From contig RSEH01000173.1 in the NCBI GenBank assembly GCA_006503475.1, positions 40,115 to 104,114 on the forward strand: a stretch of DNA of 64,000 nucleotides, given 5' to 3'. Each line of letters opens with the position of its first letter. Within the stretch, counting starts at the first letter, position 1. Positions 1 through 64,000 of this stretch are shown in pieces. This stretch comes from Stentor roeselii (Eukaryota > Ciliophora > Heterotrichea > Heterotrichida > Stentoridae). Made by a program: the position numbers and the translations under genes. The notes below the pieces were generated by a model. It ran no database searches. It worked only from the letters and a program-made list of their open reading frames with translations, and was not told the DNA's origin.

Positions 1-672
1 AAAGTGGTCGGCTTCTTCAATCATTAGAAATTTCACGCATCGGTCTCCGAGAAGGTCTCTTAAGCGATAAGCATCTGAAGGTGGAGTGAATTGATCTTTG
101 TTTCCGAAGAGGATTATCACTTTAGATTGAATTTTGTTTAAGACACTGACCATGTCAAGGTTTCGTCTTTCTTCGATTCCTTCTTTTTCTACTTTAAAAG
201 AGCGGTTGTTCATCGAAAGGTAAGCGAAACCGTTTGATTCGATTTCTGAAAGGATTGGGTTTAGGAAACCTGGAAGGATTGACATGTCGAAACGGGTCGC
301 GATTGGGAGGAGGATTGGAACGTCTGAGTATCTGGAACCGTAGATCATTATTGAGTTTCCTCCTTTTGAATGACCGATTAGACAGATCACTTCTAAGCCT
401 AATGTCTTGGTGAACTGGACAACTTCATGAATATTTTCAACTTCCCTATCAAACCCTCCAATCAAAAACTCTCCATCACTTTCCCCATTGCCTTCCAAAT
501 CAAATCCCAGAACATTAAACCCTTGAAGTTGATAAAGCATAGGAAAGAACAAAGACCTTTTATGCGAAAAAGTCCCATGTACCAAAACAACAACCTTATC
601 ACTTTCCAAGTTATTCCTCTGCAACTCATAAACAATTTTCGCTCCACTCTTGGTAGTGAAATTCGAAGCCAT
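1..672 (-). CDS. alpha/beta hydrolase (C-terminus cut by window edge)
   Basis: An open frame of 224 codons runs from ATG at 670-672 to the first base of the window with no stop, so the 3' end lies outside. It reads as an alpha/beta-hydrolase of the monoglyceride-lipase/esterase kind: an oxyanion-type HGTF near residue 29, the nucleophile elbow GHSKGG near residue 106, an acid in DQFTPP near 200 and the catalytic His in EADHF at the very end of the visible part. Family members hydrolyse ester or thioester bonds; the substrate cannot be read from the sequence. TAATAAT precedes the ATG. The start lies only 15 nt after the stop of the co-directional kinase gene upstream. The full triad order supports an active enzyme. 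Confidence 0.85.
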   Translation of the reverse strand, partial: MASNFTTKSGAKIVYELQRNNLESDKVVVLVHGTFSHKRSLFFPMLYQLQGFNVLGFDLEGNGESDGEFLIGGFDREVENIHEVVQFTKTLGLEVICLIGHSKGGNSIMIYGSRYSDVPILLPIATRFDMSILPGFLNPILSEIESNGFAYLSMNNRSFKVEKEGIEERRNLDMVSVLNKIQSKVIILFGNKDQFTPPSDAYRLRDLLGDRCVKFLMIEEADHF

Positions 673-687
673 TATTATTAAACCAGT

Positions 688-2190
688 TCAAAATCTATGA
701 ATTCTTTTATTTATCAAGTGCATGGCTCTATAAACATCAGCACAAACACTTAAAAAGTGCATAGAAGGTCCAAAAGCCCTTCTAAAATCAACAACATAAG
801 CACATTCAATCTTCATACCCATTACTTTAAAAATCTTGCAAACAAATCGAATTTTCTCATTTTTGAACTGATAATGAAAAGTATTAAGTTTTTTCATAAC
901 CTGCTTAAATTTTACCAAGTTATTCGATTTGCAAGACTTTAAAAATATTTTCATACATTCTGCAAGTTCAAGAGTGGTGCGAAAGCCGATCATCCAATTA
1001 TGAGGAAAGAGTAAAGCCAGAGTATCAAAGTCTTCAATCACAGACAAGGACCTTCTCAGTTCACATGAAGGACGGTCAATTGAATTCCGGGTGTTAGTGA
1101 ATGTCGGAACAATATCAAGAGACATGTTATTCAACTCATCTCTTTTTTTTTTCTCATTTGTATCCTGCATGATTCTATAAGCGACACAAAATTCGTCTTG
1201 TTTTTGTTTCACAAGTCTTCGTCTAAGTCTTTCTTCAGTGTAGTTCTCTGGAGTGAGGTTAAATTGAAGGCATTTTTTAAAGATTTCTTCATCGAGGATG
1301 TGACTTGACCTTGCTTTACACTCGATCAAGCACATTGTTTGGTCTTTCTTCAACATGCAGTTCGTGTCGTAGGTCAAGTGGTTTTGAATGTTTATTGTGT
1401 ACCAAGGGTGGTGGTTTATTTGACTTATTGATATTCGTGTCACTGGGTCTGTGTCAAGCATTCGGCTTATTAAGTCTTTGCAGGCTTCGCTGAGGTTGTG
1501 AGGAAAAAGGTACTCTGCTGATTTTATCTTTTGGAATAAACCGTACATGTTGTTCTCGTCAAATGGAAGGTAACCTGATACTAAAAGAAATAATACTACC
1601 CCTGCACTCCAGATATCGACTTCTGGACCACTGTAGATTTCCCCTGCTATTATTTCAGGAGCTGCGTAGTTCAAACTACCACAGGATGTCTTTAGAAAGA
1701 TTCCATCATTAAAGTAAGTAGCTAGTCCAAAATCTCCAAGTTTTATATTGTTTTGGTCATCAAGTAAAATATTTTCAGGTTTGACATCTCTATGAACTAC
1801 TCCATGAGAATGACAATAGCCAAGAGCGTGAATGAGCTGCTGGAAGTATTTTCTTGCCTCATCTTCTGAAAAGCGCTGTTTTCCAAGAATAAACTCATAC
1901 AACTCTCCACCTTCCAAGTACTCTATGACAATGAAAATACCTTCATTAGACTCAATGAACTCATAGACTCTCATGATATGAGGATGATTAAAAGAAGAAA
2001 GTATTTTCGCTTCTTGTTTAACTTTCGCTAGTTTCACTTTATCTGATAAAGAAGATTGTTTGATGACCTTAATAGCGACCTTTTGATTGGTGATATTGTG
2101 AATCGCGACTTTCTAAGCATTACGTTTAACTTTCGCGAATGACCCTTCTCCAAGAGATTTAATAATTCGATAGTTGGAGATAGATGTCAT
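688..2190 (-). CDS. AMPK/SNF1-like Ser/Thr protein kinase
   Basis: The spliced gene encodes 495 aa: exon 2124-2190, a 15-nt intron at 2109-2123 (gtaatgcttagaaag, with an in-frame TAG) and exon 688-2108. Splicing restores the glycine loop GEGSFAKV, which continues into VAIKVIK with the ATP-binding Lys. Then follow HRDVKPEN (catalytic loop), DFGLA, the activation loop TSCGSLNYAAPE and DIWSAGVVLF, the signature of the AMPK/SNF1 and related CAMKL kinases. The C-terminal ~100 residues (from about NWMIGF) look like a KA1-type regulatory domain. Such kinases sense energy or stress; upstream activation is expected at the Thr of TSCGS. The stop is TGA. The gene is divergent from the myosin-like gene with only 67 bp between start codons, and TTATAA lies just upstream of the ATG. 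Confidence 0.92.
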
Positions 2191-2257
2191 GATTTTATAA
2201 TATTTGGCTGATAATTCTGAAGTTTTATGAATAATTTGAATTATAAGTAATCAAAAT
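2191..2257. promoter_or_regulatory. bidirectional promoter between kinase and myosin-like gene
   Basis: Only 67 bp separate the two divergent ATGs. TTATAA-like elements occur close to both starts: TATTATAAAATC before the minus-strand ATG and TTATAAGTAATC before the plus-strand ATG. All control elements and both 5' leaders must fit here. Functional assignment is inference. Confidence 0.5.
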
Positions 2258-5200
2258 ATGGAAATTTCAAGAGAAAGTTCAACAGTGCCTGATAATTTGA
2301 TATTCATCTCTGAACATACGGATTCCAGTCTATTTGAATGCATTTCGACCAGGCTTCAAAGTGGAAATCCTTTCACAATGGCAGGGTCGATTTTAATAAG
2401 CACTTCAAGTGGATCGAGTCCGAGTCTTTACTCAGAAGACCAGCGTGAAGCCTATAGAGACTCATCACAGCCGCCTCATCTTTACTCAATAAGCTCGAAA
2501 GCTCTGAATCGGCTTCAGTCAACATACGCAAATCAAGTGATCACCTTGTTAGGGTCTTCAGGCTCGGGGAAGACCTTTTCAGCAGTTCACCTTTTAGACC
2601 ATTTATGCTACCTATCAAAAGCGACAGACCAATTCCCTGCACTTCACGCATCTTTACAAGTACTGCACGTGATGGGTTCAACAAGTAGATTAGAAAATCA
2701 AGAAAGTTCATCATGTGGAATCGTCAGTTCTTTGCTTTATGATAACGACTTTAAAATGATCGGCGGGAGTTTTAAAGCGAAACTTCTTGACTACTCCCTG
2801 CCTTTCTCAACAACTGGAAACTCTTATCATGTGCTTCATTCTTTAGTCACAGCAAGCAAGACCCAACTTCAAAGTTTAGGTCTAAGTTCAATGCCTTCCT
2901 TCAAACTTTTCTTAAATCGCCCGTTTAACAGTAAGGAAATTATTTATTTCGGGCAGAATTTCGACAGATTTTTTAAAAATTTACAAATTTTGAAATTCAG
3001 TAGAAATGAAATTCAGGAAGTTTTAGAAATGTTAAGCGTTGTGCTGCTTTTATTTGAAATCAGCTTCGTTGGTAGTCATTTTGTTGTTGCTGGTGATAAG
3101 GAAAAAGTTGAATGGACCGTCAGACATCGAACTGCAGTAAAAAAAGTTTGCAAAATTTTACTTGTCAGTGAGGAGAAGTTTTTACAGGTCTTTCAAGGAA
3201 TTTCTCATAAAAGTTCAGTTGAAAATAAAATTAAAGAACTTGCGAGAAGTGTTTATGTCGTTACTTTTGAATGGGTTTTATGGAAAATTAATCAAAGGGT
3301 GAAAAAACTTTGCAGTGATGATTTGAAATCTCAACCTTCATATCAAATTTCAGTAGTAGACTTTCCTGGGTTTCAAGAAGAAGGGTGTTTAAGTGGCTTG
3401 TCTTCAAATATTGCTTTGGAATGTTTGAATTTATTTGCTTCTGAGAAACTTTTAGGCCTTCTTCACGATTTAGAAACTGAGAAAATTTCCATGAAAATCT
3501 TTGAAAGTCCTTCAAGTCTAGAGCTGGTTTCTTTATTTCTTTCAAAAGACTTCGGCTTCCTGCAAAGTCTTGAAGACCCTAACTTCGACCGATACTGGAA
3601 AGAGTTCAGAGGTCTTTCAAAGTCACTCAAGTCACTCAAGACTTCAAACATAAGCCTTTCAGTTCAGTTCGCTTGGGGAGAAGTCGAATACGAGACCTCT
3701 TCACTTCGAGTAGAATCTTTAAAATACCTACACCCAGGAGACTTTTCCCCATTTTTCTTGAAATGTTCAAATTCAATCCTTCGAAAAATGCATCCACCTG
3801 ACGTGCTTTCACATTCTTCAACTCTCCGCAAGGACCTAAGTTCATTATTGGAACCTTTAGTAGGATCAGAGAACTCTTTAATTTACTTTATCCGGGGAAA
3901 AAACGGGAAACTTGACTATTCAGAGACAATTCGTCTTTTCCGTAACACCCTGGTGATGCCTTCGCTGTTCTGGGAATGGTACGGATATGAACATTGGGTG
4001 AGCAACTCGAAGTTACTCAATGATCTGGGTGTTAAGCAGGACTCAGCTGGGCAGACTTCCACTTTTATCAGTTCTTTACTGTCAGAAGTCCTTCCTGAAA
4101 ATGATTTTCTGGTTGGATTGACCAGAACACTGCTGAAAGACAGAGCTTTTCATATCATTGATGAAAAATGCTCTGATCCCAACTTCAAGTTCCCTGTTGA
4201 CTCAAGGACTAAAGCGACTTTCAAGGCTTTTTCGCCGAAGAATATGAAAAAGGTCATCAAAGCGAGGTCTAATCAGGTCCTTATTGACTATGGCAGCGCG
4301 TTTTATTATAATTGTTATGGAGAACAGCATTTGGCATATCAAGAGATTTATAATTTCTTGGATAATCTTGCAGATGTCAATGAAATGTCTTTTAAAAAAG
4401 AGACATTTTCTAGAAAAAGTAGCAAATTGACGAGTTTGTCATCAGTTTCTAGTCTTAAAGACACTCTTCAAACAGTTCGATCAGAAAAGCACTTTAAAAA
4501 TCTAAAGCACTCTTTAAGCAACTTCCACCTGATCAACTATTCATCTCAGCTTTCTTCAATCATTTTCATCCAAAAACACTGGAAAGGCTTTCAAGCTCGT
4601 AAGTACTTTAAAGCCTTTCAACTCTTAAACCGAAAAGCAAGTAAGATCCAATCAACCTGGAAAGCATATCAAGCACGAAAAGCCTTCATCTCTTTAAAAA
4701 CAACAGTAAAAGTCCTTCAAAAGTTCTTTAAACTGAGATTCAAGATGAAAACATCAGCAGCTTCAAAGATTCAAACCTGGTTCAAACATTTTTGCAGACC
4801 TTTGCCATCTGCACACATTGAAGACATCAGTTCTCAATTAAGTTCAATTGAAAGTGAAAATCTTTCAGGTCAAGTTCTTCATTCAATCCTTAAGCCGACA
4901 CAAGCAAAAAACCCAGAAGAGACTTTTAAGCCGAAAATAAATGACTACTCTAGAAACCTTGCAAAACTTCGAGAACTTAAACTAGGAAACATGAACCTTC
5001 CTGTTGAAAAAAGACTGGAAAACATGCACCTCTTAAAAAATACTAAAATCGAAGACCTACGCAAGACTAAAGTCGATCAAGAGCGTCAACATCTGAAAGC
5101 AACTCCTTCAATCAACAAGAGTTCCGACCTTCTCATGCAAAATTCAGAAACTTCTAACTTTTTACAGCGACAAGAACGAAAAACACTTCAAATCCGCATG

Positions 5201-5533
5201 AAACGAGAAAAAGAATTCGTGAAAAAACAAAGTGAAGAACTATCAAGTTATACTTTTAAACCCACATTAGTGAGTAAAAGTTGTAAAAGAATAGAAAGAA
5301 GTGTGAAAGACCTTCATATCTGGGCAGAGGTCAAAAAGTTCCAACTTACCAGAGCTCAGAAGGTAAAAGCAGATGAAGAGGTCAGGTCCTTATCCCCCTG
5401 CGCGATGTCCAACAACTCTAAAAGGATTCTAATCGAGCGACAAGCGCGACTTGCAGAGCAGCTTAAACTCGCAAATGAAGTGAAAGAGTCTCTTCTTCCC
5501 TATTGGCCGAATAAACCAGAAGCCAGTGGCTAG
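2258..5533 (+). CDS. divergent myosin-like motor protein with IQ motifs
   Basis: 1091 aa, no intron seen. The first ~690 residues resemble a myosin head: P-loop GSSGSGKTFS (canonical GESGAGKTE) near residue 95, a degenerate switch-I-like segment RLENQESSSCG near 142, VLHSLVTASK, WVLWKINQRV and a switch-II-like VVDFPGFQEEG near 366 (canonical DIxGFE). Three IQ-like motifs follow (about 770-845: IQKHWKGFQARKYF, IQSTWKAYQARKAF, IQTWFKHF), implying calmodulin-type light chains. The tail is charged and carries TFKPKIN and TFKPTL motifs common in ciliate cytoskeletal proteins. Switch I and II deviate strongly, so ATP hydrolysis or motility may be lost. It could also be a non-motile P-loop IQ scaffold. 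ATG lies 17 nt after a TTATAA. The next gene starts 23 nt downstream. Confidence 0.7.
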   Translation: MEISRESSTVPDNLIFISEHTDSSLFECISTRLQSGNPFTMAGSILISTSSGSSPSLYSEDQREAYRDSSQPPHLYSISSKALNRLQSTYANQVITLLGSSGSGKTFSAVHLLDHLCYLSKATDQFPALHASLQVLHVMGSTSRLENQESSSCGIVSSLLYDNDFKMIGGSFKAKLLDYSLPFSTTGNSYHVLHSLVTASKTQLQSLGLSSMPSFKLFLNRPFNSKEIIYFGQNFDRFFKNLQILKFSRNEIQEVLEMLSVVLLLFEISFVGSHFVVAGDKEKVEWTVRHRTAVKKVCKILLVSEEKFLQVFQGISHKSSVENKIKELARSVYVVTFEWVLWKINQRVKKLCSDDLKSQPSYQISVVDFPGFQEEGCLSGLSSNIALECLNLFASEKLLGLLHDLETEKISMKIFESPSSLELVSLFLSKDFGFLQSLEDPNFDRYWKEFRGLSKSLKSLKTSNISLSVQFAWGEVEYETSSLRVESLKYLHPGDFSPFFLKCSNSILRKMHPPDVLSHSSTLRKDLSSLLEPLVGSENSLIYFIRGKNGKLDYSETIRLFRNTLVMPSLFWEWYGYEHWVSNSKLLNDLGVKQDSAGQTSTFISSLLSEVLPENDFLVGLTRTLLKDRAFHIIDEKCSDPNFKFPVDSRTKATFKAFSPKNMKKVIKARSNQVLIDYGSAFYYNCYGEQHLAYQEIYNFLDNLADVNEMSFKKETFSRKSSKLTSLSSVSSLKDTLQTVRSEKHFKNLKHSLSNFHLINYSSQLSSIIFIQKHWKGFQARKYFKAFQLLNRKASKIQSTWKAYQARKAFISLKTTVKVLQKFFKLRFKMKTSAASKIQTWFKHFCRPLPSAHIEDISSQLSSIESENLSGQVLHSILKPTQAKNPEETFKPKINDYSRNLAKLRELKLGNMNLPVEKRLENMHLLKNTKIEDLRKTKVDQERQHLKATPSINKSSDLLMQNSETSNFLQRQERKTLQIRMKREKEFVKKQSEELSSYTFKPTLVSKSCKRIERSVKDLHIWAEVKKFQLTRAQKVKADEEVRSLSPCAMSNNSKRILIERQARLAEQLKLANEVKESLLPYWPNKPEASG

Positions 5534-5556
5534 ACTGTTAATTAAAAGGATTTATT

Positions 5557-7047
5557 ATGGGATCTTTTTGTGCTGGAAGAATAACTATTGAAACCCCTAC
5601 ATTAACAAGGGCTCCTATCACCTGCAAGCAAGACATTCATTTCGCTACTTCCAAGTTCGTTCAAGAGAATTCCTCGAATTTTTACCAGGTTTATGATCTC
5701 GGTACCCAACCTCTTGGCTCTGGAGGATTCGGCTCTGTTTGGCTTTGCACTCATAAAAGAACTGGAGATGTTCGAGCTGTTAAAATCATCCTTAAAGCTT
5801 CCTTTACTGAGGAAGAAATAAGATCTCGGTCAGTCTTCGACGAGGTGCAAATCTTGAGGTCGATTGACCACCCGTTCATTGTGAAAGTTTTCGAGTACTT
5901 TGAAGACGACTGTAATTACTACATAATCATGGAACATATCGACGGAAAAGACTTGTTCGACGTGGTTTCAGATAAAGGAAGACTTGAAGAAGAAGAAGCT
6001 TGTTCAATGATGAAAAAAATTCTAATGGGTGTTAGTTATCTTCACTTGAAAGGAATCATTCACCGAGACCTGAAGCCAGAAAACGTTTTAGTCTTGAACA
6101 ATGTAAGCCTCTTGAGAAGTGAAGTAAAAATAATCGACTTTAACGTCTCGATGTTTAAACAAAACAGCAACTATGTCGCTCCTGCAGGAACCATCGACTA
6201 CATGGCTCCTGAAGTTTTCGATAAAAAAATAGATGAAAAGTCTGACATGTGGAGTTGCGGCGTTATTCTTTACTTAATGGTAACTGGGTATCTTCCCTTC
6301 GGTGGAGAAGATGATGACGTTATTCAAAAAAGTATTCAAAAAGGCACTTTTTATTACCCTAAACATCTAGATGGAGAAATTTCTGCAGATTGCAAAAATC
6401 TCATCTCGAAACTTATGAATAAAGATGTTTCTACTCGACTTTCAGCATCTCAAGCTTTGGAACATTCCTGGTTTTGTAAACCTTTTGATGATAGCTGTGA
6501 TTATTCGATTTTAACTGAAACTCTTAGTGGTATTAAAGAACCGAAGAATGTTGGAAAGCTTCGAGAAGTTATCACAACGATTATGATCTCTCAGATGAGC
6601 AAAGGAAAAGAAATGAAAAAAGCTGAAAAGTACTTCTCAGCGATTGATAGGAATCAAGATGGAGTTATTACTATTGAAGAACTCACTGCTTTACTTGCAT
6701 CGCGAATGACCAGACCTGAAGCTGAAGAACAAGCTTTAAGAATTATGAAAATTTTAGATGTTGATGGCAGCGGTGCTATTGACTTCAGTGAGTTTCTGAG
6801 AATATGTGTTGAGGAAGAAGAACTTTTAACACGTGAGACTTTGAAGAAGACTTTTGACTACTTGGACCGTAATGGGTCGAATAAAATTGAAAAGGAGGAT
6901 TTGAAAGAGTGGTTGAATAGAAGTGAAACAGTCTCTGATAGCATTATTCAGGATTTGATGCTTGAAGCGGATAAAAATGGAGATGGCCAAATTGACTTTC
7001 ATGAATTTGAAGAACTGTTTATTGGAACACGTGCTGAGGGTAAGTAA
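5557..7047 (+). CDS. calcium-dependent protein kinase (CDPK)
   Basis: 496 aa with classic CDPK order. The N-terminus MGSFC fits N-myristoylation at Gly2 and palmitoylation at Cys5, so membrane attachment is likely. Kinase domain: GSGGFGSV, AVKIILK, HRDLKPEN, GTIDYMAPE, DMWSCGVILY. An autoinhibitory junction precedes four EF-hands with good loops: DRNQDGVITIEE, DVDGSGAIDFSE, DRNGSNKIEKED and DKNGDGQIDFHE. Ca2+ binding would relieve autoinhibition. One oddity: the Mg-binding DFG triplet reads DFN (IIDFNVS; codon AAC), although Asp is retained. The Gly-to-Asn change could alter activation-loop flexibility. The gene is 23 nt downstream of the myosin-like gene and 13 nt upstream of the next ATG, all on the plus strand. 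Confidence 0.93.
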   Translation: MGSFCAGRITIETPTLTRAPITCKQDIHFATSKFVQENSSNFYQVYDLGTQPLGSGGFGSVWLCTHKRTGDVRAVKIILKASFTEEEIRSRSVFDEVQILRSIDHPFIVKVFEYFEDDCNYYIIMEHIDGKDLFDVVSDKGRLEEEEACSMMKKILMGVSYLHLKGIIHRDLKPENVLVLNNVSLLRSEVKIIDFNVSMFKQNSNYVAPAGTIDYMAPEVFDKKIDEKSDMWSCGVILYLMVTGYLPFGGEDDDVIQKSIQKGTFYYPKHLDGEISADCKNLISKLMNKDVSTRLSASQALEHSWFCKPFDDSCDYSILTETLSGIKEPKNVGKLREVITTIMISQMSKGKEMKKAEKYFSAIDRNQDGVITIEELTALLASRMTRPEAEEQALRIMKILDVDGSGAIDFSEFLRICVEEEELLTRETLKKTFDYLDRNGSNKIEKEDLKEWLNRSETVSDSIIQDLMLEADKNGDGQIDFHEFEELFIGTRAEGK

Positions 7048-7060
7048 TTGATAATTTAAT

Positions 7061-8170
7061 ATGGAAAATCATGATACTGCCAAACCGGTACCTGTTAAAT
7101 GTCTGCATTGGTAAATTATAGTCAGTCAAAAGGACTACTCGTCTTCTACGATTTTTTTTCATCATAAGAAGCATCATGTGGATCAAACTATTTTGTATAC
7201 TCCAAGTGAAATTTTATGCTCCAAATGTAATCAAGTTGTTCTAGTCTCTAGTTTGCACTCACATCACAATCTCTGCGAAAAGCGACTTCCAAAAAAACTT
7301 CTAGTGACAATCTCAGAAGAACAAACAGACGACCACCGAGTGCCATGCATTTACTGTAAACGTAAATTCAACTTAACCCGACTAGAAAAGCACCAAAAAG
7401 CTTGCGAAAAGTTATCAAAAAAGCGTCCATTATTCGAAGTTTCACGTATGAGACTTCCCAGTTTTTCAGACAGTCAATCAAAAGTGAAAAAAAACTCTTT
7501 AAACTTGATTTACCCTAACTCAAAATGGCAGAAGCAGCACTTAGAACTAGTAAGAAACCTTCGATACTGCGCAGACGAGTCAAGTTACGAGGACTACCTT
7601 CCTTGCCCTCACTGTCACCGACGTTTTTCCCAGATGAATGCTGAGAAACACATTGAAATCTGCAAAAAAATCATAAACAAACCACGAGGAATCCTCAGCA
7701 AATTGCCAAGTGTGAATCGTTTAAAACAACTCAGCATTCGAACAGATAGTTCAGGGAACCTTCACCGTCCAAGTTCAGTAAAGACCAGAGAAGATAAAAG
7801 TTCTCAACTTCTTTCATTCGCTGAAGCTGAAAGTTCTCCATCACCTTTTAAAACTCCTCTTCTTCGAGAAGAACTGACAGTAAAAATCAAAAGAGAAAAA
7901 AGTGTCTTATGTGGAGTTTGCAACAAGAAGGTTTTAAGAAATGTGATAAATAAGCATATCGTGCAATGTGGAAAAATCGACTTACGTCCTTCAGCAACTG
8001 AAAAACATCTTGATGCGAAAAGAAATTATTCAAGACTTGGGAGCCAGTTAAATCAGATTCGCTCGAATTCAACTTATCGACTAACTGAAAGTCAATGTAC
8101 ATCTTGTGGAGCAAGTATCCCGAAACAAGCGAATTTCTGCATGATGTGTGGAATGTCAAAGTGTAAATAG
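7061..8170 (+). CDS. ZC2HC1-type zinc-finger protein
   Basis: Spliced length 364 aa: exon 7061-7110, a 15-nt intron 7111-7125 (gtaaattatagtcag) and exon 7126-8170. Splicing creates an extra N-terminal finger starting CLHCQKDYSSS. Further C2HC fingers follow the pattern CxxC-x(n)-H-x(3-4)-C: CSKCNQVV...HHNLC, CIYCKRKF...HQKAC, CPHCHRRF...HIEIC and CGVCNKKV...HIVQC. A C-terminal zinc ribbon ends CTSCGASIPKQANFCMMC. This is the ZC2HC1 arrangement known in many ciliated eukaryotes; the precise role is unknown. The TAG stop (8168-8170) directly abuts the stop codon of the convergent DHHC gene, leaving no intergenic base. Confidence 0.85.
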
Positions 8171-8911
8171 TTAATTAGAACAAAATCGAGGAATTTCCTG
8201 CAACTGGTTCACCGATTCAGTCCTTTCCCACCCGTTGAGTGGTCTTGGAAGGACTTTCACCGACTTGGCCTTGTTGGTGACGTATTCAAAAGTACTGATT
8301 CCTTTGCACATCAAGTAGCAGTGAAAGCCTAAAACAAATCCAAAATAACAGCAAGAAATAAAACCGAAGGTCTCAGTGATCACTATAAAGAAAACATATG
8401 CGATCTCTAAGTCTGTATCGAACCTCTCCTCGAAGCATAAAGTGTTTATTACAGCCACTAGTCCAGAAACTGTCACTGATACTGATAAAGCCGTGGTGCA
8501 TACAACGAGAAGAAAGAAAAGGCTGTAGTTTTTCCCACCTATGCAGTTGTTTATCCAGGCACAGTGATGATCGTATTTAAAAATACATTTGTTGCAGGAT
8601 GAACAGTGCTTTGAATGGAAATCTATCGCAACTTCACAGATTGTACAACGAAATTGAAGAGAAGTTTCAGATGGGTTTAAAGAGGTTTTAGAAAATAAAC
8701 CACTTGGGTCGATTTTTGATAGGACTAGGTGGAGGGAAAGACTTGAGAGTAACAGGAAGTTGAATATTGAGTAGAGAATTGGCTCGAATACTTCAGGGAC
8801 ATGAGAAATTATGAACATGTTGTAGGTTATTCCGTAGGTTAAATAAGCGAAATAGCAAAGACATTGCTTGAAACTCCAGGGACAACTTAGACCGTTCTTT
8901 CTTTTTCGCAT
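8171..8911 (-). CDS. DHHC-type protein S-acyltransferase (palmitoyltransferase)
   Basis: 246 aa, a compact member of the family. Two membrane segments lie in the first ~75 residues. The Cys-rich domain CTICEVAIDFHSKHCSSC leads into the catalytic DHHC of YDHHCAWINNCIG. Two further helices follow, and a TTxE-like element (STFE) lies after the last helix. The enzyme transfers palmitate to cysteine residues of target proteins through an acyl-Cys intermediate at endomembranes. Candidate clients by family knowledge include the MG-C type CDPK encoded 2 kb away, but that link is inference. It is convergent with the C2HC gene; the two stop codons are adjacent (TAG|TTA). Confidence 0.93.
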   Translation of the reverse strand: MRKRKNGLSCPWSFKQCLCYFAYLTYGITYNMFIISHVPEVFEPILYSIFNFLLLSSLSLHLVLSKIDPSGLFSKTSLNPSETSLQFRCTICEVAIDFHSKHCSSCNKCIFKYDHHCAWINNCIGGKNYSLFFLLVVCTTALSVSVTVSGLVAVINTLCFEERFDTDLEIAYVFFIVITETFGFISCCYFGFVLGFHCYLMCKGISTFEYVTNKAKSVKVLPRPLNGWERTESVNQLQEIPRFCSN

Positions 8912-9125
8912 TTATTAGAAAGATGTAAAGTTAATCATGTAATGAGATATCATCATCCTAGTTAATAATGATTCATTTCCTTCACTAGGAAAAATCTGTA
9001 ACTTTATTTGTTAACTTGAATAAATATATACCTGAATGCAAAATGGAAATTTTCTAACTTCACTTCAATAAACCTCTTCTTTTTCAAACTTTCCAATAAC
9101 CTCAACTTTTCTCCAAGAAATAAAA

Positions 9126-11624
9126 ATGAGCTTAGTCGAGATCTGTTTAAAATTTGAAGAAGTGATCAGCTACCTTTCCTCATCCACAGAAGAAACAAGC
9201 AACTTATCTAAATTTTTCACATCCTACCGAAAAATAGTAGAAAACTTTTCAGGTAACCTTCAGCGGCTTTCAGAGACAATAAAAATAAACACAAACCCTG
9301 AAAGTAACTTTAACACCCTGAGCCTTGCTTTGTTAACTTTGAAAGAACACCTGAAGAAAGTTGCAGAAAACAATATACAGTTAGTGAAAAACCTTCAACT
9401 TGACGTGATTGAGCCACTTGACCTGTTTACCGAGCATTTTATTTCAATGTTTTCAGAACTCAAGTCGAAAGGCTTGGAAGTCTTTAAAACAGTGAACTCG
9501 GCTCAGGGTCGTCTTCAGAAGCAAAGAAAAGACTATTACAAAATCGCTGCTGAAAGTGAAAAAAATACCCGGGCTGGAACTTTTGAAGAAAAAGACTCTT
9601 CAAAAGCTCTTCAAAGACTGCAACAGGCTCAAGAGGTAAGTCTTAACAGGTACATTGAAGGACTGATGGACGTCAACTCTCTTTGGGACGACTACGACCG
9701 GAAAATGCCTCAGATAATGGAAGACCTGCAGCAAAACGAGGAAAGTCGCATTCATTTCATCAAGAACTCTTTAGAAAAATACATAAAATACTACCAAAAA
9801 TGTGAAAACCTTCATTTAAACAACATAGAAAAACTCGGAGAAATCATCAGTAACATCAACAGTCTTCTTGACATTCGAGTCTTTGTCGACTTGCACAAGT
9901 CAAAAGACCAGGTCTTTAGAGAGACTTTTGTGAACTACGAGGAATACAAACAAAAACTCGCAGGGGAAGACTTGGAAGATTTAAACATCGAGTCTAACGT
10001 GAACCAACTCTTAAGCCAGTCAAATCCTTCAAAGTCTTCAGGGATCAGTTCAGAGACTTTCAATAAACTTTCTGAAATGATTTCAACAAGCGAAGGCCGA
10101 AGAATGTTCATTGAAAGTTTGAAGACAAACTCAAATAGTTCAGCCTTGGCCAGCGAAAGCATTACACAAATCGCAGCTCTTATTAAAGAAGCCATGAACC
10201 TGATGATAAAAGAGTCAGAATACGATGCAGAGGTCTTTGTTACTATCATCGACCTTTCTGGACTTTTTTACTGTGTTCAAGATAACCACAAAAGATTTCT
10301 TTGCAATTTTATCTCCCCTCATAAGTTCTGGCTTGACAGCAAAAGATGGATGCAAGGCTTGGAATACGCGATTTGCACTCGACTTGCAAGTTTGAAAGAA
10401 AATTCAAAGGAAAAAGGAGTCCTTCAGTACTTTGGAATCTTTTCTTCAAAGGCTTTAGAAGAAAAATCAGAAAAATCTGAAAAAGCTGAAAAAGTTTCGG
10501 CTTATATCATGATCAGTCAGTTTATTTTACAGATGTCAAGACTGCAAGTTCCTCAAGCTTTAGCTGCGACAGTTATTACTACAGCGGCGAAAGACTATGA
10601 AATCGATTCAGAGAGAAAAGTCCTTCTTTTAACTGAAATTTTTTCAAGAAGTTCTGAGAAAATCAGGGTAAAACCTAAAAATTTCAGAGAAACTTGCAAA
10701 AATTTAACGATTTTAAGGAAAAGTTCAAAGTTTTTAAATGATGAGGAATTATTGCAGCTTGGACTTACTTGTAAAGAGATGTGGAAAAGAGCTAAAGTTC
10801 TTAAGGGTAGAAGGGTTTTAATTGAGTCTAGGGAAGTTTTAGATGAAACAAGAAGAAAGATGTGGGTTCAGTTGTTGGAAACTGAAAAAGTCCCTGTTGA
10901 TTATCAGGAGACTTTGAAATTAGTAGAAACTAGTAAAGAACTTCTTGGAGATATCAACGAAATTATAGACCTTGACGTTGTCCGTTGTTTCCAGCGAGTT
11001 TCTTCAATAACCACTTCAAATCTCAGCAACATCCTAAAAGTCTACGCTTATAAAAACAAAGAAATCGGTTACTGCCAAGGAATGAACTACATCGCAGGGA
11101 CCTTTTTCCAAGTATTCAACTCTGAAGAGCTTTCCTTCAAGTCCTTATTTTCTCTCATCTCCTCATTCAAACTGAACTCTTTATTCAAAATCGAATTATC
11201 TAAAATCAAAAAACTTTTCTTTATCCTAGACCGTCTCACAGGCACCTTCCTTCCATCTCTAAACGAAACCTTTAAAGAAAGCTGGGTATTCGCCGACAAC
11301 TACAGTTCAGGGTGGCTGATAACATTATTCGCAAGTGTTTTTCATTCAAATCTCGAGATAATAGTTCAAATTTGGGACATTTTCCTCTGTTTCGGGTGGA
11401 AAGGGTTATTCCGAGTATGTCTTCAAATCCTTTCCCAATTATCCTCTTCACTATCAGGCTGTTCTTTTGAAGAGATCCTTGCCGAGCTAAGTTCAATCCA
11501 AACAAAATCCTTTTTCACAAAAGATTTTTTTCTAGAAGCAAGCAAGTTAAAAGTAACCAACCGTCAAATCCACGCCATAAAGCAAGAGTTTCGGTCTCTT
11601 AAACATTTAACTACTCATAACTAA
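9126..11624 (+). CDS. F-BAR domain plus TBC RabGAP fusion protein
   Basis: 832 aa. Residues ~1-270 are helical and F-BAR-like (FEEVISYLSSS start, LKEHLKKVAENN, a KQRKDYYKIAAESEK segment typical of F-BAR proteins, then LDIRVFVDL). A linker and a helical middle region follow. The C-terminal ~270 residues form a TBC domain: RRKMWVQLL, the arginine-finger motif IDLDVVR and the glutamine finger GYCQGMNYIAG. F-BAR domains bind curved membrane and TBC domains switch off Rab GTPases, so the protein likely terminates Rab signalling on tubular or budding membranes. Both catalytic fingers are intact. The stop TAA (11622-11624) abuts the stop of convergent ARL3. Confidence 0.8.
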   Translation: MSLVEICLKFEEVISYLSSSTEETSNLSKFFTSYRKIVENFSGNLQRLSETIKINTNPESNFNTLSLALLTLKEHLKKVAENNIQLVKNLQLDVIEPLDLFTEHFISMFSELKSKGLEVFKTVNSAQGRLQKQRKDYYKIAAESEKNTRAGTFEEKDSSKALQRLQQAQEVSLNRYIEGLMDVNSLWDDYDRKMPQIMEDLQQNEESRIHFIKNSLEKYIKYYQKCENLHLNNIEKLGEIISNINSLLDIRVFVDLHKSKDQVFRETFVNYEEYKQKLAGEDLEDLNIESNVNQLLSQSNPSKSSGISSETFNKLSEMISTSEGRRMFIESLKTNSNSSALASESITQIAALIKEAMNLMIKESEYDAEVFVTIIDLSGLFYCVQDNHKRFLCNFISPHKFWLDSKRWMQGLEYAICTRLASLKENSKEKGVLQYFGIFSSKALEEKSEKSEKAEKVSAYIMISQFILQMSRLQVPQALAATVITTAAKDYEIDSERKVLLLTEIFSRSSEKIRVKPKNFRETCKNLTILRKSSKFLNDEELLQLGLTCKEMWKRAKVLKGRRVLIESREVLDETRRKMWVQLLETEKVPVDYQETLKLVETSKELLGDINEIIDLDVVRCFQRVSSITTSNLSNILKVYAYKNKEIGYCQGMNYIAGTFFQVFNSEELSFKSLFSLISSFKLNSLFKIELSKIKKLFFILDRLTGTFLPSLNETFKESWVFADNYSSGWLITLFASVFHSNLEIIVQIWDIFLCFGWKGLFRVCLQILSQLSSSLSGCSFEEILAELSSIQTKSFFTKDFFLEASKLKVTNRQIHAIKQEFRSLKHLTTHN

Positions 11625-12176
11625 TTACTTCTGAATCGTCTGGACAAGCCACTCCATTCCTTCTTGTAAACCTTCTCCTGTCTTAGCAGAGCTGGCCATG
11701 ATACTCCAAGGGCGATCTCGAATCAAATGCAAATTTAAAGTGTCTGAAATTTCATCTGCAGGCAGAGCCTGCAGCAAGTCCTGCTTATTTGCAAAGATCA
11801 AAGTGGGAACTCCTGCAAGTTTATCATCTTCAAGCAAGGTCTGAAGTTCTTGACTGGACTCGTTCAGACGGTTCCTGTCGGCGCTGTCAATCACGTAGAC
11901 CAGACCATTCGTGTGCTCGAAGTAGTTTCGCCAGTAAGGCCTTATCGTGCTTTGACCTCCGATGTCCCAGACGTTCAGCTTGAAGCCTTCTTTGACGAGA
12001 GACTTGATGTTGAAGCCTTGAGTTGGCATGATCTGGGTGATGTCTTCTTCTGACAGGGCTTTGAGAATTGTAGTCTTTCCTGCGTTGTCAAGTCCTAGCA
12101 CCAAGATTCTTGCTTCTCTTTCATCGCGTTTCAAACTTCTTAGCAAAGATAATAGTCCCTAGCTGGAGATTACCAT
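11625..12176 (-). CDS. ARL3: ARL3 small GTPase (Arf-like)
   Basis: 178 aa after splicing. Exon 1 is only the ATG (12174-12176); a 15-nt intron follows at 12159-12173 (gtaatctccagctag), then exon 11625-12158. Splicing gives [14 protein letters not shown], the N-terminal amphipathic helix expected of ARL2/3. Motifs: GLDNAGKTT (G1), PTQGFNIKS (switch I, ARL3-type), WDIGGQ (G3), ANKQDL (G4), ASSAKTGEG (G5). Identity in PYWRNYFE and YVIDSADR also favours ARL3 over ARL2. ARL3 releases lipidated cargo from UNC119/PDE6D carriers inside cilia, in line with a heavily ciliated cell. Without the intron, the frame lacks an ATG. Confidence 0.93.
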
Positions 12177-12223
12177 TTACTACAAGTTATAATCCATTAC
12201 TTTAGTTGTGTACATTTTAACTA

Positions 12224-13738
12224 TTAACTTGGTTTAGACTTGGGAGATCTCTCGTTTGTTGAGATTCCTGGAGTTCGACTTGAACGGCTTGAACGACTTG
12301 ATTTTAACTTTAAGGAATCTGATAACCATGGATGGTTTATGGCTTCTGAGGGAGTCATTCTTCTCTCTGGAAGCCATTCGAAACACCCTAATTTTCTCTT
12401 ACGTTTAAGCAAGTCCAACAAGACAATATCAGAAAAAAGTGACTCAAGAGGACGACTATCAGCAGTTCTAATCTTCCCTCTACCATTCTTAAAACAATTC
12501 GTAAACCCGTTAGTCCCAAAAAGCTTATAACGCTTAGCCGAGGCCTTAATGAGCTGATCAGGTGGCATTCCAAGAACTTCAACAAAAGTATAAATCTGAT
12601 CCACTTCATTTTCCCCAAAGAAAATCGGAGTCCCTAACAAAAGCTCAGAAACAATACATCCAAAAGACCACATATCAATAGCGCAATTGTAATTCAATCC
12701 AAGAATCACTTCCGGGGCGCGATAAATACGACTTTGTACATAAGTAAAAATTTTTTCACTTTCAAAACAACTGGAGCCAAAATCAATCATTTTAATATTC
12801 GACTCGTTCGGACTTTTCAACAGCAGGTTCTCCGGCTTCAAGTCACAATGAATCAACCTGCTCGACTTCAACCTCTGAAGCGCTGTCAACATCTGAACAG
12901 CGAATCTTCTAACTAAAGTACTCGAAAACCCTTTAAAACTATTCGCTTTGAGTAGGTCAAACAAGCTGAAACTTAATAATTCAAAAACAATGCACAAATG
13001 ACATCGAAACACGAAATATTCAAAAGTTTGAATAAATAATCCAGAGTGTTTTTTTTCATTATTTTTCAAAAAAGATAGAATTTTTAACTCGTTTTGACCC
13101 TGTTCATAAAAAATTTTCTGACTTTTAATGATCTTCACAGCGACTTCACGTTTTGATTTATGGTCCCAGCATCTGCAGACCTGGGCAAAGGCGCCTTTGC
13201 CGAGAAGTTCAATAATTTCATATTGATAAGCCAGGTGGTCTCCAATGATTACTTTGTAGTCACTTTTTTCGTCATCGAAGCCCATGTTGTGAAGTTTTAG
13301 AACTGGCAGGATTTTATCAGATTTCAATCCAAGGTAGTAAATTTCTTGATAGTCTAAAAGCTCTGATAACTCAAATTTCGTTAAAAGTCCAGAAAAAGTT
13401 GCAATTGTGCCTTCTGGGGATAAAGGAAGGAGGTGTTCGCCGATGTTCTCTCGAGGTGATGGTTTTCGCTTTATTGAAAATAATCTCTTTGTTGATGGAG
13501 ATTTCTGAAGATTTGAGGATACTGGAGATGTGACTGGCTTTTTGCAAGACTGGCTCGAAAAAAAACTGAACCTTGTAATGGTTTTAATTGGAGAGCTTTC
13601 TTGAGAGTTCTGAGAAAGACTTGCGAGGGAATCGTTTGGGTGGCGCAGCTTGGGCTTTGAGGTGATTTTTTTTAAGACGATTCGAGATTTGCTTTGAATT
13701 GAGTTTATTTTGGGGCTGAGACTTTTGGCTGTGTTCAT
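12224..13738 (-). CDS. DYRK-family protein kinase
   Basis: 504 aa. A basic, Ser-rich N-terminus of ~150 residues is followed by a DH-box-like DDEKSDYKVIIGDHLAYQYE, then the kinase domain: GKGAFAQV, VAVKIIK, HCDLKPENLLL, MIDFGSSC, the activation loop FTYVQSRIYRAPE and the CMGC insert. DYRKs autophosphorylate the second Tyr of YxY during synthesis and then phosphorylate Ser/Thr. Here the loop is F-T-Y: the first Tyr is Phe, the essential second Tyr is kept. The placement resembles DYRK2/4 rather than DYRK1. The leader holds TTATAAGAC just before the ATG. This promoter is part of the repeated unit next door at 13735-14231. Confidence 0.9.
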   Translation of the reverse strand: MNTAKSLSPKINSIQSKSRIVLKKITSKPKLRHPNDSLASLSQNSQESSPIKTITRFSFFSSQSCKKPVTSPVSSNLQKSPSTKRLFSIKRKPSPRENIGEHLLPLSPEGTIATFSGLLTKFELSELLDYQEIYYLGLKSDKILPVLKLHNMGFDDEKSDYKVIIGDHLAYQYEIIELLGKGAFAQVCRCWDHKSKREVAVKIIKSQKIFYEQGQNELKILSFLKNNEKKHSGLFIQTFEYFVFRCHLCIVFELLSFSLFDLLKANSFKGFSSTLVRRFAVQMLTALQRLKSSRLIHCDLKPENLLLKSPNESNIKMIDFGSSCFESEKIFTYVQSRIYRAPEVILGLNYNCAIDMWSFGCIVSELLLGTPIFFGENEVDQIYTFVEVLGMPPDQLIKASAKRYKLFGTNGFTNCFKNGRGKIRTADSRPLESLFSDIVLLDLLKRKRKLGCFEWLPERRMTPSEAINHPWLSDSLKLKSSRSSRSSRTPGISTNERSPKSKPS

Positions 13739-14231
13739 TAAAAAGTCTTATAATAAACACAAGGATTTTATAACTTTATATAAATAGGATCTATTAAGTT
13801 TAAAAGTTTTGATTTTTTTTTACAGTTCAGCACATGCCTGCTGTGTTGATTAAAAAGTCTTATAATAGCACAAGTAATTGATAACCTTATATGAATATAT
13901 CAATTAAACTTCAAATTTTTTGATTTTTCTAAACAATTCAGCTTCCCGTATTCATTAAAAAGTCTTAAATAAACAAAACGAATTCATAACCTTATATAAA
14001 TATATCTATTAAACTTCAATTTTTTTGATTTTTCCAAACAGTTCACCACAAGCTTCCTATATTCATTAAAAAGTCTTATAATAAACACAACGAATTCATA
14101 ACCTTATATAATATATCTATTAAACTTTAAACTTTTTGATTTTTTCCAAACAGTTCATCACAAGCTTCCCGTATTCATCAAAAATTCTCATCATAAACAA
14201 AAAATTCATAACCTTATATAAATATTATCTA
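13735..14231 (-). repeat. ~110-bp tandem array: Pumilio gene tail plus DYRK promoter
   Basis: About five tandem units start near 13735, 13848, 13951, 14062 and 14174 (103-113 bp spacing). Each unit, on the minus strand, contains a degenerate copy of the last ~17 Pumilio codons (YGKLVMNCLEKIKKFKV then stop in the copy at 14115-14180), the AT-rich spacer and a copy of the DYRK promoter/ATG region (TTATTATAAGAC...TTAATGAA). The unit nearest DYRK supplies its real promoter; the intact Pumilio end lies at 14232-14280. The array looks like unequal crossing-over of the intergenic region with short flanks of both genes. Confidence 0.8.
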
Positions 14232-15527
14232 TTAAACTTTAAACTTTTTGATTTTTTCCAAACAGTTCAGCACATGTTTGCCATAAGGATACCCTCTGAT
14301 ACTCGGTGCCTTTTCATTCACCTTGGCAATCAATTCATTCTGCAGTTTTCCAGTCGACATTTCAAGTGCCTTTTGAATGACGAAGTTAGCAAACTTATCA
14401 GTCATTAACTCAACGACTTTGACAGACCCAAATATTTCAGCAGCAAAGAGATGAACCTGTTCCTGGGTTCCAACAATGAAGCACTTTTCAATGACATTGC
14501 TGAATAGCCTTTACCTGGCGAATTTATGTTTGCTAAGTTCAAAAAGCCTTCCTAAGAAACTATTGATAAGAGCTTCTTTTTCCACCCTGGCTCCTTTGTC
14601 AAGGATATGTTGAATGACGTAATTTCCGTAGTTTTTCTGACTGATTCCAATAGAGTTCCTGATAATCAACTCGAAGATTTTCGTGATCTGGTCCTTCGGG
14701 CAGAACTCAATAATTTTCTGAATGACTCTACAACCGTATTGATGTTCAGCCCAATAAACAGTATCCTCTCTCAAAGCATCAACAATGAATGCGACATCAG
14801 CATAAGGAAGTATTTCAATACACTTCTGAATAACATGGTTGCCGTTTTGGTCCTCAACCGCTTTTCCCACATTATTTCTGAACTCGCTCGCAATTTGACG
14901 CTTCTGGTCATACTCCACAGAGTCCAGTACCTTTTGAAGCACTCGACATCCATACATATGAAGAGAAAGTTCTAAAATCTTTCCTGACATTTGATTCGCT
15001 ATCGCTCTTTTTTGGTCTTTTGTACCAAATTCAAAGATCTTTTGAACCACATAATTCCCGAACACGTCCAGGATTAAACTAAAGGAATTTTCAAGAATCT
15101 CTTCAAAAACCATCTGCTTGTCCTCAGCAGTGCTGGTCTCGTATCGCTGTTGAAGATAACGAGAACCTGACTGGTCCCTCGCCAGTTCTAAGACTCGACC
15201 GCGCATTTCTTGAAGGTCTGACTTTTTCAAGTCATTTGATGAACGGAAAGAAGGAACGAATTCAGGAGCTGCCGTATTTAGATTTGGACTTAAAGGACTT
15301 TTTAAAGATGTTGGCGCAAAGTTGCTGAAGATCGGGTCTTGTGATGAGCTGAAAAATGAGTTAAATGGAATGTCTGCTGGGGCGGAAGTCGACCTTTCGA
15401 GAAGTTGGGCTAACTCGTTTTCGTTGAGAAGGACGTGACGCTTTGTTTTTGTGAACCTTTTGAAGATTTCTTCGTCGGAATCGTCGTCTTCGATTAGGAT
15501 GTTACCGATTAATCTGCGTTCGACCAT
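14232..15527 (-). CDS. Pumilio-family (PUF) RNA-binding protein
   Basis: 426 aa: exon 14515-15527, a 15-nt intron 14500-14514 (gtaaaggctattcag) and exon 14232-14499. The start MVERR at 15525-15527 is preferred; upstream in-frame codons encode low-complexity sequence in a G-poor leader. After an acidic N-terminus the protein has eight Puf repeats with base-reading residues SRxxQ, NYxxQ, CRxxQ, NHxxQ, CRxxQ, NYxxQ, SNxxE and NFxxQ. Repeats 7 and 8 only appear once the intron is removed. These are almost the residues of animal PUM, predicting binding of UGUAUAUA in 3' UTRs. It acts as a cytoplasmic mRNA repressor by family knowledge. The last codons are repeated in the downstream tandem array. 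Confidence 0.93.
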
Positions 15528-15868
15528 GATAATAATGAAAGTGGATGGCATGAGAGGGAAAGGATGGAAATGGGATGGTTTGGGGAATCGAGGGTAAGGG
15601 TTTGAGAGAAGATTGAAGGGATCTTTTGATGAGGGGGATTGAAGGATTATTTGGATTTTGGATTGGGATTTGGAAGTTTTGGATTTAGGGATTTGGGGAT
15701 TTTGGGAGTATTGAGTGTGGAATATGGATAAATAGGATTTATTTCTATCAATAAAAAAAACCCAAACTGGCTTCCTAAAAATCACTCCAACCCAAAACCC
15801 TGAAAATAAAAAACCTCTGATCCAAAAAAATCAAAACCTCAAACCTTTTAATTCACCCATGTATAAAA
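15528..15868. other. divergent intergenic region, strand-asymmetric
   Basis: This 341-bp region between the Pumilio and C2-protein starts shows strong G/C strand skew. Upstream of Pumilio (15528-15720) the plus strand is G-rich, so the Pumilio sense strand is rich in A, C and T and poor in G. Next to the C2 gene (15775-15868) the plus strand is A/C-rich and TATAAAA directly precedes the ATG. No gene is seen. Confidence 0.5.
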
Positions 15869-16993
15869 ATGCTTAATACAGACCCAGGGAAATACATAAC
15901 CCTTCGAATCAAGGTTTTTCAATGTGCCCTGATAAGAAACGTGGCGAAGTTCGGCAAGATGAGTCCCTTCGTAGAAATCTCCTGGAACGACGAGAAGTGG
16001 AAAAGTCAAGTTTCTTCAGGCGGCCATACATCAGCAGTCTGGAACGAAGGCCACGTCTTCGAGTCAAACGACGCGGCTCCCCTGACGTTAAAAGTCCTTC
16101 ACAGCGGCCTTCTCTTCACTCAGCAAGTGATCGGCGAGACAGTCATTTCAACTGAAGAGCTCTTCTCAGGGAAAAATAAAGAATGGCTCGACCTTTACTT
16201 CGAAGGTGAAGGAGCGGGTAAGTTGTTACTTTCAGCTTGCATGTATGAAGAGCGTCGCTCTGATCAAAGCACTCATACAACAAGCTACGCTGCCGTCAAT
16301 TTAAAAGAAGAATACTCTCGAAAGCTAAATGAGTTAGAACTGGAAAAAGAAGAACTTGAGTTTTACAAGAAAAAATACAAAAGAAAACTAGAAAAACTTA
16401 ATCAAGAAAAAAGAAGTTACCAGAATAAAGTAAAGGAAATTGTTAAAAAAGCTACACCGAAACATACGGAAGAGACTTCTAGTGATGACTTGGCTGATAT
16501 CAGCTCTCCTGCTATTCGCATCATCACTCCTGAGGATCAGAGTGATGAAGTCTTCGCCTCTTGGAAGGATTCTTATTCGCAGGTTAGAGATTTGGTTGAA
16601 ACTGACTTGGCGCATCTTAAAAGAGTCAAACATAAAGTTTTGACTTCTCGAAAAGTCGTGACTCATTCACAGGGTAAGTTAAGTGATATTGCGAAAAGCA
16701 TGGATATTATGAAGGTACCTAATATTAAAAAGTCAACTAGTGAGGAAAAGGTCAATAAGGGAAATATTAGGTTCATGGCGGATTGGGAAGAAGTGGAAGA
16801 AATTAAGAAAAGGATTTTAAAGGATCAGAGCTTTCAGAGGAATGAAGAGGAATTGGAGTTGAAACTTGATATGGGAAGACCTTTTACTTCGCCGAGAAGA
16901 GCTGCGACACCGAAAAGCACTGATATGAGTAGGTTCAATGGGAAATACAAAGATAGTCATTTTTCTACTGGAAAATTTGTGATTTATGATTAG
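15869..16993 (+). CDS. C2-domain coiled-coil protein
   Basis: 374 aa. Residues ~10-130 form a C2 domain (YITLRIKVFQCALIRN, SPFVEISWNDEKW, WNEGHVFES, LTLKVLHSG, IGETVISTEEL, WLDLYFEG, GKLLLSACMYEE). The acidic loop residues needed for Ca2+ are mostly absent, so Ca2+-independent lipid or protein binding is likelier. A coiled coil follows (~150-195, ELELEKEELEFYKKKYKRKL), then a charged, probably disordered tail with SPRRAATPKS. Similar C2 plus coiled-coil proteins act at ciliary or cortical membranes, but no specific orthologue is recognised. TATAAAA lies immediately before the ATG. Confidence 0.75.
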   Translation: MLNTDPGKYITLRIKVFQCALIRNVAKFGKMSPFVEISWNDEKWKSQVSSGGHTSAVWNEGHVFESNDAAPLTLKVLHSGLLFTQQVIGETVISTEELFSGKNKEWLDLYFEGEGAGKLLLSACMYEERRSDQSTHTTSYAAVNLKEEYSRKLNELELEKEELEFYKKKYKRKLEKLNQEKRSYQNKVKEIVKKATPKHTEETSSDDLADISSPAIRIITPEDQSDEVFASWKDSYSQVRDLVETDLAHLKRVKHKVLTSRKVVTHSQGKLSDIAKSMDIMKVPNIKKSTSEEKVNKGNIRFMADWEEVEEIKKRILKDQSFQRNEEELELKLDMGRPFTSPRRAATPKSTDMSRFNGKYKDSHFSTGKFVIYD

Positions 16994-17265
16994 TACAACT
17001 TATTTAAATTCGTTAATTAATGTTCAGGTATAATTTTTAATTGTTTTAAATGGGTGTTGTTGCGATTAACCTTAAAATATTTACCCAAGTAAAAAAATGA
17101 TGAAATGTGAATTTTCTTAACATCTAGATTTTCCTTAATTCCTCTAAAACCAAATAAATTTTAAAAAATTCAATAAAATCCTTTTTAAATCTATTTCACC
17201 TCACTCATAAGCCATTAATAAACCATATTCCCAATCCTACAAAATTTCAATAAAATTCCCTAAAA

Positions 17266-18180
17266 ATGCAAAGATTACCCGAGACCTACACCACTCCAAA
17301 TTCTAAAAAACGTGAAGAAATCTCCCCAACCGGAAAATTTCCTTCACTTTGCAAGTTACTTCCAGTGAAGTCTCTCTCTCAATTTCCACCCGAGAACCCA
17401 TCAAAATCCAGAAAAGTCGAAATTTCAAGAAAACCTTTAGAAAAGCCTCAAACGGAAAATAAAAAATCATCAAAATCCCGAGTTTCTCATTCAAAACTGC
17501 CTCCAATAGAGAGTCTTCTGACTCGTTCAATAAAAAGATTCCAGAACTACTCACTTCCAACGAGTATAATGAAAGAAGAAATGCATGAAATCCGTAAAAA
17601 AGTACCTGATTTTTTTTATTATTCTCAAACACCGATTCGCTTACCAAGACGCCCGGGGTTAGAAGATAAAAAAACCATTATTTTTGACTTAGACGAGACC
17701 TTAGTGCACGCCAGTGAACTGCCGAAAGACTGCCATATCATTCTTGATGTCGGAAAAGGCCAGGTCATGGGGGTCAATTTTAGACCTTTTTTGCATGATT
17801 TGTTGAAGTTCGCATCTCGTGAATTTGAAGTCATTATTTTTACTGCTTCAAGTAAAAAATATGCGGATTCTATCATTGATCATATTGACCCTTTGAAAAT
17901 ACTTGTCCATCATCGGCTCTACCGAGAACACTGTTCAGAGTTTCAAGGAAATTTCATAAAAAACCTCGGAAGACTAACAGACCGCGATTTAAAAGACTTA
18001 GTTCTCGTTGACAACTGCCTGATATCTTTTTGCCTTCAACTAGAAAATGGTATCCCCATCACTTCCTGGTACGAAGATCTAAACGACATCCAATTAAAAC
18101 TGCTAATCGACTACTTAAAGCTTCTCCAAGTAGTACCAGATGTACGTTCTTTAAACCATCAGTTTTTCGCTTTAAAATAG
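17266..18180 (+). CDS. SCP/NIF-type HAD phosphatase
   Basis: 304 aa. A basic disordered N-terminus (~1-135) precedes an FCP1-homology domain: catalytic FDLDETLVH (DxDxT, first Asp nucleophile), GVNFRPFLHDLLKFAS, FEVIIFTASSKKYAD, HHRLYREHC and LVLVDNCLISF. Members of this family (SCP/CTDSP, Dullard) remove phosphate from Ser/Thr in partners such as the RNA polymerase II CTD. No membrane helix is seen, arguing against a Dullard-like membrane protein. The next gene starts only 25 nt after the TAG stop. Confidence 0.88.
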   Translation: MQRLPETYTTPNSKKREEISPTGKFPSLCKLLPVKSLSQFPPENPSKSRKVEISRKPLEKPQTENKKSSKSRVSHSKLPPIESLLTRSIKRFQNYSLPTSIMKEEMHEIRKKVPDFFYYSQTPIRLPRRPGLEDKKTIIFDLDETLVHASELPKDCHIILDVGKGQVMGVNFRPFLHDLLKFASREFEVIIFTASSKKYADSIIDHIDPLKILVHHRLYREHCSEFQGNFIKNLGRLTDRDLKDLVLVDNCLISFCLQLENGIPITSWYEDLNDIQLKLLIDYLKLLQVVPDVRSLNHQFFALK

Positions 18181-18205
18181 TAAAACTGTTCAAACTTGTT
18201 ATAAT

Positions 18206-18820
18206 ATGGTTGAAAGTTTTAAATGCGCTAACAAGCGAAAAGTCGTATTCGAGTCAATCCGACAGCCGATGCCTGACAACTCTCCAGGAGTTGATGATTC
18301 TTTTTCAAACGACATCCAAAGTTCAGGTCTCAACGACCTGGCCCAGGCTGTTTCAAGCAATGAAAAAGTATTTTTCACTTAGATCATTAAAGATCTTCAA
18401 GATACAACTTTGCGAAACGCGTATTTGATTTCAAAAATCGCAGAAGAAAGAAGGAATCTTGTTAAGAGTTATTATAAAGCTAAAGAACAACAATATAGAG
18501 TTGAAATGGACACTGCTTTGAAGATTTCTTTGGAAACTGGGAAATCGACTGGGAATGATTTTACTTATGAAGAACTTTTGAAGATTGGAGAAGAGATTGG
18601 AAATGTTAATGTCGGGTTTTGTGATGAGGATATTGGAAGGATTAAGGAAAAGGAAATGGGAGGATTGGATACTTGCTCGATTTGTCTTAGTGTTGGGGAA
18701 GTGGGAAAGGTTCTCAATTGTGGTCATTTCTTCCATTCGGAATGTATTGATACTTGGCTCAAAACTAAGAAATCTTGTCCTTTTTGTTTAAGTGATGTTG
18801 TGATTGATGATTACTTTTAG
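18206..18820 (+). CDS. RING-H2 E3 ubiquitin ligase
   Basis: 199 aa: exon 18206-18367, a 15-nt intron 18368-18382 (gtatttttcacttag, ends with in-frame TAG) and exon 18383-18820. The C-terminal RING-H2 finger reads CSICLSVGEVGKVLNCGHFF with the remaining ligands HSEC, then CPFC, i.e. C3H2C3. A helical region (LISKIAEERRNLVKSYYKAK) lies before it. RING-H2 proteins pass ubiquitin from an E2 to substrates; the substrate is unknown. The ATG directly follows TTATAAT, and the whole spacer from the phosphatase stop is 25 nt. Confidence 0.85.
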
Positions 18821-19054
18821 TAAGTTATAGAAGGGCTTAGGTTAGTGAGAGATTTAAGATTAAGAGGTTTGAATTTGAGCTTTTTGTGATTGATTATTAG
18901 TTTAGTGGCTTATATGATGGAATTTTAAGTTAATCTTGATTTCTTACTTTGTAGATTTTTTTTAGTTTATAGGTGATTTAGTAGTCAAGATATTTATAAA
19001 TAGAGCTGTTCATGAATATTTTACTTATTTGAGTTAGGAAACTGATTAATTAGG

Positions 19055-20164
19055 CTATTGTGAAGAATAGTCCAAGTGAATCTCGTAGAAATCTTCAGTT
19101 TTCATGAATTCTTGATAGAAATTCTCATCAAACTCATGATAAAGGTCAACAAAAACATCATCAAATTCTGTAAAACTTGAGCCATCCTCAAAAAACAAAT
19201 AATCCTTTTGCAAAACTTTTAACTTTTCAACAATAATCTCTTTCTCAAAGCCTTGATTCGTATCTCGAAAGATGCATATGGCTAAAAGAATATCAAAAAT
19301 TAATTTCATCTTCCTTTCTTGAGTTCTCTCTAAATGATCTCTAATCTTATTGACAAAAAACTGACTTTTCAATACAAACTCCAGATCAATATCTTCAGGT
19401 AAAGGTAAAACAAAATTTTTTTCATGTTCATAAATTGATGTAGTGCTTATCATCATCATGACCATGTTCCTGATAGGTAGGCAGTAAGAGAAAAGTATTA
19501 AAGGTTTCTGTAAAACAAAGCAAAATCCGATAAACCAGAAGAGAACATAAAGAGAATATTCAATCCTCAGCGTCACGTCACAATTACTCTTCACGATAGA
19601 GACGACTAGGCCTACTAAAATGATTGATTCTATTAGAGACTCAACTATTTGCATTATATCAAATATTAGAAGCAACCTAGAGATATCAAGATTTCCTGTG
19701 AAATAAATCAAATATAGAATTATTCTAGGAAGCATTGAAATGAACAGGTATAAGATAAAGACTTTTAAGTTCCATGATACTGAAAGTTTTTTTTTTAGTA
19801 GGAATGACTTCTCGTATCGGAAATTACCTGTGCTTAGTCTTTCGAGGTGCATTGCTCGAAACACTTTCAGAATGTTTGTTGCGTAAAAACTCTCGTTTAT
19901 TAGAAGGATCAGGAATGTTAGACCTGCGTGGTCGGAGTCAAATGCTGTATGATCTGACTCGAATGTTAGAGAATAGACTAGGGTGAGCACTGTTTCTAGA
20001 TAATTAGTAATTGAAGTCAATAAAACTAGAGTATATGATCTTGAAAATACCGCTTGAGTAAACCTATATGAATGAATAAAAGCAGACAAAACAAAATAGT
20101 AAATTGAGATTAAACATAATAGTATTGGATAGCTGATAAGTTCCTTTTCAGGATCAAATCCCAT
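19055..20164 (-). CDS. multi-pass membrane protein with RGS-like C-terminal domain
   Basis: 369 aa from ATG at 20162-20164 (MGFDPEKE). About seven hydrophobic segments occupy residues 10-245. The soluble C-terminus from LEFVLKSQFFVNKIRDHLER onward has the helical spacing of an RGS box, ending FDDVFVDLYHEFDENFYQEF, reminiscent of the last RGS helices. RGS domains speed GTP hydrolysis by G-alpha proteins, so this could be a 7TM-RGS protein like plant AtRGS1, coupling a receptor to G-protein shut-off. It lies beside a cluster of 7TM receptors, which fits. The RGS call rests on pattern only and could be wrong. Confidence 0.5.
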   Translation of the reverse strand: MGFDPEKELISYPILLCLISIYYFVLSAFIHSYRFTQAVFSRSYTLVLLTSITNYLETVLTLVYSLTFESDHTAFDSDHAGLTFLILLINESFYATNILKVFRAMHLERLSTGNFRYEKSFLLKKKLSVSWNLKVFILYLFISMLPRIILYLIYFTGNLDISRLLLIFDIMQIVESLIESIILVGLVVSIVKSNCDVTLRIEYSLYVLFWFIGFCFVLQKPLILFSYCLPIRNMVMMMISTTSIYEHEKNFVLPLPEDIDLEFVLKSQFFVNKIRDHLERTQERKMKLIFDILLAICIFRDTNQGFEKEIIVEKLKVLQKDYLFFEDGSSFTEFDDVFVDLYHEFDENFYQEFMKTEDFYEIHLDYSSQ

Positions 20165-20574
20165 TTTAATAAACTGAGCACTCAAAAAATATTTTCGATT
20201 AAATTCCAGTCTCTTTACGCTGAAAATGAATCAAATATATCTTTCTATTAAATTGAAAAAAGTGAGTTCTTCATTTCAAACTTTGATTATATTCATTATT
20301 TACCTAATTCAATTTGATAAGCTAGTAGTTTTCATAAGCTATAGCTTTATTAAATGATTTTAAAGCTTGTTTAAACCTGTTTATGCTAACTTTAATAAAA
20401 TTATATAATTTGAAATGTTTTGAAATAATCTTCATATAAGTCTTGTTTAGTGGTAATCCATAATTATCTTGATAGCTTTCTACATACAAGAATTCTTTGG
20501 ATCTAATTATTCCACATTAAAACAAAGAACTTATTTACGCTTGAGCGAAAAAAAATTCAAAGATAAAGAAAATA
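20165..20574. other. intergenic, no gene seen
   Basis: AT-rich 410-bp divergent spacer between the RGS-like gene and the first 7TM receptor. No long frame, RNA gene or clear repeat was seen; it should hold both promoters. Confidence 0.5.
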
Positions 20575-21447
20575 ATGGAGTGTTCGAATGAAGACTATCT
20601 GATACAGCTAATAACCAGCATCATCATCGCAGGACTTTCCCTCATCTTCAGCCTGGTCGTCATCATAATCATCCTAAAAAAAAACCTTCAAAAAAACTAC
20701 TCATTTCAAATTCTTCTTTACATTTCAATCAACGATTTCTTTCGATCATTTCTAGGATTAACAATGTTTCAAGTACAAGAAAATATTCTTTTATGTTCTA
20801 TTTTAGCTTATCTCGATATTTATTTTTTGCTGTCTAACATGCTATGGGCTTCTTGTTTAACTTTTACAATCTATCAAATCATCGTCATTGAAGAGACTTC
20901 ATTCGAAAAGCATCAAAAATTTTGGGTTTTCATTTCTTTTATCTTCTCAGGAATTCTTGAAGCCCTGCCTTTTTCAACTCAAAGTTATGGAAATAGTAAT
21001 AAAATTTGTCAAATTAAAGAAGATAAAACTGGAGAAATTTGGAGATTTTCTTTGATTTTTCTTCCTAATTTGGCACTTCTTGTTTTTGTTTTAGTCCTCT
21101 TTTGGAAAATCATGAAAAAAATTGAGTTGATTGGAGATGAGTCAGCGAAAAGTTTGGTTTTTGATAGAGGACTTGTTTATGTTATGATTGTTGCTGTTGT
21201 TGTGATTCCTTTCTTTGTTGTAAGGATTGCTCAAATTTTTGAGAATACTTGTTTGCTTCATACTTTGGTGATATATATGAATATTTCTTTAAATATTCAA
21301 GGCATTTTGAATGGAATTGTTTTTTTTTGTAATAAGACTGTTCAATCGATACTGTTTTCTAGATTTAATAGATTAAATTACTCAGTTCAGTCTGAAAATG
21401 TGTCTCTTCGTATAAGTTTTGCCTCAGATATAAGCATAAGTAATTAA
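20575..21447 (+). CDS. 7TM receptor, cAMP-receptor/class-B-like, paralogue 1
   Basis: 290 aa with seven hydrophobic helices. Shared family features here: N-terminal MEC, TM2 YISINDFFRS, a Cys at the top of TM3 (LLCSILAYLD) and one in extracellular loop 2 (KICQI) that would form the conserved receptor disulfide, FDRG before TM6 and IQGILNGIVFF in TM7. The TM7 QGxLN pattern recalls Dictyostelium cAMP receptors and class B GPCRs. The receptor would couple to heterotrimeric G proteins at the plasma membrane or cilia; the ligand is unknown. The short Ser-rich tail ends FASDISISN. First of four paralogues in a 6.6-kb cluster. Confidence 0.8.
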   Translation: MECSNEDYLIQLITSIIIAGLSLIFSLVVIIIILKKNLQKNYSFQILLYISINDFFRSFLGLTMFQVQENILLCSILAYLDIYFLLSNMLWASCLTFTIYQIIVIEETSFEKHQKFWVFISFIFSGILEALPFSTQSYGNSNKICQIKEDKTGEIWRFSLIFLPNLALLVFVLVLFWKIMKKIELIGDESAKSLVFDRGLVYVMIVAVVVIPFFVVRIAQIFENTCLLHTLVIYMNISLNIQGILNGIVFFCNKTVQSILFSRFNRLNYSVQSENVSLRISFASDISISN

Positions 21448-21774
21448 GTTAGGTAAATTAAGTGATTTGAGCTATTTATATCTTGACTCAGATTTAGAAT
21501 AAATAATGAGTTTAGGTTAATTAGGCGCATTTGAGTAATATCACATCCTGTCCTCTCAGATATAAGCATAAACTGATTAAGGTCTATTAATAATGCATAT
21601 TTTAGCTATTTTACATCATTTATAAGTTGATCACTCTTCCCAATACTTCCAAACTAACAAATCTAATTCATCAATCACAAAAAATAACTAATCTCAAATA
21701 ATTCCTCATCATGTTAAATTTTCATCTCTTAAATAATAAAAATATTTTAAATTTATAGTCCAGTGATAATTCTA
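21448..21774. other. intergenic between receptor genes
   Basis: 327-bp AT-rich spacer. A short stretch near 21558 (cagatataagcataaac) repeats the 3' end of the upstream receptor gene, suggesting local duplication. No other feature was seen. Confidence 0.4.
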
Positions 21775-22632
21775 ATGGAATGCCTCGAAAAAGTCTCAGA
21801 TCTACGACTAGGACTAAGTCTCGCGAGCAGTGGTCTTTCACTAATATCCAGCCTTCTCGTAATTTTCCTAATTTTCACAAAAGGACTATTCAACACCTAC
21901 TCCTTTAAAATCCTGATCTACATCTCAACAAACGACTTAATCCGTTCAATAATCGGGTTCCTTGAATTCATAAACTCAGAAAACTCAACAGCCTGCGGGA
22001 TTTACGGTTATTTAGGAATGTACCTGTTCATTTCCAACACCCTCTGGGCATTATGCTTGACTTTTACGATTTACCAAATAATAGTACTGGAAGACACATC
22101 ATGTGAAAAGTGGCACAAACATTGGGTGTTAGCTTCAGTAGTTGTTTTAGGAATCTGCAGTTTTCCTTTTATTACTGGAAGTTTTGGTTATGATCAGGGC
22201 TTTTGCCAGATAATTGAAGATGAAATAGGAATAATTTGGAGATTTTGTCTTGTTTATTTTCCTTCTCTTCTCATGTTTTTTGGGATTTTGGGACTTTATT
22301 ATAAGATTTTCAAGAAAGTTAAGATTTTGCAAAGTGTTTCTTTGAAGGGGGTTGTTTTAGATCGAGGACTGGTCTATGCTTTTATTATTTCTATTATTTT
22401 GATTCCTTACTTTGTTGTTAGGATCGTTCAAGTATTTTATAGAAGCTGTGGTACTGAAATTTTAGAGATTTTCGTTAATACTTTTTACTTTCTTGAAGGA
22501 TTGTTGAATAGCTTCGCGTTTTTTTATAATAAAACTGTTCGGGATGTTGTTTTTAGGCATCGAAAGAGATTCAAGACTCAGATGGAGACTTCTTTTGCGA
22601 CTCTTCTTGTTACTTTTGAATCGGAAGTTTAG
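21775..22632 (+). CDS. 7TM receptor, paralogue 2
   Basis: 285 aa. The start is placed at ATG 21775 because it gives MECLEK, matching the MEC start of the other three paralogues. The most divergent copy: TM2 YISTNDLIRSIIG, TM3 Cys in TACGIYGYLG, loop-2 Cys in GFCQIIED, VLDRGLVYAF before TM6 and LEGLLNSFAFF in TM7 (E replaces Q of QGxLN). The C-tail is basic (RHRKRFKTQ). Predicted G-protein-coupled receptor with unknown ligand. Confidence 0.8.
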   Translation: MECLEKVSDLRLGLSLASSGLSLISSLLVIFLIFTKGLFNTYSFKILIYISTNDLIRSIIGFLEFINSENSTACGIYGYLGMYLFISNTLWALCLTFTIYQIIVLEDTSCEKWHKHWVLASVVVLGICSFPFITGSFGYDQGFCQIIEDEIGIIWRFCLVYFPSLLMFFGILGLYYKIFKKVKILQSVSLKGVVLDRGLVYAFIISIILIPYFVVRIVQVFYRSCGTEILEIFVNTFYFLEGLLNSFAFFYNKTVRDVVFRHRKRFKTQMETSFATLLVTFESEV

Positions 22633-23163
22633 AATGATAATTGGTGTAAGTTCGAATAGTTTATAAACATAAGATCTTGAGTTAATCTTTTATAATTAAA
22701 CTTAAAAATTTAAATGGTTATCAATTTTGAAAATTTTTTCTAATCTTTAGAAAGAATTAATCAAAGTAAGTTGAAGTTTAAATGTTTTAAGAGAGTTTCG
22801 CGTAAGATAATTAACTTTTGTTGATAAATTTATATAAAGTAATAATTTTATATAATTGAAGTGTTGCAATCTCAAAATCAGGGTTTGATGAATCAGCCAA
22901 TATACAAGAAAGCCTGCTGAATTACTTAAAAGTGACTTTATCTGTTAAATTTTATTTGAAATAAAGAAATTTATTTTTTCCATTTCAATCAAATTACTCG
23001 TGTTATATTGGAAAAATATTTAAACTTATGAACTACTTAACTGTAATAAACAAGCTTCAACAGCCCTTATTTTCCATCTGAATTTAAGGAAAATATCAAA
23101 TTCTATAAGGTTCCAGTTGATTTTTTATTAAACTTTATTTTATTTATTCTATAATAAATACAA
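22633..23163. other. intergenic, no gene seen
   Basis: 531 bp of AT-rich sequence. CTATAATAAATACAA directly precedes the next ATG and fits the TATAA-near-ATG pattern seen elsewhere. Nothing else recognised. Confidence 0.45.
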
Positions 23164-24153
23164 ATGAGTGCAGAAAAATGCTCTTATTGTTTTAAAAAGT
23201 CATTCAGACCGAGTAACAATTATTTCTTTCAATGCAGCTGTAAAATATGTGAACTTTGTATCTGTTTTCTTAAACATTCTTGCATTTTATTATGCCCCTT
23301 ATGCAATTCTAGCCCTACCTGCATGACCTGTGCAAGTAAATCATCTAGATGCAAGTCCTGCACTATAAAACAAGAACAAGGAAATACCAACAGTTTATTT
23401 AACTCAATCGCCACGAATCTAAAAAAATATTCAAAAATACTCCAATCCAAGAAAAATTCAGTGAAAATCTTACTTTCTTTAAGAAACTGCAATAAAATCA
23501 TAGCCTCAAGCACTACAAGTTTTTCCCCCAATATAAATAATTCCTTACAATTCATTAACCAAATGAATCTTTTCCAATACAACCAAAAATATTCATTGAT
23601 AATCTTCCGAGATTATTTTGATTCATGTGCAATTGAAATGAAAAAAATATCAACTCTGGCGATTGAAAGAGAAAAGAAATTTTTACAAAATGTAGAAAAA
23701 TCTTATTTTCTCGGCAAATTATTAACTTTTGCTGGAATCGATCGAAAAGTTATCTCTCATAAATTCAAAGTCATTTGTGAAGAACCTTATGAATTATTTG
23801 AAATTGGAATCGGCAGGTCAATCGGACTGGGTTCATCCTTGTTTGTCTTTAAATTTAGAATAGTTGAAAATGATGATATTGTTTATGAAGAAGAGATTTT
23901 ACTTGAGATTAAGAATGATGATTCGAGGATTACTGCCAAAATTGAATTGAACTTTCCGATACTACTTAGAAATGAAAGTGTTTATGAGTTTGTTTATTTT
24001 TTGAGTGCGAATTTTCAGTACTGCTTAAGATATAAGCAAAGGATTGTTGATTATGGTTTTGTTAAAATAGAGCATATTCATTTCGAAGGCATTGGAGAGT
24101 CTACATTTTATTTAAAGATCGAGAAATGCAAGAATAATTTGATTAAGTCATGA
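23164..24153 (+). CDS. RING-like zinc domain plus C-terminal beta-rich domain protein
   Basis: 329 aa. The N-terminus is Cys-rich in a RING/treble-clef-like spacing: CSYC, then CSCKICELC, CPLC, CMTC and CKSC within residues 6-70. A helical stretch (~80-160) leads to a C-terminal domain of ~150 residues rich in beta strands, with the hallmark IGIGRSIGLGSSLFVFKF and FQYCLRYKQRIVDYGF. That domain is vaguely like PHR domains but I do not recognise it with certainty. A possible ubiquitin ligase; function unknown. It sits inside the 7TM receptor cluster. A disrupted paralogue is at 34364-35377. Stop is TGA. Confidence 0.7.
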   Translation: MSAEKCSYCFKKSFRPSNNYFFQCSCKICELCICFLKHSCILLCPLCNSSPTCMTCASKSSRCKSCTIKQEQGNTNSLFNSIATNLKKYSKILQSKKNSVKILLSLRNCNKIIASSTTSFSPNINNSLQFINQMNLFQYNQKYSLIIFRDYFDSCAIEMKKISTLAIEREKKFLQNVEKSYFLGKLLTFAGIDRKVISHKFKVICEEPYELFEIGIGRSIGLGSSLFVFKFRIVENDDIVYEEEILLEIKNDDSRITAKIELNFPILLRNESVYEFVYFLSANFQYCLRYKQRIVDYGFVKIEHIHFEGIGESTFYLKIEKCKNNLIKS

Positions 24154-24836
24154 AATTAAACATAAAATTATAACTTCATTTAACTAATCTTTAAGTTTTC
24201 TTAATTCTTTTAAAATTTATGTATTAATTCAAGATTAAAGATAGATTTACATTCATTAAGATAGAATGATTAAAGAAGATTGAAATTTTATTATATGAAA
24301 TTTAGTTTCTTTTGAATTTGAAGTTAAATAACTTGAAATTTTATGTATGCTAGCATCGATTGATTAAATGTATAAAAAGATAGGCTAAATACTATTTCAG
24401 TGTCTAAATTCATATGATTTGCTAGAATACCAATTACACAATTTATTCGATTATTTTGAACCTCATTCTTAAATTCGATGGTAAAATTATTTACTTGTAC
24501 CTTAAGTTCAATGTTTTGATTTATTAAACAGTCGATAACTTAGATATATTTTACAAGTTTTGATGCAGTTAAAGCAAGATTACTCCTATTATTAGCTACT
24601 CCAAATCTTTGTATTCTCAAATAGTCGAAAAAAAAATATAAAGATGTTTCAACTCTCAAATATCAGAATTTAAAGATAAATCTCCTAACCTAGCATCATA
24701 ATCATCTATTTCAAAACTAAAAACAAAAGATCACTAACAATTATAATCCAAACTATAATTTTTCCATTACTTTTTACTAATAAATCTCTATTATTCCCTT
24801 GTAGTAATAAATCAAACAAATACAATCTAATAAACA
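24154..24836. other. intergenic, no gene seen
   Basis: 683 bp, very AT-rich, no frame, hairpin or repeat that I can support. It should include the promoter of the third receptor. Confidence 0.45.
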
Positions 24837-25697
24837 ATGGAGTGTCTTTTAAAATCCTTCTACCTTCTATTAATTCTTGGGATCATAACATGCACTCTTT
24901 CATTTCTCCTGAGCCTTAGTGTAATTATAATCATTATAAAAAAAAAGCTCTACAGTAGCTATTCATTTAAAATCCTATTTTACATTTCAATCAACGACTT
25001 ACTACGTTCATTCATAGGATTTTTCAGTTCTCTCGTTAACAAAAACTCTTTAGCATGTTGGATGTTTGGATACCTCGATGTTTATTTTACCATCTCCAAT
25101 CTAGTCTGGGCATTTTGCCTTACTTACACAATATACCAAATCATCGTACTTGAAGAAACTTCTTTCGAAAAACATAAAAAAATCTGGTTTTTTGTTTCTT
25201 TTATTCTTGTCGCCTTTCTTGAAGCTTTGCCTTTTTCCACTCAAAGCTACGGGTACAATGAAGGGATTTGCCAATTAATTAATAACGAAATTGGAGAGAT
25301 TTGGAGATTTTCACTGATTTATGCTCCGGTACTCATTATTCTTACTATCATTTTTATTCTCTTTAAGAAAATTTTAAAGAAAGTTGAGTTGCTTGGGAAT
25401 ATTTCGATTAAAGGATTGGTTTTTGATAGAGGACTTTTTTATGCTTTGATTATTTCTATTGCATTGATTCCTTTTTTTGTTGTAAGATTGGTTCAAATAT
25501 TTGATAATAGTTGCTTGATTCAGAATTTTGCAATATTTTTGAATATGTTTTCAAATTTTCAAGGATTTTTAAATGGAATTGCTTTTTTTTATAATAGATC
25601 TTCGAAGAATAGGCAAACTGAGGACATGAACTGTTCTTTTTTATCTGGAGATATTTCTCTTCGTGTTAGCTTTTCTTCAGAATTTAGCGATAGTTAA
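24837..25697 (+). CDS. 7TM receptor, paralogue 3
   Basis: 286 aa, begins MECLLKSF. Seven helices; TM2 YISINDLLRSFIGFF, TM3 Cys in ACWMFGYLDVYF, loop-2 Cys in GICQLINNE, VFDRGLFYAL before TM6 and FQGFLNGIAFFYN in TM7. Closest to paralogue 4, with long near-identical stretches, so this pair is the youngest duplication. The C-tail is shorter and ends FSSEFSDS. Predicted G-protein-coupled receptor with unknown ligand. Confidence 0.82.
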   Translation: MECLLKSFYLLLILGIITCTLSFLLSLSVIIIIIKKKLYSSYSFKILFYISINDLLRSFIGFFSSLVNKNSLACWMFGYLDVYFTISNLVWAFCLTYTIYQIIVLEETSFEKHKKIWFFVSFILVAFLEALPFSTQSYGYNEGICQLINNEIGEIWRFSLIYAPVLIILTIIFILFKKILKKVELLGNISIKGLVFDRGLFYALIISIALIPFFVVRLVQIFDNSCLIQNFAIFLNMFSNFQGFLNGIAFFYNRSSKNRQTEDMNCSFLSGDISLRVSFSSEFSDS

Positions 25698-26299
25698 ATA
25701 TTAGGATTAATTTAGAGTATTTTCTTATTAAAAACTATTTGATTATCTAAAGTCATACTTTGATTGATACTAGAATAAACATTTGAAAAAATACTACCAA
25801 AACCTTCTTTTTCCAATTTTAGATGAGTGAATCAAGTTGAATAAAAGATTATTTCCTCTCTTCAATCTAAGATAGGCAATAAATAATTTTATCATAAAAT
25901 CAAATTGATAACAATCTTATTCAGTTAATTGAAATAATACATTTCTCTAAATTCTTGACAGCAATATGAAAATATGTAATTGATAGTATTCTTTCATATA
26001 TTTGTAATATTTTTCAGCTTAAAGTCTATTGAAATGCTCTTAAACTATAATCCTTACAATTGAAGTTAGTATTCTTAACTTTATTCTTGATTAAAAGCAA
26101 TTATTCATAATACTGCATAATAAGTTTGCATATATTATCTTATACTAGTTTCCTTCTAAATATTCAAATTATTATTAAAATAAAATAGTTTTTCTTGATC
26201 AAAGAGCAGAATATCAACTTTTTATCAAACACTCTAAATATTTCTGATTTATATCAATAATCTAATAAATAAGAAGCTAAGGTATTATAATAATAATTC
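25698..26299. other. intergenic, no gene seen
   Basis: 602 bp AT-rich spacer between receptor paralogues 3 and 4. TTATAATAATAATTC directly precedes the next ATG. No other supported feature. Confidence 0.45.
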
Positions 26300-27169
26300 A
26301 TGGAATGCTTTATGGAACAAGCTTATATAGCTTTAATCCTCGATGTGATTATTTGCGGCCTTTCTTTCATCCTGAGCTTAGTCATCATTGTGATAATAAG
26401 CAAGGAAAAACTTTATGAAACTTATTCGTTTAGAATCCTGTTTTACATCTCAATCAATGACTTGCTTCGCTCATTAATAGGATTTTTTGACTCGATGGTT
26501 TATAAAAACTCTTTCGCATGTTGGATGTTCGCATATCTAGATGTTTTTTTTACTATCTCTAATATGGTATGGGCATTTTGCCTTACTTTTACAATATACC
26601 AGATTATCGTACTTGAAGAAACTTCATTCGAAAAATATCACAAAGTCTGGTTTTTCGTTTCGTATATACTGGTTCCTATTATTGAAGCTTTACCTTTTTC
26701 CACTTTAAGCTATGGGTACGATGAAGGAATTTGCCAATTGATAAAAAATGAAACAGGAGAAATTTGGAGATTTTCACTGATTTATGCTCCTTTGCTTATT
26801 GTTTTTATTATTATTATTATTCTCTTCAATAAAATAATAAGAAAAATAGAGTTACTTGGGAATATTTCGATTATAGGTCTGGTTTTTGATAGGGGACTTA
26901 TTTATTCTTTAATCATTTCAGTCATTCAGATACCTTTTTTTATGATTAGAGTAGTTCAAATATTTGAAAATGGTTGCATTATTCAGTGCTTAGTAATGTT
27001 GATGATTGTTTTAATCAATCTTCAGGGATTTTTGAATGGGTTAGCTTTTTTTTATATTAAATCAGTTCGATCTATTCTTTTAAGAAGTTTCTATCAGATA
27101 AATGCTTCTAATGAAAGTGAAAATAGTTCGCTTCAAGTTAGCTTTGCTTCAGAAATAAGTAATAGTTAG
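26300..27169 (+). CDS. 7TM receptor, paralogue 4
   Basis: 289 aa, begins MECFMEQ. Same seven-helix layout: YISINDLLRSLIGFF in TM2, ACWMFAYLDVFF at TM3, GICQLIKNE in loop 2, VFDRGLIYSL before TM6 and LQGFLNGLAFFYIK in TM7. The Ser-rich C-tail ends SFASEISNS, as in paralogue 1, and could be a phosphorylation site for desensitisation. Nearly identical in many segments to paralogue 3. Confidence 0.82.
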   Translation: MECFMEQAYIALILDVIICGLSFILSLVIIVIISKEKLYETYSFRILFYISINDLLRSLIGFFDSMVYKNSFACWMFAYLDVFFTISNMVWAFCLTFTIYQIIVLEETSFEKYHKVWFFVSYILVPIIEALPFSTLSYGYDEGICQLIKNETGEIWRFSLIYAPLLIVFIIIIILFNKIIRKIELLGNISIIGLVFDRGLIYSLIISVIQIPFFMIRVVQIFENGCIIQCLVMLMIVLINLQGFLNGLAFFYIKSVRSILLRSFYQINASNESENSSLQVSFASEISNS

Positions 27170-28112
27170 TATTTAATGGACAAGATTAAAAATAGAAATA
27201 ATATTCTTATGATACCTCAATCATTTATCAAATCAATAGTCAATTATAAGTTTTATTTACTTTATATTAGTCATTTTCAATAATATGTCTTATTCTGTTA
27301 TTTAATTTGGCAAAAGTTATTATAATAAAAACCATAGAGAAAAAAAATTTGAAATATAATCAAAATTTAATTCTAAAGCTTAAGCCTTAATCCTAAATCC
27401 TTAATCATATATTTTTTTTCTATAGATTTTCTTAGTCTGCACAATTATATTATTATAATTTTCCCTTTAGTTAATAGAATTCTTGATAAATACCAAAAAA
27501 ATTTTCTGATCATTTAGGAAAGATTAATGCTTAGGGTGTTGAAATTATTAACTTATATATTCAGAAAATATTTTTCTTAATCAATTGTAATTTGATATGC
27601 ATTATTAAAATTTTAACTATAAAGTATAATTATTATCTTATATTATTTCTTAAGGTTTTATTGAAACAGTATCTTTGATAGAGGGATAATTTATGCTTTT
27701 ATAATTACTGTTTTATTTATTCTTTTTATAACAAGTAAAATTAAAGTCTTGGATATAGTCTTGAACCTTTGCAATTTTTTTTTTAAATCCTATCAATGAG
27801 ATGTATTTTTAACTATAAAAAAATTATAAATTAAAAAATCTAGCAGTTCGTTAATTCATCAAGAAATTTTCTCTTTAAACTCTACCTATGTTTAGAAAAT
27901 ATTAAATCTATAGTAACCTATAATTAATAATCAAATCTTTGTTTATAAATAATTTACTCCCAGACATAAATCAATCTATTTTAAGTCTATTTCAATATCA
28001 TCATCCTATCTATCTCATACTTCAACTTCTCAAAACATAAATTTTTCTTATCAAAACCCAGAATTTACCACAAAAATAATTCTTATATTCAATCTAATCT
28101 AAATCTACCTAA
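27170..28112. other. intergenic containing a receptor gene fragment
   Basis: 943 bp, extremely AT-rich, between receptor 4 and the convergent small-GTPase gene. Its only recognisable content is the 7TM fragment at 27671-27740; otherwise nothing supported. Confidence 0.5.
27671..27740 (+). pseudogene. fragment of a fifth 7TM receptor gene
   Basis: Reads IFDRGIIYAFIITVLFILF in one frame, matching the FDRG-TM6 segment of the four intact receptors (VFDRGLVYAFIISIILIP in paralogue 2). No flanking receptor sequence survives in frame. A relic of an additional, decayed tandem copy. Confidence 0.6.
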
Positions 28113-28853
28113 TTAAATCATCATGATCAATCTTTTACACACATCAGGAGGCAAGAGACTGATAGGCAAAGCATTTTTTTTCTTTTTCTTAATAAGATTA
28201 GGAAGAGCTTCACAAATATTCGCCCAAGAATAATTCAAATTCTCAGGCGGTACCGAGAATTTATAAACATAAAGCAAGACCTTGATTTTATCCCACCTAA
28301 CTTTCGACGAATAATACCCAAGTTCAATAGCCCTAGCAAAGAACTCTTTAACATTCTGTCCATTTTTCGCTGAAACCTCAAAGTAAACAATTTCAAAATC
28401 AGCCGTCGTCCTAATAAGTTCATTTATCTGTTCACTGTCCACTTGTTTATCCAAGTCACTTTTATTACCAACAAGCAAAACATGACTATGATTGTAAAAT
28501 TGTTCTTTTATTAGTTTCAACTTTGACTTCACGTCTTCCCAGGTCTCCAAGTTGCTCAAGTCGAAGATCAATGCGAGGATTTCACTGTTTTGAATCGACT
28601 TCAAACGGCAGGCAAGGCTCAAGTCGCTGTCTGCCAAAGAGTCCATCACGAGCATTGAGTAGCTTGTTGAACCGTACGGCACGTTTAGACTTAAAAGGTT
28701 GCATCCAGTGCTGGGCTCGTAACCTGGATTGAAGATTGAGTCTTTGTATCTCGATATTATTGAAGTCTTTCCTACACCTGGACGACCCATGAACAGCATT
28801 TTTACTTTTGAAGCGAATTCTTGTCTTTGTTGTTTTGATGATGCGGCTCCCAT
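28113..28853 (-). CDS. atypical Ras-like small GTPase
   Basis: 246 aa. MGAASSK fits N-myristoylation. G1 is GRPGVGKTS, G4 is GNKSDL, G5 is VSAKNG, as in Rab/Ras proteins. The G3 box, normally DTAGQE, reads DSLADSD and lacks the catalytic Gln, so hydrolysis is probably slow or absent. A ~60-residue C-terminal extension (from VRWDKIKVLLYV) replaces the usual prenylated tail and has no terminal Cys. It could be a membrane-bound pseudo-GTPase or constitutive switch. Upstream of the start the plus strand is G-rich, as at several other minus-strand genes here. Confidence 0.72.
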   Translation of the reverse strand: MGAASSKQQRQEFASKVKMLFMGRPGVGKTSIISRYKDSIFNPGYEPSTGCNLLSLNVPYGSTSYSMLVMDSLADSDLSLACRLKSIQNSEILALIFDLSNLETWEDVKSKLKLIKEQFYNHSHVLLVGNKSDLDKQVDSEQINELIRTTADFEIVYFEVSAKNGQNVKEFFARAIELGYYSSKVRWDKIKVLLYVYKFSVPPENLNYSWANICEALPNLIKKKKKNALPISLLPPDVCKRLIMMI

Positions 28854-29735
28854 TTATTTGTGATGAACTTGGATGAGTCAAAAAGGGTTTTGGAGGATTG
28901 AGTATTTGGATTAGGGGATTTTATTTTTGGTTGAATTTGATTGGGTTTGAGATTGAGATATTTTTAGGAAATGATTAGGGTTTTAATTTTTTTGTTTTTT
29001 TGAGGAAGATGGCAGGAATTTAGATGGATTATGAGTGGTTTTTATTTGAAGATTTTATGGTTTTGATTTAGAAGTTGTTGAGTTGAGAAGTTAACATGTT
29101 AGTTGATGTGAACATTAAAGATCTTAAAGTTAAGGTGATATCTCTGGGAATAAAATTTGAGTTAAAATTGATTAATTCTGGAAGTACTTCAGTATTTGTA
29201 AATGTGGAGTTTATTACAAGAGAGATAACTTTACTGAAATTACTCCAGTTTATGAAAATTTAGAATTTTGGTTTGTGGTTAAAACAACCAACCGATATTA
29301 GGAATTGAAGTAAATGGGAAAATTTGAAAGTTAAAAACAATAAAAATTATGATAAAATATCTGATATTGAACTTTAATAGATAATAAAATACTTTGCATT
29401 CATGATTTATTATTACAAGTTTTTGATTTGATCAAAGCAAGAATTGATATTTTTATTTGATACATCAAGGTTTAAAATCAGTTAATTGTTAATTTGAAAA
29501 ATATAAAAGCAGGAGACTTTTCATCATTTAAATGATTTGAAAGTTTATTGAAAAATATATCAATTCAATGATAATGAAAAACTCCTTTCTCACACCAATA
29601 AGTATAAAAAATGTAACTTCAATTAATAGTGATCTCTCTACCATAAAACAAGTATTTCAATAATGAGTGATTTTAACAAAACATCCTATATTTATTCCTT
29701 TAAAACTTATCTATTCATAATTAATCTATATCTTT
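28854..29735. other. intergenic, skewed 5' flank then AT-rich
   Basis: 882 bp. The first ~200 bp (upstream of the small GTPase) are G/T-rich on the plus strand, i.e. G-depleted on the sense strand. The rest is AT-rich with no supported feature. Confidence 0.45.
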
Positions 29736-32700
29736 CTAATCAATAACATATGAAATCCTTGTTTCATTATTTTTTCTAGCTTTCCTTACAATATAAACCA
29801 TCTTAACCACAAAGACAACAACTGAAATCAATATCTGAATACCAATAAACCCCAAAAGAGTATAAGTAACAGCCATCTCAATCAATGCTTCAGAAGTAGA
29901 TTCGACTGACAAGACATAAACACATACAAATATAACCAAAATGCAAATCTCACTAGCCAAGTTAACAAAAAACAAATCCAAGCTCTTAAAAGGTCTGGCG
30001 ATTAAAATGTAAACAAAATTTAAAAAGGATAAAAAAATATTCGAAATCCTTTGAACATTTGGAATTGATGTCAAAAAGATCTGGTTCAAAACATACAACA
30101 TTCTTCTCAGAAAGTAAAAATGATAATAAATCAATGAAAATTTTCCCTTTTTTGTATCCAACTCACTGTATAGTGATCCGTACTTGATGAAAAGGTTTTG
30201 GTCATTTCCTTCAATATTTTTATGATGAGTTAAAATCAATATCAAAGATGCTGGAATAGAAAAAGCTGCTAAAAACTAAATAATTTTTACTATTGTCATC
30301 CCTGCTAAAAACAAGTTAAATCTGAAAGCTCCTGGATTTTCTTTATTTTTCTAAAAATATGTTACGCTTAGTAGCTGGATAAATGAGAAGACTATCAGGT
30401 CTAGGTAGGATTGAATCCAAAGTCTAAGAAATGCGGAGTACTTGTTATTAGTGTAGGTGGATTGGCAACGTTTGGATAAAGCTTCGACAGGTATCTTTGA
30501 AAACAGCTTCAAAATAGGAAAAAATACCAATAGTCCAACCAACATCACTATTACCTGTCCAGCATTGATACAATAAACCGACCTTTCTATTTGATTATTC
30601 AAAGAACCTGAAAACGGCTGAGTTGACAAATTTTCACTAAAAACATAAAGCATCACATTAGGAATCATATTAAAACCTCCAGAAGCCAAAACAAGTTTTC
30701 GAATAGTAAGTGTTAAAGGATCATTACTCAAAGGAATAAAGTTAATCAACTGCAATGTATTAATCAAAGACCAAGCAGCAGCAGGGTTAGAAACCATTGC
30801 AATTCCAATCGACGCCGCAACAGTAGCTTGCGAAGTGGTTTTCATTTTTCCCACAAGTGCTTTAAGCTGAGGATTAACTTTCAACTCTTCAAATAACTCA
30901 ACCTTTTGTGAGTATTCTTTAAGTTTTGCACCTTTTTCACTAAAAACCTCTTCTTTAATAATCGAAACTTGACAAAAAGTTCCTGCATTTATCTGCTGAT
31001 CAGAAGTGACCTGGATGTAAAAAGAATTCACTTTCGCCTTATGGACTTTACTTGAAAAATCCTGAGATTTTATTGAAATCTCGAAATCTTTACTTGATAA
31101 GTTTTGTGGAATTTCTGAAAAATTTACATGAATACGATTTTCCTTGTTAATCATGAGGTTCATGTAGAAAAAGTAGTCAACACAATGAGAGTTTTCTTCT
31201 TTAAACCCTTCTGGACATATGCAATGATTTTTTATTTCAATGAAGTTTTCCTTGCATTTACAGTGTCCTGAGACATCAAGATCTTCTTTTGGGTCAGAGC
31301 AACTTAAACAGTAATCTGAAGATTTACAAGTTTTACATCGGTTATTACATGGAAAACATGCGAATTTCAGGTTTTTTTCAGCTTTCCAGTAACCATCTCT
31401 ACAAAGACAGTGAAAATTTTCACTTAAATAAGCATTTCTATCATTACACTCTAAACATATACTTGAATTAACACAGGTTTTACATCCATTAGAACAAGTT
31501 TTACATTCTCCTGGATTTTCAAGGTCAATATAAAAACCTGTTTTGCATGTGCAGAGATCATCTTTAAAGTTAAATCCAGAACAAAATACACAATCAGCTC
31601 TTTTTATTAATGAAGAAGTCGAATCGAAACATTCCGTGCAAACTTCAAGACTTAAACAACTTTTACATCCTTCAAGACACGGCATGCAAGACCCGTTTTT
31701 AAAGAGACTTGTTGAGTTAAAAAAGCCGAATTTGCAGAAACATCCAACATTTAAGTGAATTTCAGCGTTTTCATCTTCACAGGTTAAACATTTCAAAGGC
31801 TCGTTACATGTTTTGCAGTCTGGATGACAATTTGAACATTTTCCTCCTGATTTCAGAGGAATTTCTGAGTAAAATTTTGGACTGCATAGACATTCATTGG
31901 TTGTTGAAAGATATGAGTTTTGGTAGGGGCAATCAATGCAATATTCTGGGCATTTTAAACAGTTTGATTCACAGGAAAGGCAAGAACCGCCTTGAAATAA
32001 AGCTGAAGTGTTGTAAAAACCTGCTTTACATATACAGCCTAGGGAAGGGTGAATTGTTGAATTTGAATCAAGGCAAGAATCACAAAGTAAAGAAGATGAG
32101 CATGTTGAACATTCAGGATAACAAGGTAAGCAGGACCCTCCATTGATCAAGGCTGAGATATTATAAAATCTGTCTTCGCAAACACACCCAATACTATTAT
32201 GAATCATTGAATTTGACTTTTTGCAAGATTTGCAAAGAAAAGCACCTGAACATGTTGAACATTCAGCATAACAAGACAAGCAAGACCCTCCATTAATCAA
32301 AGCTGAAACATTATAAAACCCTTCTTTACAAATACATCCAATACTATTATGAGTCATTGCATTCGAATCACGACAAGAATCACAAAGTAAAGCACCTGAA
32401 CATGTTGAACATTCAGCATAACAAGACAAGCAAGACCCTCCATTGATTAAGGCTGAGACATTATAAAATCCGTTTTCGCAAACACATCCAATACTATTAT
32501 GGATCATTGAATTCGACTTTTTGCAAGACTTGCAAAGAAAAGCACCTGAGCATGCAGAACATTCAGCATAGCAAGACAAGCAAGACCCTCCATTAATCAA
32601 AGCTGAAACATTATAAAACCCTTCTTTACAAATACATCCAATACTATTATGAGTCATTGAATTCGAATCACGACAAGAACCACAAAGAAAAGCACCTGAG

Positions 32701-34112
32701 CATGCAGAACATTCAGCGTAACAAGACAAGCAAGACCCTCCATTAATCAAAGCTGAAACATTATAAAACCCTTCTTTACAAATACATCCAATACTATTAT
32801 GAACCATTGAATTGGAATCACGACAAGTACCACAAATTAAAGAAGACGAGCATGTTGAACATTCAGCATAACAAGACAAGCAAGACCCTCCATTAATAAG
32901 GGCTGTATTATTATAAAACCCGACTTTGCAAGCACATCCAATACTATTATGAGTCATTGAATTCGAATCACGACAAGAATCACAAAGAAAAGCACCTGAA
33001 CATGTAGAACATTCAGCATAACACGTCAAGCAACTTGCTGAATTATTCAAAGCTGTAGTGTTATAGAAGCCAGTTTTACAAATGCAACCAACTGTATTAT
33101 GAGGTGTTGCATTTGTAGCAAAACATTTGGTACACAAAAGTTCAGATTCACATTCAGCGCAATCAGTGTGACACGGCAAGCAAATATTTTTACTACTAGA
33201 GCAAAACTCGCCACTTTTGCAAAATGCTGAAGAAGTGCAGTAACATTTAAGACTGTTCAAATAAACTTTACAATATCCTGAAAGACAAGAGGCAGTATAA
33301 AGGCATTGACCGTCTATGCATCCACATTTATTTATAGCAACAGAAATGCAATATTCAATATTGTTTTCTTTTATAGCTGGAGAGCATGAAACAGAACAGT
33401 TTTTAACAAGGCAATTGCTTCCTGAGTAGCTTGCTGAATAGAAATCGCTGACGGGTCTGTATTCATTGAACAAGTAGAAACTCCAAACAAACCCTTCGAA
33501 TGATTCGGATGTAAACCCAATGAAGTGAAGGTAGCTTCCTACTTCTGAGTAAGGTGAAGGGAGATTTAAAGTGAGAGCAACTATATTATTTGCATGAAAA
33601 GTTGTTATTGTGCCTTGATTGATCATCACGACATATACCCAAGTTCCTACCTTTTTCTTACCATTTTTCAATAATTCACCGGAAGGACTTGTTAGCAGTG
33701 AAGAGTCATAAGATCCTTGAAGTAGTCTTGTCATCAAATAATTTCCGTAATCTTTCTTTTTCAGGTAAAAATAATCCCCTGAGGCCTCACTTTTACGGTA
33801 TGAAAGGAAATAGTCGTTGTTGTCTAAAGAATTCATCCACATCACTAAGGTAAAACTAGAACCGAGAGTCAATGAAGTGGTTTTTACTTCATTTGGAGGC
33901 AACTTTATATGAGCATTTGAACCTTCTGGGAAATATGCTCCTCTGGTTGTTGAAATTGTGTCAGAGGTTGATGTTAAAGTGCTCAACCCGTTTTGACCGT
34001 GGTTCCCTGAACCAGAGAGATCTGTGAAGGTTTGGTCGAAGTTCTGACTGAATTTGTAGGTAACTTGACTGGAGACTAAGACTGTGAAGAAGAAGAAGAG
34101 AAAGTATGGCAT
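29736..34112 (-). CDS. large membrane protein: LamG-like head, furin-type Cys repeats, C-terminal membrane helices (copy 1)
   Basis: 1443 aa after removing three 15-nt introns: 33647-33661 (gtaagaaaaaggtag, no in-frame stop), 30351-30365 (gtaacatatttttag) and 30276-30290 (gtaaaaattatttag). Order: signal peptide (MPYFLFFFFTVLVSS); LamG/ConA-like domain to ~residue 230; about fifteen GFR/furin-type Cys-rich repeats (CxxC-x2-C...CxC pattern) to ~950; a short beta-rich juxtamembrane region; then about seven membrane helices ending in a basic tail. Central Cys repeats are near-identical 50-residue copies. This fits a cell-surface receptor or adhesion protein common in ciliates; function unknown. 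Paralogue of 36069-40025, with introns at the same positions and last exons of identical length (60 and 540 nt). Confidence 0.82.
32130..33040 (-). repeat. 150-bp tandem repeats inside the Cys-rich region
   Basis: Six or so units of exactly 150 bp (50 codons) recur in frame; the block caagaccctcc appears at 32281, 32431, 32581, 32731 and 32881. Each encodes a Cys repeat such as SCYAECSTCSGAFLC followed by HNSIGCICKEGFYN. The high nucleotide identity implies recent expansion or gene conversion, so copy number may vary between strains or be mis-assembled. Confidence 0.85.
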
Positions 34113-34363
34113 TATATCGCTTTTTATTAATGGGTATTCAGATTTCGAAGTTTATAGTTTTCCTTTAAGAAACTAGATTTAAATATAACTTGTAAGTCTA
34201 ATATTTGGTTTTATAGATGATGTGATTATGTAAAATGTTATATAAACTCTATAAGCCTTGCACTTATTTAAATTAAAAGTATTTATTTTCCTTTTAGACC
34301 TTATAATCTATATTTGTTGTAATAAAACCTTTCGAGTTTAAGGTTGTATGATAATTATAGTAA
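34113..34363. other. divergent spacer
   Basis: 251 bp AT-rich spacer between the large membrane protein gene and the broken RING-like gene. The minus-strand ATG is directly preceded by GATATA. Nothing else recognised. Confidence 0.4.
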
Positions 34364-35377
34364 ATGAACATAAGAGAAAAGTGTAACTATTGTTTAAAAA
34401 TAACTTATACAAGAAGTTCAGCCTCTTGGTTTGATTGTCCTTGTAAAATTTGCATCAACTGCATTTATTTCCTTAGAAAGTCAGATATTTTTTCATGTCC
34501 CTTGTGCTGTTCAAGTGTTCTCAAGTCTGAAAAGTAAGAATCGCTTATATTACTTGATAAAGTACCTCCTAAATAAATTATTGAAACTCCAGACGCGAAA
34601 AAAATCCTTTCATTCGAAAAAATCATAAAAAGGTTTTCAAATAGTCTTCAAAAATATTCAAAATCATTAAAAAATAAGCAAAATACCTTAAAAACATTCA
34701 ATTCTTTGAAAAATTGTTCAGTAATAATGCAACAAGGGTTGAAAATCGAAAAACATTCAAAAGAAATAAAGAAACTTCTAGAAATTATAAGAAAAGCAAG
34801 TATTTTTCAATATAATGAACCTTATTTAAATATTTTTGATTCTGATTTGACTTGTTGTGGGGCTTCTGAAATGGGTGATCTTACGAAATTGGCTCTTGAA
34901 AGAGAAAAAAGTAAAATAATCAACTTCGAAAATTGTTACTTCATCGGAGAAGAACTATCTTACGCTATCTATGGACATGGAATAGCCAGTCATTCAATTA
35001 GGTTAATATCTGGAGAACCTTGTGAATTACTTGAAATTGGAATTGGAAGGTCTATGGGGCAAAATTCTAGTCTTTTTATTTTTCAATATTTTATTAAAGA
35101 AGACAATAAGATTATTTACAATGAAGAAATTTTTCTTGAAGTTCCTAATAGAGATTCAAAAATTAGTGAAAAACTGGTACTGAGAAGTCCTATTCAGCTG
35201 AAAAATGGAAGAGTTTATGAATTTTGTTATTTAGAAAATGTGGATTTTCAATATTGTCTTACTTATCCTCGCTGTGTTATTGATTTCGGAATGATTAAGA
35301 TCAAGCATGAAGAGTTTAAAATGGCTGGATCTATTACTTTATACCTAAAAATCAATAAAATAACTAAGGGTAATTAA
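34364..35377 (+). pseudogene. broken paralogue of the RING-like/beta-domain protein
   Basis: One continuous frame from ATG 34364 to TAA 35377 matches the protein at 23164-24153 in both halves: Cys-rich N-terminus (CNYC, CPCKIC, CPLC) and C-terminal domain (IGIGRSMGQNSSLFIFQYF, FQYCLTYPRCVIDFGM). Two in-frame TAA codons (34535-34537 and 34574-34576) interrupt it between the halves. No 15- or 16-nt GT...AG intron removes them; a GT...AG interval of 59 nt (34534-34592) would shift the frame. The downstream 223-codon open stretch could still be made from an internal start. Pseudogene is the simplest call; an unusual long intron or a split gene are alternatives. Confidence 0.65.
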
Positions 35378-36068
35378 AAATTGATGCTTTATCTTGTATT
35401 GTTATAAAATTGTCGTCAGATTTAAGTATTGATTTAATCCTAGTTTCTATAGAGTCATTTTTGGTTAAGTTTTTCAGATAAATTATTTTTAGGTAAAATT
35501 TTAATTACGTAGTTGACTTTATCCGAAATAATGCTTTTAATATTATAAGATTCATTAAAATAAGCATTTACTTTCAAAATAAGATTTTTTTGAAGAAGAT
35601 TTTTATATTTTATGTAGTAATTGAAAATTTTATATGAAGAAGAGAATTTAAAAGAGGATCACGAGAGAGACTTCAGAATTAGCATAAAATTTGAATAAAT
35701 TGAGCAACTCCTAATAAAAGTGAAAATGATCATGAATTTACATAAATTTAAAGACTGAATCTCAAGATTATTTAAAATTCTAACTATTTTATCACTTAAA
35801 AATCCCAAATTCGACCTTTTGAATTTAAGGATGCAGAAGAAATGACTTTTTATTTTAATAATAGGAAAATTCAATCTTCAAATTTAAAAGTCATTTAAAG
35901 AATACCTAGACCACTAATCAATTTTTTTAATTTTGAAATTAAGCCTACCTTATAAATATTTAATCCAGTCTTCAAATAATGAAGGTGCTTATATTCAAAC
36001 TTCAAATATTATTTGATTTAAACACATAGAAATAAAATTAAAACAAAAAACATCAACAATAACTAAAT
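35378..36068. other. convergent intergenic, no gene seen
   Basis: 691 bp AT-rich. Short frames here are not supported by composition or similarity. Confidence 0.45.
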
Positions 36069-39000
36069 CTAATTAATCATATAAGAACTCCTAGTTTTTC
36101 CTGAACTTCTAGCTTTCTGTATCACATTCCTAAGATTAATAATAAACGATAAAAGTGAAACAAGACTTTGAAACCCGATAAATCCTAAAATAATATAAAT
36201 CAAGCTAATTTCAATTTTCCCACTCGAAACTCCAATTTGTGATAAAGCCAAAACACAGCTCATAACCGAAATAATGCAAATTTCACTCACAACATTCAAA
36301 ACAAGAATCTTTTTATCATTAAAGGGTCTCTGAATCACAAAGTAACAAAATATTGCAAATGACGTAAAAATATTAAAAACTCTCTGAAACATTGGAACAG
36401 AAGTAAGAAATATTTGACTCAGAGCATAAAGTATTCTTCTGATAAAATAAAAGAAACAGTTTAAATAAACCATTTTTTTCTCAGATTTCCTTAAATCATC
36501 GTAAAATGCTCCGTATTTAATGATAAAGGCTTGATTCCCTTCTTGAATTTCGCGGATGTTAACTGTTGTGATGAAAAGAGAAAATGGAATTGAAGCTACT
36601 ACTAGAAACTGTTTGGTGATTACAACTGTTATGCCAGCTGAGAATAGGTTAAATCTGTTTTCACCGGAATGGTCTTGATTTCGCTAAATGAAGTTTACAC
36701 TCATTAATTGAATGATTGCTAAAATTAACAGGTCTAAATAAGACTGGATCCATAATCTTAGAAAATAGGAATATTTATTTTTGTTGTAGGCTGAGAGGGT
36801 ACGCTTTGAAAGTGATTCAATTGGTAATTTAGAGCAGGCTTTTAAAATACCAAGAACTATCACCATCACCAGGAATATCAAAACAGATTGTCCTATATTA
36901 ATAAAAAACACAGAGTTTTCAATCCCATTTTTCAAAGCTCCAGGAAAAACACCAGACGACGAATCTTTCCTAAAAACATAACTCATGATATTTGGTAAAA
37001 AATTGAAATCACCAGTTGCCAACAATAACTGCCTGGCATTAGGTGTCAGAGGGTCATTATTAAGCGGTATATAGTTGATTATTTGCAAAGTATTAATCAA
37101 AGGCCAAGAAGCCGCTGGATTTGAAACCAAAGAAATTCCAATAGAAACAGCAACAGTAGACCGAGAAGCAGTTTTTATCTTAGCAACTCTCTCACTGATC
37201 ACATCATCCTGCACAATCACTTCATTCAACTCCACTTCCCACGAGTTCCTATCCAATTTCGCTCCATCTTTACTAAAAACCGTGAAATTTTTAATCTTAA
37301 CCTGACAAATAGTTCCCTTTTTTATATCCTCATCATGGTAAAGTACTATCAAAAATGAATTCACCTTAATTTTCACTACTTTAAAAGTAAATGAAAAATT
37401 ATTTATATAAACTTCGAAGTCTTTCTCAGTTACATTTAAAGGAACTTGTGTAAACTTTAAAAGGATTTTATTTTCCTTGTTAATTGTAACATTCATGGAA
37501 AAGAAAAATTCCTCACATATTGAGGCGATTTTTTTAAAACCGACTGGGCAAAAACAGCTTTTTTCTTTAGAGATGAAGTTTTTGTTGCATTTGCAATTTC
37601 CGGAATCATCAGGTGTCTTTGTAGGGTCTGTGCATGACAAACAAAATTCTGAGGAGTTGCAGGTTTTGCAATTTTCTGAGCATTTTTTGCATGAATTAAT
37701 GGTTGAAGGGTTAAGGAAGTATCCATCCATGCAGAAACAGTTTGAGGTTAAGAAGGAAAATTCATTCTTACAGCTCAGGCAGGAAGTTATGTTTGAGCAT
37801 TCTTTACATTGTTCAGGACATTTATGGCAAGATTTAGTTGCTGTTGAGGAATCGGTGAAATATCCTGAAGGGCAGAAACAATCAGAATTGTTTAAAAAGT
37901 CGTTTTCAGAGCAGAGTGAGCAGATACCTCTTTCAATAATTTTAGAGCTTGGATCCAGACATTCATTACATACTAGCTCACTTGAACAAGTTTTACAATT
38001 AGATTTACATGGCAAGCAAGAAATACTACCGTTAGCGTTTAGAAATTCATAAAATCCTTCATCACATGTACATTCTAATGAAAGACCAGATTCTAAACTA
38101 TTAGTGCAGCTCATGCACTCAAAAGTTTTATCACACGGTGTGCAAGAAGAGTCGCATTGTTTACATGATCCTCCATCTTCAAGAGGAGCTGAGTTAAAAT
38201 AACCTATTTTACAAACACAGGTAAAATTTTCAGTAACTTGAGCATTATCATCGAGACATGTCAAGCAAAGATCCTGCTGATTGCAAGTCTTGCACATTGA
38301 GTGGCATTTTAGACAAGCTCCATCAGTAGTTAAATCTGAAATATTAAAGAACCCTTCATTACAGACACATCCAAGATCTATATGAGCGGAAGAGTTACTA
38401 TCTTTGCATGAAGTGCATTTCATTGATGTGCTACACGAGAGACAATCAGAATAGCAGCTTAAGCAAGAGCCTTGAGTGTTAAGCTGTGAGGTGTTGTAAT
38501 ACCCTTCCTTACAAGTACAGCCTGTATCATTATTAGCAATTGAGTTATTATCTTGACATGTTTTACATTTCAAGTCTTCAATGCAAGTCTTGCAGTCAGA
38601 ATTACAGGCCAAACAAGACCCTCCAGATTCTAGACTTGTTAGGTTATAAAAACCAGATTTGCAAATACACCCATATGCATTAGATGGCTCTGCATTTGTT
38701 GTTAAGCATGTCACGCATTTATCCGCTTCGTTACAAGATTTACAGGTGGAGTAGCATTGAATGCAAGATTGATTAGCTGCCAACTCAGTTACATTATAAA
38801 ATCCTTCATTACAAAAGCATCCAACACTTTCATGAGGACTTGAATTAAGACTTTTACAAGTTTCACACTTCAAAGCCATAGTGCAGTTAGAGCACTGATT
38901 ATTACAAGGCAAGCAAGATCCACCATTAATCAAAGCAGTAGTATTATAAAACCTGTTATTACAAATACATCCAATCACATTATGAGGCCTTGAATTCTCT

Positions 39001-40025
39001 TTCACACATGTTGTACACTTAAGTGCCGTAGAGCAAGTACCACATTCACCGTAACAACTAACACAATTCTCTTGATTATCTTTAAACCCATTAGAACATT
39101 CAGCAACTTTCCTTTGAAGACTGAGGCAAGTGACTACTCCAAAATCAACTGAACAACTCTTAGAAGAACAATGATCACAGTCAAGACAGATGTTTTTTCG
39201 ACAACCATACTGACAACTATTACAATCAATTGAAGAAGAAACAGAAATGCAGTAATCAATTCCCTCTTCTTTCACTGCTGGTGAACAAGATGAATTACAA
39301 GTCCCTGCTAAACAATTGCTTCCTTCGTGATAAGGAGAATAGAAATCTCTGAGATTTATCATTTCGTTGAATAAGTAAAAACTCCAGATGAAGCCTTTGA
39401 AAGAGTTGGACTTGAAGCCGATGTAATGAAAAAAAGTTCCTGATTCGGAATAAGTCGAAGTTTGACTTATTGAAAGGATCTCAAGGTCATTAGCATAGAA
39501 CCTTGTCATTTCATCTTTATTAACCATTGCAAGGTAAACCCAGAGTCCTTTTTAACTTTTACCGTTTTTTAAAACATTTAAATGAAGACTCGTTTTTTCA
39601 TCAGAATCGAAGTTTACCTTATTTATTCTTGTTTTTAATGAATTTCCGTGTTGTTTTCTCATCAGGTAAAAAAATGATTTAGATGATTCGTTAATACGAT
39701 ATGATAGGAAGTAATCAAACTCGTCAAAAGGGTGAAGCCATATGAAGAGGGTGAAAACAGAACTTAATGAAATCGGATTTGAGTTGATTTCATTTGGTGG
39801 AAGCTGAATAAAACTCTCAGAAAATCGGGAAAAGTAAGCGCCTCTGTCTGTTGGGACTGTATCGAACAATGATGATGAAATGCTTTCACCATTTTGGCCA
39901 TGGTTCCGACTTCCTGAGAAGTCCCAAAAGACTTGACCAAAATTTATACCGAATTTGTAGGCTACAAGGTTAGAAGCGAATGCGAGTGAAAAGATTAACT
40001 CAAAGACTAAATGTCTCACAGCCAT
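36069..40025 (-). CDS. large membrane protein: LamG-like head, furin-type Cys repeats, C-terminal membrane helices (copy 2)
   Basis: 1303 aa after removing three 15-nt introns: 39548-39562 (gtaaaagttaaaaag), 36684-36698 (gtaaacttcatttag) and 36609-36623 (gtaatcaccaaacag, no in-frame stop). Domain order as in copy 1: signal peptide (MAVRHLVFELIFSLAF), LamG-like domain, about twelve Cys-rich repeats, beta-rich region, then about seven membrane helices. Splicing at the first intron joins LKNG to LWVYLAMV, equivalent to KNG-TWVYVVM of copy 1. The Cys repeats are diverged, unlike the homogenised copy 1. Likely a surface receptor or adhesion molecule; ligand unknown. Confidence 0.82.
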
Positions 40026-40780
40026 TTATTAACTATTAGAAACAAATCAAATTTGACTAATCACCTACTTTTCAGTAAAATCTTAACTTGTAAAATACTA
40101 GATATTCAAGTCTCAAGGTTTTATATCAAAATTATATGAAATAAGCCTTAAAACCAGAAAAACCTTCCATCAAATTGCCCTAAAAATAGTTCATTTTTAA
40201 ATTAGAATACCTTCAAAATTTTAAGTTAAAGTTGCCTTTCATCTCTATATTGTAAGATTTCAATCTGAACTACTAAAGTAAATTATGTTTATTTTAAAAT
40301 AACCTAGCTTTAAGTGAATTTTGTTAAATCTTTCCTAGTTGATGCATATTAGAATTGGTAAATGAACCTTCTATTCGATAAATATTCCTAGTTTAATAAA
40401 CTTCTCTAATCCTGCCCAATATTTATATTTAAACGATTTAATTTTAGATAATTCCAAGCTCAAGAAGTACAATCAATGAAATAATCAACAATTAATTCAT
40501 CATATAGAAATTTATAAAGCCAAAAAATTTCACTCAGTATAAAATTAACTGAACAACCAAAAATTCAATTTATTCTTCCAGTTCATAAACATTCACCTAA
40601 AAATAATATCAAAATAATCACTTTTCACAATATTTATATAATTATAAACACATCATTGAGAAATCCTTTCTGATGAATGGAAAATAATTAATTGAATATC
40701 TATTCCTAGAGTAAATCTGATGTAATAAACTTAATCAGGTAATAAAAATAATTAGATATTGTTGAAGAGTTAATAATCAA
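40026..40780. other. intergenic, no gene seen
   Basis: 755 bp AT-rich between two minus-strand genes. No frame, RNA or repeat that I can support. Confidence 0.45.
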
Positions 40781-42013
40781 TTACGATGTTAACTTTTTAA
40801 TGATGATGAACAACAAAACAATGCAAACAGCCCAAACTGCCCAAAATATCATAATTCTTGAATCATTCACAGAAGCATTAACTTCAACCTGTGAAACAGT
40901 TTGAGGAAACTCAGGAAGTGTTTCCCGTACCGAGAACCCTGCAAGTTTAACCGAAGAAATAGAAGAAGCAACCGCTTTAAACATTTCAGGTTCTTTATTC
41001 GTATATCCCGTAATAGAAAAGTTCGAAAGAGTAAAACTAATCCTTCTCGGCAGCTGTATTTTAATATGTTTAATCTCAGAAATAAAAGGATTTTTCTCAG
41101 GTTCAAATTCATCCGAAACCAATTCAATTCGATTTTTCATCGAAAAAAGCAAATCCTTGATAACCAGTTCCTTAACCGTCTTCAAAGTCGCTTTAGGATG
41201 TGCAAGTGTGATAATTTCCAGAAATCCATTAACCCTAACTCGATTTTCATCAAAATTACAGCAAAATCCAGGAACTTGACTAAAAATCTGAACCATATGA
41301 AAAGTCTTGAGCTACTTTTAAAATACAGGCTTTAACGACGAGAGAAGAAGGTCCTCTCGAATGATTTGCTTGTCAATTAAAAAAACACTGTTTTCAAGTA
41401 CCAAGTTCCACTCAGTGATTAAATTTTGAACAAGTTGTTGTAAAGTCCCTTCCGCTCCTAGTTCCAAGTCGATTTTATAAACACCTCTGATTTCTTCAAG
41501 ACGTGCAAGGCTAACAGTGCGAATTTCTCCTCCAAGAAAAGATTTTTTCTATTTAAACTTCACCTTCATGTCTAAAATTCCAGTTTGATATCGATTATCA
41601 AGCAAGTTGAAGTGAAACAAGCAAAGACTATCATCTAAAGGGAGTTCTGAGGTGAGATCTGTAAATAACTTCAGTACTGATGCGGAAATCAGGGCAAAGT
41701 TATCAAGTTTCAAGTCTTCTTCAGCTACTGAGTAAAGGCCGAGGACTTGAATGCCTGAGGGAAGCAGGCGAAAGACTTCTTTCGTATGTTGCAAGACCCA
41801 GTCTGCATAAGTCGCGTCTTGAATGAAAATCGGCATCGTTAGAAGTGTCGAGATTTGCTTACTTTTCACTTCTTGCTTCGGCGTCGGGCACCATGAGTAG
41901 ATGTAAGTCCGGTCTTGGTACTTGTAACCGATTAACACTCCCATGTCTGCAGAGTCTTTTGACTTTAAGTTGAAAAGAATGTTTGGAAATTCTTTGCTGT
42001 CGACTGAAATCAT
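40781..42013 (-). CDS. ODR4-like protein (GPCR trafficking factor)
   Basis: 400 aa after removing two 15-nt introns: 41549-41563 (gtgaagtttaaatag) and 41312-41326 (gtattttaaaagtag). The N-terminal half resembles the ODR-4 family: MGVLIGYKY, YSWCPTPKQE, DATYADWVLQHTKEVFRLLP, SGIQVLGLYSVAEEDL, an MPN-like fold. A single C-terminal membrane helix (IMIFWAVWAVCIVLLFIII) followed by KK matches the tail-anchored layout. In C. elegans ODR-4 helps move chemoreceptors from the ER to cilia. Length is close to the animal protein. Only 32 nt separate it from the upstream gene's stop. Its presence downstream of the 7TM cluster is suggestive but may be chance. Confidence 0.75.
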
Positions 42014-42045
42014 TTAGTATTTAAAAAGAAGGATTTTAAAATTTT

Positions 42046-42504
42046 TTAAAGATTTTTTGAAGCTTTTGTTGAAATTGTCTTTAAGGTTGAGGATTGATCG
42101 AATGGGTTTGATTTTATTGGAGAAATTTTTAAAAGGTCTTCTTTTGGGAGTTTTGGAAGGATTCTTGTAGGGGAAATGCTTTCTGTCCAAGAAATTAGAG
42201 GTTTTTTTCTGCTGGTTTCATTGGAAAGAAAGAGGTTTCTATTGCGAGGTTTAAGTAAGGCTGATTTATTGAATCGAGCCTTATTTTTCTGCATTATTTG
42301 TAACAAGCTTCTTTTTTCTCTGAGGACTTTTAACTCGTTTAAGCTTTTTCCAATTCTAAAGATTTGATCACTGGTTTCTTCTGGATTTTGCAAGATCTTT
42401 TTATTATCTTTTAAATAATGAGAGTACTTTATGCTTTTCCTGATGCGCTCCGCATTAACCAGTCGATCAAACCAAATTTTTTCCCTAATCGAAAAGGAGG
42501 ACAT
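42046..42504 (-). CDS. small basic protein, unknown
   Basis: 152 aa, pI clearly basic, no membrane segment. The N-terminal half is helical (KIWFDRLVNAERIRKSIKY) and the C-terminus is Ser/Pro/Lys-rich with SPTRILPKLP. Not recognised. It begins 11 nt after the stop of the upstream gene and ends 32 nt before the ODR4-like start, so three minus-strand genes follow in extremely tight order. Composition supports coding; a cytoskeletal or ciliary role is only a guess. Confidence 0.6.
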   Translation of the reverse strand: MSSFSIREKIWFDRLVNAERIRKSIKYSHYLKDNKKILQNPEETSDQIFRIGKSLNELKVLREKRSLLQIMQKNKARFNKSALLKPRNRNLFLSNETSRKKPLISWTESISPTRILPKLPKEDLLKISPIKSNPFDQSSTLKTISTKASKNL

Positions 42505-42515
42505 AATAATAATGG

Positions 42516-43398
42516 CTAATTATTCTCAAGTTGTTGAAGTTTCGCTCTTATTATCTGAACTTTTTCCTTACTTCCAGGTTCCATCATATTAAGACTCATC
42601 AGTTCTTCCTTAAGTCGATTCATTTCAAGTTCTTTTTCAGTGAACTGAAGTTTTTCAATCGGTTTACTCTGCATTTCTTGAATCATTTTCATTTTTTTCT
42701 CATGTTGTCTACTGATCCATTCCTTATTCATCAATACAGCTTTAGGTAATTTTTCCTTCATTCTCTTTAAAATGCTTTCTAAATGATCATGAACAGGTTT
42801 TTTCAGATGTGTCTGGACCATGTCTAACAATTTAAACATCTCATTCATTGTAAAGTTGTAAGTCTTCGGCTTTTCCGGTCTTTCTGGAGTCATCTTGTAA
42901 AAGTTCTTGAAAATCATCTCATTTCCTGTCAACTCGAATTCCTCAGTCACGGCTTCAACAAGCATCCACCTTGGAAAGCCAAGAAGTAATGAATGGTCAG
43001 TTTCAATGAAAAATTCGCAGAATTTTTCTTTCATTTCTGGAGAAAAGTTGCATTTCGGCTCTGATTTTTCTTGAATTACTTTCGCTTCTGTGATGTTGAA
43101 TAATTTACGTTTAAAGAACCTTTTTATTCGCCCGTCGGTGAAAAAGTTGAAGGTTCTTTGAAAGATGTTCCATTTGTAGTCGGTTAGAAGGAGAAGTCCT
43201 CCGAAGATTGACTTGTATTTGTGGGTTTTCAGGTGGTGGTACCAACGACTGTAAAACCATCGTGCTTGAATAAGGAGTACCTTGAAGGTCGTTGGAGAAA
43301 TTTGTTTGCTCGGCTTGTTTGAACAGGTCTGCTCTGTGAGGCTGAGTTTTGATTACTATGTTTTTGGAAATTCTTACAAAGCTGAAAGTTCTAAACAT
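42516..43398 (-). CDS. unknown protein, possibly mitochondrial
   Basis: 288 aa with a 16-nt intron at 43265-43280 (gtactccttattcaag); exons 43281-43398 and 42516-43264. Splicing joins SNDLQ to ARWFYSRWYHHL and continues open to the stop at 42516. The N-terminus MFRTFSFVRISKNIVIK is rich in Arg, Ser and aromatic residues without acids, as in mitochondrial presequences. The middle is aromatic and basic, the C-terminus is a charged helix (RQHEKKMKMIQEMQ). No family recognised; a lineage-specific mitochondrial protein such as a ribosomal or ATP-synthase component is possible. Confidence 0.65.
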
Positions 43399-43691
43399 TT
43401 GAAAGTTTTTTTTATAGTTGTAATGGTGAATGGCTGAGTGTAGGGATTTTTGGATGGAATATGATGATTTTTAGAGGGTTGGAAAGGGTTTTAGAGATTT
43501 TTTGGAGGTTTTTTAGGGTTTTTAGAAGTTTTAGAAATTTTTAGAGGGTTTTAGAGAGAGGATAGTTTATTGAATTTGAGAAAGTTTTTATTTAGGAAAT
43601 GTTGAAATATATTGTGTTTAAAGGTTATTATAAGGTTTTAAAGCCTTTTCATAGATATTTTGATGCTACAATTAGTTTATTATTAGTTAGC

Positions 43692-45926
43692 TTAGATAAA
43701 TGAGTACTGGTAAGTAAACAAGCTGTATTTACAAACAGGCCTTGGCTTTTCATCTTCAAATTCAAATTTAATCTTAGACGACTTCGTTTTTTCAGAATCA
43801 TTCAAAACCTTTTCTTCTCTTTTCAAACTAATGGCTGGAAATTCCGTTTGCGAAGATCTTGACTTTTCCTTCTTCCTCTGAAAACTCAAAGTCAATTCCA
43901 ACCTCGGAAAAAAAGTTCCTTTCGCCTCTCCTTTCGACACTGAATTATCCCTGGTCCTAGAAATCAAAAAATTCGGTTTCGGCAAGACAAGTTGTTTTCT
44001 TCCAACAGGGTTAATCAAATTCTGATTATTTTTCATATCCTCTTCAAAACTTTCCAAATTTTTGATATTCGATCTGCTCTGAAAGTCAATCGAAAGATAC
44101 CTGGCGGGATGTGTTCTGACAGTAGGTGAAATTGAAGACTTTTCAGGTAAAGGAGGTTTTTTACTTTTAACTTTCGTTTGTGTTAAAAGTTTCATCAGTT
44201 GTTTTTTACTGATTTCATCTTCTGAAGGGTCAGAGTCACTTCCAGATGAATCTTGGTTATCCTCAACGAAATCTTTATTTTCTTCAAAATTTTTCAAGAT
44301 ACTTGCAGAACACCCTGAAGAGCTGATGTTATTTTTAATAAGAATAGTCAAACACAGTTCTTTTCCCAAATTCTGCAAGTCCTTAGCAGTCATATGCATT
44401 CCTTTAAGACTTCCAAAGTCACACCCAGCGAAAGAAGCTTCTAAAGTATAAATGCAAGGAATTCGAGTGAGTTGAAAAAGAGCGACTCTCATCGTTGACT
44501 CTTTTGACCTCTGCATGCGAAAGCAGCAATACCTGTAATTAAAACATCTGCTGATAGAAGAAAGGATAAAAGGATACGCCCTGGCTTTTCTAGGGTTTTC
44601 GACTGAGTCACATCCATACATGAACACGTCTTGTCTTCTAGAATGACCATGCAAGTCACAAATAAGCTCCACCTGCCGGTCTCTGTTCAACACGCGGATC
44701 ATCTTCTTCAAGGCAAAGATCGTCGGGTGCAGGGACTTCAAAGGGTCCTGCCAACGTCTGTTCAAGTCTGCACCTGCCAAGTTGCTTCGATAGTTCCCGT
44801 TGATTACTCCGTCAGGGTTTAACATTGGAATCACTTTAAACACGAAATTTTCTCTGAGAAGAATCGCTTCTGATGTGTTGCTTGTTAAAAAATCTAAAAA
44901 ACCGTGCATCATGAAAGAACTTACTGTTTCTCCTGGGTGGACTCGAGAAGAGATTATTATTATTTTTCGGGTTTTTGTTTCCTCTGGAGAACCTGGAGAT
45001 GTTATTGTTAGGACTTCACATCTGTTTCCACTTATTGAATGAGAAAGAAGCTTTCGGTTAATGAATTTCTTTTTAAATGGGTCTGTTTCTAAAGTTTTTA
45101 AAAAGTCCATTTGGTTTGAGTAGGTGTAAGGCTGGGAATAAGCGAAGTAAAGAGTTTCGTTGGTTTTTTCGAAATGGTGGGTGAAGGTTAGAGTGTAAAA
45201 TGAACGGCCTTTTGAGTTTCTTTTGAAGTTGTTTGGGAAGTAGTGGATTTCTGAACCGCCTCGTTTCCAGTTGCCTTGGGACTGTCGATAGCAAATTTTC
45301 ATGCCATGATTGTAAAGAGATCCAGATTTGCACAGATTAACGATGTTAAATTTGACACTTAAACCAGCAGTTGTGTTAGAAACCTGAAAATAAAACCATT
45401 GCGTATTCCCTTTGCTATTCGTATCAGTAGACAATATCAAATCATATTCAAAATCACTCAATTTCAGCGCCATCCACAAGTTTCCAGACTCAAACCTAGA
45501 CTCAAACACTAAAGTTCTATCCTCATCATTGACAGGAGTATAAAAAGGCACCAGTTGTTCTTTATTCTGTTTTTTTATCTGTTCTCCTGATAAAAATTGA
45601 CTAAGGTTCAAAAGTTCTGGCTTTAAAGAAGAACTTTGAGGATTTTTTCGATAAACTACTTGTCTAGGTGAAGATTACTTGTCGCATGTGTAGTGTTTCA
45701 ATGAAGTTAATGAAGATTGAATCGGCGGGTGACTTTTTGGCTCTTGAAAGATTGAGTTTTGAGACTCGGATGTTATTGGATTTTGGATACTCCTGAATAT
45801 TGATTACAGAAATGACTGGTAAGTCGATGGAGTGTCGTCTGAATATCTGGATTTGTCCAGCAAGGGAATTGGACGTCCGATGTGTTTGTAAAGATCATCT
45901 TCGAAACTTGTGTTGGTTGATTCCAT
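43692..45926 (-). CDS. cytosolic carboxypeptidase (M14D, tubulin deglutamylase type)
   Basis: 734 aa after removing two 15-nt introns: 45793-45807 (gtaatcaatattcag) and 45664-45678 (gtaatcttcacctag). ATG is at 45924-45926; without splicing there is no ATG for the main frame. An N-terminal beta-sandwich typical of Nna1/CCP proteins (FESRFESGNLW, GMKICYRQSQGNW) precedes the M14 domain: SSRVHPGET (Zn His/Glu), MLNPDGV, NYRSNLAGADLNRRW, DLHGHS (Zn His) and YTLEASFAGC (catalytic Glu). CCPs shorten polyglutamate chains on tubulin and so tune axonemal and cortical microtubules. The C-terminal ~200 residues are disordered and basic. Confidence 0.92.
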
Positions 45927-46872
45927 TTTTTCTTTAGGGAATCTTTGGTGCCATTATTGATGATCTAAGAGGTTTGTGAGGGTTTTAAAGGGTTTTTTTG
46001 GAATTTTTAAAGGGTTGAGTTTTGGGTTGATGGGATTGCTTTGGAGAATTTTTATTTGGATTATTTTAGGATTTTTTTTTGGATTTGAGGAATAATAATT
46101 TGTTTTAATATAGAAAAACAATGATTGGTTTGAAGATTTGAATTTTTTATTAGAACTTCGAGCATTCTGATATTAAGCTATTATTATTGCTAAAATATTA
46201 ATTATAAATAATTTAGAGTATATGAATAAATTTTAGATTCCTGAGTTAGAGAATTTAATTGGGGAAAAACTTAAAATGGGTTTAGATGTAACGTGAATGA
46301 CAAAACATTCACGATCTTTAAGAGATTTGCTAATACTTTTAGGTTCTTTTATCAGCAATCATATTCCTAAGCAGCTCTATAGTGAAGGCCCCGCTAAACC
46401 AAAGTCCATCCTATAATCTCTTTCGAATTTACTAATGACATTGAAACGAAAAATTGGATATCGAAATTACCTGATGATGTACATTTATGCGAAATTACGA
46501 TTCCAGAACCCATAATAGTGATTATAAGTAATAATTATTTAACTATGGCCTTTTGTATCTTAAATATAATTTAAATTCTTTCATTAGTCAAAAGATGATC
46601 AATGGTTATTGGGCTAAAAATTAACAGAACGAGAATTTAAATAATATCTTCGCCTTCAATGCTGATAAGGTAGAATGATGATGAAAACAATTTTAGCATA
46701 TTTAATTATTAGTTATTTAATCATTTTCATCTATGTTTTCGATAATTAAGATAAGAGGAGGCTTAGGATACTAAAAACTAGATATGATTAGCTCTTAAAA
46801 TTACAAAATTTTTATTTCCTATTCGATTTTTCGCCGAGCACAAAATTTTTTTTTTTAGTTTTCTTAAGATTG

Positions 46873-46903
46873 ATTCTCGCTGGTAAGTATGACCAGCGAG
46901 AGT
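46873..46903. other. GC-rich hairpin in AT-rich DNA
   Basis: Perfect 9-bp stem CTCGCTGGT/ACCAGCGAG with loop aagtatg, extendable to 12 pairs including one G-U. GC content stands out from the surrounding AT-rich sequence. It could be part of a structured RNA or a 3'-end signal downstream of the GTPase gene. The copy-2 flank at 50.5 kb lacks it. Confidence 0.5.
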
Positions 46904-46964
46904 CCAGAGACTTAGCACTTTTATGCTATACAAAATTTTTAAAGTAAAACATTTCATCATTCAA

Positions 46965-47070
46965 CAAATAATCATATATAATTCCTATAAAATCATCAAA
47001 ATCATATAAAAATCATCAAAATCATATAAAATTCATATAAATCACATAAATTCATAAAAACTTCAAATCA
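46965..47070. repeat. short AT-rich repeat (atcatataaa type)
   Basis: Several imperfect copies of atcatcaaa/atcatataaa just downstream of the GTPase stop. A shorter version lies at 50655-50715 in the duplicated segment, so the repeat predates the duplication. Confidence 0.6.
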
Positions 47071-47089
47071 ACATCATTAAATATTAAAA

Positions 47090-48358
47090 CTAATTGCGTC
47101 TACTTCTAATACTTTCTCTTATTTCATTTTCTATTTGCCTTGCTGCTAATTCAATGTAATATTCAAGGGAATGCTTTTCGTGTTGAATCTCTATGATTTT
47201 CTTCACCTTTTTCATTTCAACTTTTTGAGTTGGAATCTTTTGCTTTTTCAGAACTGGTTTTCCACCAAACTCATAAAATTTCTTGTAATAATTAATATCT
47301 CGCTTCTTTTTGTTTGTGGAAATCGGGACTCGTTTTTGTGTTGTAACGGGAACATCAACCCATACGGCTTTTGGTATTTGTATAACTTCTTTGAAGATTA
47401 AACCAGTAACTTTCCCTTCGTAAACCATTCTTTGTTCTTTCTGATATTCCACCGTTTCTTGAATCTCATAATGTATTTCATCATGAGATGCCATCATTGC
47501 CCTTGCTTTTTCTTCAATCTCTTGAAGAGTAAATGGTTCAAATACAGTAATATCTATTTCATGAAAGCAAGTCTGTACTTCAGGAACTTCAATTTCCATT
47601 TCTAGTTTTGTTTTGAAAAATCTATCAGGGTCGTTTTCTCTTATTCTTTCAGCTAATTCATTCCTTCTCCTTAGAATATTTTCCATTTCAGTAACATAAT
47701 ATGGCTTGCATTTTGAGATATTAGCTCCTAATTTTGATAAATTTTGTTTTACTTCTTCATCAGTTAGTAAATATCTATTTCTGACTTTTATGTTATTTTG
47801 CCATTCCATGTGCCTTATTCCCAAGGGTAAAATTAAAGAATCTAAATAATCACTTAATCCTTCTCTCTCATCTTCATCAACTCTATCCCATTTTGTGGTT
47901 AGCACAAGTACAGACTGCCTAATATTATCACCAAATATTTCGATAATTGATTGCATGCTTGTGTTTATTTTTCTTGAATCATCTTTCATTGACTCAAAGA
48001 CTAAAAAAAAATCAATTTTTTGAATTCCATTTCTTAATAGAACTGCTTTTATCTCAGTGAATATTTCTTCCTTAGTAATTCTTCGTCCACTGTCAAGGAT
48101 TCCTGGAATATTAATCAATTGAAAAGTATCATAACCCATTCTAGCATTAGGAAACATTTCTGGAATGATCTTAATATTGTAAGTGTGAACATCAATAGTC
48201 ACTGATTCTCCTCTTCTAGTTCCTACCTTGGCTTCTTCTATAGATCCTGCTTGCTGAAGTAAGTTATTGATGAATGTGTTTTTACCAAACCCAGTAGGTC
48301 CCAAGACAACACAAATTATATTATTTTTTCCTCCTAGTTTCTGAGATCTTGAATTCAT
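47090..48358 (-). CDS. AIG1/GIMAP-like GTPase, copy A1
   Basis: 422 aa. GTPase domain at ~12-190: G1 GPTGFGKNT, G3 NIPGI, G4 TTKWD. Layout and the TKWD box resemble the AIG1/GIMAP/Toc34 branch of TRAFAC GTPases. The P-loop has Asn (AAC) where Ser/Thr after GK normally binds Mg2+; the duplicate copy A2 has Ser (AGC). This may weaken nucleotide binding. The C-terminal half is charged, with a VWVDVPVTTQKRVP-type beta segment and a helical end (ELAARQIENEI family motif YIELAARQIENEI). Divergent from the B1 GTPase gene. TTATAA touches the ATG. GIMAPs act at membranes and in immunity in animals; the role here is unknown. Confidence 0.78.
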   Translation of the reverse strand: MNSRSQKLGGKNNIICVVLGPTGFGKNTFINNLLQQAGSIEEAKVGTRRGESVTIDVHTYNIKIIPEMFPNARMGYDTFQLINIPGILDSGRRITKEEIFTEIKAVLLRNGIQKIDFFLVFESMKDDSRKINTSMQSIIEIFGDNIRQSVLVLTTKWDRVDEDEREGLSDYLDSLILPLGIRHMEWQNNIKVRNRYLLTDEEVKQNLSKLGANISKCKPYYVTEMENILRRRNELAERIRENDPDRFFKTKLEMEIEVPEVQTCFHEIDITVFEPFTLQEIEEKARAMMASHDEIHYEIQETVEYQKEQRMVYEGKVTGLIFKEVIQIPKAVWVDVPVTTQKRVPISTNKKKRDINYYKKFYEFGGKPVLKKQKIPTQKVEMKKVKKIIEIQHEKHSLEYYIELAARQIENEIRESIRSRRN

Positions 48359-48667
48359 TTATAAGTCCTTCTAAATTAATGGGTGTTAAGATTTTTTAGA
48401 TTGAAGATACTTTTGGAGTAGACATTTTCTTCTAATCTATTAAAAAAAACTGTCTAAAATAAAAATGTCTACTATAAACAATATTTTATAGCCACTCTTT
48501 TCTGAATTTATTCCTTTTTTGAACCAGAAAATTTTATACTAATCTAAAGTATATTCAAAATTACTTTTACCAACAATTAAACGAATTTCAAGATTCCCAA
48601 CACGATTTTTAACAATCTTCAATTTCAAAAATTTCAAAATTTTAAAAAATAGTATCAATTATAATTA
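48359..48667. promoter_or_regulatory. bidirectional promoter with conserved inverted repeat
   Basis: 309 bp between divergent GTPase genes A1 and B1. It contains an inverted repeat, AGTAGACATTTT (48417-48428) and AAAATGTCTACT (48462-48473), around an aactgtct element. The same structure survives at 52079-52135 in the duplicated promoter although surrounding bases have changed. TTATAA lies beside both start codons. A regulator-binding site or RNA hairpin is inferred. Confidence 0.6.
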
Positions 48668-49930
48668 ATGACATCAAGTGGCAACGACAAGGTCTATATA
48701 ACGATCGGAAATTCACAAATCGGTAAAAGTTCATTTATCAATACTTTAGCAGGTCAAACCTTAGCAACTGTCGGTTCAAGAGGAAGGTCAACAACTTTAC
48801 ATGTAGAAAAGTACCTGATAGGCAAATCTTCTAAAATATTCCCAGGTGAGACTTCAAATCTTTATCTTATCGACGTTCCAGGCTTTAACGACTCATGCCA
48901 GCGAATCTCAAATAGTGAAATATCGAATGCAATACTAGAAAAAGTCTTAGAACTCGAAAACCCAGTAATCAACGCATTTCTTATCTTTGAGTCATGTAAA
49001 GCAGATAGTCAATCCCATCGAATAATATTAAACGATCTTATGAATATTTTTGGTAGTAATGTCGAAGCATCAGTGATAATAATCCAAACAAAATGGGACA
49101 CTCTTGATGATGAAGATTATCCAATAAAACTAGAAGTTTTTAACGATCTGAAAAAAACTTTCAAATGCTCGAAATGGATTAATCCAGTAAAAAACTTGAA
49201 TAATCTTCCTGTGAATATCAAAAATATTCATAAAGACCAACTTCAAAACTTAGCACAAGAGTTAAAAAAAGTAACACCTTATGATATTTTCAATGGTATC
49301 AAACATCTTGAGCAGGAAAGACACAAAATAGCTGAAGAACTGAGGAATAAAGACCCGAATAGATTTGTAATTGAAAAACAACCTTATGAAGTTGATGTTC
49401 CTAAAGAAATTGATGAAGTTGTAAAATATCAGGACACTGAACCGAAATATAAAACGAGTTCTGAAATAAATAACAGAGCTTATGAGTTGCAGAGATATGC
49501 TGGAAAAATAGGTGTGACTAAAACTCGATATGTTACTCAAAGAAATTATCGATATGTTACTGTGAATAGATACCGAGATGTACCTTATACACGATGCATT
49601 ACTAGAAGTTTTCTTTTTATGGAGGTCAGCAGGGAATATTACACGGTTTATAAAAGTGAATTAGTTCCGGTTCAAGAGAAAGAGTATTATGATGAAAGAG
49701 TTCTTGAATCGTATATTGAGTATGAAGATCAACCTATTGGTATTTTTTTGGAAAGGGCTAGGAATGAAAGGGTTAATGTTACCAAAGAAAAAACTGTTAA
49801 AAAAATTGTGACTGAAAAAGAAATTAGGTATAAGGATGTTGAAAGAGAAGCACATGATTTTAGTCATTATTTAAAACTTGCTAAGAATCAGTTGGCACTT
49901 AGATATAGGAATTTATGCAGGAGAAATTAG
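48668..49930 (+). CDS. AIG1/GIMAP-like GTPase, type B1
   Basis: 420 aa. G1 is GNSQIGKSS (intact P-loop), G3 LIDVPGFNDS, G4 IQTKWD. The C-terminal half is Tyr/Arg/Val-rich (TRYVTQRNYRYVTVNRYRDV) and ends in a helix HYLKLAKNQLALRYRNL comparable with the end of copy A1. A and B share a common architecture but are clearly diverged. The pair is divergently transcribed and may be co-regulated. A decayed second copy of this gene is at 52320-52562. TTATAATTA precedes the ATG. Confidence 0.78.
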   Translation: MTSSGNDKVYITIGNSQIGKSSFINTLAGQTLATVGSRGRSTTLHVEKYLIGKSSKIFPGETSNLYLIDVPGFNDSCQRISNSEISNAILEKVLELENPVINAFLIFESCKADSQSHRIILNDLMNIFGSNVEASVIIIQTKWDTLDDEDYPIKLEVFNDLKKTFKCSKWINPVKNLNNLPVNIKNIHKDQLQNLAQELKKVTPYDIFNGIKHLEQERHKIAEELRNKDPNRFVIEKQPYEVDVPKEIDEVVKYQDTEPKYKTSSEINNRAYELQRYAGKIGVTKTRYVTQRNYRYVTVNRYRDVPYTRCITRSFLFMEVSREYYTVYKSELVPVQEKEYYDERVLESYIEYEDQPIGIFLERARNERVNVTKEKTVKKIVTEKEIRYKDVEREAHDFSHYLKLAKNQLALRYRNLCRRN

Positions 49931-50741
49931 ATTTTAGGGTTAATAATCAAATATATTTTAAAATTTTTGTTTCTTTTTTAAATATATTTCTTGATTGTTT
50001 TTAGATGCTTCCTTTAAACATCTATAACTCTTTTGTATTAACTTAGATGAAGTAAAGATCCAGTGAGTTTTATACATAAAATAATTATGAATTACGTATT
50101 ATCTCAGTGTAATCATAAAAATATTAATTTATTTAGCCTTAAGTGCGTTTATACGGGAGAAAGAAACTCTTTGAGCCTTCCAAAAATATCTCTTTTAAGG
50201 AAATATAATCAAGAATTAAAATCATGGCAAGTTTGAAAATTCTAGAAAAATTGATAAAAGGAAATTTTGAAATACATACACTTTTAGGCATGTAATAGAG
50301 AGTATTATATCACAATTACGTCTGAAGCACATTTGCAAGAAGCTTAAAATAATCAATCTTACCAAAAATACTGAAAACAGTTGATTTCTTTCATCCAAAA
50401 ATATAATTACTTCTAAAGTGTTAGGTTTAAATTTTTATTATAAGTAATAATTATAAAACTATTATTAGTGTCTTGAATATAAATATTAATTCTTTCATTA
50501 GTCAAAGAATGATCAATCTTTATTGTGCTGAAAATTAACTTAATGAGAATCTGATGATATTCTCACCTTCAATGTTGATTAGGTTGCATGATGAAGCAAA
50601 AAGCGGCAATATTTTAAAGTAAAACATTTCATAACTCAAAAAACAACCATAAATAATTCATCAAAATCATCAAAATCATATAAAAATCATACAAATTATA
50701 TAAATTCATAAAAATTCAAATCAAATCATTAACTATTAAAA
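49931..50741. other. intergenic between duplicated GTPase segments
   Basis: 811 bp AT-rich. From about 50380 the sequence matches the 3' flank of A1 (46440-46700), marking the left part of the duplicated segment. No gene seen. Confidence 0.5.
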
Positions 50742-52019
50742 CTAATGGCGTCTACTTCTAATACTTTCTCTTATTTCATTTTCTATTTGCCTTGCTGCTA
50801 ATTCAATGTAATGTTCAAGGTCATACTTTTCGTGTTGAGCCTCTATGATTTTCTTCCCCTTTTTCATTTCAACTTTTTGAGTTGGAATCCTTTGCTTTTT
50901 CATAACTGGTTTTCCCCCAGACTCATAAAATTTCTTGTAATAATTAATATCTCGTTTCTTTTTGGTTGTGGAAACCGGAACTCGTTTTTGTGTTTTAACG
51001 GGAACATCAACCCATACGGTTTTAGGCACTTCTATAACTTTTTTGAAGAATACACCAACAACTTGACCTTCGTAAACCGTTTTTGGCTCTTTATGATAAT
51101 CCACCGTTTCTTGCATCTCATAATGTATTTCATCATCTCCAGGATCATTTTCCATCATTAGCTTTGCTTTTTCTTCGATCTCTTGAGGAGTATATGGTTC
51201 AAATACAGTAATGTCTATTTCATGAAAGGAAGTTTGTACATCAGGAACGTCTATTTCTACTTCCTGTGTTTCTTTGGCATATCTATCAGGGTCATTTTCT
51301 CGAAGTCTTTCAGCTAATTCGTTCCTTCTTATTAGAATATTTTCCATTTCAGTAACATAATATGGTGTGCATTTTGAGATATTAGCTCCTAATTTTGATA
51401 AATTTTGTTTTACTTCTTCATCAGTTAGTAAATATCTATTTCTGACTTTTATGTTATTTTGCCATTCCATGTGCCTTATTCCCAAGGGTAAAATTAAAGA
51501 ATCTAAATAATCAATTAATCCTTCTCTCTCATCTTCATCAACTCTATCCCATTTTGTGGTTAGCACAAGTACAGACTGCCTAATATTATCACCAAATACT
51601 TCAATAATTGATTGCATGCTAATATTTATTTTTCTTGAATCATCTTTCATTGACTCAAAGACTAAAAAACAATCGATTTTTTGAATTCCATTTCTTAATA
51701 GAACTGACTTTATCTCAGTGAATATTTCNTCCTTAGTAATTCTTAGTCCACTGTCAAGGATTCCTGGAACATCAATCAATTGAAAAGTATCATACCCGAT
51801 CCTAGCAGAAGGAAACATTTCTGGAATGATCTGAACATTGTAAGTGTGAACATCGATAGTTACTGACTCTCCTCTTCCAGTTCCTACTTTAGCTTCTTCC
51901 ATAGATCCTGCATACTTAAGTATATTATTGATGAATGTGCTTTTACCATATTGTGAAGGTCCAAAGACAACACATATAATATGTCTTTTCTCTCCAAGCT
52001 CCTGAGATGCTGAATTCAT
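50742..52019 (-). CDS. AIG1/GIMAP-like GTPase, copy A2
   Basis: 425 aa, nearly identical to A1 over long stretches (for example LLTDEEVKQNLSKLGANISK). P-loop GPSQYGKST is canonical, G3 DVPGI, G4 TTKWD. Differences concentrate at the N-terminus and around residues 260-330. Base 51729 is n, giving one unknown residue near LRITKxEIF, a sequencing or assembly ambiguity. It arose by tandem duplication of the A1-B1 segment. TTATAA precedes the ATG. Confidence 0.78.
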   Translation of the reverse strand: MNSASQELGEKRHIICVVFGPSQYGKSTFINNILKYAGSMEEAKVGTGRGESVTIDVHTYNVQIIPEMFPSARIGYDTFQLIDVPGILDSGLRITKXEIFTEIKSVLLRNGIQKIDCFLVFESMKDDSRKINISMQSIIEVFGDNIRQSVLVLTTKWDRVDEDEREGLIDYLDSLILPLGIRHMEWQNNIKVRNRYLLTDEEVKQNLSKLGANISKCTPYYVTEMENILIRRNELAERLRENDPDRYAKETQEVEIDVPDVQTSFHEIDITVFEPYTPQEIEEKAKLMMENDPGDDEIHYEMQETVDYHKEPKTVYEGQVVGVFFKKVIEVPKTVWVDVPVKTQKRVPVSTTKKKRDINYYKKFYESGGKPVMKKQRIPTQKVEMKKGKKIIEAQHEKYDLEHYIELAARQIENEIRESIRSRRH

Positions 52020-52319
52020 TTATAAATTAGTTCTAAACAAATGGATCTAAAGATTTTGAAAATTGAAGATAGTTTTAGAGTAGACATCTTCCTTCAAAGT
52101 CATTAAAAAAACTGTCTAAAATAAAAATGTCTACTATGAAAAAATTTAATCACATTTAAATTTAGGAACTTTTCTCAAACTGAGGCTCTAATAATAAAAC
52201 TGAAGTAAATAGCATAAACATAATTAATATTATCCATTAATAAAGAAATTTTAGATTTTCAACACTATTTCTACCGATCTTAATTTTTAAATAATCAAAA
52301 TGTAAGAAAATAGCATGAA
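52020..52319. promoter_or_regulatory. duplicated promoter with conserved inverted repeat
   Basis: Equivalent of 48359-48667. AGTAGACAT (52079-52087) and ATGTCTACT (52127-52135) again flank the aactgtct core. The B-side gene is dead, yet the repeat persists, suggesting a role for the A-side gene. Confidence 0.5.
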
Positions 52320-52562
52320 ATGACATCCAGTAGCAATTAAAGGTATTATAACGATCGGAAGTTCATAAAATCGGCAAAAGCTCTTTTATCAATACTTTAA
52401 CAGGCAAAACTTTAGCAACTATAGGATCAAGAGGAAATTCAGAAACTTTGCATTTAGAAAAGTACCTGATAGAAAATTCTTCAATTATATTTCCAGACGA
52501 TACATCAAATCTATCTGATCGAAGTTTCAGGCTTTAACTATTCGAATCTCAAATAGTGACCC
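52320..52562 (+). pseudogene. decayed copy of B1 GTPase gene (B2)
   Basis: Aligns with the first ~240 nt of B1 from its ATG. It has a stop at codon 7 (SSN then TAA), an extra base near ttcataaaatcgg that shifts frame before the P-loop, further indels after VDVPG-equivalent sequence, and similarity ends near 52562 after ctcaaatagtga. The rest of the gene is missing. Confidence 0.8.
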
Positions 52563-53124
52563 CTTGTTTGTTATAATTCTCGAGAAATGATAAGCTTATT
52601 TACGAAATCAAATCAGTTTTTTTAAGGTTTTAGGAAGACTTACCCTCATCAAAGATGACTTTGTAATTTTTATTGTTGAAATTTCATATGTTTGAATTCA
52701 CTTTTCTTTGTTTGTCAATATTTCCATTGAAAACTAAAAATAAGGGATGTAAAAGTATTGGGATATAGAGATGGAGTTTTTTGCTTGAACCACCTTCAAA
52801 TAAACAAGCGATATTGACATATTTTATGCACAAAAGAAGTAAACCTAGTTATGTCAAGCCGTTTGGTAAATTCACTCATTTATTAAATTAATTATTAGGT
52901 TAATTAGATTTGTGAGTTTTTATATGAAGCATCTACTTGAATACTCTAGTTAGCTACTTAAGTTTTGATTAAATTTTCTCTTACAATATCTTTTGAATGA
53001 AAATAATCCAAAGGAAAACCTTTATTTTCAATTAAACCTTCGTCCTAGCTTGTTTTGCACAAATCAGAAGGATACAAATTCTCAATGAAATAAACAGCGA
53101 AACTTAGAGCCTTATACCCGATGC
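52563..53124. other. intergenic, no intact gene
   Basis: 562 bp of AT-rich sequence following the truncated B2 copy. No supported feature. Confidence 0.4.
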
Positions 53125-53481
53125 TTAACACTGTCTTTTCCTTACTGTAAGCCATATTTTCCCAATTAAAACAAATGCAAAACTGATGGCCACTCACAAG
53201 TTATTCTGCAGAATTAAAGACCAAGGCACAAAAAACAAAGATGAAAAGTTGATACAGGCTTTCATTAAGCCAATTATAACTTGGATTTGGTTCGTCACTT
53301 GCAAATAGTGCCACGAATAAGTAGCTTGAGCTATTTCATCACCAAACTTTATTAAAAAGATTATAATAATTGCAAAGATTTTGAAAAAATGCCCTATCGG
53401 GCTCATTATCAGAATGGAAAAAGCTCTGAAGTAGTTACTAACAATTATGACTTTTTTCTTACGGTGGATCAGAAAAAATCT
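53125..53481 (-). pseudogene. fragment of a multi-pass membrane protein gene
   Basis: One frame on the minus strand reads membrane-protein-like sequence (HFFKIFAIIIIFLIKFGDEI, then VIIGLMKACINFSSLFF) for ~95 codons, meets TGA, and continues in the same frame as VAISFAFVLIGKIWLTVRKR. An exact 15-nt GTG...CAG interval (gtgagtggccatcag) covers the TGA, but removing it opens onto a TAA. No N-terminus is found. Likely a decayed fragment. Confidence 0.4.
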
Positions 53482-53702
53482 TTAAAAACCATGAAGGATA
53501 AAGCTTAATCACACTATAAATATACGTTGATACCCAAAATCAAACACTTTGAAAGGATAATCAAATATTATAGACATAAAATTACACAGAAGTATCTTTT
53601 CTAAGTTAACTTATAATAATAGATATCCAGGAGATAATCAAGACATTAGCAGCAGCTCTTCAAACTACTGTGAGCAGTACAATTGATGAAAAAATAACAG
53701 AA

Positions 53703-54269
53703 ATGAGCAATAACTTTGACAGCAAACTGAACAGCCTCCATGGAAACTTAGACAATCTCAACCAAAAATTTGTCAAGCTAGACGAAAAATTCGTGGATCT
53801 CAACCAAAACTTTAGCAAGCTAGACGAAAAATTCGTGGATCTAAATCAAAACTTTAGCATGCTGGACGAAAAATTCGAGGATCTCAACCAAAACTTTAGC
53901 AACCTAGACGAAAAATTCGTGGATCTCAACCAAAACTTTAGCAAGCTTGACGAAAAATTCGTGGATTTCAATCAAAACTTTAGCAAGCTCGGCGAAAAAA
54001 TTAACAAAGAGGTAAAGAAAATCAAGACTGCAAAAGAATCGATAATCTATGAACTCATAGTTATACAAACCGCTCAGACCAACTACTTGTCGGACCTTGA
54101 CTTTATTAAATCTGAGCTCAAAAGTATCAGTGAGATGATCAATGTCAAAAACGAAGTGGGAACTACGAAAATGTTACAAAAGCTCTGGGACTCCTGGACA
54201 GGGTTTGTGGCCAACCCAGTTTGCTGGTATCTTTTCAAGGTGATTTTTTTAGAAATAAATAACTATTAA
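53703..54269 (+). CDS. coiled-coil repeat protein with C-terminal hydrophobic segment
   Basis: 188 aa from the first in-frame ATG (53703). The frame is open upstream to 53610 with no ATG, so the true N-terminus is uncertain. Residues ~15-100 are tandem 14-residue units LNQNFSKLDEKFVD (42-bp DNA repeats), a perfect double heptad, forming a long parallel coiled coil. A second helical region and a hydrophobic end (NPVCWYLFKVIFLEI) follow. Function unknown. TTATAATAATAG lies ~90 bp upstream, where other genes have ATG near this element, hinting at a lost start. Confidence 0.55.
   Translation: MSNNFDSKLNSLHGNLDNLNQKFVKLDEKFVDLNQNFSKLDEKFVDLNQNFSMLDEKFEDLNQNFSNLDEKFVDLNQNFSKLDEKFVDFNQNFSKLGEKINKEVKKIKTAKESIIYELIVIQTAQTNYLSDLDFIKSELKSISEMINVKNEVGTTKMLQKLWDSWTGFVANPVCWYLFKVIFLEINNY
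53752..54000 (+). repeat. 42-bp tandem repeat coding for a coiled coil
   Basis: About six in-frame copies of a 42-bp unit (caaaactttagcaagc core) encode the LNQNFSKLDEKFVD repeat. Copies differ by few bases, so the expansion is recent. Confidence 0.8.
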
Positions 54270-54789
54270 ATTGATAGATCTTCTAATCCAAAATAAGTCT
54301 TCTAATTAAAATTAACCTTTATTTTTAAACTATCTATTGGATATCAACCATTAAAATCTTCAGTGCTTTACGTATCATCACAAATAAATTCACTAATATC
54401 TTTAAATATTCTTATCACTAAATACTTCAACTAAAATAAGAAATCTTGTGAGTTCTATTCACGGTAATTTAGATATTTTGATTCTTTAGTTTTAAGTCTT
54501 ATTGAAATCAAGAAATCTTTTATAAATAATGACAAGTATTTCTTAATCTAGTGTAAAAGTATCTTCCTCAAAAAGAATATCAATAAGAAAATTTCATATG
54601 ATTTAAATTAACTAAACTCTAAATGATAATCGATTTAGGTTATCCGAAACTAGCTATAAGCGACTATAGCTCGACATAGGCTTTTGAGATTCTATCTCAA
54701 CTTTTTTTCCAAATTACTGTTTTAATAAGACTTAAAGAATTCTAAATTTGTGAAATTAATTTTAGTTAAATTGTTCAAGACTCATTCAA
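54270..54789. other. intergenic, no gene seen
   Basis: 520 bp AT-rich spacer. Near 54640-54690 a short GC-richer patch (actagctataagcgactatagctcgac) has no recognisable function. Confidence 0.4.
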
Positions 54790-55435
54790 TTTATCTATAC
54801 TGATTATAATATTTTCTAGACGCTCAAATCTCTATTCTAAGTCGCCAAATTTTTATTCAAGTCTTCATTCATTTTATTTATATCCTTTTCGAAAATTTAA
54901 ATCCTTCACTGAATCTGTTATTGATTCTTTCCTCAAGATTATCAACTTTTTTTTATTTTCACTCATATTTTTTTCAATATCTTCAAATCTTCCTTGTTTA
55001 GTTTCTTTATTTTTTTTATTTCATTTTGATTTTCTATTATTATAGTTTCAAGTTTCTTTATTTTTTCTTGTGATTTATATATGAGAGAATTATTTTAATT
55101 TTATTTTTTGGGCTTCATTTGAAGAGTCTTGGTTTTTTTTTCTTTGATAATTCAAAATCATAAATCTATTTCTATTTTTGATCCAAAGTTTTCATAATTC
55201 TTTTTAGTTTTTCTTGAATTTTTTAAGTTTTTCTTCTAAGATATTGGTCTGGGTAATTATTTGTTGTTCTATAATTATCTTTAATGATTCATTACTGCTT
55301 GATGCTTCTTATTTATATTTTTCGAATGCACCTTCCAATGAACCTTTTATATAATTTTTCTTAGTTGAAGATAAGTGAAGTGGAGCAATACCAACTTCAA
55401 CTATTTTTGAAATAACCAAATCAAAATCAAAAAAT
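54790..55435 (-). pseudogene. decayed coiled-coil protein gene
   Basis: From 55435 downward the minus strand is open for ~45 codons (FDFDLVISKIVEVGIAPLHL, YIKGSLEGAFEKYK), then continues as Lys/Glu-rich coiled-coil sequence (IIIEQQIITQTNILEEKLKK; later KKVDNLEERINNRFSEGF) broken by many TAA codons, at least one TGA and frameshifts. No ATG or intron chain restores it. A dead gene of the coiled-coil type found on either side. Confidence 0.5.
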
Positions 55436-55898
55436 TAGATCAAATAAACAATAACTTCATATCAAACAATGCTCAAACATATTCCGTAGCTATAAATTAT
55501 TGATTAAAGATCGAACCCTGAAAGTCAATGATTATTAAAATTTTTAATCAGAGATTCTAATAAAAAAATTTATAATAGACACTATTTAACACAAATAGTA
55601 GGTACAAAGCTAACCTTCTATTAAACTTAGAAAAATATATCTCAAAAATTCTAACCTACCGAAATTATTAATCAAACTTTATCACTCAGCCATGATAAGA
55701 TGCCTTCCTTATGTCTCTATTCTCGCCTATTCTCAACAATAGATAACAATTACCTGATGATTCTAGACTCTGGTCTTTTATCCTTAAACTTACAATTATA
55801 TTATAATTTTCAATCACCTCAACATCAACTTAGAAGCAAGCCAATTGAAAATTCGGACACTATTTATCTTAGAGCATTCGTTTTGCTAAGCTTGATAA
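55436..55898. other. intergenic, no supported gene
   Basis: 463 bp. A plus-strand frame of 70 codons at 55700-55912 has no coding-like features. Nothing else recognised. Confidence 0.4.
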
Positions 55899-56075
55899 TT
55901 AAAAATCAGTAATTTCCTTGTAAGCGAACTTGATATAAGGCCTTAGCCCGAACTTTTCGAGACACTTCGCGTGAACACGTTGATAGCTAATGGGAATATC
56001 TGTGTCAGAAGCCAGCGAGCATGATAAAGCATCAGGGCACTTTGTATAATCATAATACTTACTGCTTTGATATTT
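55899..56075 (-). pseudogene. 3' fragment of an unknown gene
   Basis: 58 codons open on the minus strand with protein-like composition and higher GC than the surroundings: YYDYTKCPDALSCSLASDTD and ISYQRVHAKCLEKFGLRPYI, ending AYKEITDF and TAA. No start codon or upstream exon is visible. Probably the surviving tail of a decayed gene. Confidence 0.35.
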
Positions 56076-56542
56076 TTATGAAAAAATTGAATTTAATGAA
56101 TCGTATATAAACAAGCCTTGAGTGGGTCTTCAAGATTAACCTAAGAATTATTAATTCTAAGTTCAAACTATCACTATCAAATTACAAAATTCAGCTAACA
56201 TAACATTAATTCACATATTTTTTTTAATCAAAAGTTTTACATTTCATTTACATGAAAAAGGTTTAAAATATTCATCTATTTTACAATCCATTATCAAAAC
56301 TTTTGAATAAATAATAACCTCCAATATTTATTATAATCATCCAGTTAGCACTATTCTACTTAGCAAGCAAAATAAATCTCTTCATTAAATAGCCTAAAAA
56401 TTGAGAATGATTAATTAAATATCATAATCGTTTTATTGAAGTTTCATTAATTCATATCTTTTAGTTAAAATCTATAAATAAGTCTGAACTCTTTTCTGCG
56501 ATTACTTCTACTATGAATTAAAGCTAATTCTATTACTTAAAC
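56076..56542. other. intergenic, no gene seen
   Basis: 467 bp AT-rich, no supported feature. Confidence 0.4.
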
Positions 56543-56953
56543 CTAATAACCCCAGTCCTTATAGATGCATTCTGGGTACTTGTCTTTCCATTGTCTTGCA
56601 TACTTTCCAGTATTAACGTCGTAATTCGAGCCATCTGCATGAATCTCGAGTTTCTTTGTTGTCAAATTCAAAATGTACACTACTGCTTAATACTACAGTC
56701 TTCTTTACTCATACCTTTCTAGAAAGTACAACCTTCTATTTAGATCTACGATCTGAGTTACTTGTACCTTGGTAGTAATTACTACCTACTGATTGTGTCT
56801 ACGATCTTGATTACTCATACCTTGCTATTTGTTACCTGCTGCTTAGATCTACTGTCTTCTTTACGTTTACCTTTTGTTAAAATTACTGCCTGCTTAGTAA
56901 TTGTACCGACTTCTATAATTGTTACAGCCTGCTGGTTATTCGCTACCTACTAG
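56543..56953 (-). repeat. tandem ~53-bp repeats rich in 15/16-nt intron-like elements, ending in a coding-like tail
   Basis: Downstream of the coiled-coil gene the minus strand continues in the same frame through ~85 codons holding 12 TAA/TAG and no TGA, then opens into VYILNLTTKKLEIHADGSNY, then TGKYARQWKDKYPECIYKDW and a stop at 56543-56545. About six diverged ~53-bp units make up the middle. Exact 15-nt GTA...AG elements with A at position 10 lie at 56950-56964, 56932-56946, 56856-56870, 56821-56835, 56806-56820, 56753-56767 and 56700-56714; a 16-nt one lies at 56910-56925. Either a decayed 3' end or a micro-intron array. Confidence 0.55.
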
Positions 56954-58655
56954 CTAGAATCTACTATCTTGAATTAATTCATACGTTCTGTTATCCAAAT
57001 ACCTGACTTTATAGCACCCACTTCGTTTTAAATACCATCTCTGATCATAATTTACCTGAACTATAACTTACAATCTGATGAGGCATACCTAAATAAAACT
57101 CACAATAAAAAACATAAAGACCATCGTTTGACATTTTTATTTCTTTACAATTATCTCTGGTCCACCTAAATCCACCCCAAGCAACAAATTGATTGAATTT
57201 TTGATCTAAGTTCAATGCTTCAAAATCTGCATATAAAGAACCTAAATTTTTTCTTTCTGCTTGCAATTTTTTAATCCTTTCCTCCTCTTCTTTTTGCTTT
57301 CTTTCATTTTCCTCTTTTATTCTTAGATCTTCTTGTTCTTTTTGCCGCCTCGCATCTTCCTCTTGCTTTTTTTTCAACTCTTCCGCTTCTTTTTTCTTTC
57401 TCTCTTCCTCTTCTTGTTTTCTTTTGATTTCTTCTTGTTCCTTCCTTTCATTCTCTCTCCTAATTCTAATCTCTTCATCCTTTTTGAATTGCTTGTAGCC
57501 ATCAATCTCTCTTCTAACATTATTCTGAAACCCTTGATCAAATCGATTAAACTGTCCCTGATACTCCTGAGTAAGTTCTTGAACCTGTCCTCTAATCCTC
57601 TCACAAAACAAGTTAAATCCATCATTCAATCCATCAATCCTCGTTTCACACTGTACCCTCAAGTCTTCCCCTCTCTTATGAACATTTTCACCAATAGTTT
57701 TCGCCATAGTTTCCAAAGTCTGATTGATTTCAACGATTCTCTGATCAACAATCAAATTGATCTGATTGAACTGAAGAGCGATTTGATTTTCAGCGTTTTC
57801 CCTGAACTCTTTTATCTTCTGATCCTGAGCCCTGTTGAAGTCCGCCTGAGCAACAAGTCCATCAACAGTGCTGTTATACTTTCCATTAACTTCATCAATT
57901 GCATTATTCTGAATCTCAATCATTTTTTCAAGCACCGAGACCCTATCCTGCAGAAGGTCAGTCCTGTCATTCAAGCAAAACCTTTTTTCTCGCTGCTGAG
58001 TCTCCAAGTCTTGCTTCCTCAGGGCGTTTTGGAAGTTCTGCTCAATCTGAAGAGTCGAGTTTTCCACCTGCGCCAGACGCGTGTTGATCTCTTCTCGACT
58101 TTCCCTGTCCTGCTGAGACTGGCTCCTGACTTCTTCCAGCAAATCATTGCTCTTCTTCAAGTGCCCCATGATGTTCTTGATGTCCTCACTGAAAAGAGAA
58201 AAGTCGACAGAGGCACTATCGTTTGAGAAGTGATCGTCAACGAGTTTCTTGAAGTCTTCTGAGCTTTTGAACTTCAGCTTCAGGTCGCCCAGGTTTTTGA
58301 ATGACTCTTGCGGAAGAGATTCGGTTTGGGAAAGGTTTGAAGCCATTTCGATCAGCTTGTCTTGGCGCTCGGTCAGGTCTGAGGTGATTTGGCAGAGTTT
58401 TTTGCAGATTTCTTCGAACATCTCCTTGCCTGTCAGCATCACTTTGCTCATTGTTGATGAAAGGGTCTTCATTTCTTTGGCTAGCAGAGATGGGGTCCCC
58501 TGGTCTTCTAGCTTTAACAGAGGGCGAATTGAGTGGCTGCCTGGTCCTCCCAGGTGCCTTTCTAGGTGGAACTCGCAGTATTTTAGAGTCCGGTCGCATG
58601 AACAGCTATTTTTTGGGCTGCCTGGGCAGTCCCCGTATGAACACCTATCATCCAT
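56954..58655 (-). CDS. B-box-like zinc-finger coiled-coil protein
   Basis: 561 aa with a 16-nt intron at 57056-57071 (gtaagttatagttcag); exons 57072-58655 and 56954-57055. The N-terminus has a zinc-binding pattern like a B-box (C-x4-C, CSC, YCEFHLERH, HSIRP). Residues ~70-480 are a long coiled coil, ending in a Glu/Lys/Gln-rich stretch (KRKQEEEERKKKEAEELKKK). The C-terminal domain reads FVAWGGFRWTRDN, LYVFYCEFYLGMPHQIVNYD and, after splicing, WYLKRSGCYKVRYLDNRTYE before TAG. The B-box plus coiled-coil layout recalls TRIM proteins without RING. An internal in-frame GTG...TAG interval (15 nt, at GTGAGTTTTATTTAG) might also be an intron. TTATAATAA precedes the ATG. Confidence 0.72.
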
Positions 58656-59569
58656 TTATTATAATGAATGAAAATTGATATTTTTTTGGAAGATTTACTT
58701 AGGAATTGGTTTGCATGGGTTTAGTAAGTCTCGAGACTTGTGCTAAATGTCTATATTTTTAGGGATTAAAAATGGAAAATTTTTTGGGTTTAAGTTTTGT
58801 GAGAAATGATAATTTTTTATATATGAGAAGATATTGGATTAGCTTTAATTTTTTAATAAAATTGTAGAGTAGTATAAAGAATCATAATCCATGAGTTGTT
58901 TGGCGTGAGGATTATCATCAGACTAAGAAATTTTTAGAAATCGATAAACTGTATAGTTTGTAAAAGAATGGCAAGCTTGATAGAATTAAAGTGATTGATG
59001 AGAGATCTAAACTTGGAAAAAGAAAGAATAAAATATCATTAGCGGGAGCTGAAACCAGATTTTAACTTTACAAGACGAGAATCTAAGAAGTAGATAATAC
59101 CGGCAGCTTATTAAATTAATCCCTACTAATACCAATTTTATATTTTCAGCCTACCTTCCACTCAATCGAATTGAAAATTCAAACTGTCAACAGTAAATTG
59201 TATTCTATCATCACTATATATTATTTAGCCATCTATCACTGTTATACAGACTAAATAAGTACACTAAATGTTCCAAGTAAAGATTCTCTTACTTTCATCG
59301 GCTTTAGGATGATTTTTTTAACTTTTATATAGGTTTCTTAGACAATTTTAATTAGTTAATTTTATTAGTAATTCAAATTATTAACTAGCAAAGGATTTAG
59401 ATAAAAGAATACATCAGTTTACTTACTTCTTCTACTATTAATCATAATTAATTTAGTTATGTAATTTTTCCATACTATTATGCTATACTAGAGAGACTTT
59501 GAATTAGTTTGACTTTTAGGTTGTGCTACTCTAATATTATGAGGTTAATTAGAATCCAATTTCCCACTC
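58656..59569. other. intergenic, no gene seen
   Basis: 914 bp AT-rich. No frame, RNA gene or repeat that I can support. Confidence 0.45.
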
Positions 59570-60029
59570 ATGTCTTTCTATTCAGCCTCTATCTGGTTCA
59601 ATATCTGCCAAGATGTGAGCTACCTGAAGAGCCAAATAATTAAGAAAAACTCTAAAGAATTTATCAAGATCTTAATTAATTTAATCGAGTTACTCAAATC
59701 AACCAGGGCTTTTCCCGAGTTTAGGAAATTTAACGCTTAGACCGAATCCTTGACAAGACCCTGCCAATGTTCTTATTGTTAATGGGAATCCCGAACTAGA
59801 GTTCTCTGAAAGGTGCGTTAAACTGAGGCTGACAATTACCGAAGAGCTGAATCTTGCTTGGCAAGGTGAGGCCGAAGCAGCTTCAGAACATGACGAAGAG
59901 TACTGGTTAGACTTCTCTGACAATGACCAGAGGAAGAAAAATACGAGTACATTGAAAGTTATTATAAAACTTTTAGTTCATTTACGATTCAAAGCAGTCA
60001 TTACAACCAAAAAGATTTTAACAAGTTAA
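59570..60029 (+). pseudogene. frameshifted remnant of an unknown gene
   Basis: ATG 59570 opens 56 codons (MSFYSASIWFNICQDVSYLK to FPEFRKFNA) ending in TAG at 59738-59740. From about 59764 a different frame reads NVLIVNGNPELEFSERCVKL and GEAEAASEHDEEYWLDFSDN to TAA at 60029. Both parts are coding-like and GC-richer than the flanks. No 15/16-nt intron joins them, so a decayed gene is the best reading. Not recognised. Confidence 0.4.
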
Positions 60030-60512
60030 TTATTTATGACCATATTGAAATATATTCATCTATTTGGAATTACTAACCTTAAGTTTTAATCAGGTATAAA
60101 GTCAAGTCATTAAAAATAATTCATAGCTCGAATTCGAATCAATTGTTTTCACCAATCTTTCAACCAGGGTTCTTAAGTTTCAGAAAGTCTCTTGAATATC
60201 CATCTTTTTATAATACCGATTTTGCAGAAAATTATAAGCTTTGCATTCATAACTAATTTATAAGTATAAATCAATATTTGAAATCAAAGCTGTTAAATTT
60301 TATATTCTAGTTCAAAGGAGTGATTTATTTAATAGCTCTTCAATGTAATTTAATTATTAAAAACGAACAGCTTTATTATACTGTTTTTTGCTTTTAATAT
60401 AACTCATTTGAAATTTAGGTAAGGTTCTTTAATTTTTTAAGTCACTAAAAAATAAAATAGGAAGCTTAATTTTAGATTCATTGAAGTAAACTAACTAATT
60501 CTAATCTAATAA
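60030..60512. other. intergenic, no gene seen
   Basis: 483 bp AT-rich, no supported feature. Confidence 0.4.
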
Positions 60513-62774
60513 TTAATGAATCTCCTCTAGTAAAATAATGATGACTACTTTCACAAAAGCAGAATAAAATATTTTTTCACCTTTTGTAAAAACACCATAA
60601 AAGCTGAGACTCTTAGAATTTTTATTCAAACAATCATCCGAAAGTTTTCCATTTATAGAGTTGTAAGTATAGTTTGCATCCTTTATAGAATAAGAAGCTG
60701 GCGGCTTGTAATTTTGCTTTAAAACCAGAGGCTGATACATTTGATAAATGGAATACCCTAACCATCCCAAAGAAACTGCAGTTGTAACTCCGAAAATAAC
60801 CCATCCGACAATAGGTATCCAGGCAGTTGAAGCAGCAGTGGCTGCGGCAGCCGCCGCTGTTTCAGCAGCGGCAACAATCGCACATCTGATGCCTATTGAA
60901 AGAATCCCAGTCAAAAGTCCAGAAAGACTAGGAAAAAGTGAGTAAATCAATGACTTTGTTAAAATTCCATTTTCGATAACAATGACTTCAACTTTTTGAT
61001 TAGAATTCAGCACAACCAACTGATTATCCTCTAAATCTCTGACCATTTTTAACTGAGAAATTTGATTCAAAACATCTAAGAATTCTTGATAAGAGTCGTT
61101 GCTTATCAATGTGAATTCTTGAAAAGGCTCCAAAAAATGAGTGACATTAGTATTGAGATTCGATAAATCAATTACTTTGCAGGGCAAATCGACTATTTTT
61201 CTATTAACTGTGAAAAGACTTTCCTGTATTAATTTTATGTTTTTTGATATTAAATCGATGAAGCAGTCGAAGTATTTAAAGGATTTAGTGAAGGTAGGCT
61301 TCAGAATTGCTTGAAAAGTGTCATCGAAGAGGTAGACACACTGGAAAAGTTGGATTTGTTGATTAATTTTCTCGAATTGTTCATCAATTACTTTCTGTTC
61401 GCTGAAGTTAAGGATTAAAAATAACGACACGTAGAGAATGCTGTCTTTGTTTTTAGGATCGAGACTGAATATTTCATTGAATCTTTTAACTAAAATCAGC
61501 CTAAAGTAATTAATTATTTCTGATTTTAAACTGGTAAGTCCATTTTCTTTAATGATTTTTTCTAAGGTTTCTTTGGTTTTTTCTCGTATTTGGTTCAAGT
61601 GTTCATTCTTTTTATAGTGAAAGACACTCTTAACGTAGTTTCCTAGTTCATTCAGTTTGATGCTTTTGTGAGCTGCTTTGACCATAGCTTCTAAGGAATC
61701 CTTGATTTTATAGAATTTCAAAATAAAGATCTTCAGCTGGTCTATATTGTCTCGGTTAAAAAAAATATCATTTTTTATTTCGATGTAGATGTTGCTTATT
61801 TTTGACACCAGGCTTTCTTCTTTCGATTTCTGGATTCTCATTAATTGGATTATTTGTTGAAACTCTTCTATTCCTTGGAACTCTTGGAAGTTCTGGTTTA
61901 TGAAGTAAAAGTCGTTGGAAATGGTTGTGGATGCTTCGAATTTTGCATTCAGGATCTTTTTGAAAAGGAACTTAAACTTGCTTTTTTTGATTTCAACTGA
62001 TCTCCCATTGACCTTTTGTTTGTAGTAATGTATTTGCTTATTTCTGCCGAAACCTGTTTGTTGAAAGTATACTGGAAAGTGCTCGTCGATTTTAAATTCG
62101 ATTCTTTGAGCTTTCATCTCCAAGTACTTTTGTTCGATTTCTGATTTTATTTTCTTGTCCTTTTCATGTTTTAGTTCAGCTTCTAATAGTAAGTCAAGAA
62201 GTTCATCCGAATAAACTTGGGCTTCATTTAAAACCGCATCTTGAAAGTCATCTACAAGCTTTTTATATTTATGATAAACTTCAATACTTTCACTTTCCCA
62301 TCGAGGGTCTTTGATCAAAAGAACGACTCTAGGCAGATACATCCTGTAGCTGTAGCATGTTGACTTGGAAGGTGAAAAGCATTGATATATCAGGAAAGCG
62401 AATTTTTTGATAAACATGCGGTTTTCAAGATCACTGTGAGAGATGTGAAGCAAAACAAAACTTGATATCGACATAATTGAGAAGAAGTTGAAAGCATCTC
62501 TCACAGTGCAGCTCTCAGTACTCTCCAGACCTTCCATGTCAAGCAGATGAAAGTGCTGCAGAGAGACTTTTTCGAAACACTGAGTTCCTTTAGAGACAAG
62601 TTTTCCTTCTTTCGTCTGAATTCTAGGGTCGAAGATCTTGTTTAAAAAGTAACTCTTTCCCAAACTTTGCTTCCCGATTGAAGAAACTATGAAATTCGTA
62701 TCAGATTTTTCAATTTCTTCACAAGCTTGCTTTAGCTTGCAGTAAAAGTCATCTGGAAATATTGACGATTCCAT
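60513..62774 (-). CDS. GBP/VLIG-like large GTPase with C-terminal membrane segment
   Basis: 753 aa. N-terminal GTPase domain: G1 GKQSLGKSYFLN, a switch-I-like GTQCFEKV, G3 LLDMEGLEST, and a KDPRW where GBP/RHD3 proteins have the RD/G4 motif. This matches the dynamin-related GBP/atlastin/VLIG group, in which G3 is DxEG. A long helical region follows (residues ~180-610). Near the C-terminus an Ala-rich helix and a hydrophobic segment (WIPIVGWVIFGVTTAVSLGW) should anchor it to membrane. Animal relatives tubulate or attack membranes and act in cell-autonomous defence; here the role is unknown. TTATAA touches the ATG. Last gene before the telomere. Confidence 0.75.
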   Translation of the reverse strand: MESSIFPDDFYCKLKQACEEIEKSDTNFIVSSIGKQSLGKSYFLNKIFDPRIQTKEGKLVSKGTQCFEKVSLQHFHLLDMEGLESTESCTVRDAFNFFSIMSISSFVLLHISHSDLENRMFIKKFAFLIYQCFSPSKSTCYSYRMYLPRVVLLIKDPRWESESIEVYHKYKKLVDDFQDAVLNEAQVYSDELLDLLLEAELKHEKDKKIKSEIEQKYLEMKAQRIEFKIDEHFPVYFQQTGFGRNKQIHYYKQKVNGRSVEIKKSKFKFLFKKILNAKFEASTTISNDFYFINQNFQEFQGIEEFQQIIQLMRIQKSKEESLVSKISNIYIEIKNDIFFNRDNIDQLKIFILKFYKIKDSLEAMVKAAHKSIKLNELGNYVKSVFHYKKNEHLNQIREKTKETLEKIIKENGLTSLKSEIINYFRLILVKRFNEIFSLDPKNKDSILYVSLFLILNFSEQKVIDEQFEKINQQIQLFQCVYLFDDTFQAILKPTFTKSFKYFDCFIDLISKNIKLIQESLFTVNRKIVDLPCKVIDLSNLNTNVTHFLEPFQEFTLISNDSYQEFLDVLNQISQLKMVRDLEDNQLVVLNSNQKVEVIVIENGILTKSLIYSLFPSLSGLLTGILSIGIRCAIVAAAETAAAAAATAASTAWIPIVGWVIFGVTTAVSLGWLGYSIYQMYQPLVLKQNYKPPASYSIKDANYTYNSINGKLSDDCLNKNSKSLSFYGVFTKGEKIFYSAFVKVVIIILLEEIH

Positions 62775-63923
62775 TTATAATGGAGGGCCTGTGCAAAAAT
62801 GGTATTATTTTATTATGGGTATGATAAGTATTACTTATTATGAAAGTATTATATGATTATGAGTATGATAAGTATTACTTATTATGAAAGATTTTTACAT
62901 ATGAATATTAAATGATAAACTAAATACACTTTAGTCAATTATTTAACAATATATATTCAACAGAATGTTTAAAGAAATATTAATTGAAGTAAAAGATAGA
63001 ACTATTATCATTTAATGAATAGTATAAGGTTTCAAGCTCACCTTAACATAGATTTTCATTTATTACAATAAATTAATTTACTGAATCGGATAATTTGAAA
63101 ATATTTTCCTTATAATTTGAATTTTCATCATTTTTTTCTATAATTCCTAAAGTTCACAATTAAACTCTAAAATACTTCTCAAAAACTTAAATTCTTTCTT
63201 CTTGTTATATCGTTTATCTTTCCAAATAAAAAAACTTCCTTAAGTCAGATGAGAGTCAACACTGTAATAAATCTGATTATCATTCAATCATATTGATCAA
63301 TAAGATCCATTTTAAATAAAAAACATTTAAGTTGGAATCAATCTTATTCAAATTGCAATCTGCAATCAGTATGATCAAAGTTTATCTTGCAACCAAAATA
63401 TATTATTTTCTACTACAAAATTAGTATTCTTGTGTAAGTTGATGATATCCTTTCACCTTTAACCCCAATAAGATTTTAATGGTGAAGCTCATAAAAATCG
63501 CCAGTGCCTGCGAAATGAGCGGAAACTGAAAAAGAAATTATTATCCTTATCATTAAAATAAAAATTATTAGCACAATGAGCCAGAGTTTCAGCCATCTCC
63601 TTAATCAAATAGTTAAATATGATAATTTGAGAGTAGTTTAAAATTTTAACTACCTTTAACTAATGTATATATTGATTTTTATTTGGTTGATGACTTTAAA
63701 AAGGTCATATATATCTGATATTATATAATATTTTGAAGGATTTCCTTTTTATTTAAAACATAAAAATTTTATTGTTTAGTTAATTATAAATTATAAAAAT
63801 CTATTTAAAAAGCGAATCTTAAAATTTTATAATGTAAATGCTATCTTAGCTATAATATTCAAACTAAAAACACCATAATCTTGGAATTTAATTATATCTC
63901 TCAATTGTTTATTATAATATATT
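62775..63923. other. subtelomeric gene-free DNA
   Basis: 1149 bp of AT-rich sequence between the last gene and the telomere. It includes a duplicated palindrome block (62814-62890). A segment near 63435-63495 weakly resembles the flanks of the duplicated GTPase genes. No gene seen. Confidence 0.55.
62814..62890. repeat. two 44-bp direct repeats with internal palindrome
   Basis: The block atgataagtattacttatta occurs at 62821 and 62865. Each copy contains the palindrome ATAAGTA-T-TACTTAT. It lies ~45 bp upstream of the GTPase start codon on the minus strand, so it may be a regulatory element. Confidence 0.7.
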
Positions 63924-64000
63924 TTAGGGTGTTAGGGTGTTAGGGTGTTAGGGTGTTAGGGTGTTAGGGTGTTAGGGTGTTAGGGTGTTAGGGTGTTAGG
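63924..64000 (+). repeat. telomere, (TTAGGGTG)n
   Basis: About 9.6 perfect copies of the 8-nt unit TTAGGGTG run to the last base with the G-rich strand 3' outward, as at a real chromosome end. The C-strand unit is CCCTAACA, the repeat reported for heterotrich ciliates such as Stentor. It directly follows AT-rich DNA. Confidence 0.97.

Follow-up and report, generated by a model that had tools for sequence, protein, structure and literature searches.

Between a long coiled-coil coding region and a short conserved C-terminal exon, a gene on the minus strand of the 64-kb stretch of Stentor roeselii DNA analysed here (the window) carries, at 56683-57103, 24 GT..AG elements in a row, each of 14-17 nt, and the exons between them measure 0, 3 or 6 nt. 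We think it probable that such arrays are real spliceosomal introns of 14-17 nt, which lie head to tail or enclose exons of one or two codons, and that these exons specify a variable loop. The grounds are the anatomy of the elements, exon lengths that keep the frame, conserved splice signals, constrained flanks and the many genes with the same layout, all of which can be seen in the sequence itself.

Layout of the window gene

The gene begins at 58655 with a cysteine-rich stretch followed by a long coiled coil, and is open and intron-free as far as 57104. Its parts are as follows, A10 being an A at position 10 of an element.

57104..58655 (-): exon 1, of 517 codons and one further base, with ...IKMSNDGLYVFY + T at its end, in phase 1
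57089..57103 (-): element 1, 15 nt, GTG start, A10
57075..57088 (-): element 2, 14 nt, adjoins element 1 (0-nt exon)
57072..57074 (-): microexon ATT, between elements 2 and 3
57056..57071 (-): element 3, 16 nt, a "good intron" in the sequence-only reading made before this work
57039..57055 (-): element 4, 17 nt, without A10, boundary uncertain, required for the frame
57021..57035 (-): element 5, 15 nt
57003..57017 (-): element 6, 15 nt, GTG start, A10
56988..57002 (-): element 7, 15 nt, without A10, possibly coding instead
56968..56984 (-): element 8, 17 nt, boundary less certain
56950..56964 (-): element 9, 15 nt, holds TAG at 56954-56956
56932..56946 (-): element 10, 15 nt
56910..56925 (-): element 11, 16 nt
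56893..56906 (-): element 12, 14 nt, A at 9 and not 10
56871..56886 (-): element 13, 16 nt
56856..56870 (-): element 14, 15 nt, a repeat start in the sequence-only reading
56839..56852 (-): element 15, 14 nt
56821..56835 (-): element 16, 15 nt
56806..56820 (-): element 17, 15 nt, likewise a repeat start
56789..56802 (-): element 18, 14 nt
56768..56782 (-): element 19, 15 nt
56753..56767 (-): element 20, 15 nt, likewise a repeat start
56736..56749 (-): element 21, 14 nt
56715..56729 (-): element 22, 15 nt, in-frame TAG within
56700..56714 (-): element 23, 15 nt, likewise a repeat start
56683..56696 (-): element 24, 14 nt, at 56680-56693 in a frame-aware parse
56543..56682 (-): terminal exon, ...LVYILNLTTKKLEIHADG...ARQWKDKYPECIYKDWGY, stop TAG, conserved in paralogues

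Thirteen of the elements are of 15 nt, six of 14, three of 16 and two of 17, and 21 of the 24 have A10. Together they occupy 361 of the 421 nt of the array; the 16 internal exons, each of 3 or 6 nt, make up the other 60 nt, and at seven junctions there is no exon between neighbouring elements. Taking out all 24 gives a single open frame of 583 aa that runs from the coiled-coil gene through the conserved C-terminus, with a predicted loop of 22 residues, YYVEHIAGFAGNTDLGNQGYLV, ahead of YILNLTTKK. Element 24 was placed by hand and is three bases off the frame-aware parse, which gives ...GYCM in the identical frame. The weakest elements are 4, 7 and 8, either for want of A10 (4 and 7) or for a length of 17 nt (4 and 8), and element 7 keeps the frame whether it is retained or removed. 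In a scan of both strands of the whole window this was the sole cluster of at least four elements with gaps of at most 24 nt, with 22 elements at 56680-57103.

The sequence-only reading had seen the array as lying within 56543..57071, and there is indeed an array there, but it is larger and starts at 57103. Its four 15-nt elements starting at 56870, 56820, 56767 and 56714 all have GTA, A10 and AG as described, the repeat junctions are AG/GT, and the frame of the terminal exon does contain 12 in-frame stops from 56956 to 56689 (seven TAA, five TAG and no TGA). The repeats of about 53 bp are present, at spacings of 53, 53 and 50, but a repeat finder gives four copies and not about six, and the stop at 56954-56956 sits within the canonical 15-nt element 56950-56964. 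The four removals that it proposed (56950-56964, 56932-56946, 56910-56925 and 56806-56820) all belong to the set that opens the frame. It had found no set linking cleanly to the terminal segment; a link is obtained once all elements are removed, those of 14 and 17 nt included. Its description of the elements as intron-like was borne out in every respect that could be tested from sequence.

With regard to the product, a strand VWNLETKK presumably resembles WD40, and the flanking strands had suggested a WD40 origin. This was dropped, as Pfam gave no match: neither the window protein as predicted after splicing nor four pieces of its C-terminus, all typed by hand, had a family above the cut-off, and with the same queries the WD40 profile gave no row at E up to 10. 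We regard the protein as one of a large coiled-coil family in which the loop varies and many genes lie near contig ends.

Two other kinds of repeat were seen in the window. A telomere-type repeat, (TTAGGGTG)n, at 63924-64000 ends the window about 5.3 kb from the gene, and there are three further tandem arrays, at 32050-33157, 13734-14274 and 53755-53999, with periods of 150/300, 112 and 42 nt respectively.

The gene family and its arrays

The window's own genome (44.4 Mb in 522 contigs) was searched for relatives. At the DNA level there are 14 matching places besides the window, on 10 contigs and with 73-96% identity, which span portions of the array or the terminal exon. The N-terminal 186 residues match 61 places, and in 24 of the 30 loci cut out from that search a contig end lies within 10 kb. 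A search with the terminal-exon peptide of C5, altered at one residue, gave 98 matching places at E <= 0.1, not all of them separate genes. All 20 regions fetched from the terminal-exon matches have, by eye, an element cluster directly ahead of the terminal exon. Another 11 family loci had been missed by the motif scan, and six of these (C509, C166, C202, C119, C410 and C406) have clusters of 5-17 elements, while C42, C494, C49, C243 and C294 have no cluster of at least five elements in the DNA examined, which in some may end before the array. With arrays in 20 of 20 fetched loci and six of the 11 missed ones, the arrangement is widespread in a large family and no peculiarity of a single gene.

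Parsing started from 44 members, of which 39 have a recognisable first element and 38 also the last acceptor; the counts below are for these arrays, which are related copies, so that the counts are not independent. C264 has lost its last AG and is thus outside the 38, C435, C30, C235, C29 and C135 were excluded because an end is missing or the first element non-canonical, and C227 and C8 are also outside the counts. Acceptors were taken as AG followed by T and the motif in 33 arrays and by hand in five, so the T after AG is there by construction. The first elements of the related arrays have the form GT..A10..AG and are mostly of 15 nt, some holding in-frame stops, and the first microexon starts with ATT, as in the window, in 29 of the 38 arrays (counted by eye).

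Some of the other arrays are unusual. At C135:17500-18500 elements like tiny introns extend over nearly the whole 1 kb and are followed by a different-looking terminal exon. The array at C227:600-2700 comprises some forty repeats. Many of them are 33 nt long and consist of a pair of adjoining 15-nt elements and 3 nt more; one frame, which reads as GKRNKGIQNE repeats, is nearly open, and both coding and splicing are conceivable. At C186:211040-211207 there is a fragment of 168 bp that is 96% identical to the window array, with some GT and AG changed and the rest of the gene absent; it is apparently a piece that has moved and is probably non-functional.

Spacing and anatomy of the elements

The 38 arrays were parsed without regard to frame, accepting non-overlapping GT..AG elements of 14-17 nt with A10 (or A at 9, 11 or 12 for 14-, 16- and 17-mers). 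Of 11737 bp, 8814 lie in elements so found, where 20 dinucleotide shuffles average 2578, and there are 586 elements on the array strand and 24 on the reverse strand. With coverage so far above the shuffles, and no other such cluster in the window, the array is not due to chance.

The gaps between neighbours are mostly of 0, 3 or 6 nt (135, 268 and 61 cases), with five of 9 nt, and 471 of the 483 gaps of up to 12 nt are divisible by 3; for distinct element-gap-element triples the figure is 448 of 460. This is so after elements of every length (103/106 after 14-mers, 264/267 after 15-mers, 91/97 after 16-mers and 13/13 after 17-mers), and the start-to-start distances are spread over the three classes modulo 3 as 269/93/121. 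In the whole genome, pairs of 15-nt elements are found 223 times with a gap of 0 (24 in a control with the reversed pattern), 3 times with a gap of 2 (15), 280 times with a gap of 3 (14) and once with a gap of 4 (8), although arrays such as that on C227 give many of these matches, which are not independent events. The pattern 15+3+14 occurs 57 times against 11 in the reversed control, and pairs of 16-nt elements 169 times with a gap of 3 (12) and 7 times with a gap of 2 (52).

The counts for 15-nt pairs could by themselves be explained by codon periodicity, as 15 and 18 are multiples of 3, but elements of 14 and 16 nt also have gaps that are multiples of 3 and these cases cannot be so explained. 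Codon periodicity as the sole explanation was rejected on the 14- and 16-nt cases and on the contrast between 16+3+16 and 16+2+16.

The A at position 10 was looked at separately, in 15-mers chosen without requiring it. It is present in 88% of 326 distinct 15-mers, with A at 34% and 30% in the neighbouring positions, and also in 80% of 103 16-mers and 92% of 106 14-mers, so that the distance from the 5' end to this A is held near 10 at all these lengths.

These data also bear on the proposal that only some of the elements are introns, with the 14-nt and stop-bearing ones spliced and the other 15-mers being coding repeats, G-x-S-N-x-D, that mimic introns. A parsimony parse with few introns does open frames in 11 of 11 arrays, the window included, some repeat-start 15-mers translate to sensible peptides, and the 33-nt repeats of C227 are, as mentioned, nearly open in one frame. 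A mimic based on codon periodicity predicts the opposite of the genome-wide excess of 16+3+16 over 16+2+16, however, gaps that follow 16- and 14-nt elements are likewise divisible by 3, and GT, A10 and AG are conserved in the elements. We consider the proposal unlikely, and the few-intron model with coding 15-mers, which was initially our main model, was dropped.

Reading frame

In every one of the 39 genes whose first element is recognisable, exon 1 ends in T, and upstream of this base the phase-1 frame is open over the 37-91 nt available in 38 of them, reading like ...NDGKYLF.., with C459 having a stop within 91 nt. On the other side, in 33 of the 38 arrays no frame stays open longer than the one that starts two bases past the acceptor. 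Unspliced, 37 of the 38 have stops in all three frames. Seven of the 38 arrays have a genomic length divisible by 3, and for 24 the length left after frame-blind removal is so.

If the frame is demanded and introns of 13-18 nt are allowed, the expected phase can be opened in 36 of 38 arrays, against 25 of 760 shuffled arrays, the two without a solution being C473 and C354. The wrong phases can also be opened in 28 and 29 of the 38, and the expected phase is the best-scoring in 27, so that the open-frame test is weaker than it looks and discriminates poorly. Introns of 15 and 16 nt alone suffice in only 7 of the 36 open solutions. In a separate run on 11 arrays that included the window, a parse restricted to 15/16-nt introns gave no open solution in any and was rejected, and allowing 14 to 18 nt opened nine.

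Counting stop codons in the tiny exons makes for a weak test. Read in the expected phase, the frame-blind chains have 5 stops among 281 codons; the other two phases have 9 among 272 and 25 among 218. When the microexons of each chain are put in random order the mean is 8.2 stops (P=0.089, a weak test), permuting them as a pool gives P=0.0025, and shuffling the bases gives a mean of 24.6 stops.

Two other ways of reading the array were considered. Unspliced coding with stops read as glutamine was rejected, as the 53-nt unit shifts the frame each time and array lengths differ modulo 3 between paralogues. Reading TGA as tryptophan would be a Blepharisma-like code; treating TGA as sense barely lengthens the longest ORFs of the window, and TGA reassignment is not needed.

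Excision of the whole of 57103 to 56683 as one long intron or composite unit, with the 3-nt pieces never translated, would also keep the frame, the first GT and last AG being in matching phase. One-piece excision does not explain why gaps should be exactly 0, 3 or 6 nt, why internal GT, A10 and AG should be conserved or why the residual length is more often a multiple of 3 than the genomic length, and the annotated introns of Stentor coeruleus are of 15-16 nt (PMC9505925). We think this improbable. For removal of the elements one by one, which we prefer, the points that weigh against include the 14- and 17-nt elements, which fall outside the 15/16 nt annotated for S. coeruleus, and the three weak elements of the window (4, 7 and 8). 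In a scan of ordinary ORF joins there is a clear peak only at 15 nt (12 joins, 7 of them with GTA and the A), with six at 14 nt, of which one is of this kind.

Conservation and selection

Comparing the window gene with the C219 paralogue gives a dN/dS of 0.17 upstream of the array (500 codons) and 0.26 in the terminal exon (43 codons). The terminal exon was compared in 14 pairs, and in 12 of the 13 that were computable (C86-C5 was not) dN/dS is below 1. The other pairs range from 0.16 to 0.92 (C5-C261 0.92), apart from C493-C517 at 3.1 with very few synonymous changes. As both flanks are under purifying selection, the gene is read through the array.

Substitutions within arrays were counted in nine close pairs in both directions, with elements called in one gene and compared in the other. 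Changes are found at 45 of 1349 GT and AG positions and 10 of 321 A10 positions, against 474 of 3062 other element positions, a difference of about five times, and at 195 of 1287 positions outside elements. The microexons give no sign of purifying selection, with 70 of 385 positions substituted and 300 of 1739 in intron interiors, which does not speak for our interpretation.

The sequence-only reading had offered decay of an intron-rich end as one explanation, in which the arrays would be non-functional remnants and the gene would end upstream. There are family members that look damaged, namely C264 without its last AG, C473 and C354 without an open parse and C39 with stops in the terminal exon, as well as the lone 168-bp fragment on C186. 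But the protein sequence of the terminal exon is conserved throughout the family, with the dN/dS values given above, and the splice signals are conserved, so that decay is disfavoured and we regard it as very unlikely.

Proposed splicing and growth of the arrays

If the elements are introns, the spliceosome would remove every one separately, and this may happen one after another, a stepwise removal being possible because many elements abut without an exon between them. Abutting splice sites and stepwise removal are features of recursive splicing, to which the arrays can be likened. The leftover exons of 3 and 6 nt, in phase 1, would be joined and translated, and in the window gene the 60 nt of microexons would thus give the 22-residue loop that separates the coiled-coil part from the conserved C-terminus. 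Since a unit of intron plus codon is self-contained, its gain or loss would cost only one or two loop residues, and array length could drift and come to differ between paralogues.

Close paralogues differ in part by whole units. C462 and C247 differ by 49 nt, which is made up of whole units of 15+15+3+16, and between the window gene and C219 there are indels of 15 and 30 nt that are whole units and two others, of 14 and 2 nt, that are not. Several arrays have a repeat unit of 18, 19, 33 or 53 nt. Tandem duplication as the route of intron gain, also suggested in the sequence-only reading, is in keeping with periodicities of 53, 33 and 18/19 nt, but introns that are nearly identical are often followed by different codons. 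For pairs of similar introns within an array 69 of 603 inner positions differ (a figure lowered by the choice of pairs with at most two inner mismatches) against 83 of 189 in the codons that follow, and C285 and C381 have identical introns plainly beside different codons. Plain duplication may thus not be the whole story: either the codons diversify quickly or introns are copied without their codon.

It is conceivable, though we doubt it, that the arrays are a splicing-based generator of diversity, in which intron units copy themselves into a protein loop at one-codon spacing, and every related gene gives many loop variants through retention of in-frame 15-nt elements or choice among neighbouring AGs. 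On this view, where near-identical introns stand next to different codons, the cause would be movement of introns or selection for diverse codons and not plain duplication.

Comparison with known systems

Among the open-licence PubMed Central titles and abstract openings listed in our searches, none gives an account of chains of one-codon exons between 15-nt introns. If our interpretation is correct, this would be an extreme gene structure, in which dozens of genes have exons of at most one codon strung between introns of roughly 15 nt, and a natural test of minimal exon size, of stepwise removal of abutting introns and of intron multiplication. Gene finders that permit just a few introns of 15/16 nt would truncate or split such genes.

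In Stentor coeruleus 90.9% of annotated introns are of 15 nt with A10, 16-nt introns mostly have A at 11 (section 2.1), and intron-bearing genes mostly have one intron, genes having more than eight being mentioned with their splicing left open (PMC9505925). The elements described here are like these introns in being GT..AG, mostly of 15 nt and with A at position 10, and GT and AG are conserved; they differ in that there are about two dozen in 421 nt, that lengths of 14 and 17 nt occur too (16 of the 24 window elements are of 15 or 16 nt, six of 14 and two of 17), and that array 16-mers have A at 10 (80%) and not 11.

The micro-exon genes of Schistosoma mansoni have exons of 3-81 bp and introns of up to 5 kbp (PMC10526429). 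The resemblance is in the runs of very short exons in a multigene family, here mostly of 0, 3 or 6 nt and keeping the frame at 448 of 460 gaps; the long introns have no counterpart, the introns proposed here being of 14-17 nt and often abutting without an exon. Single exons of 3 bp or 1 nt are spliced in Drosophila hth (PMC7392893) and Arabidopsis (PMC4674806), but those tiny exons are single, whereas here there are chains of them in many genes.

With intron gain by tandem duplication (PMC4974935) and introner-like elements (PMC4457414) the arrays share the repeated intron copies, and the window junctions are AG/GT, but the copies here are one codon apart in a single gene region. Stwintrons (PMC8469720) are perhaps similar in having abutting splice sites for which stepwise removal may be needed, but the elements here are complete and lie side by side, and are not nested in the splice signal of another.
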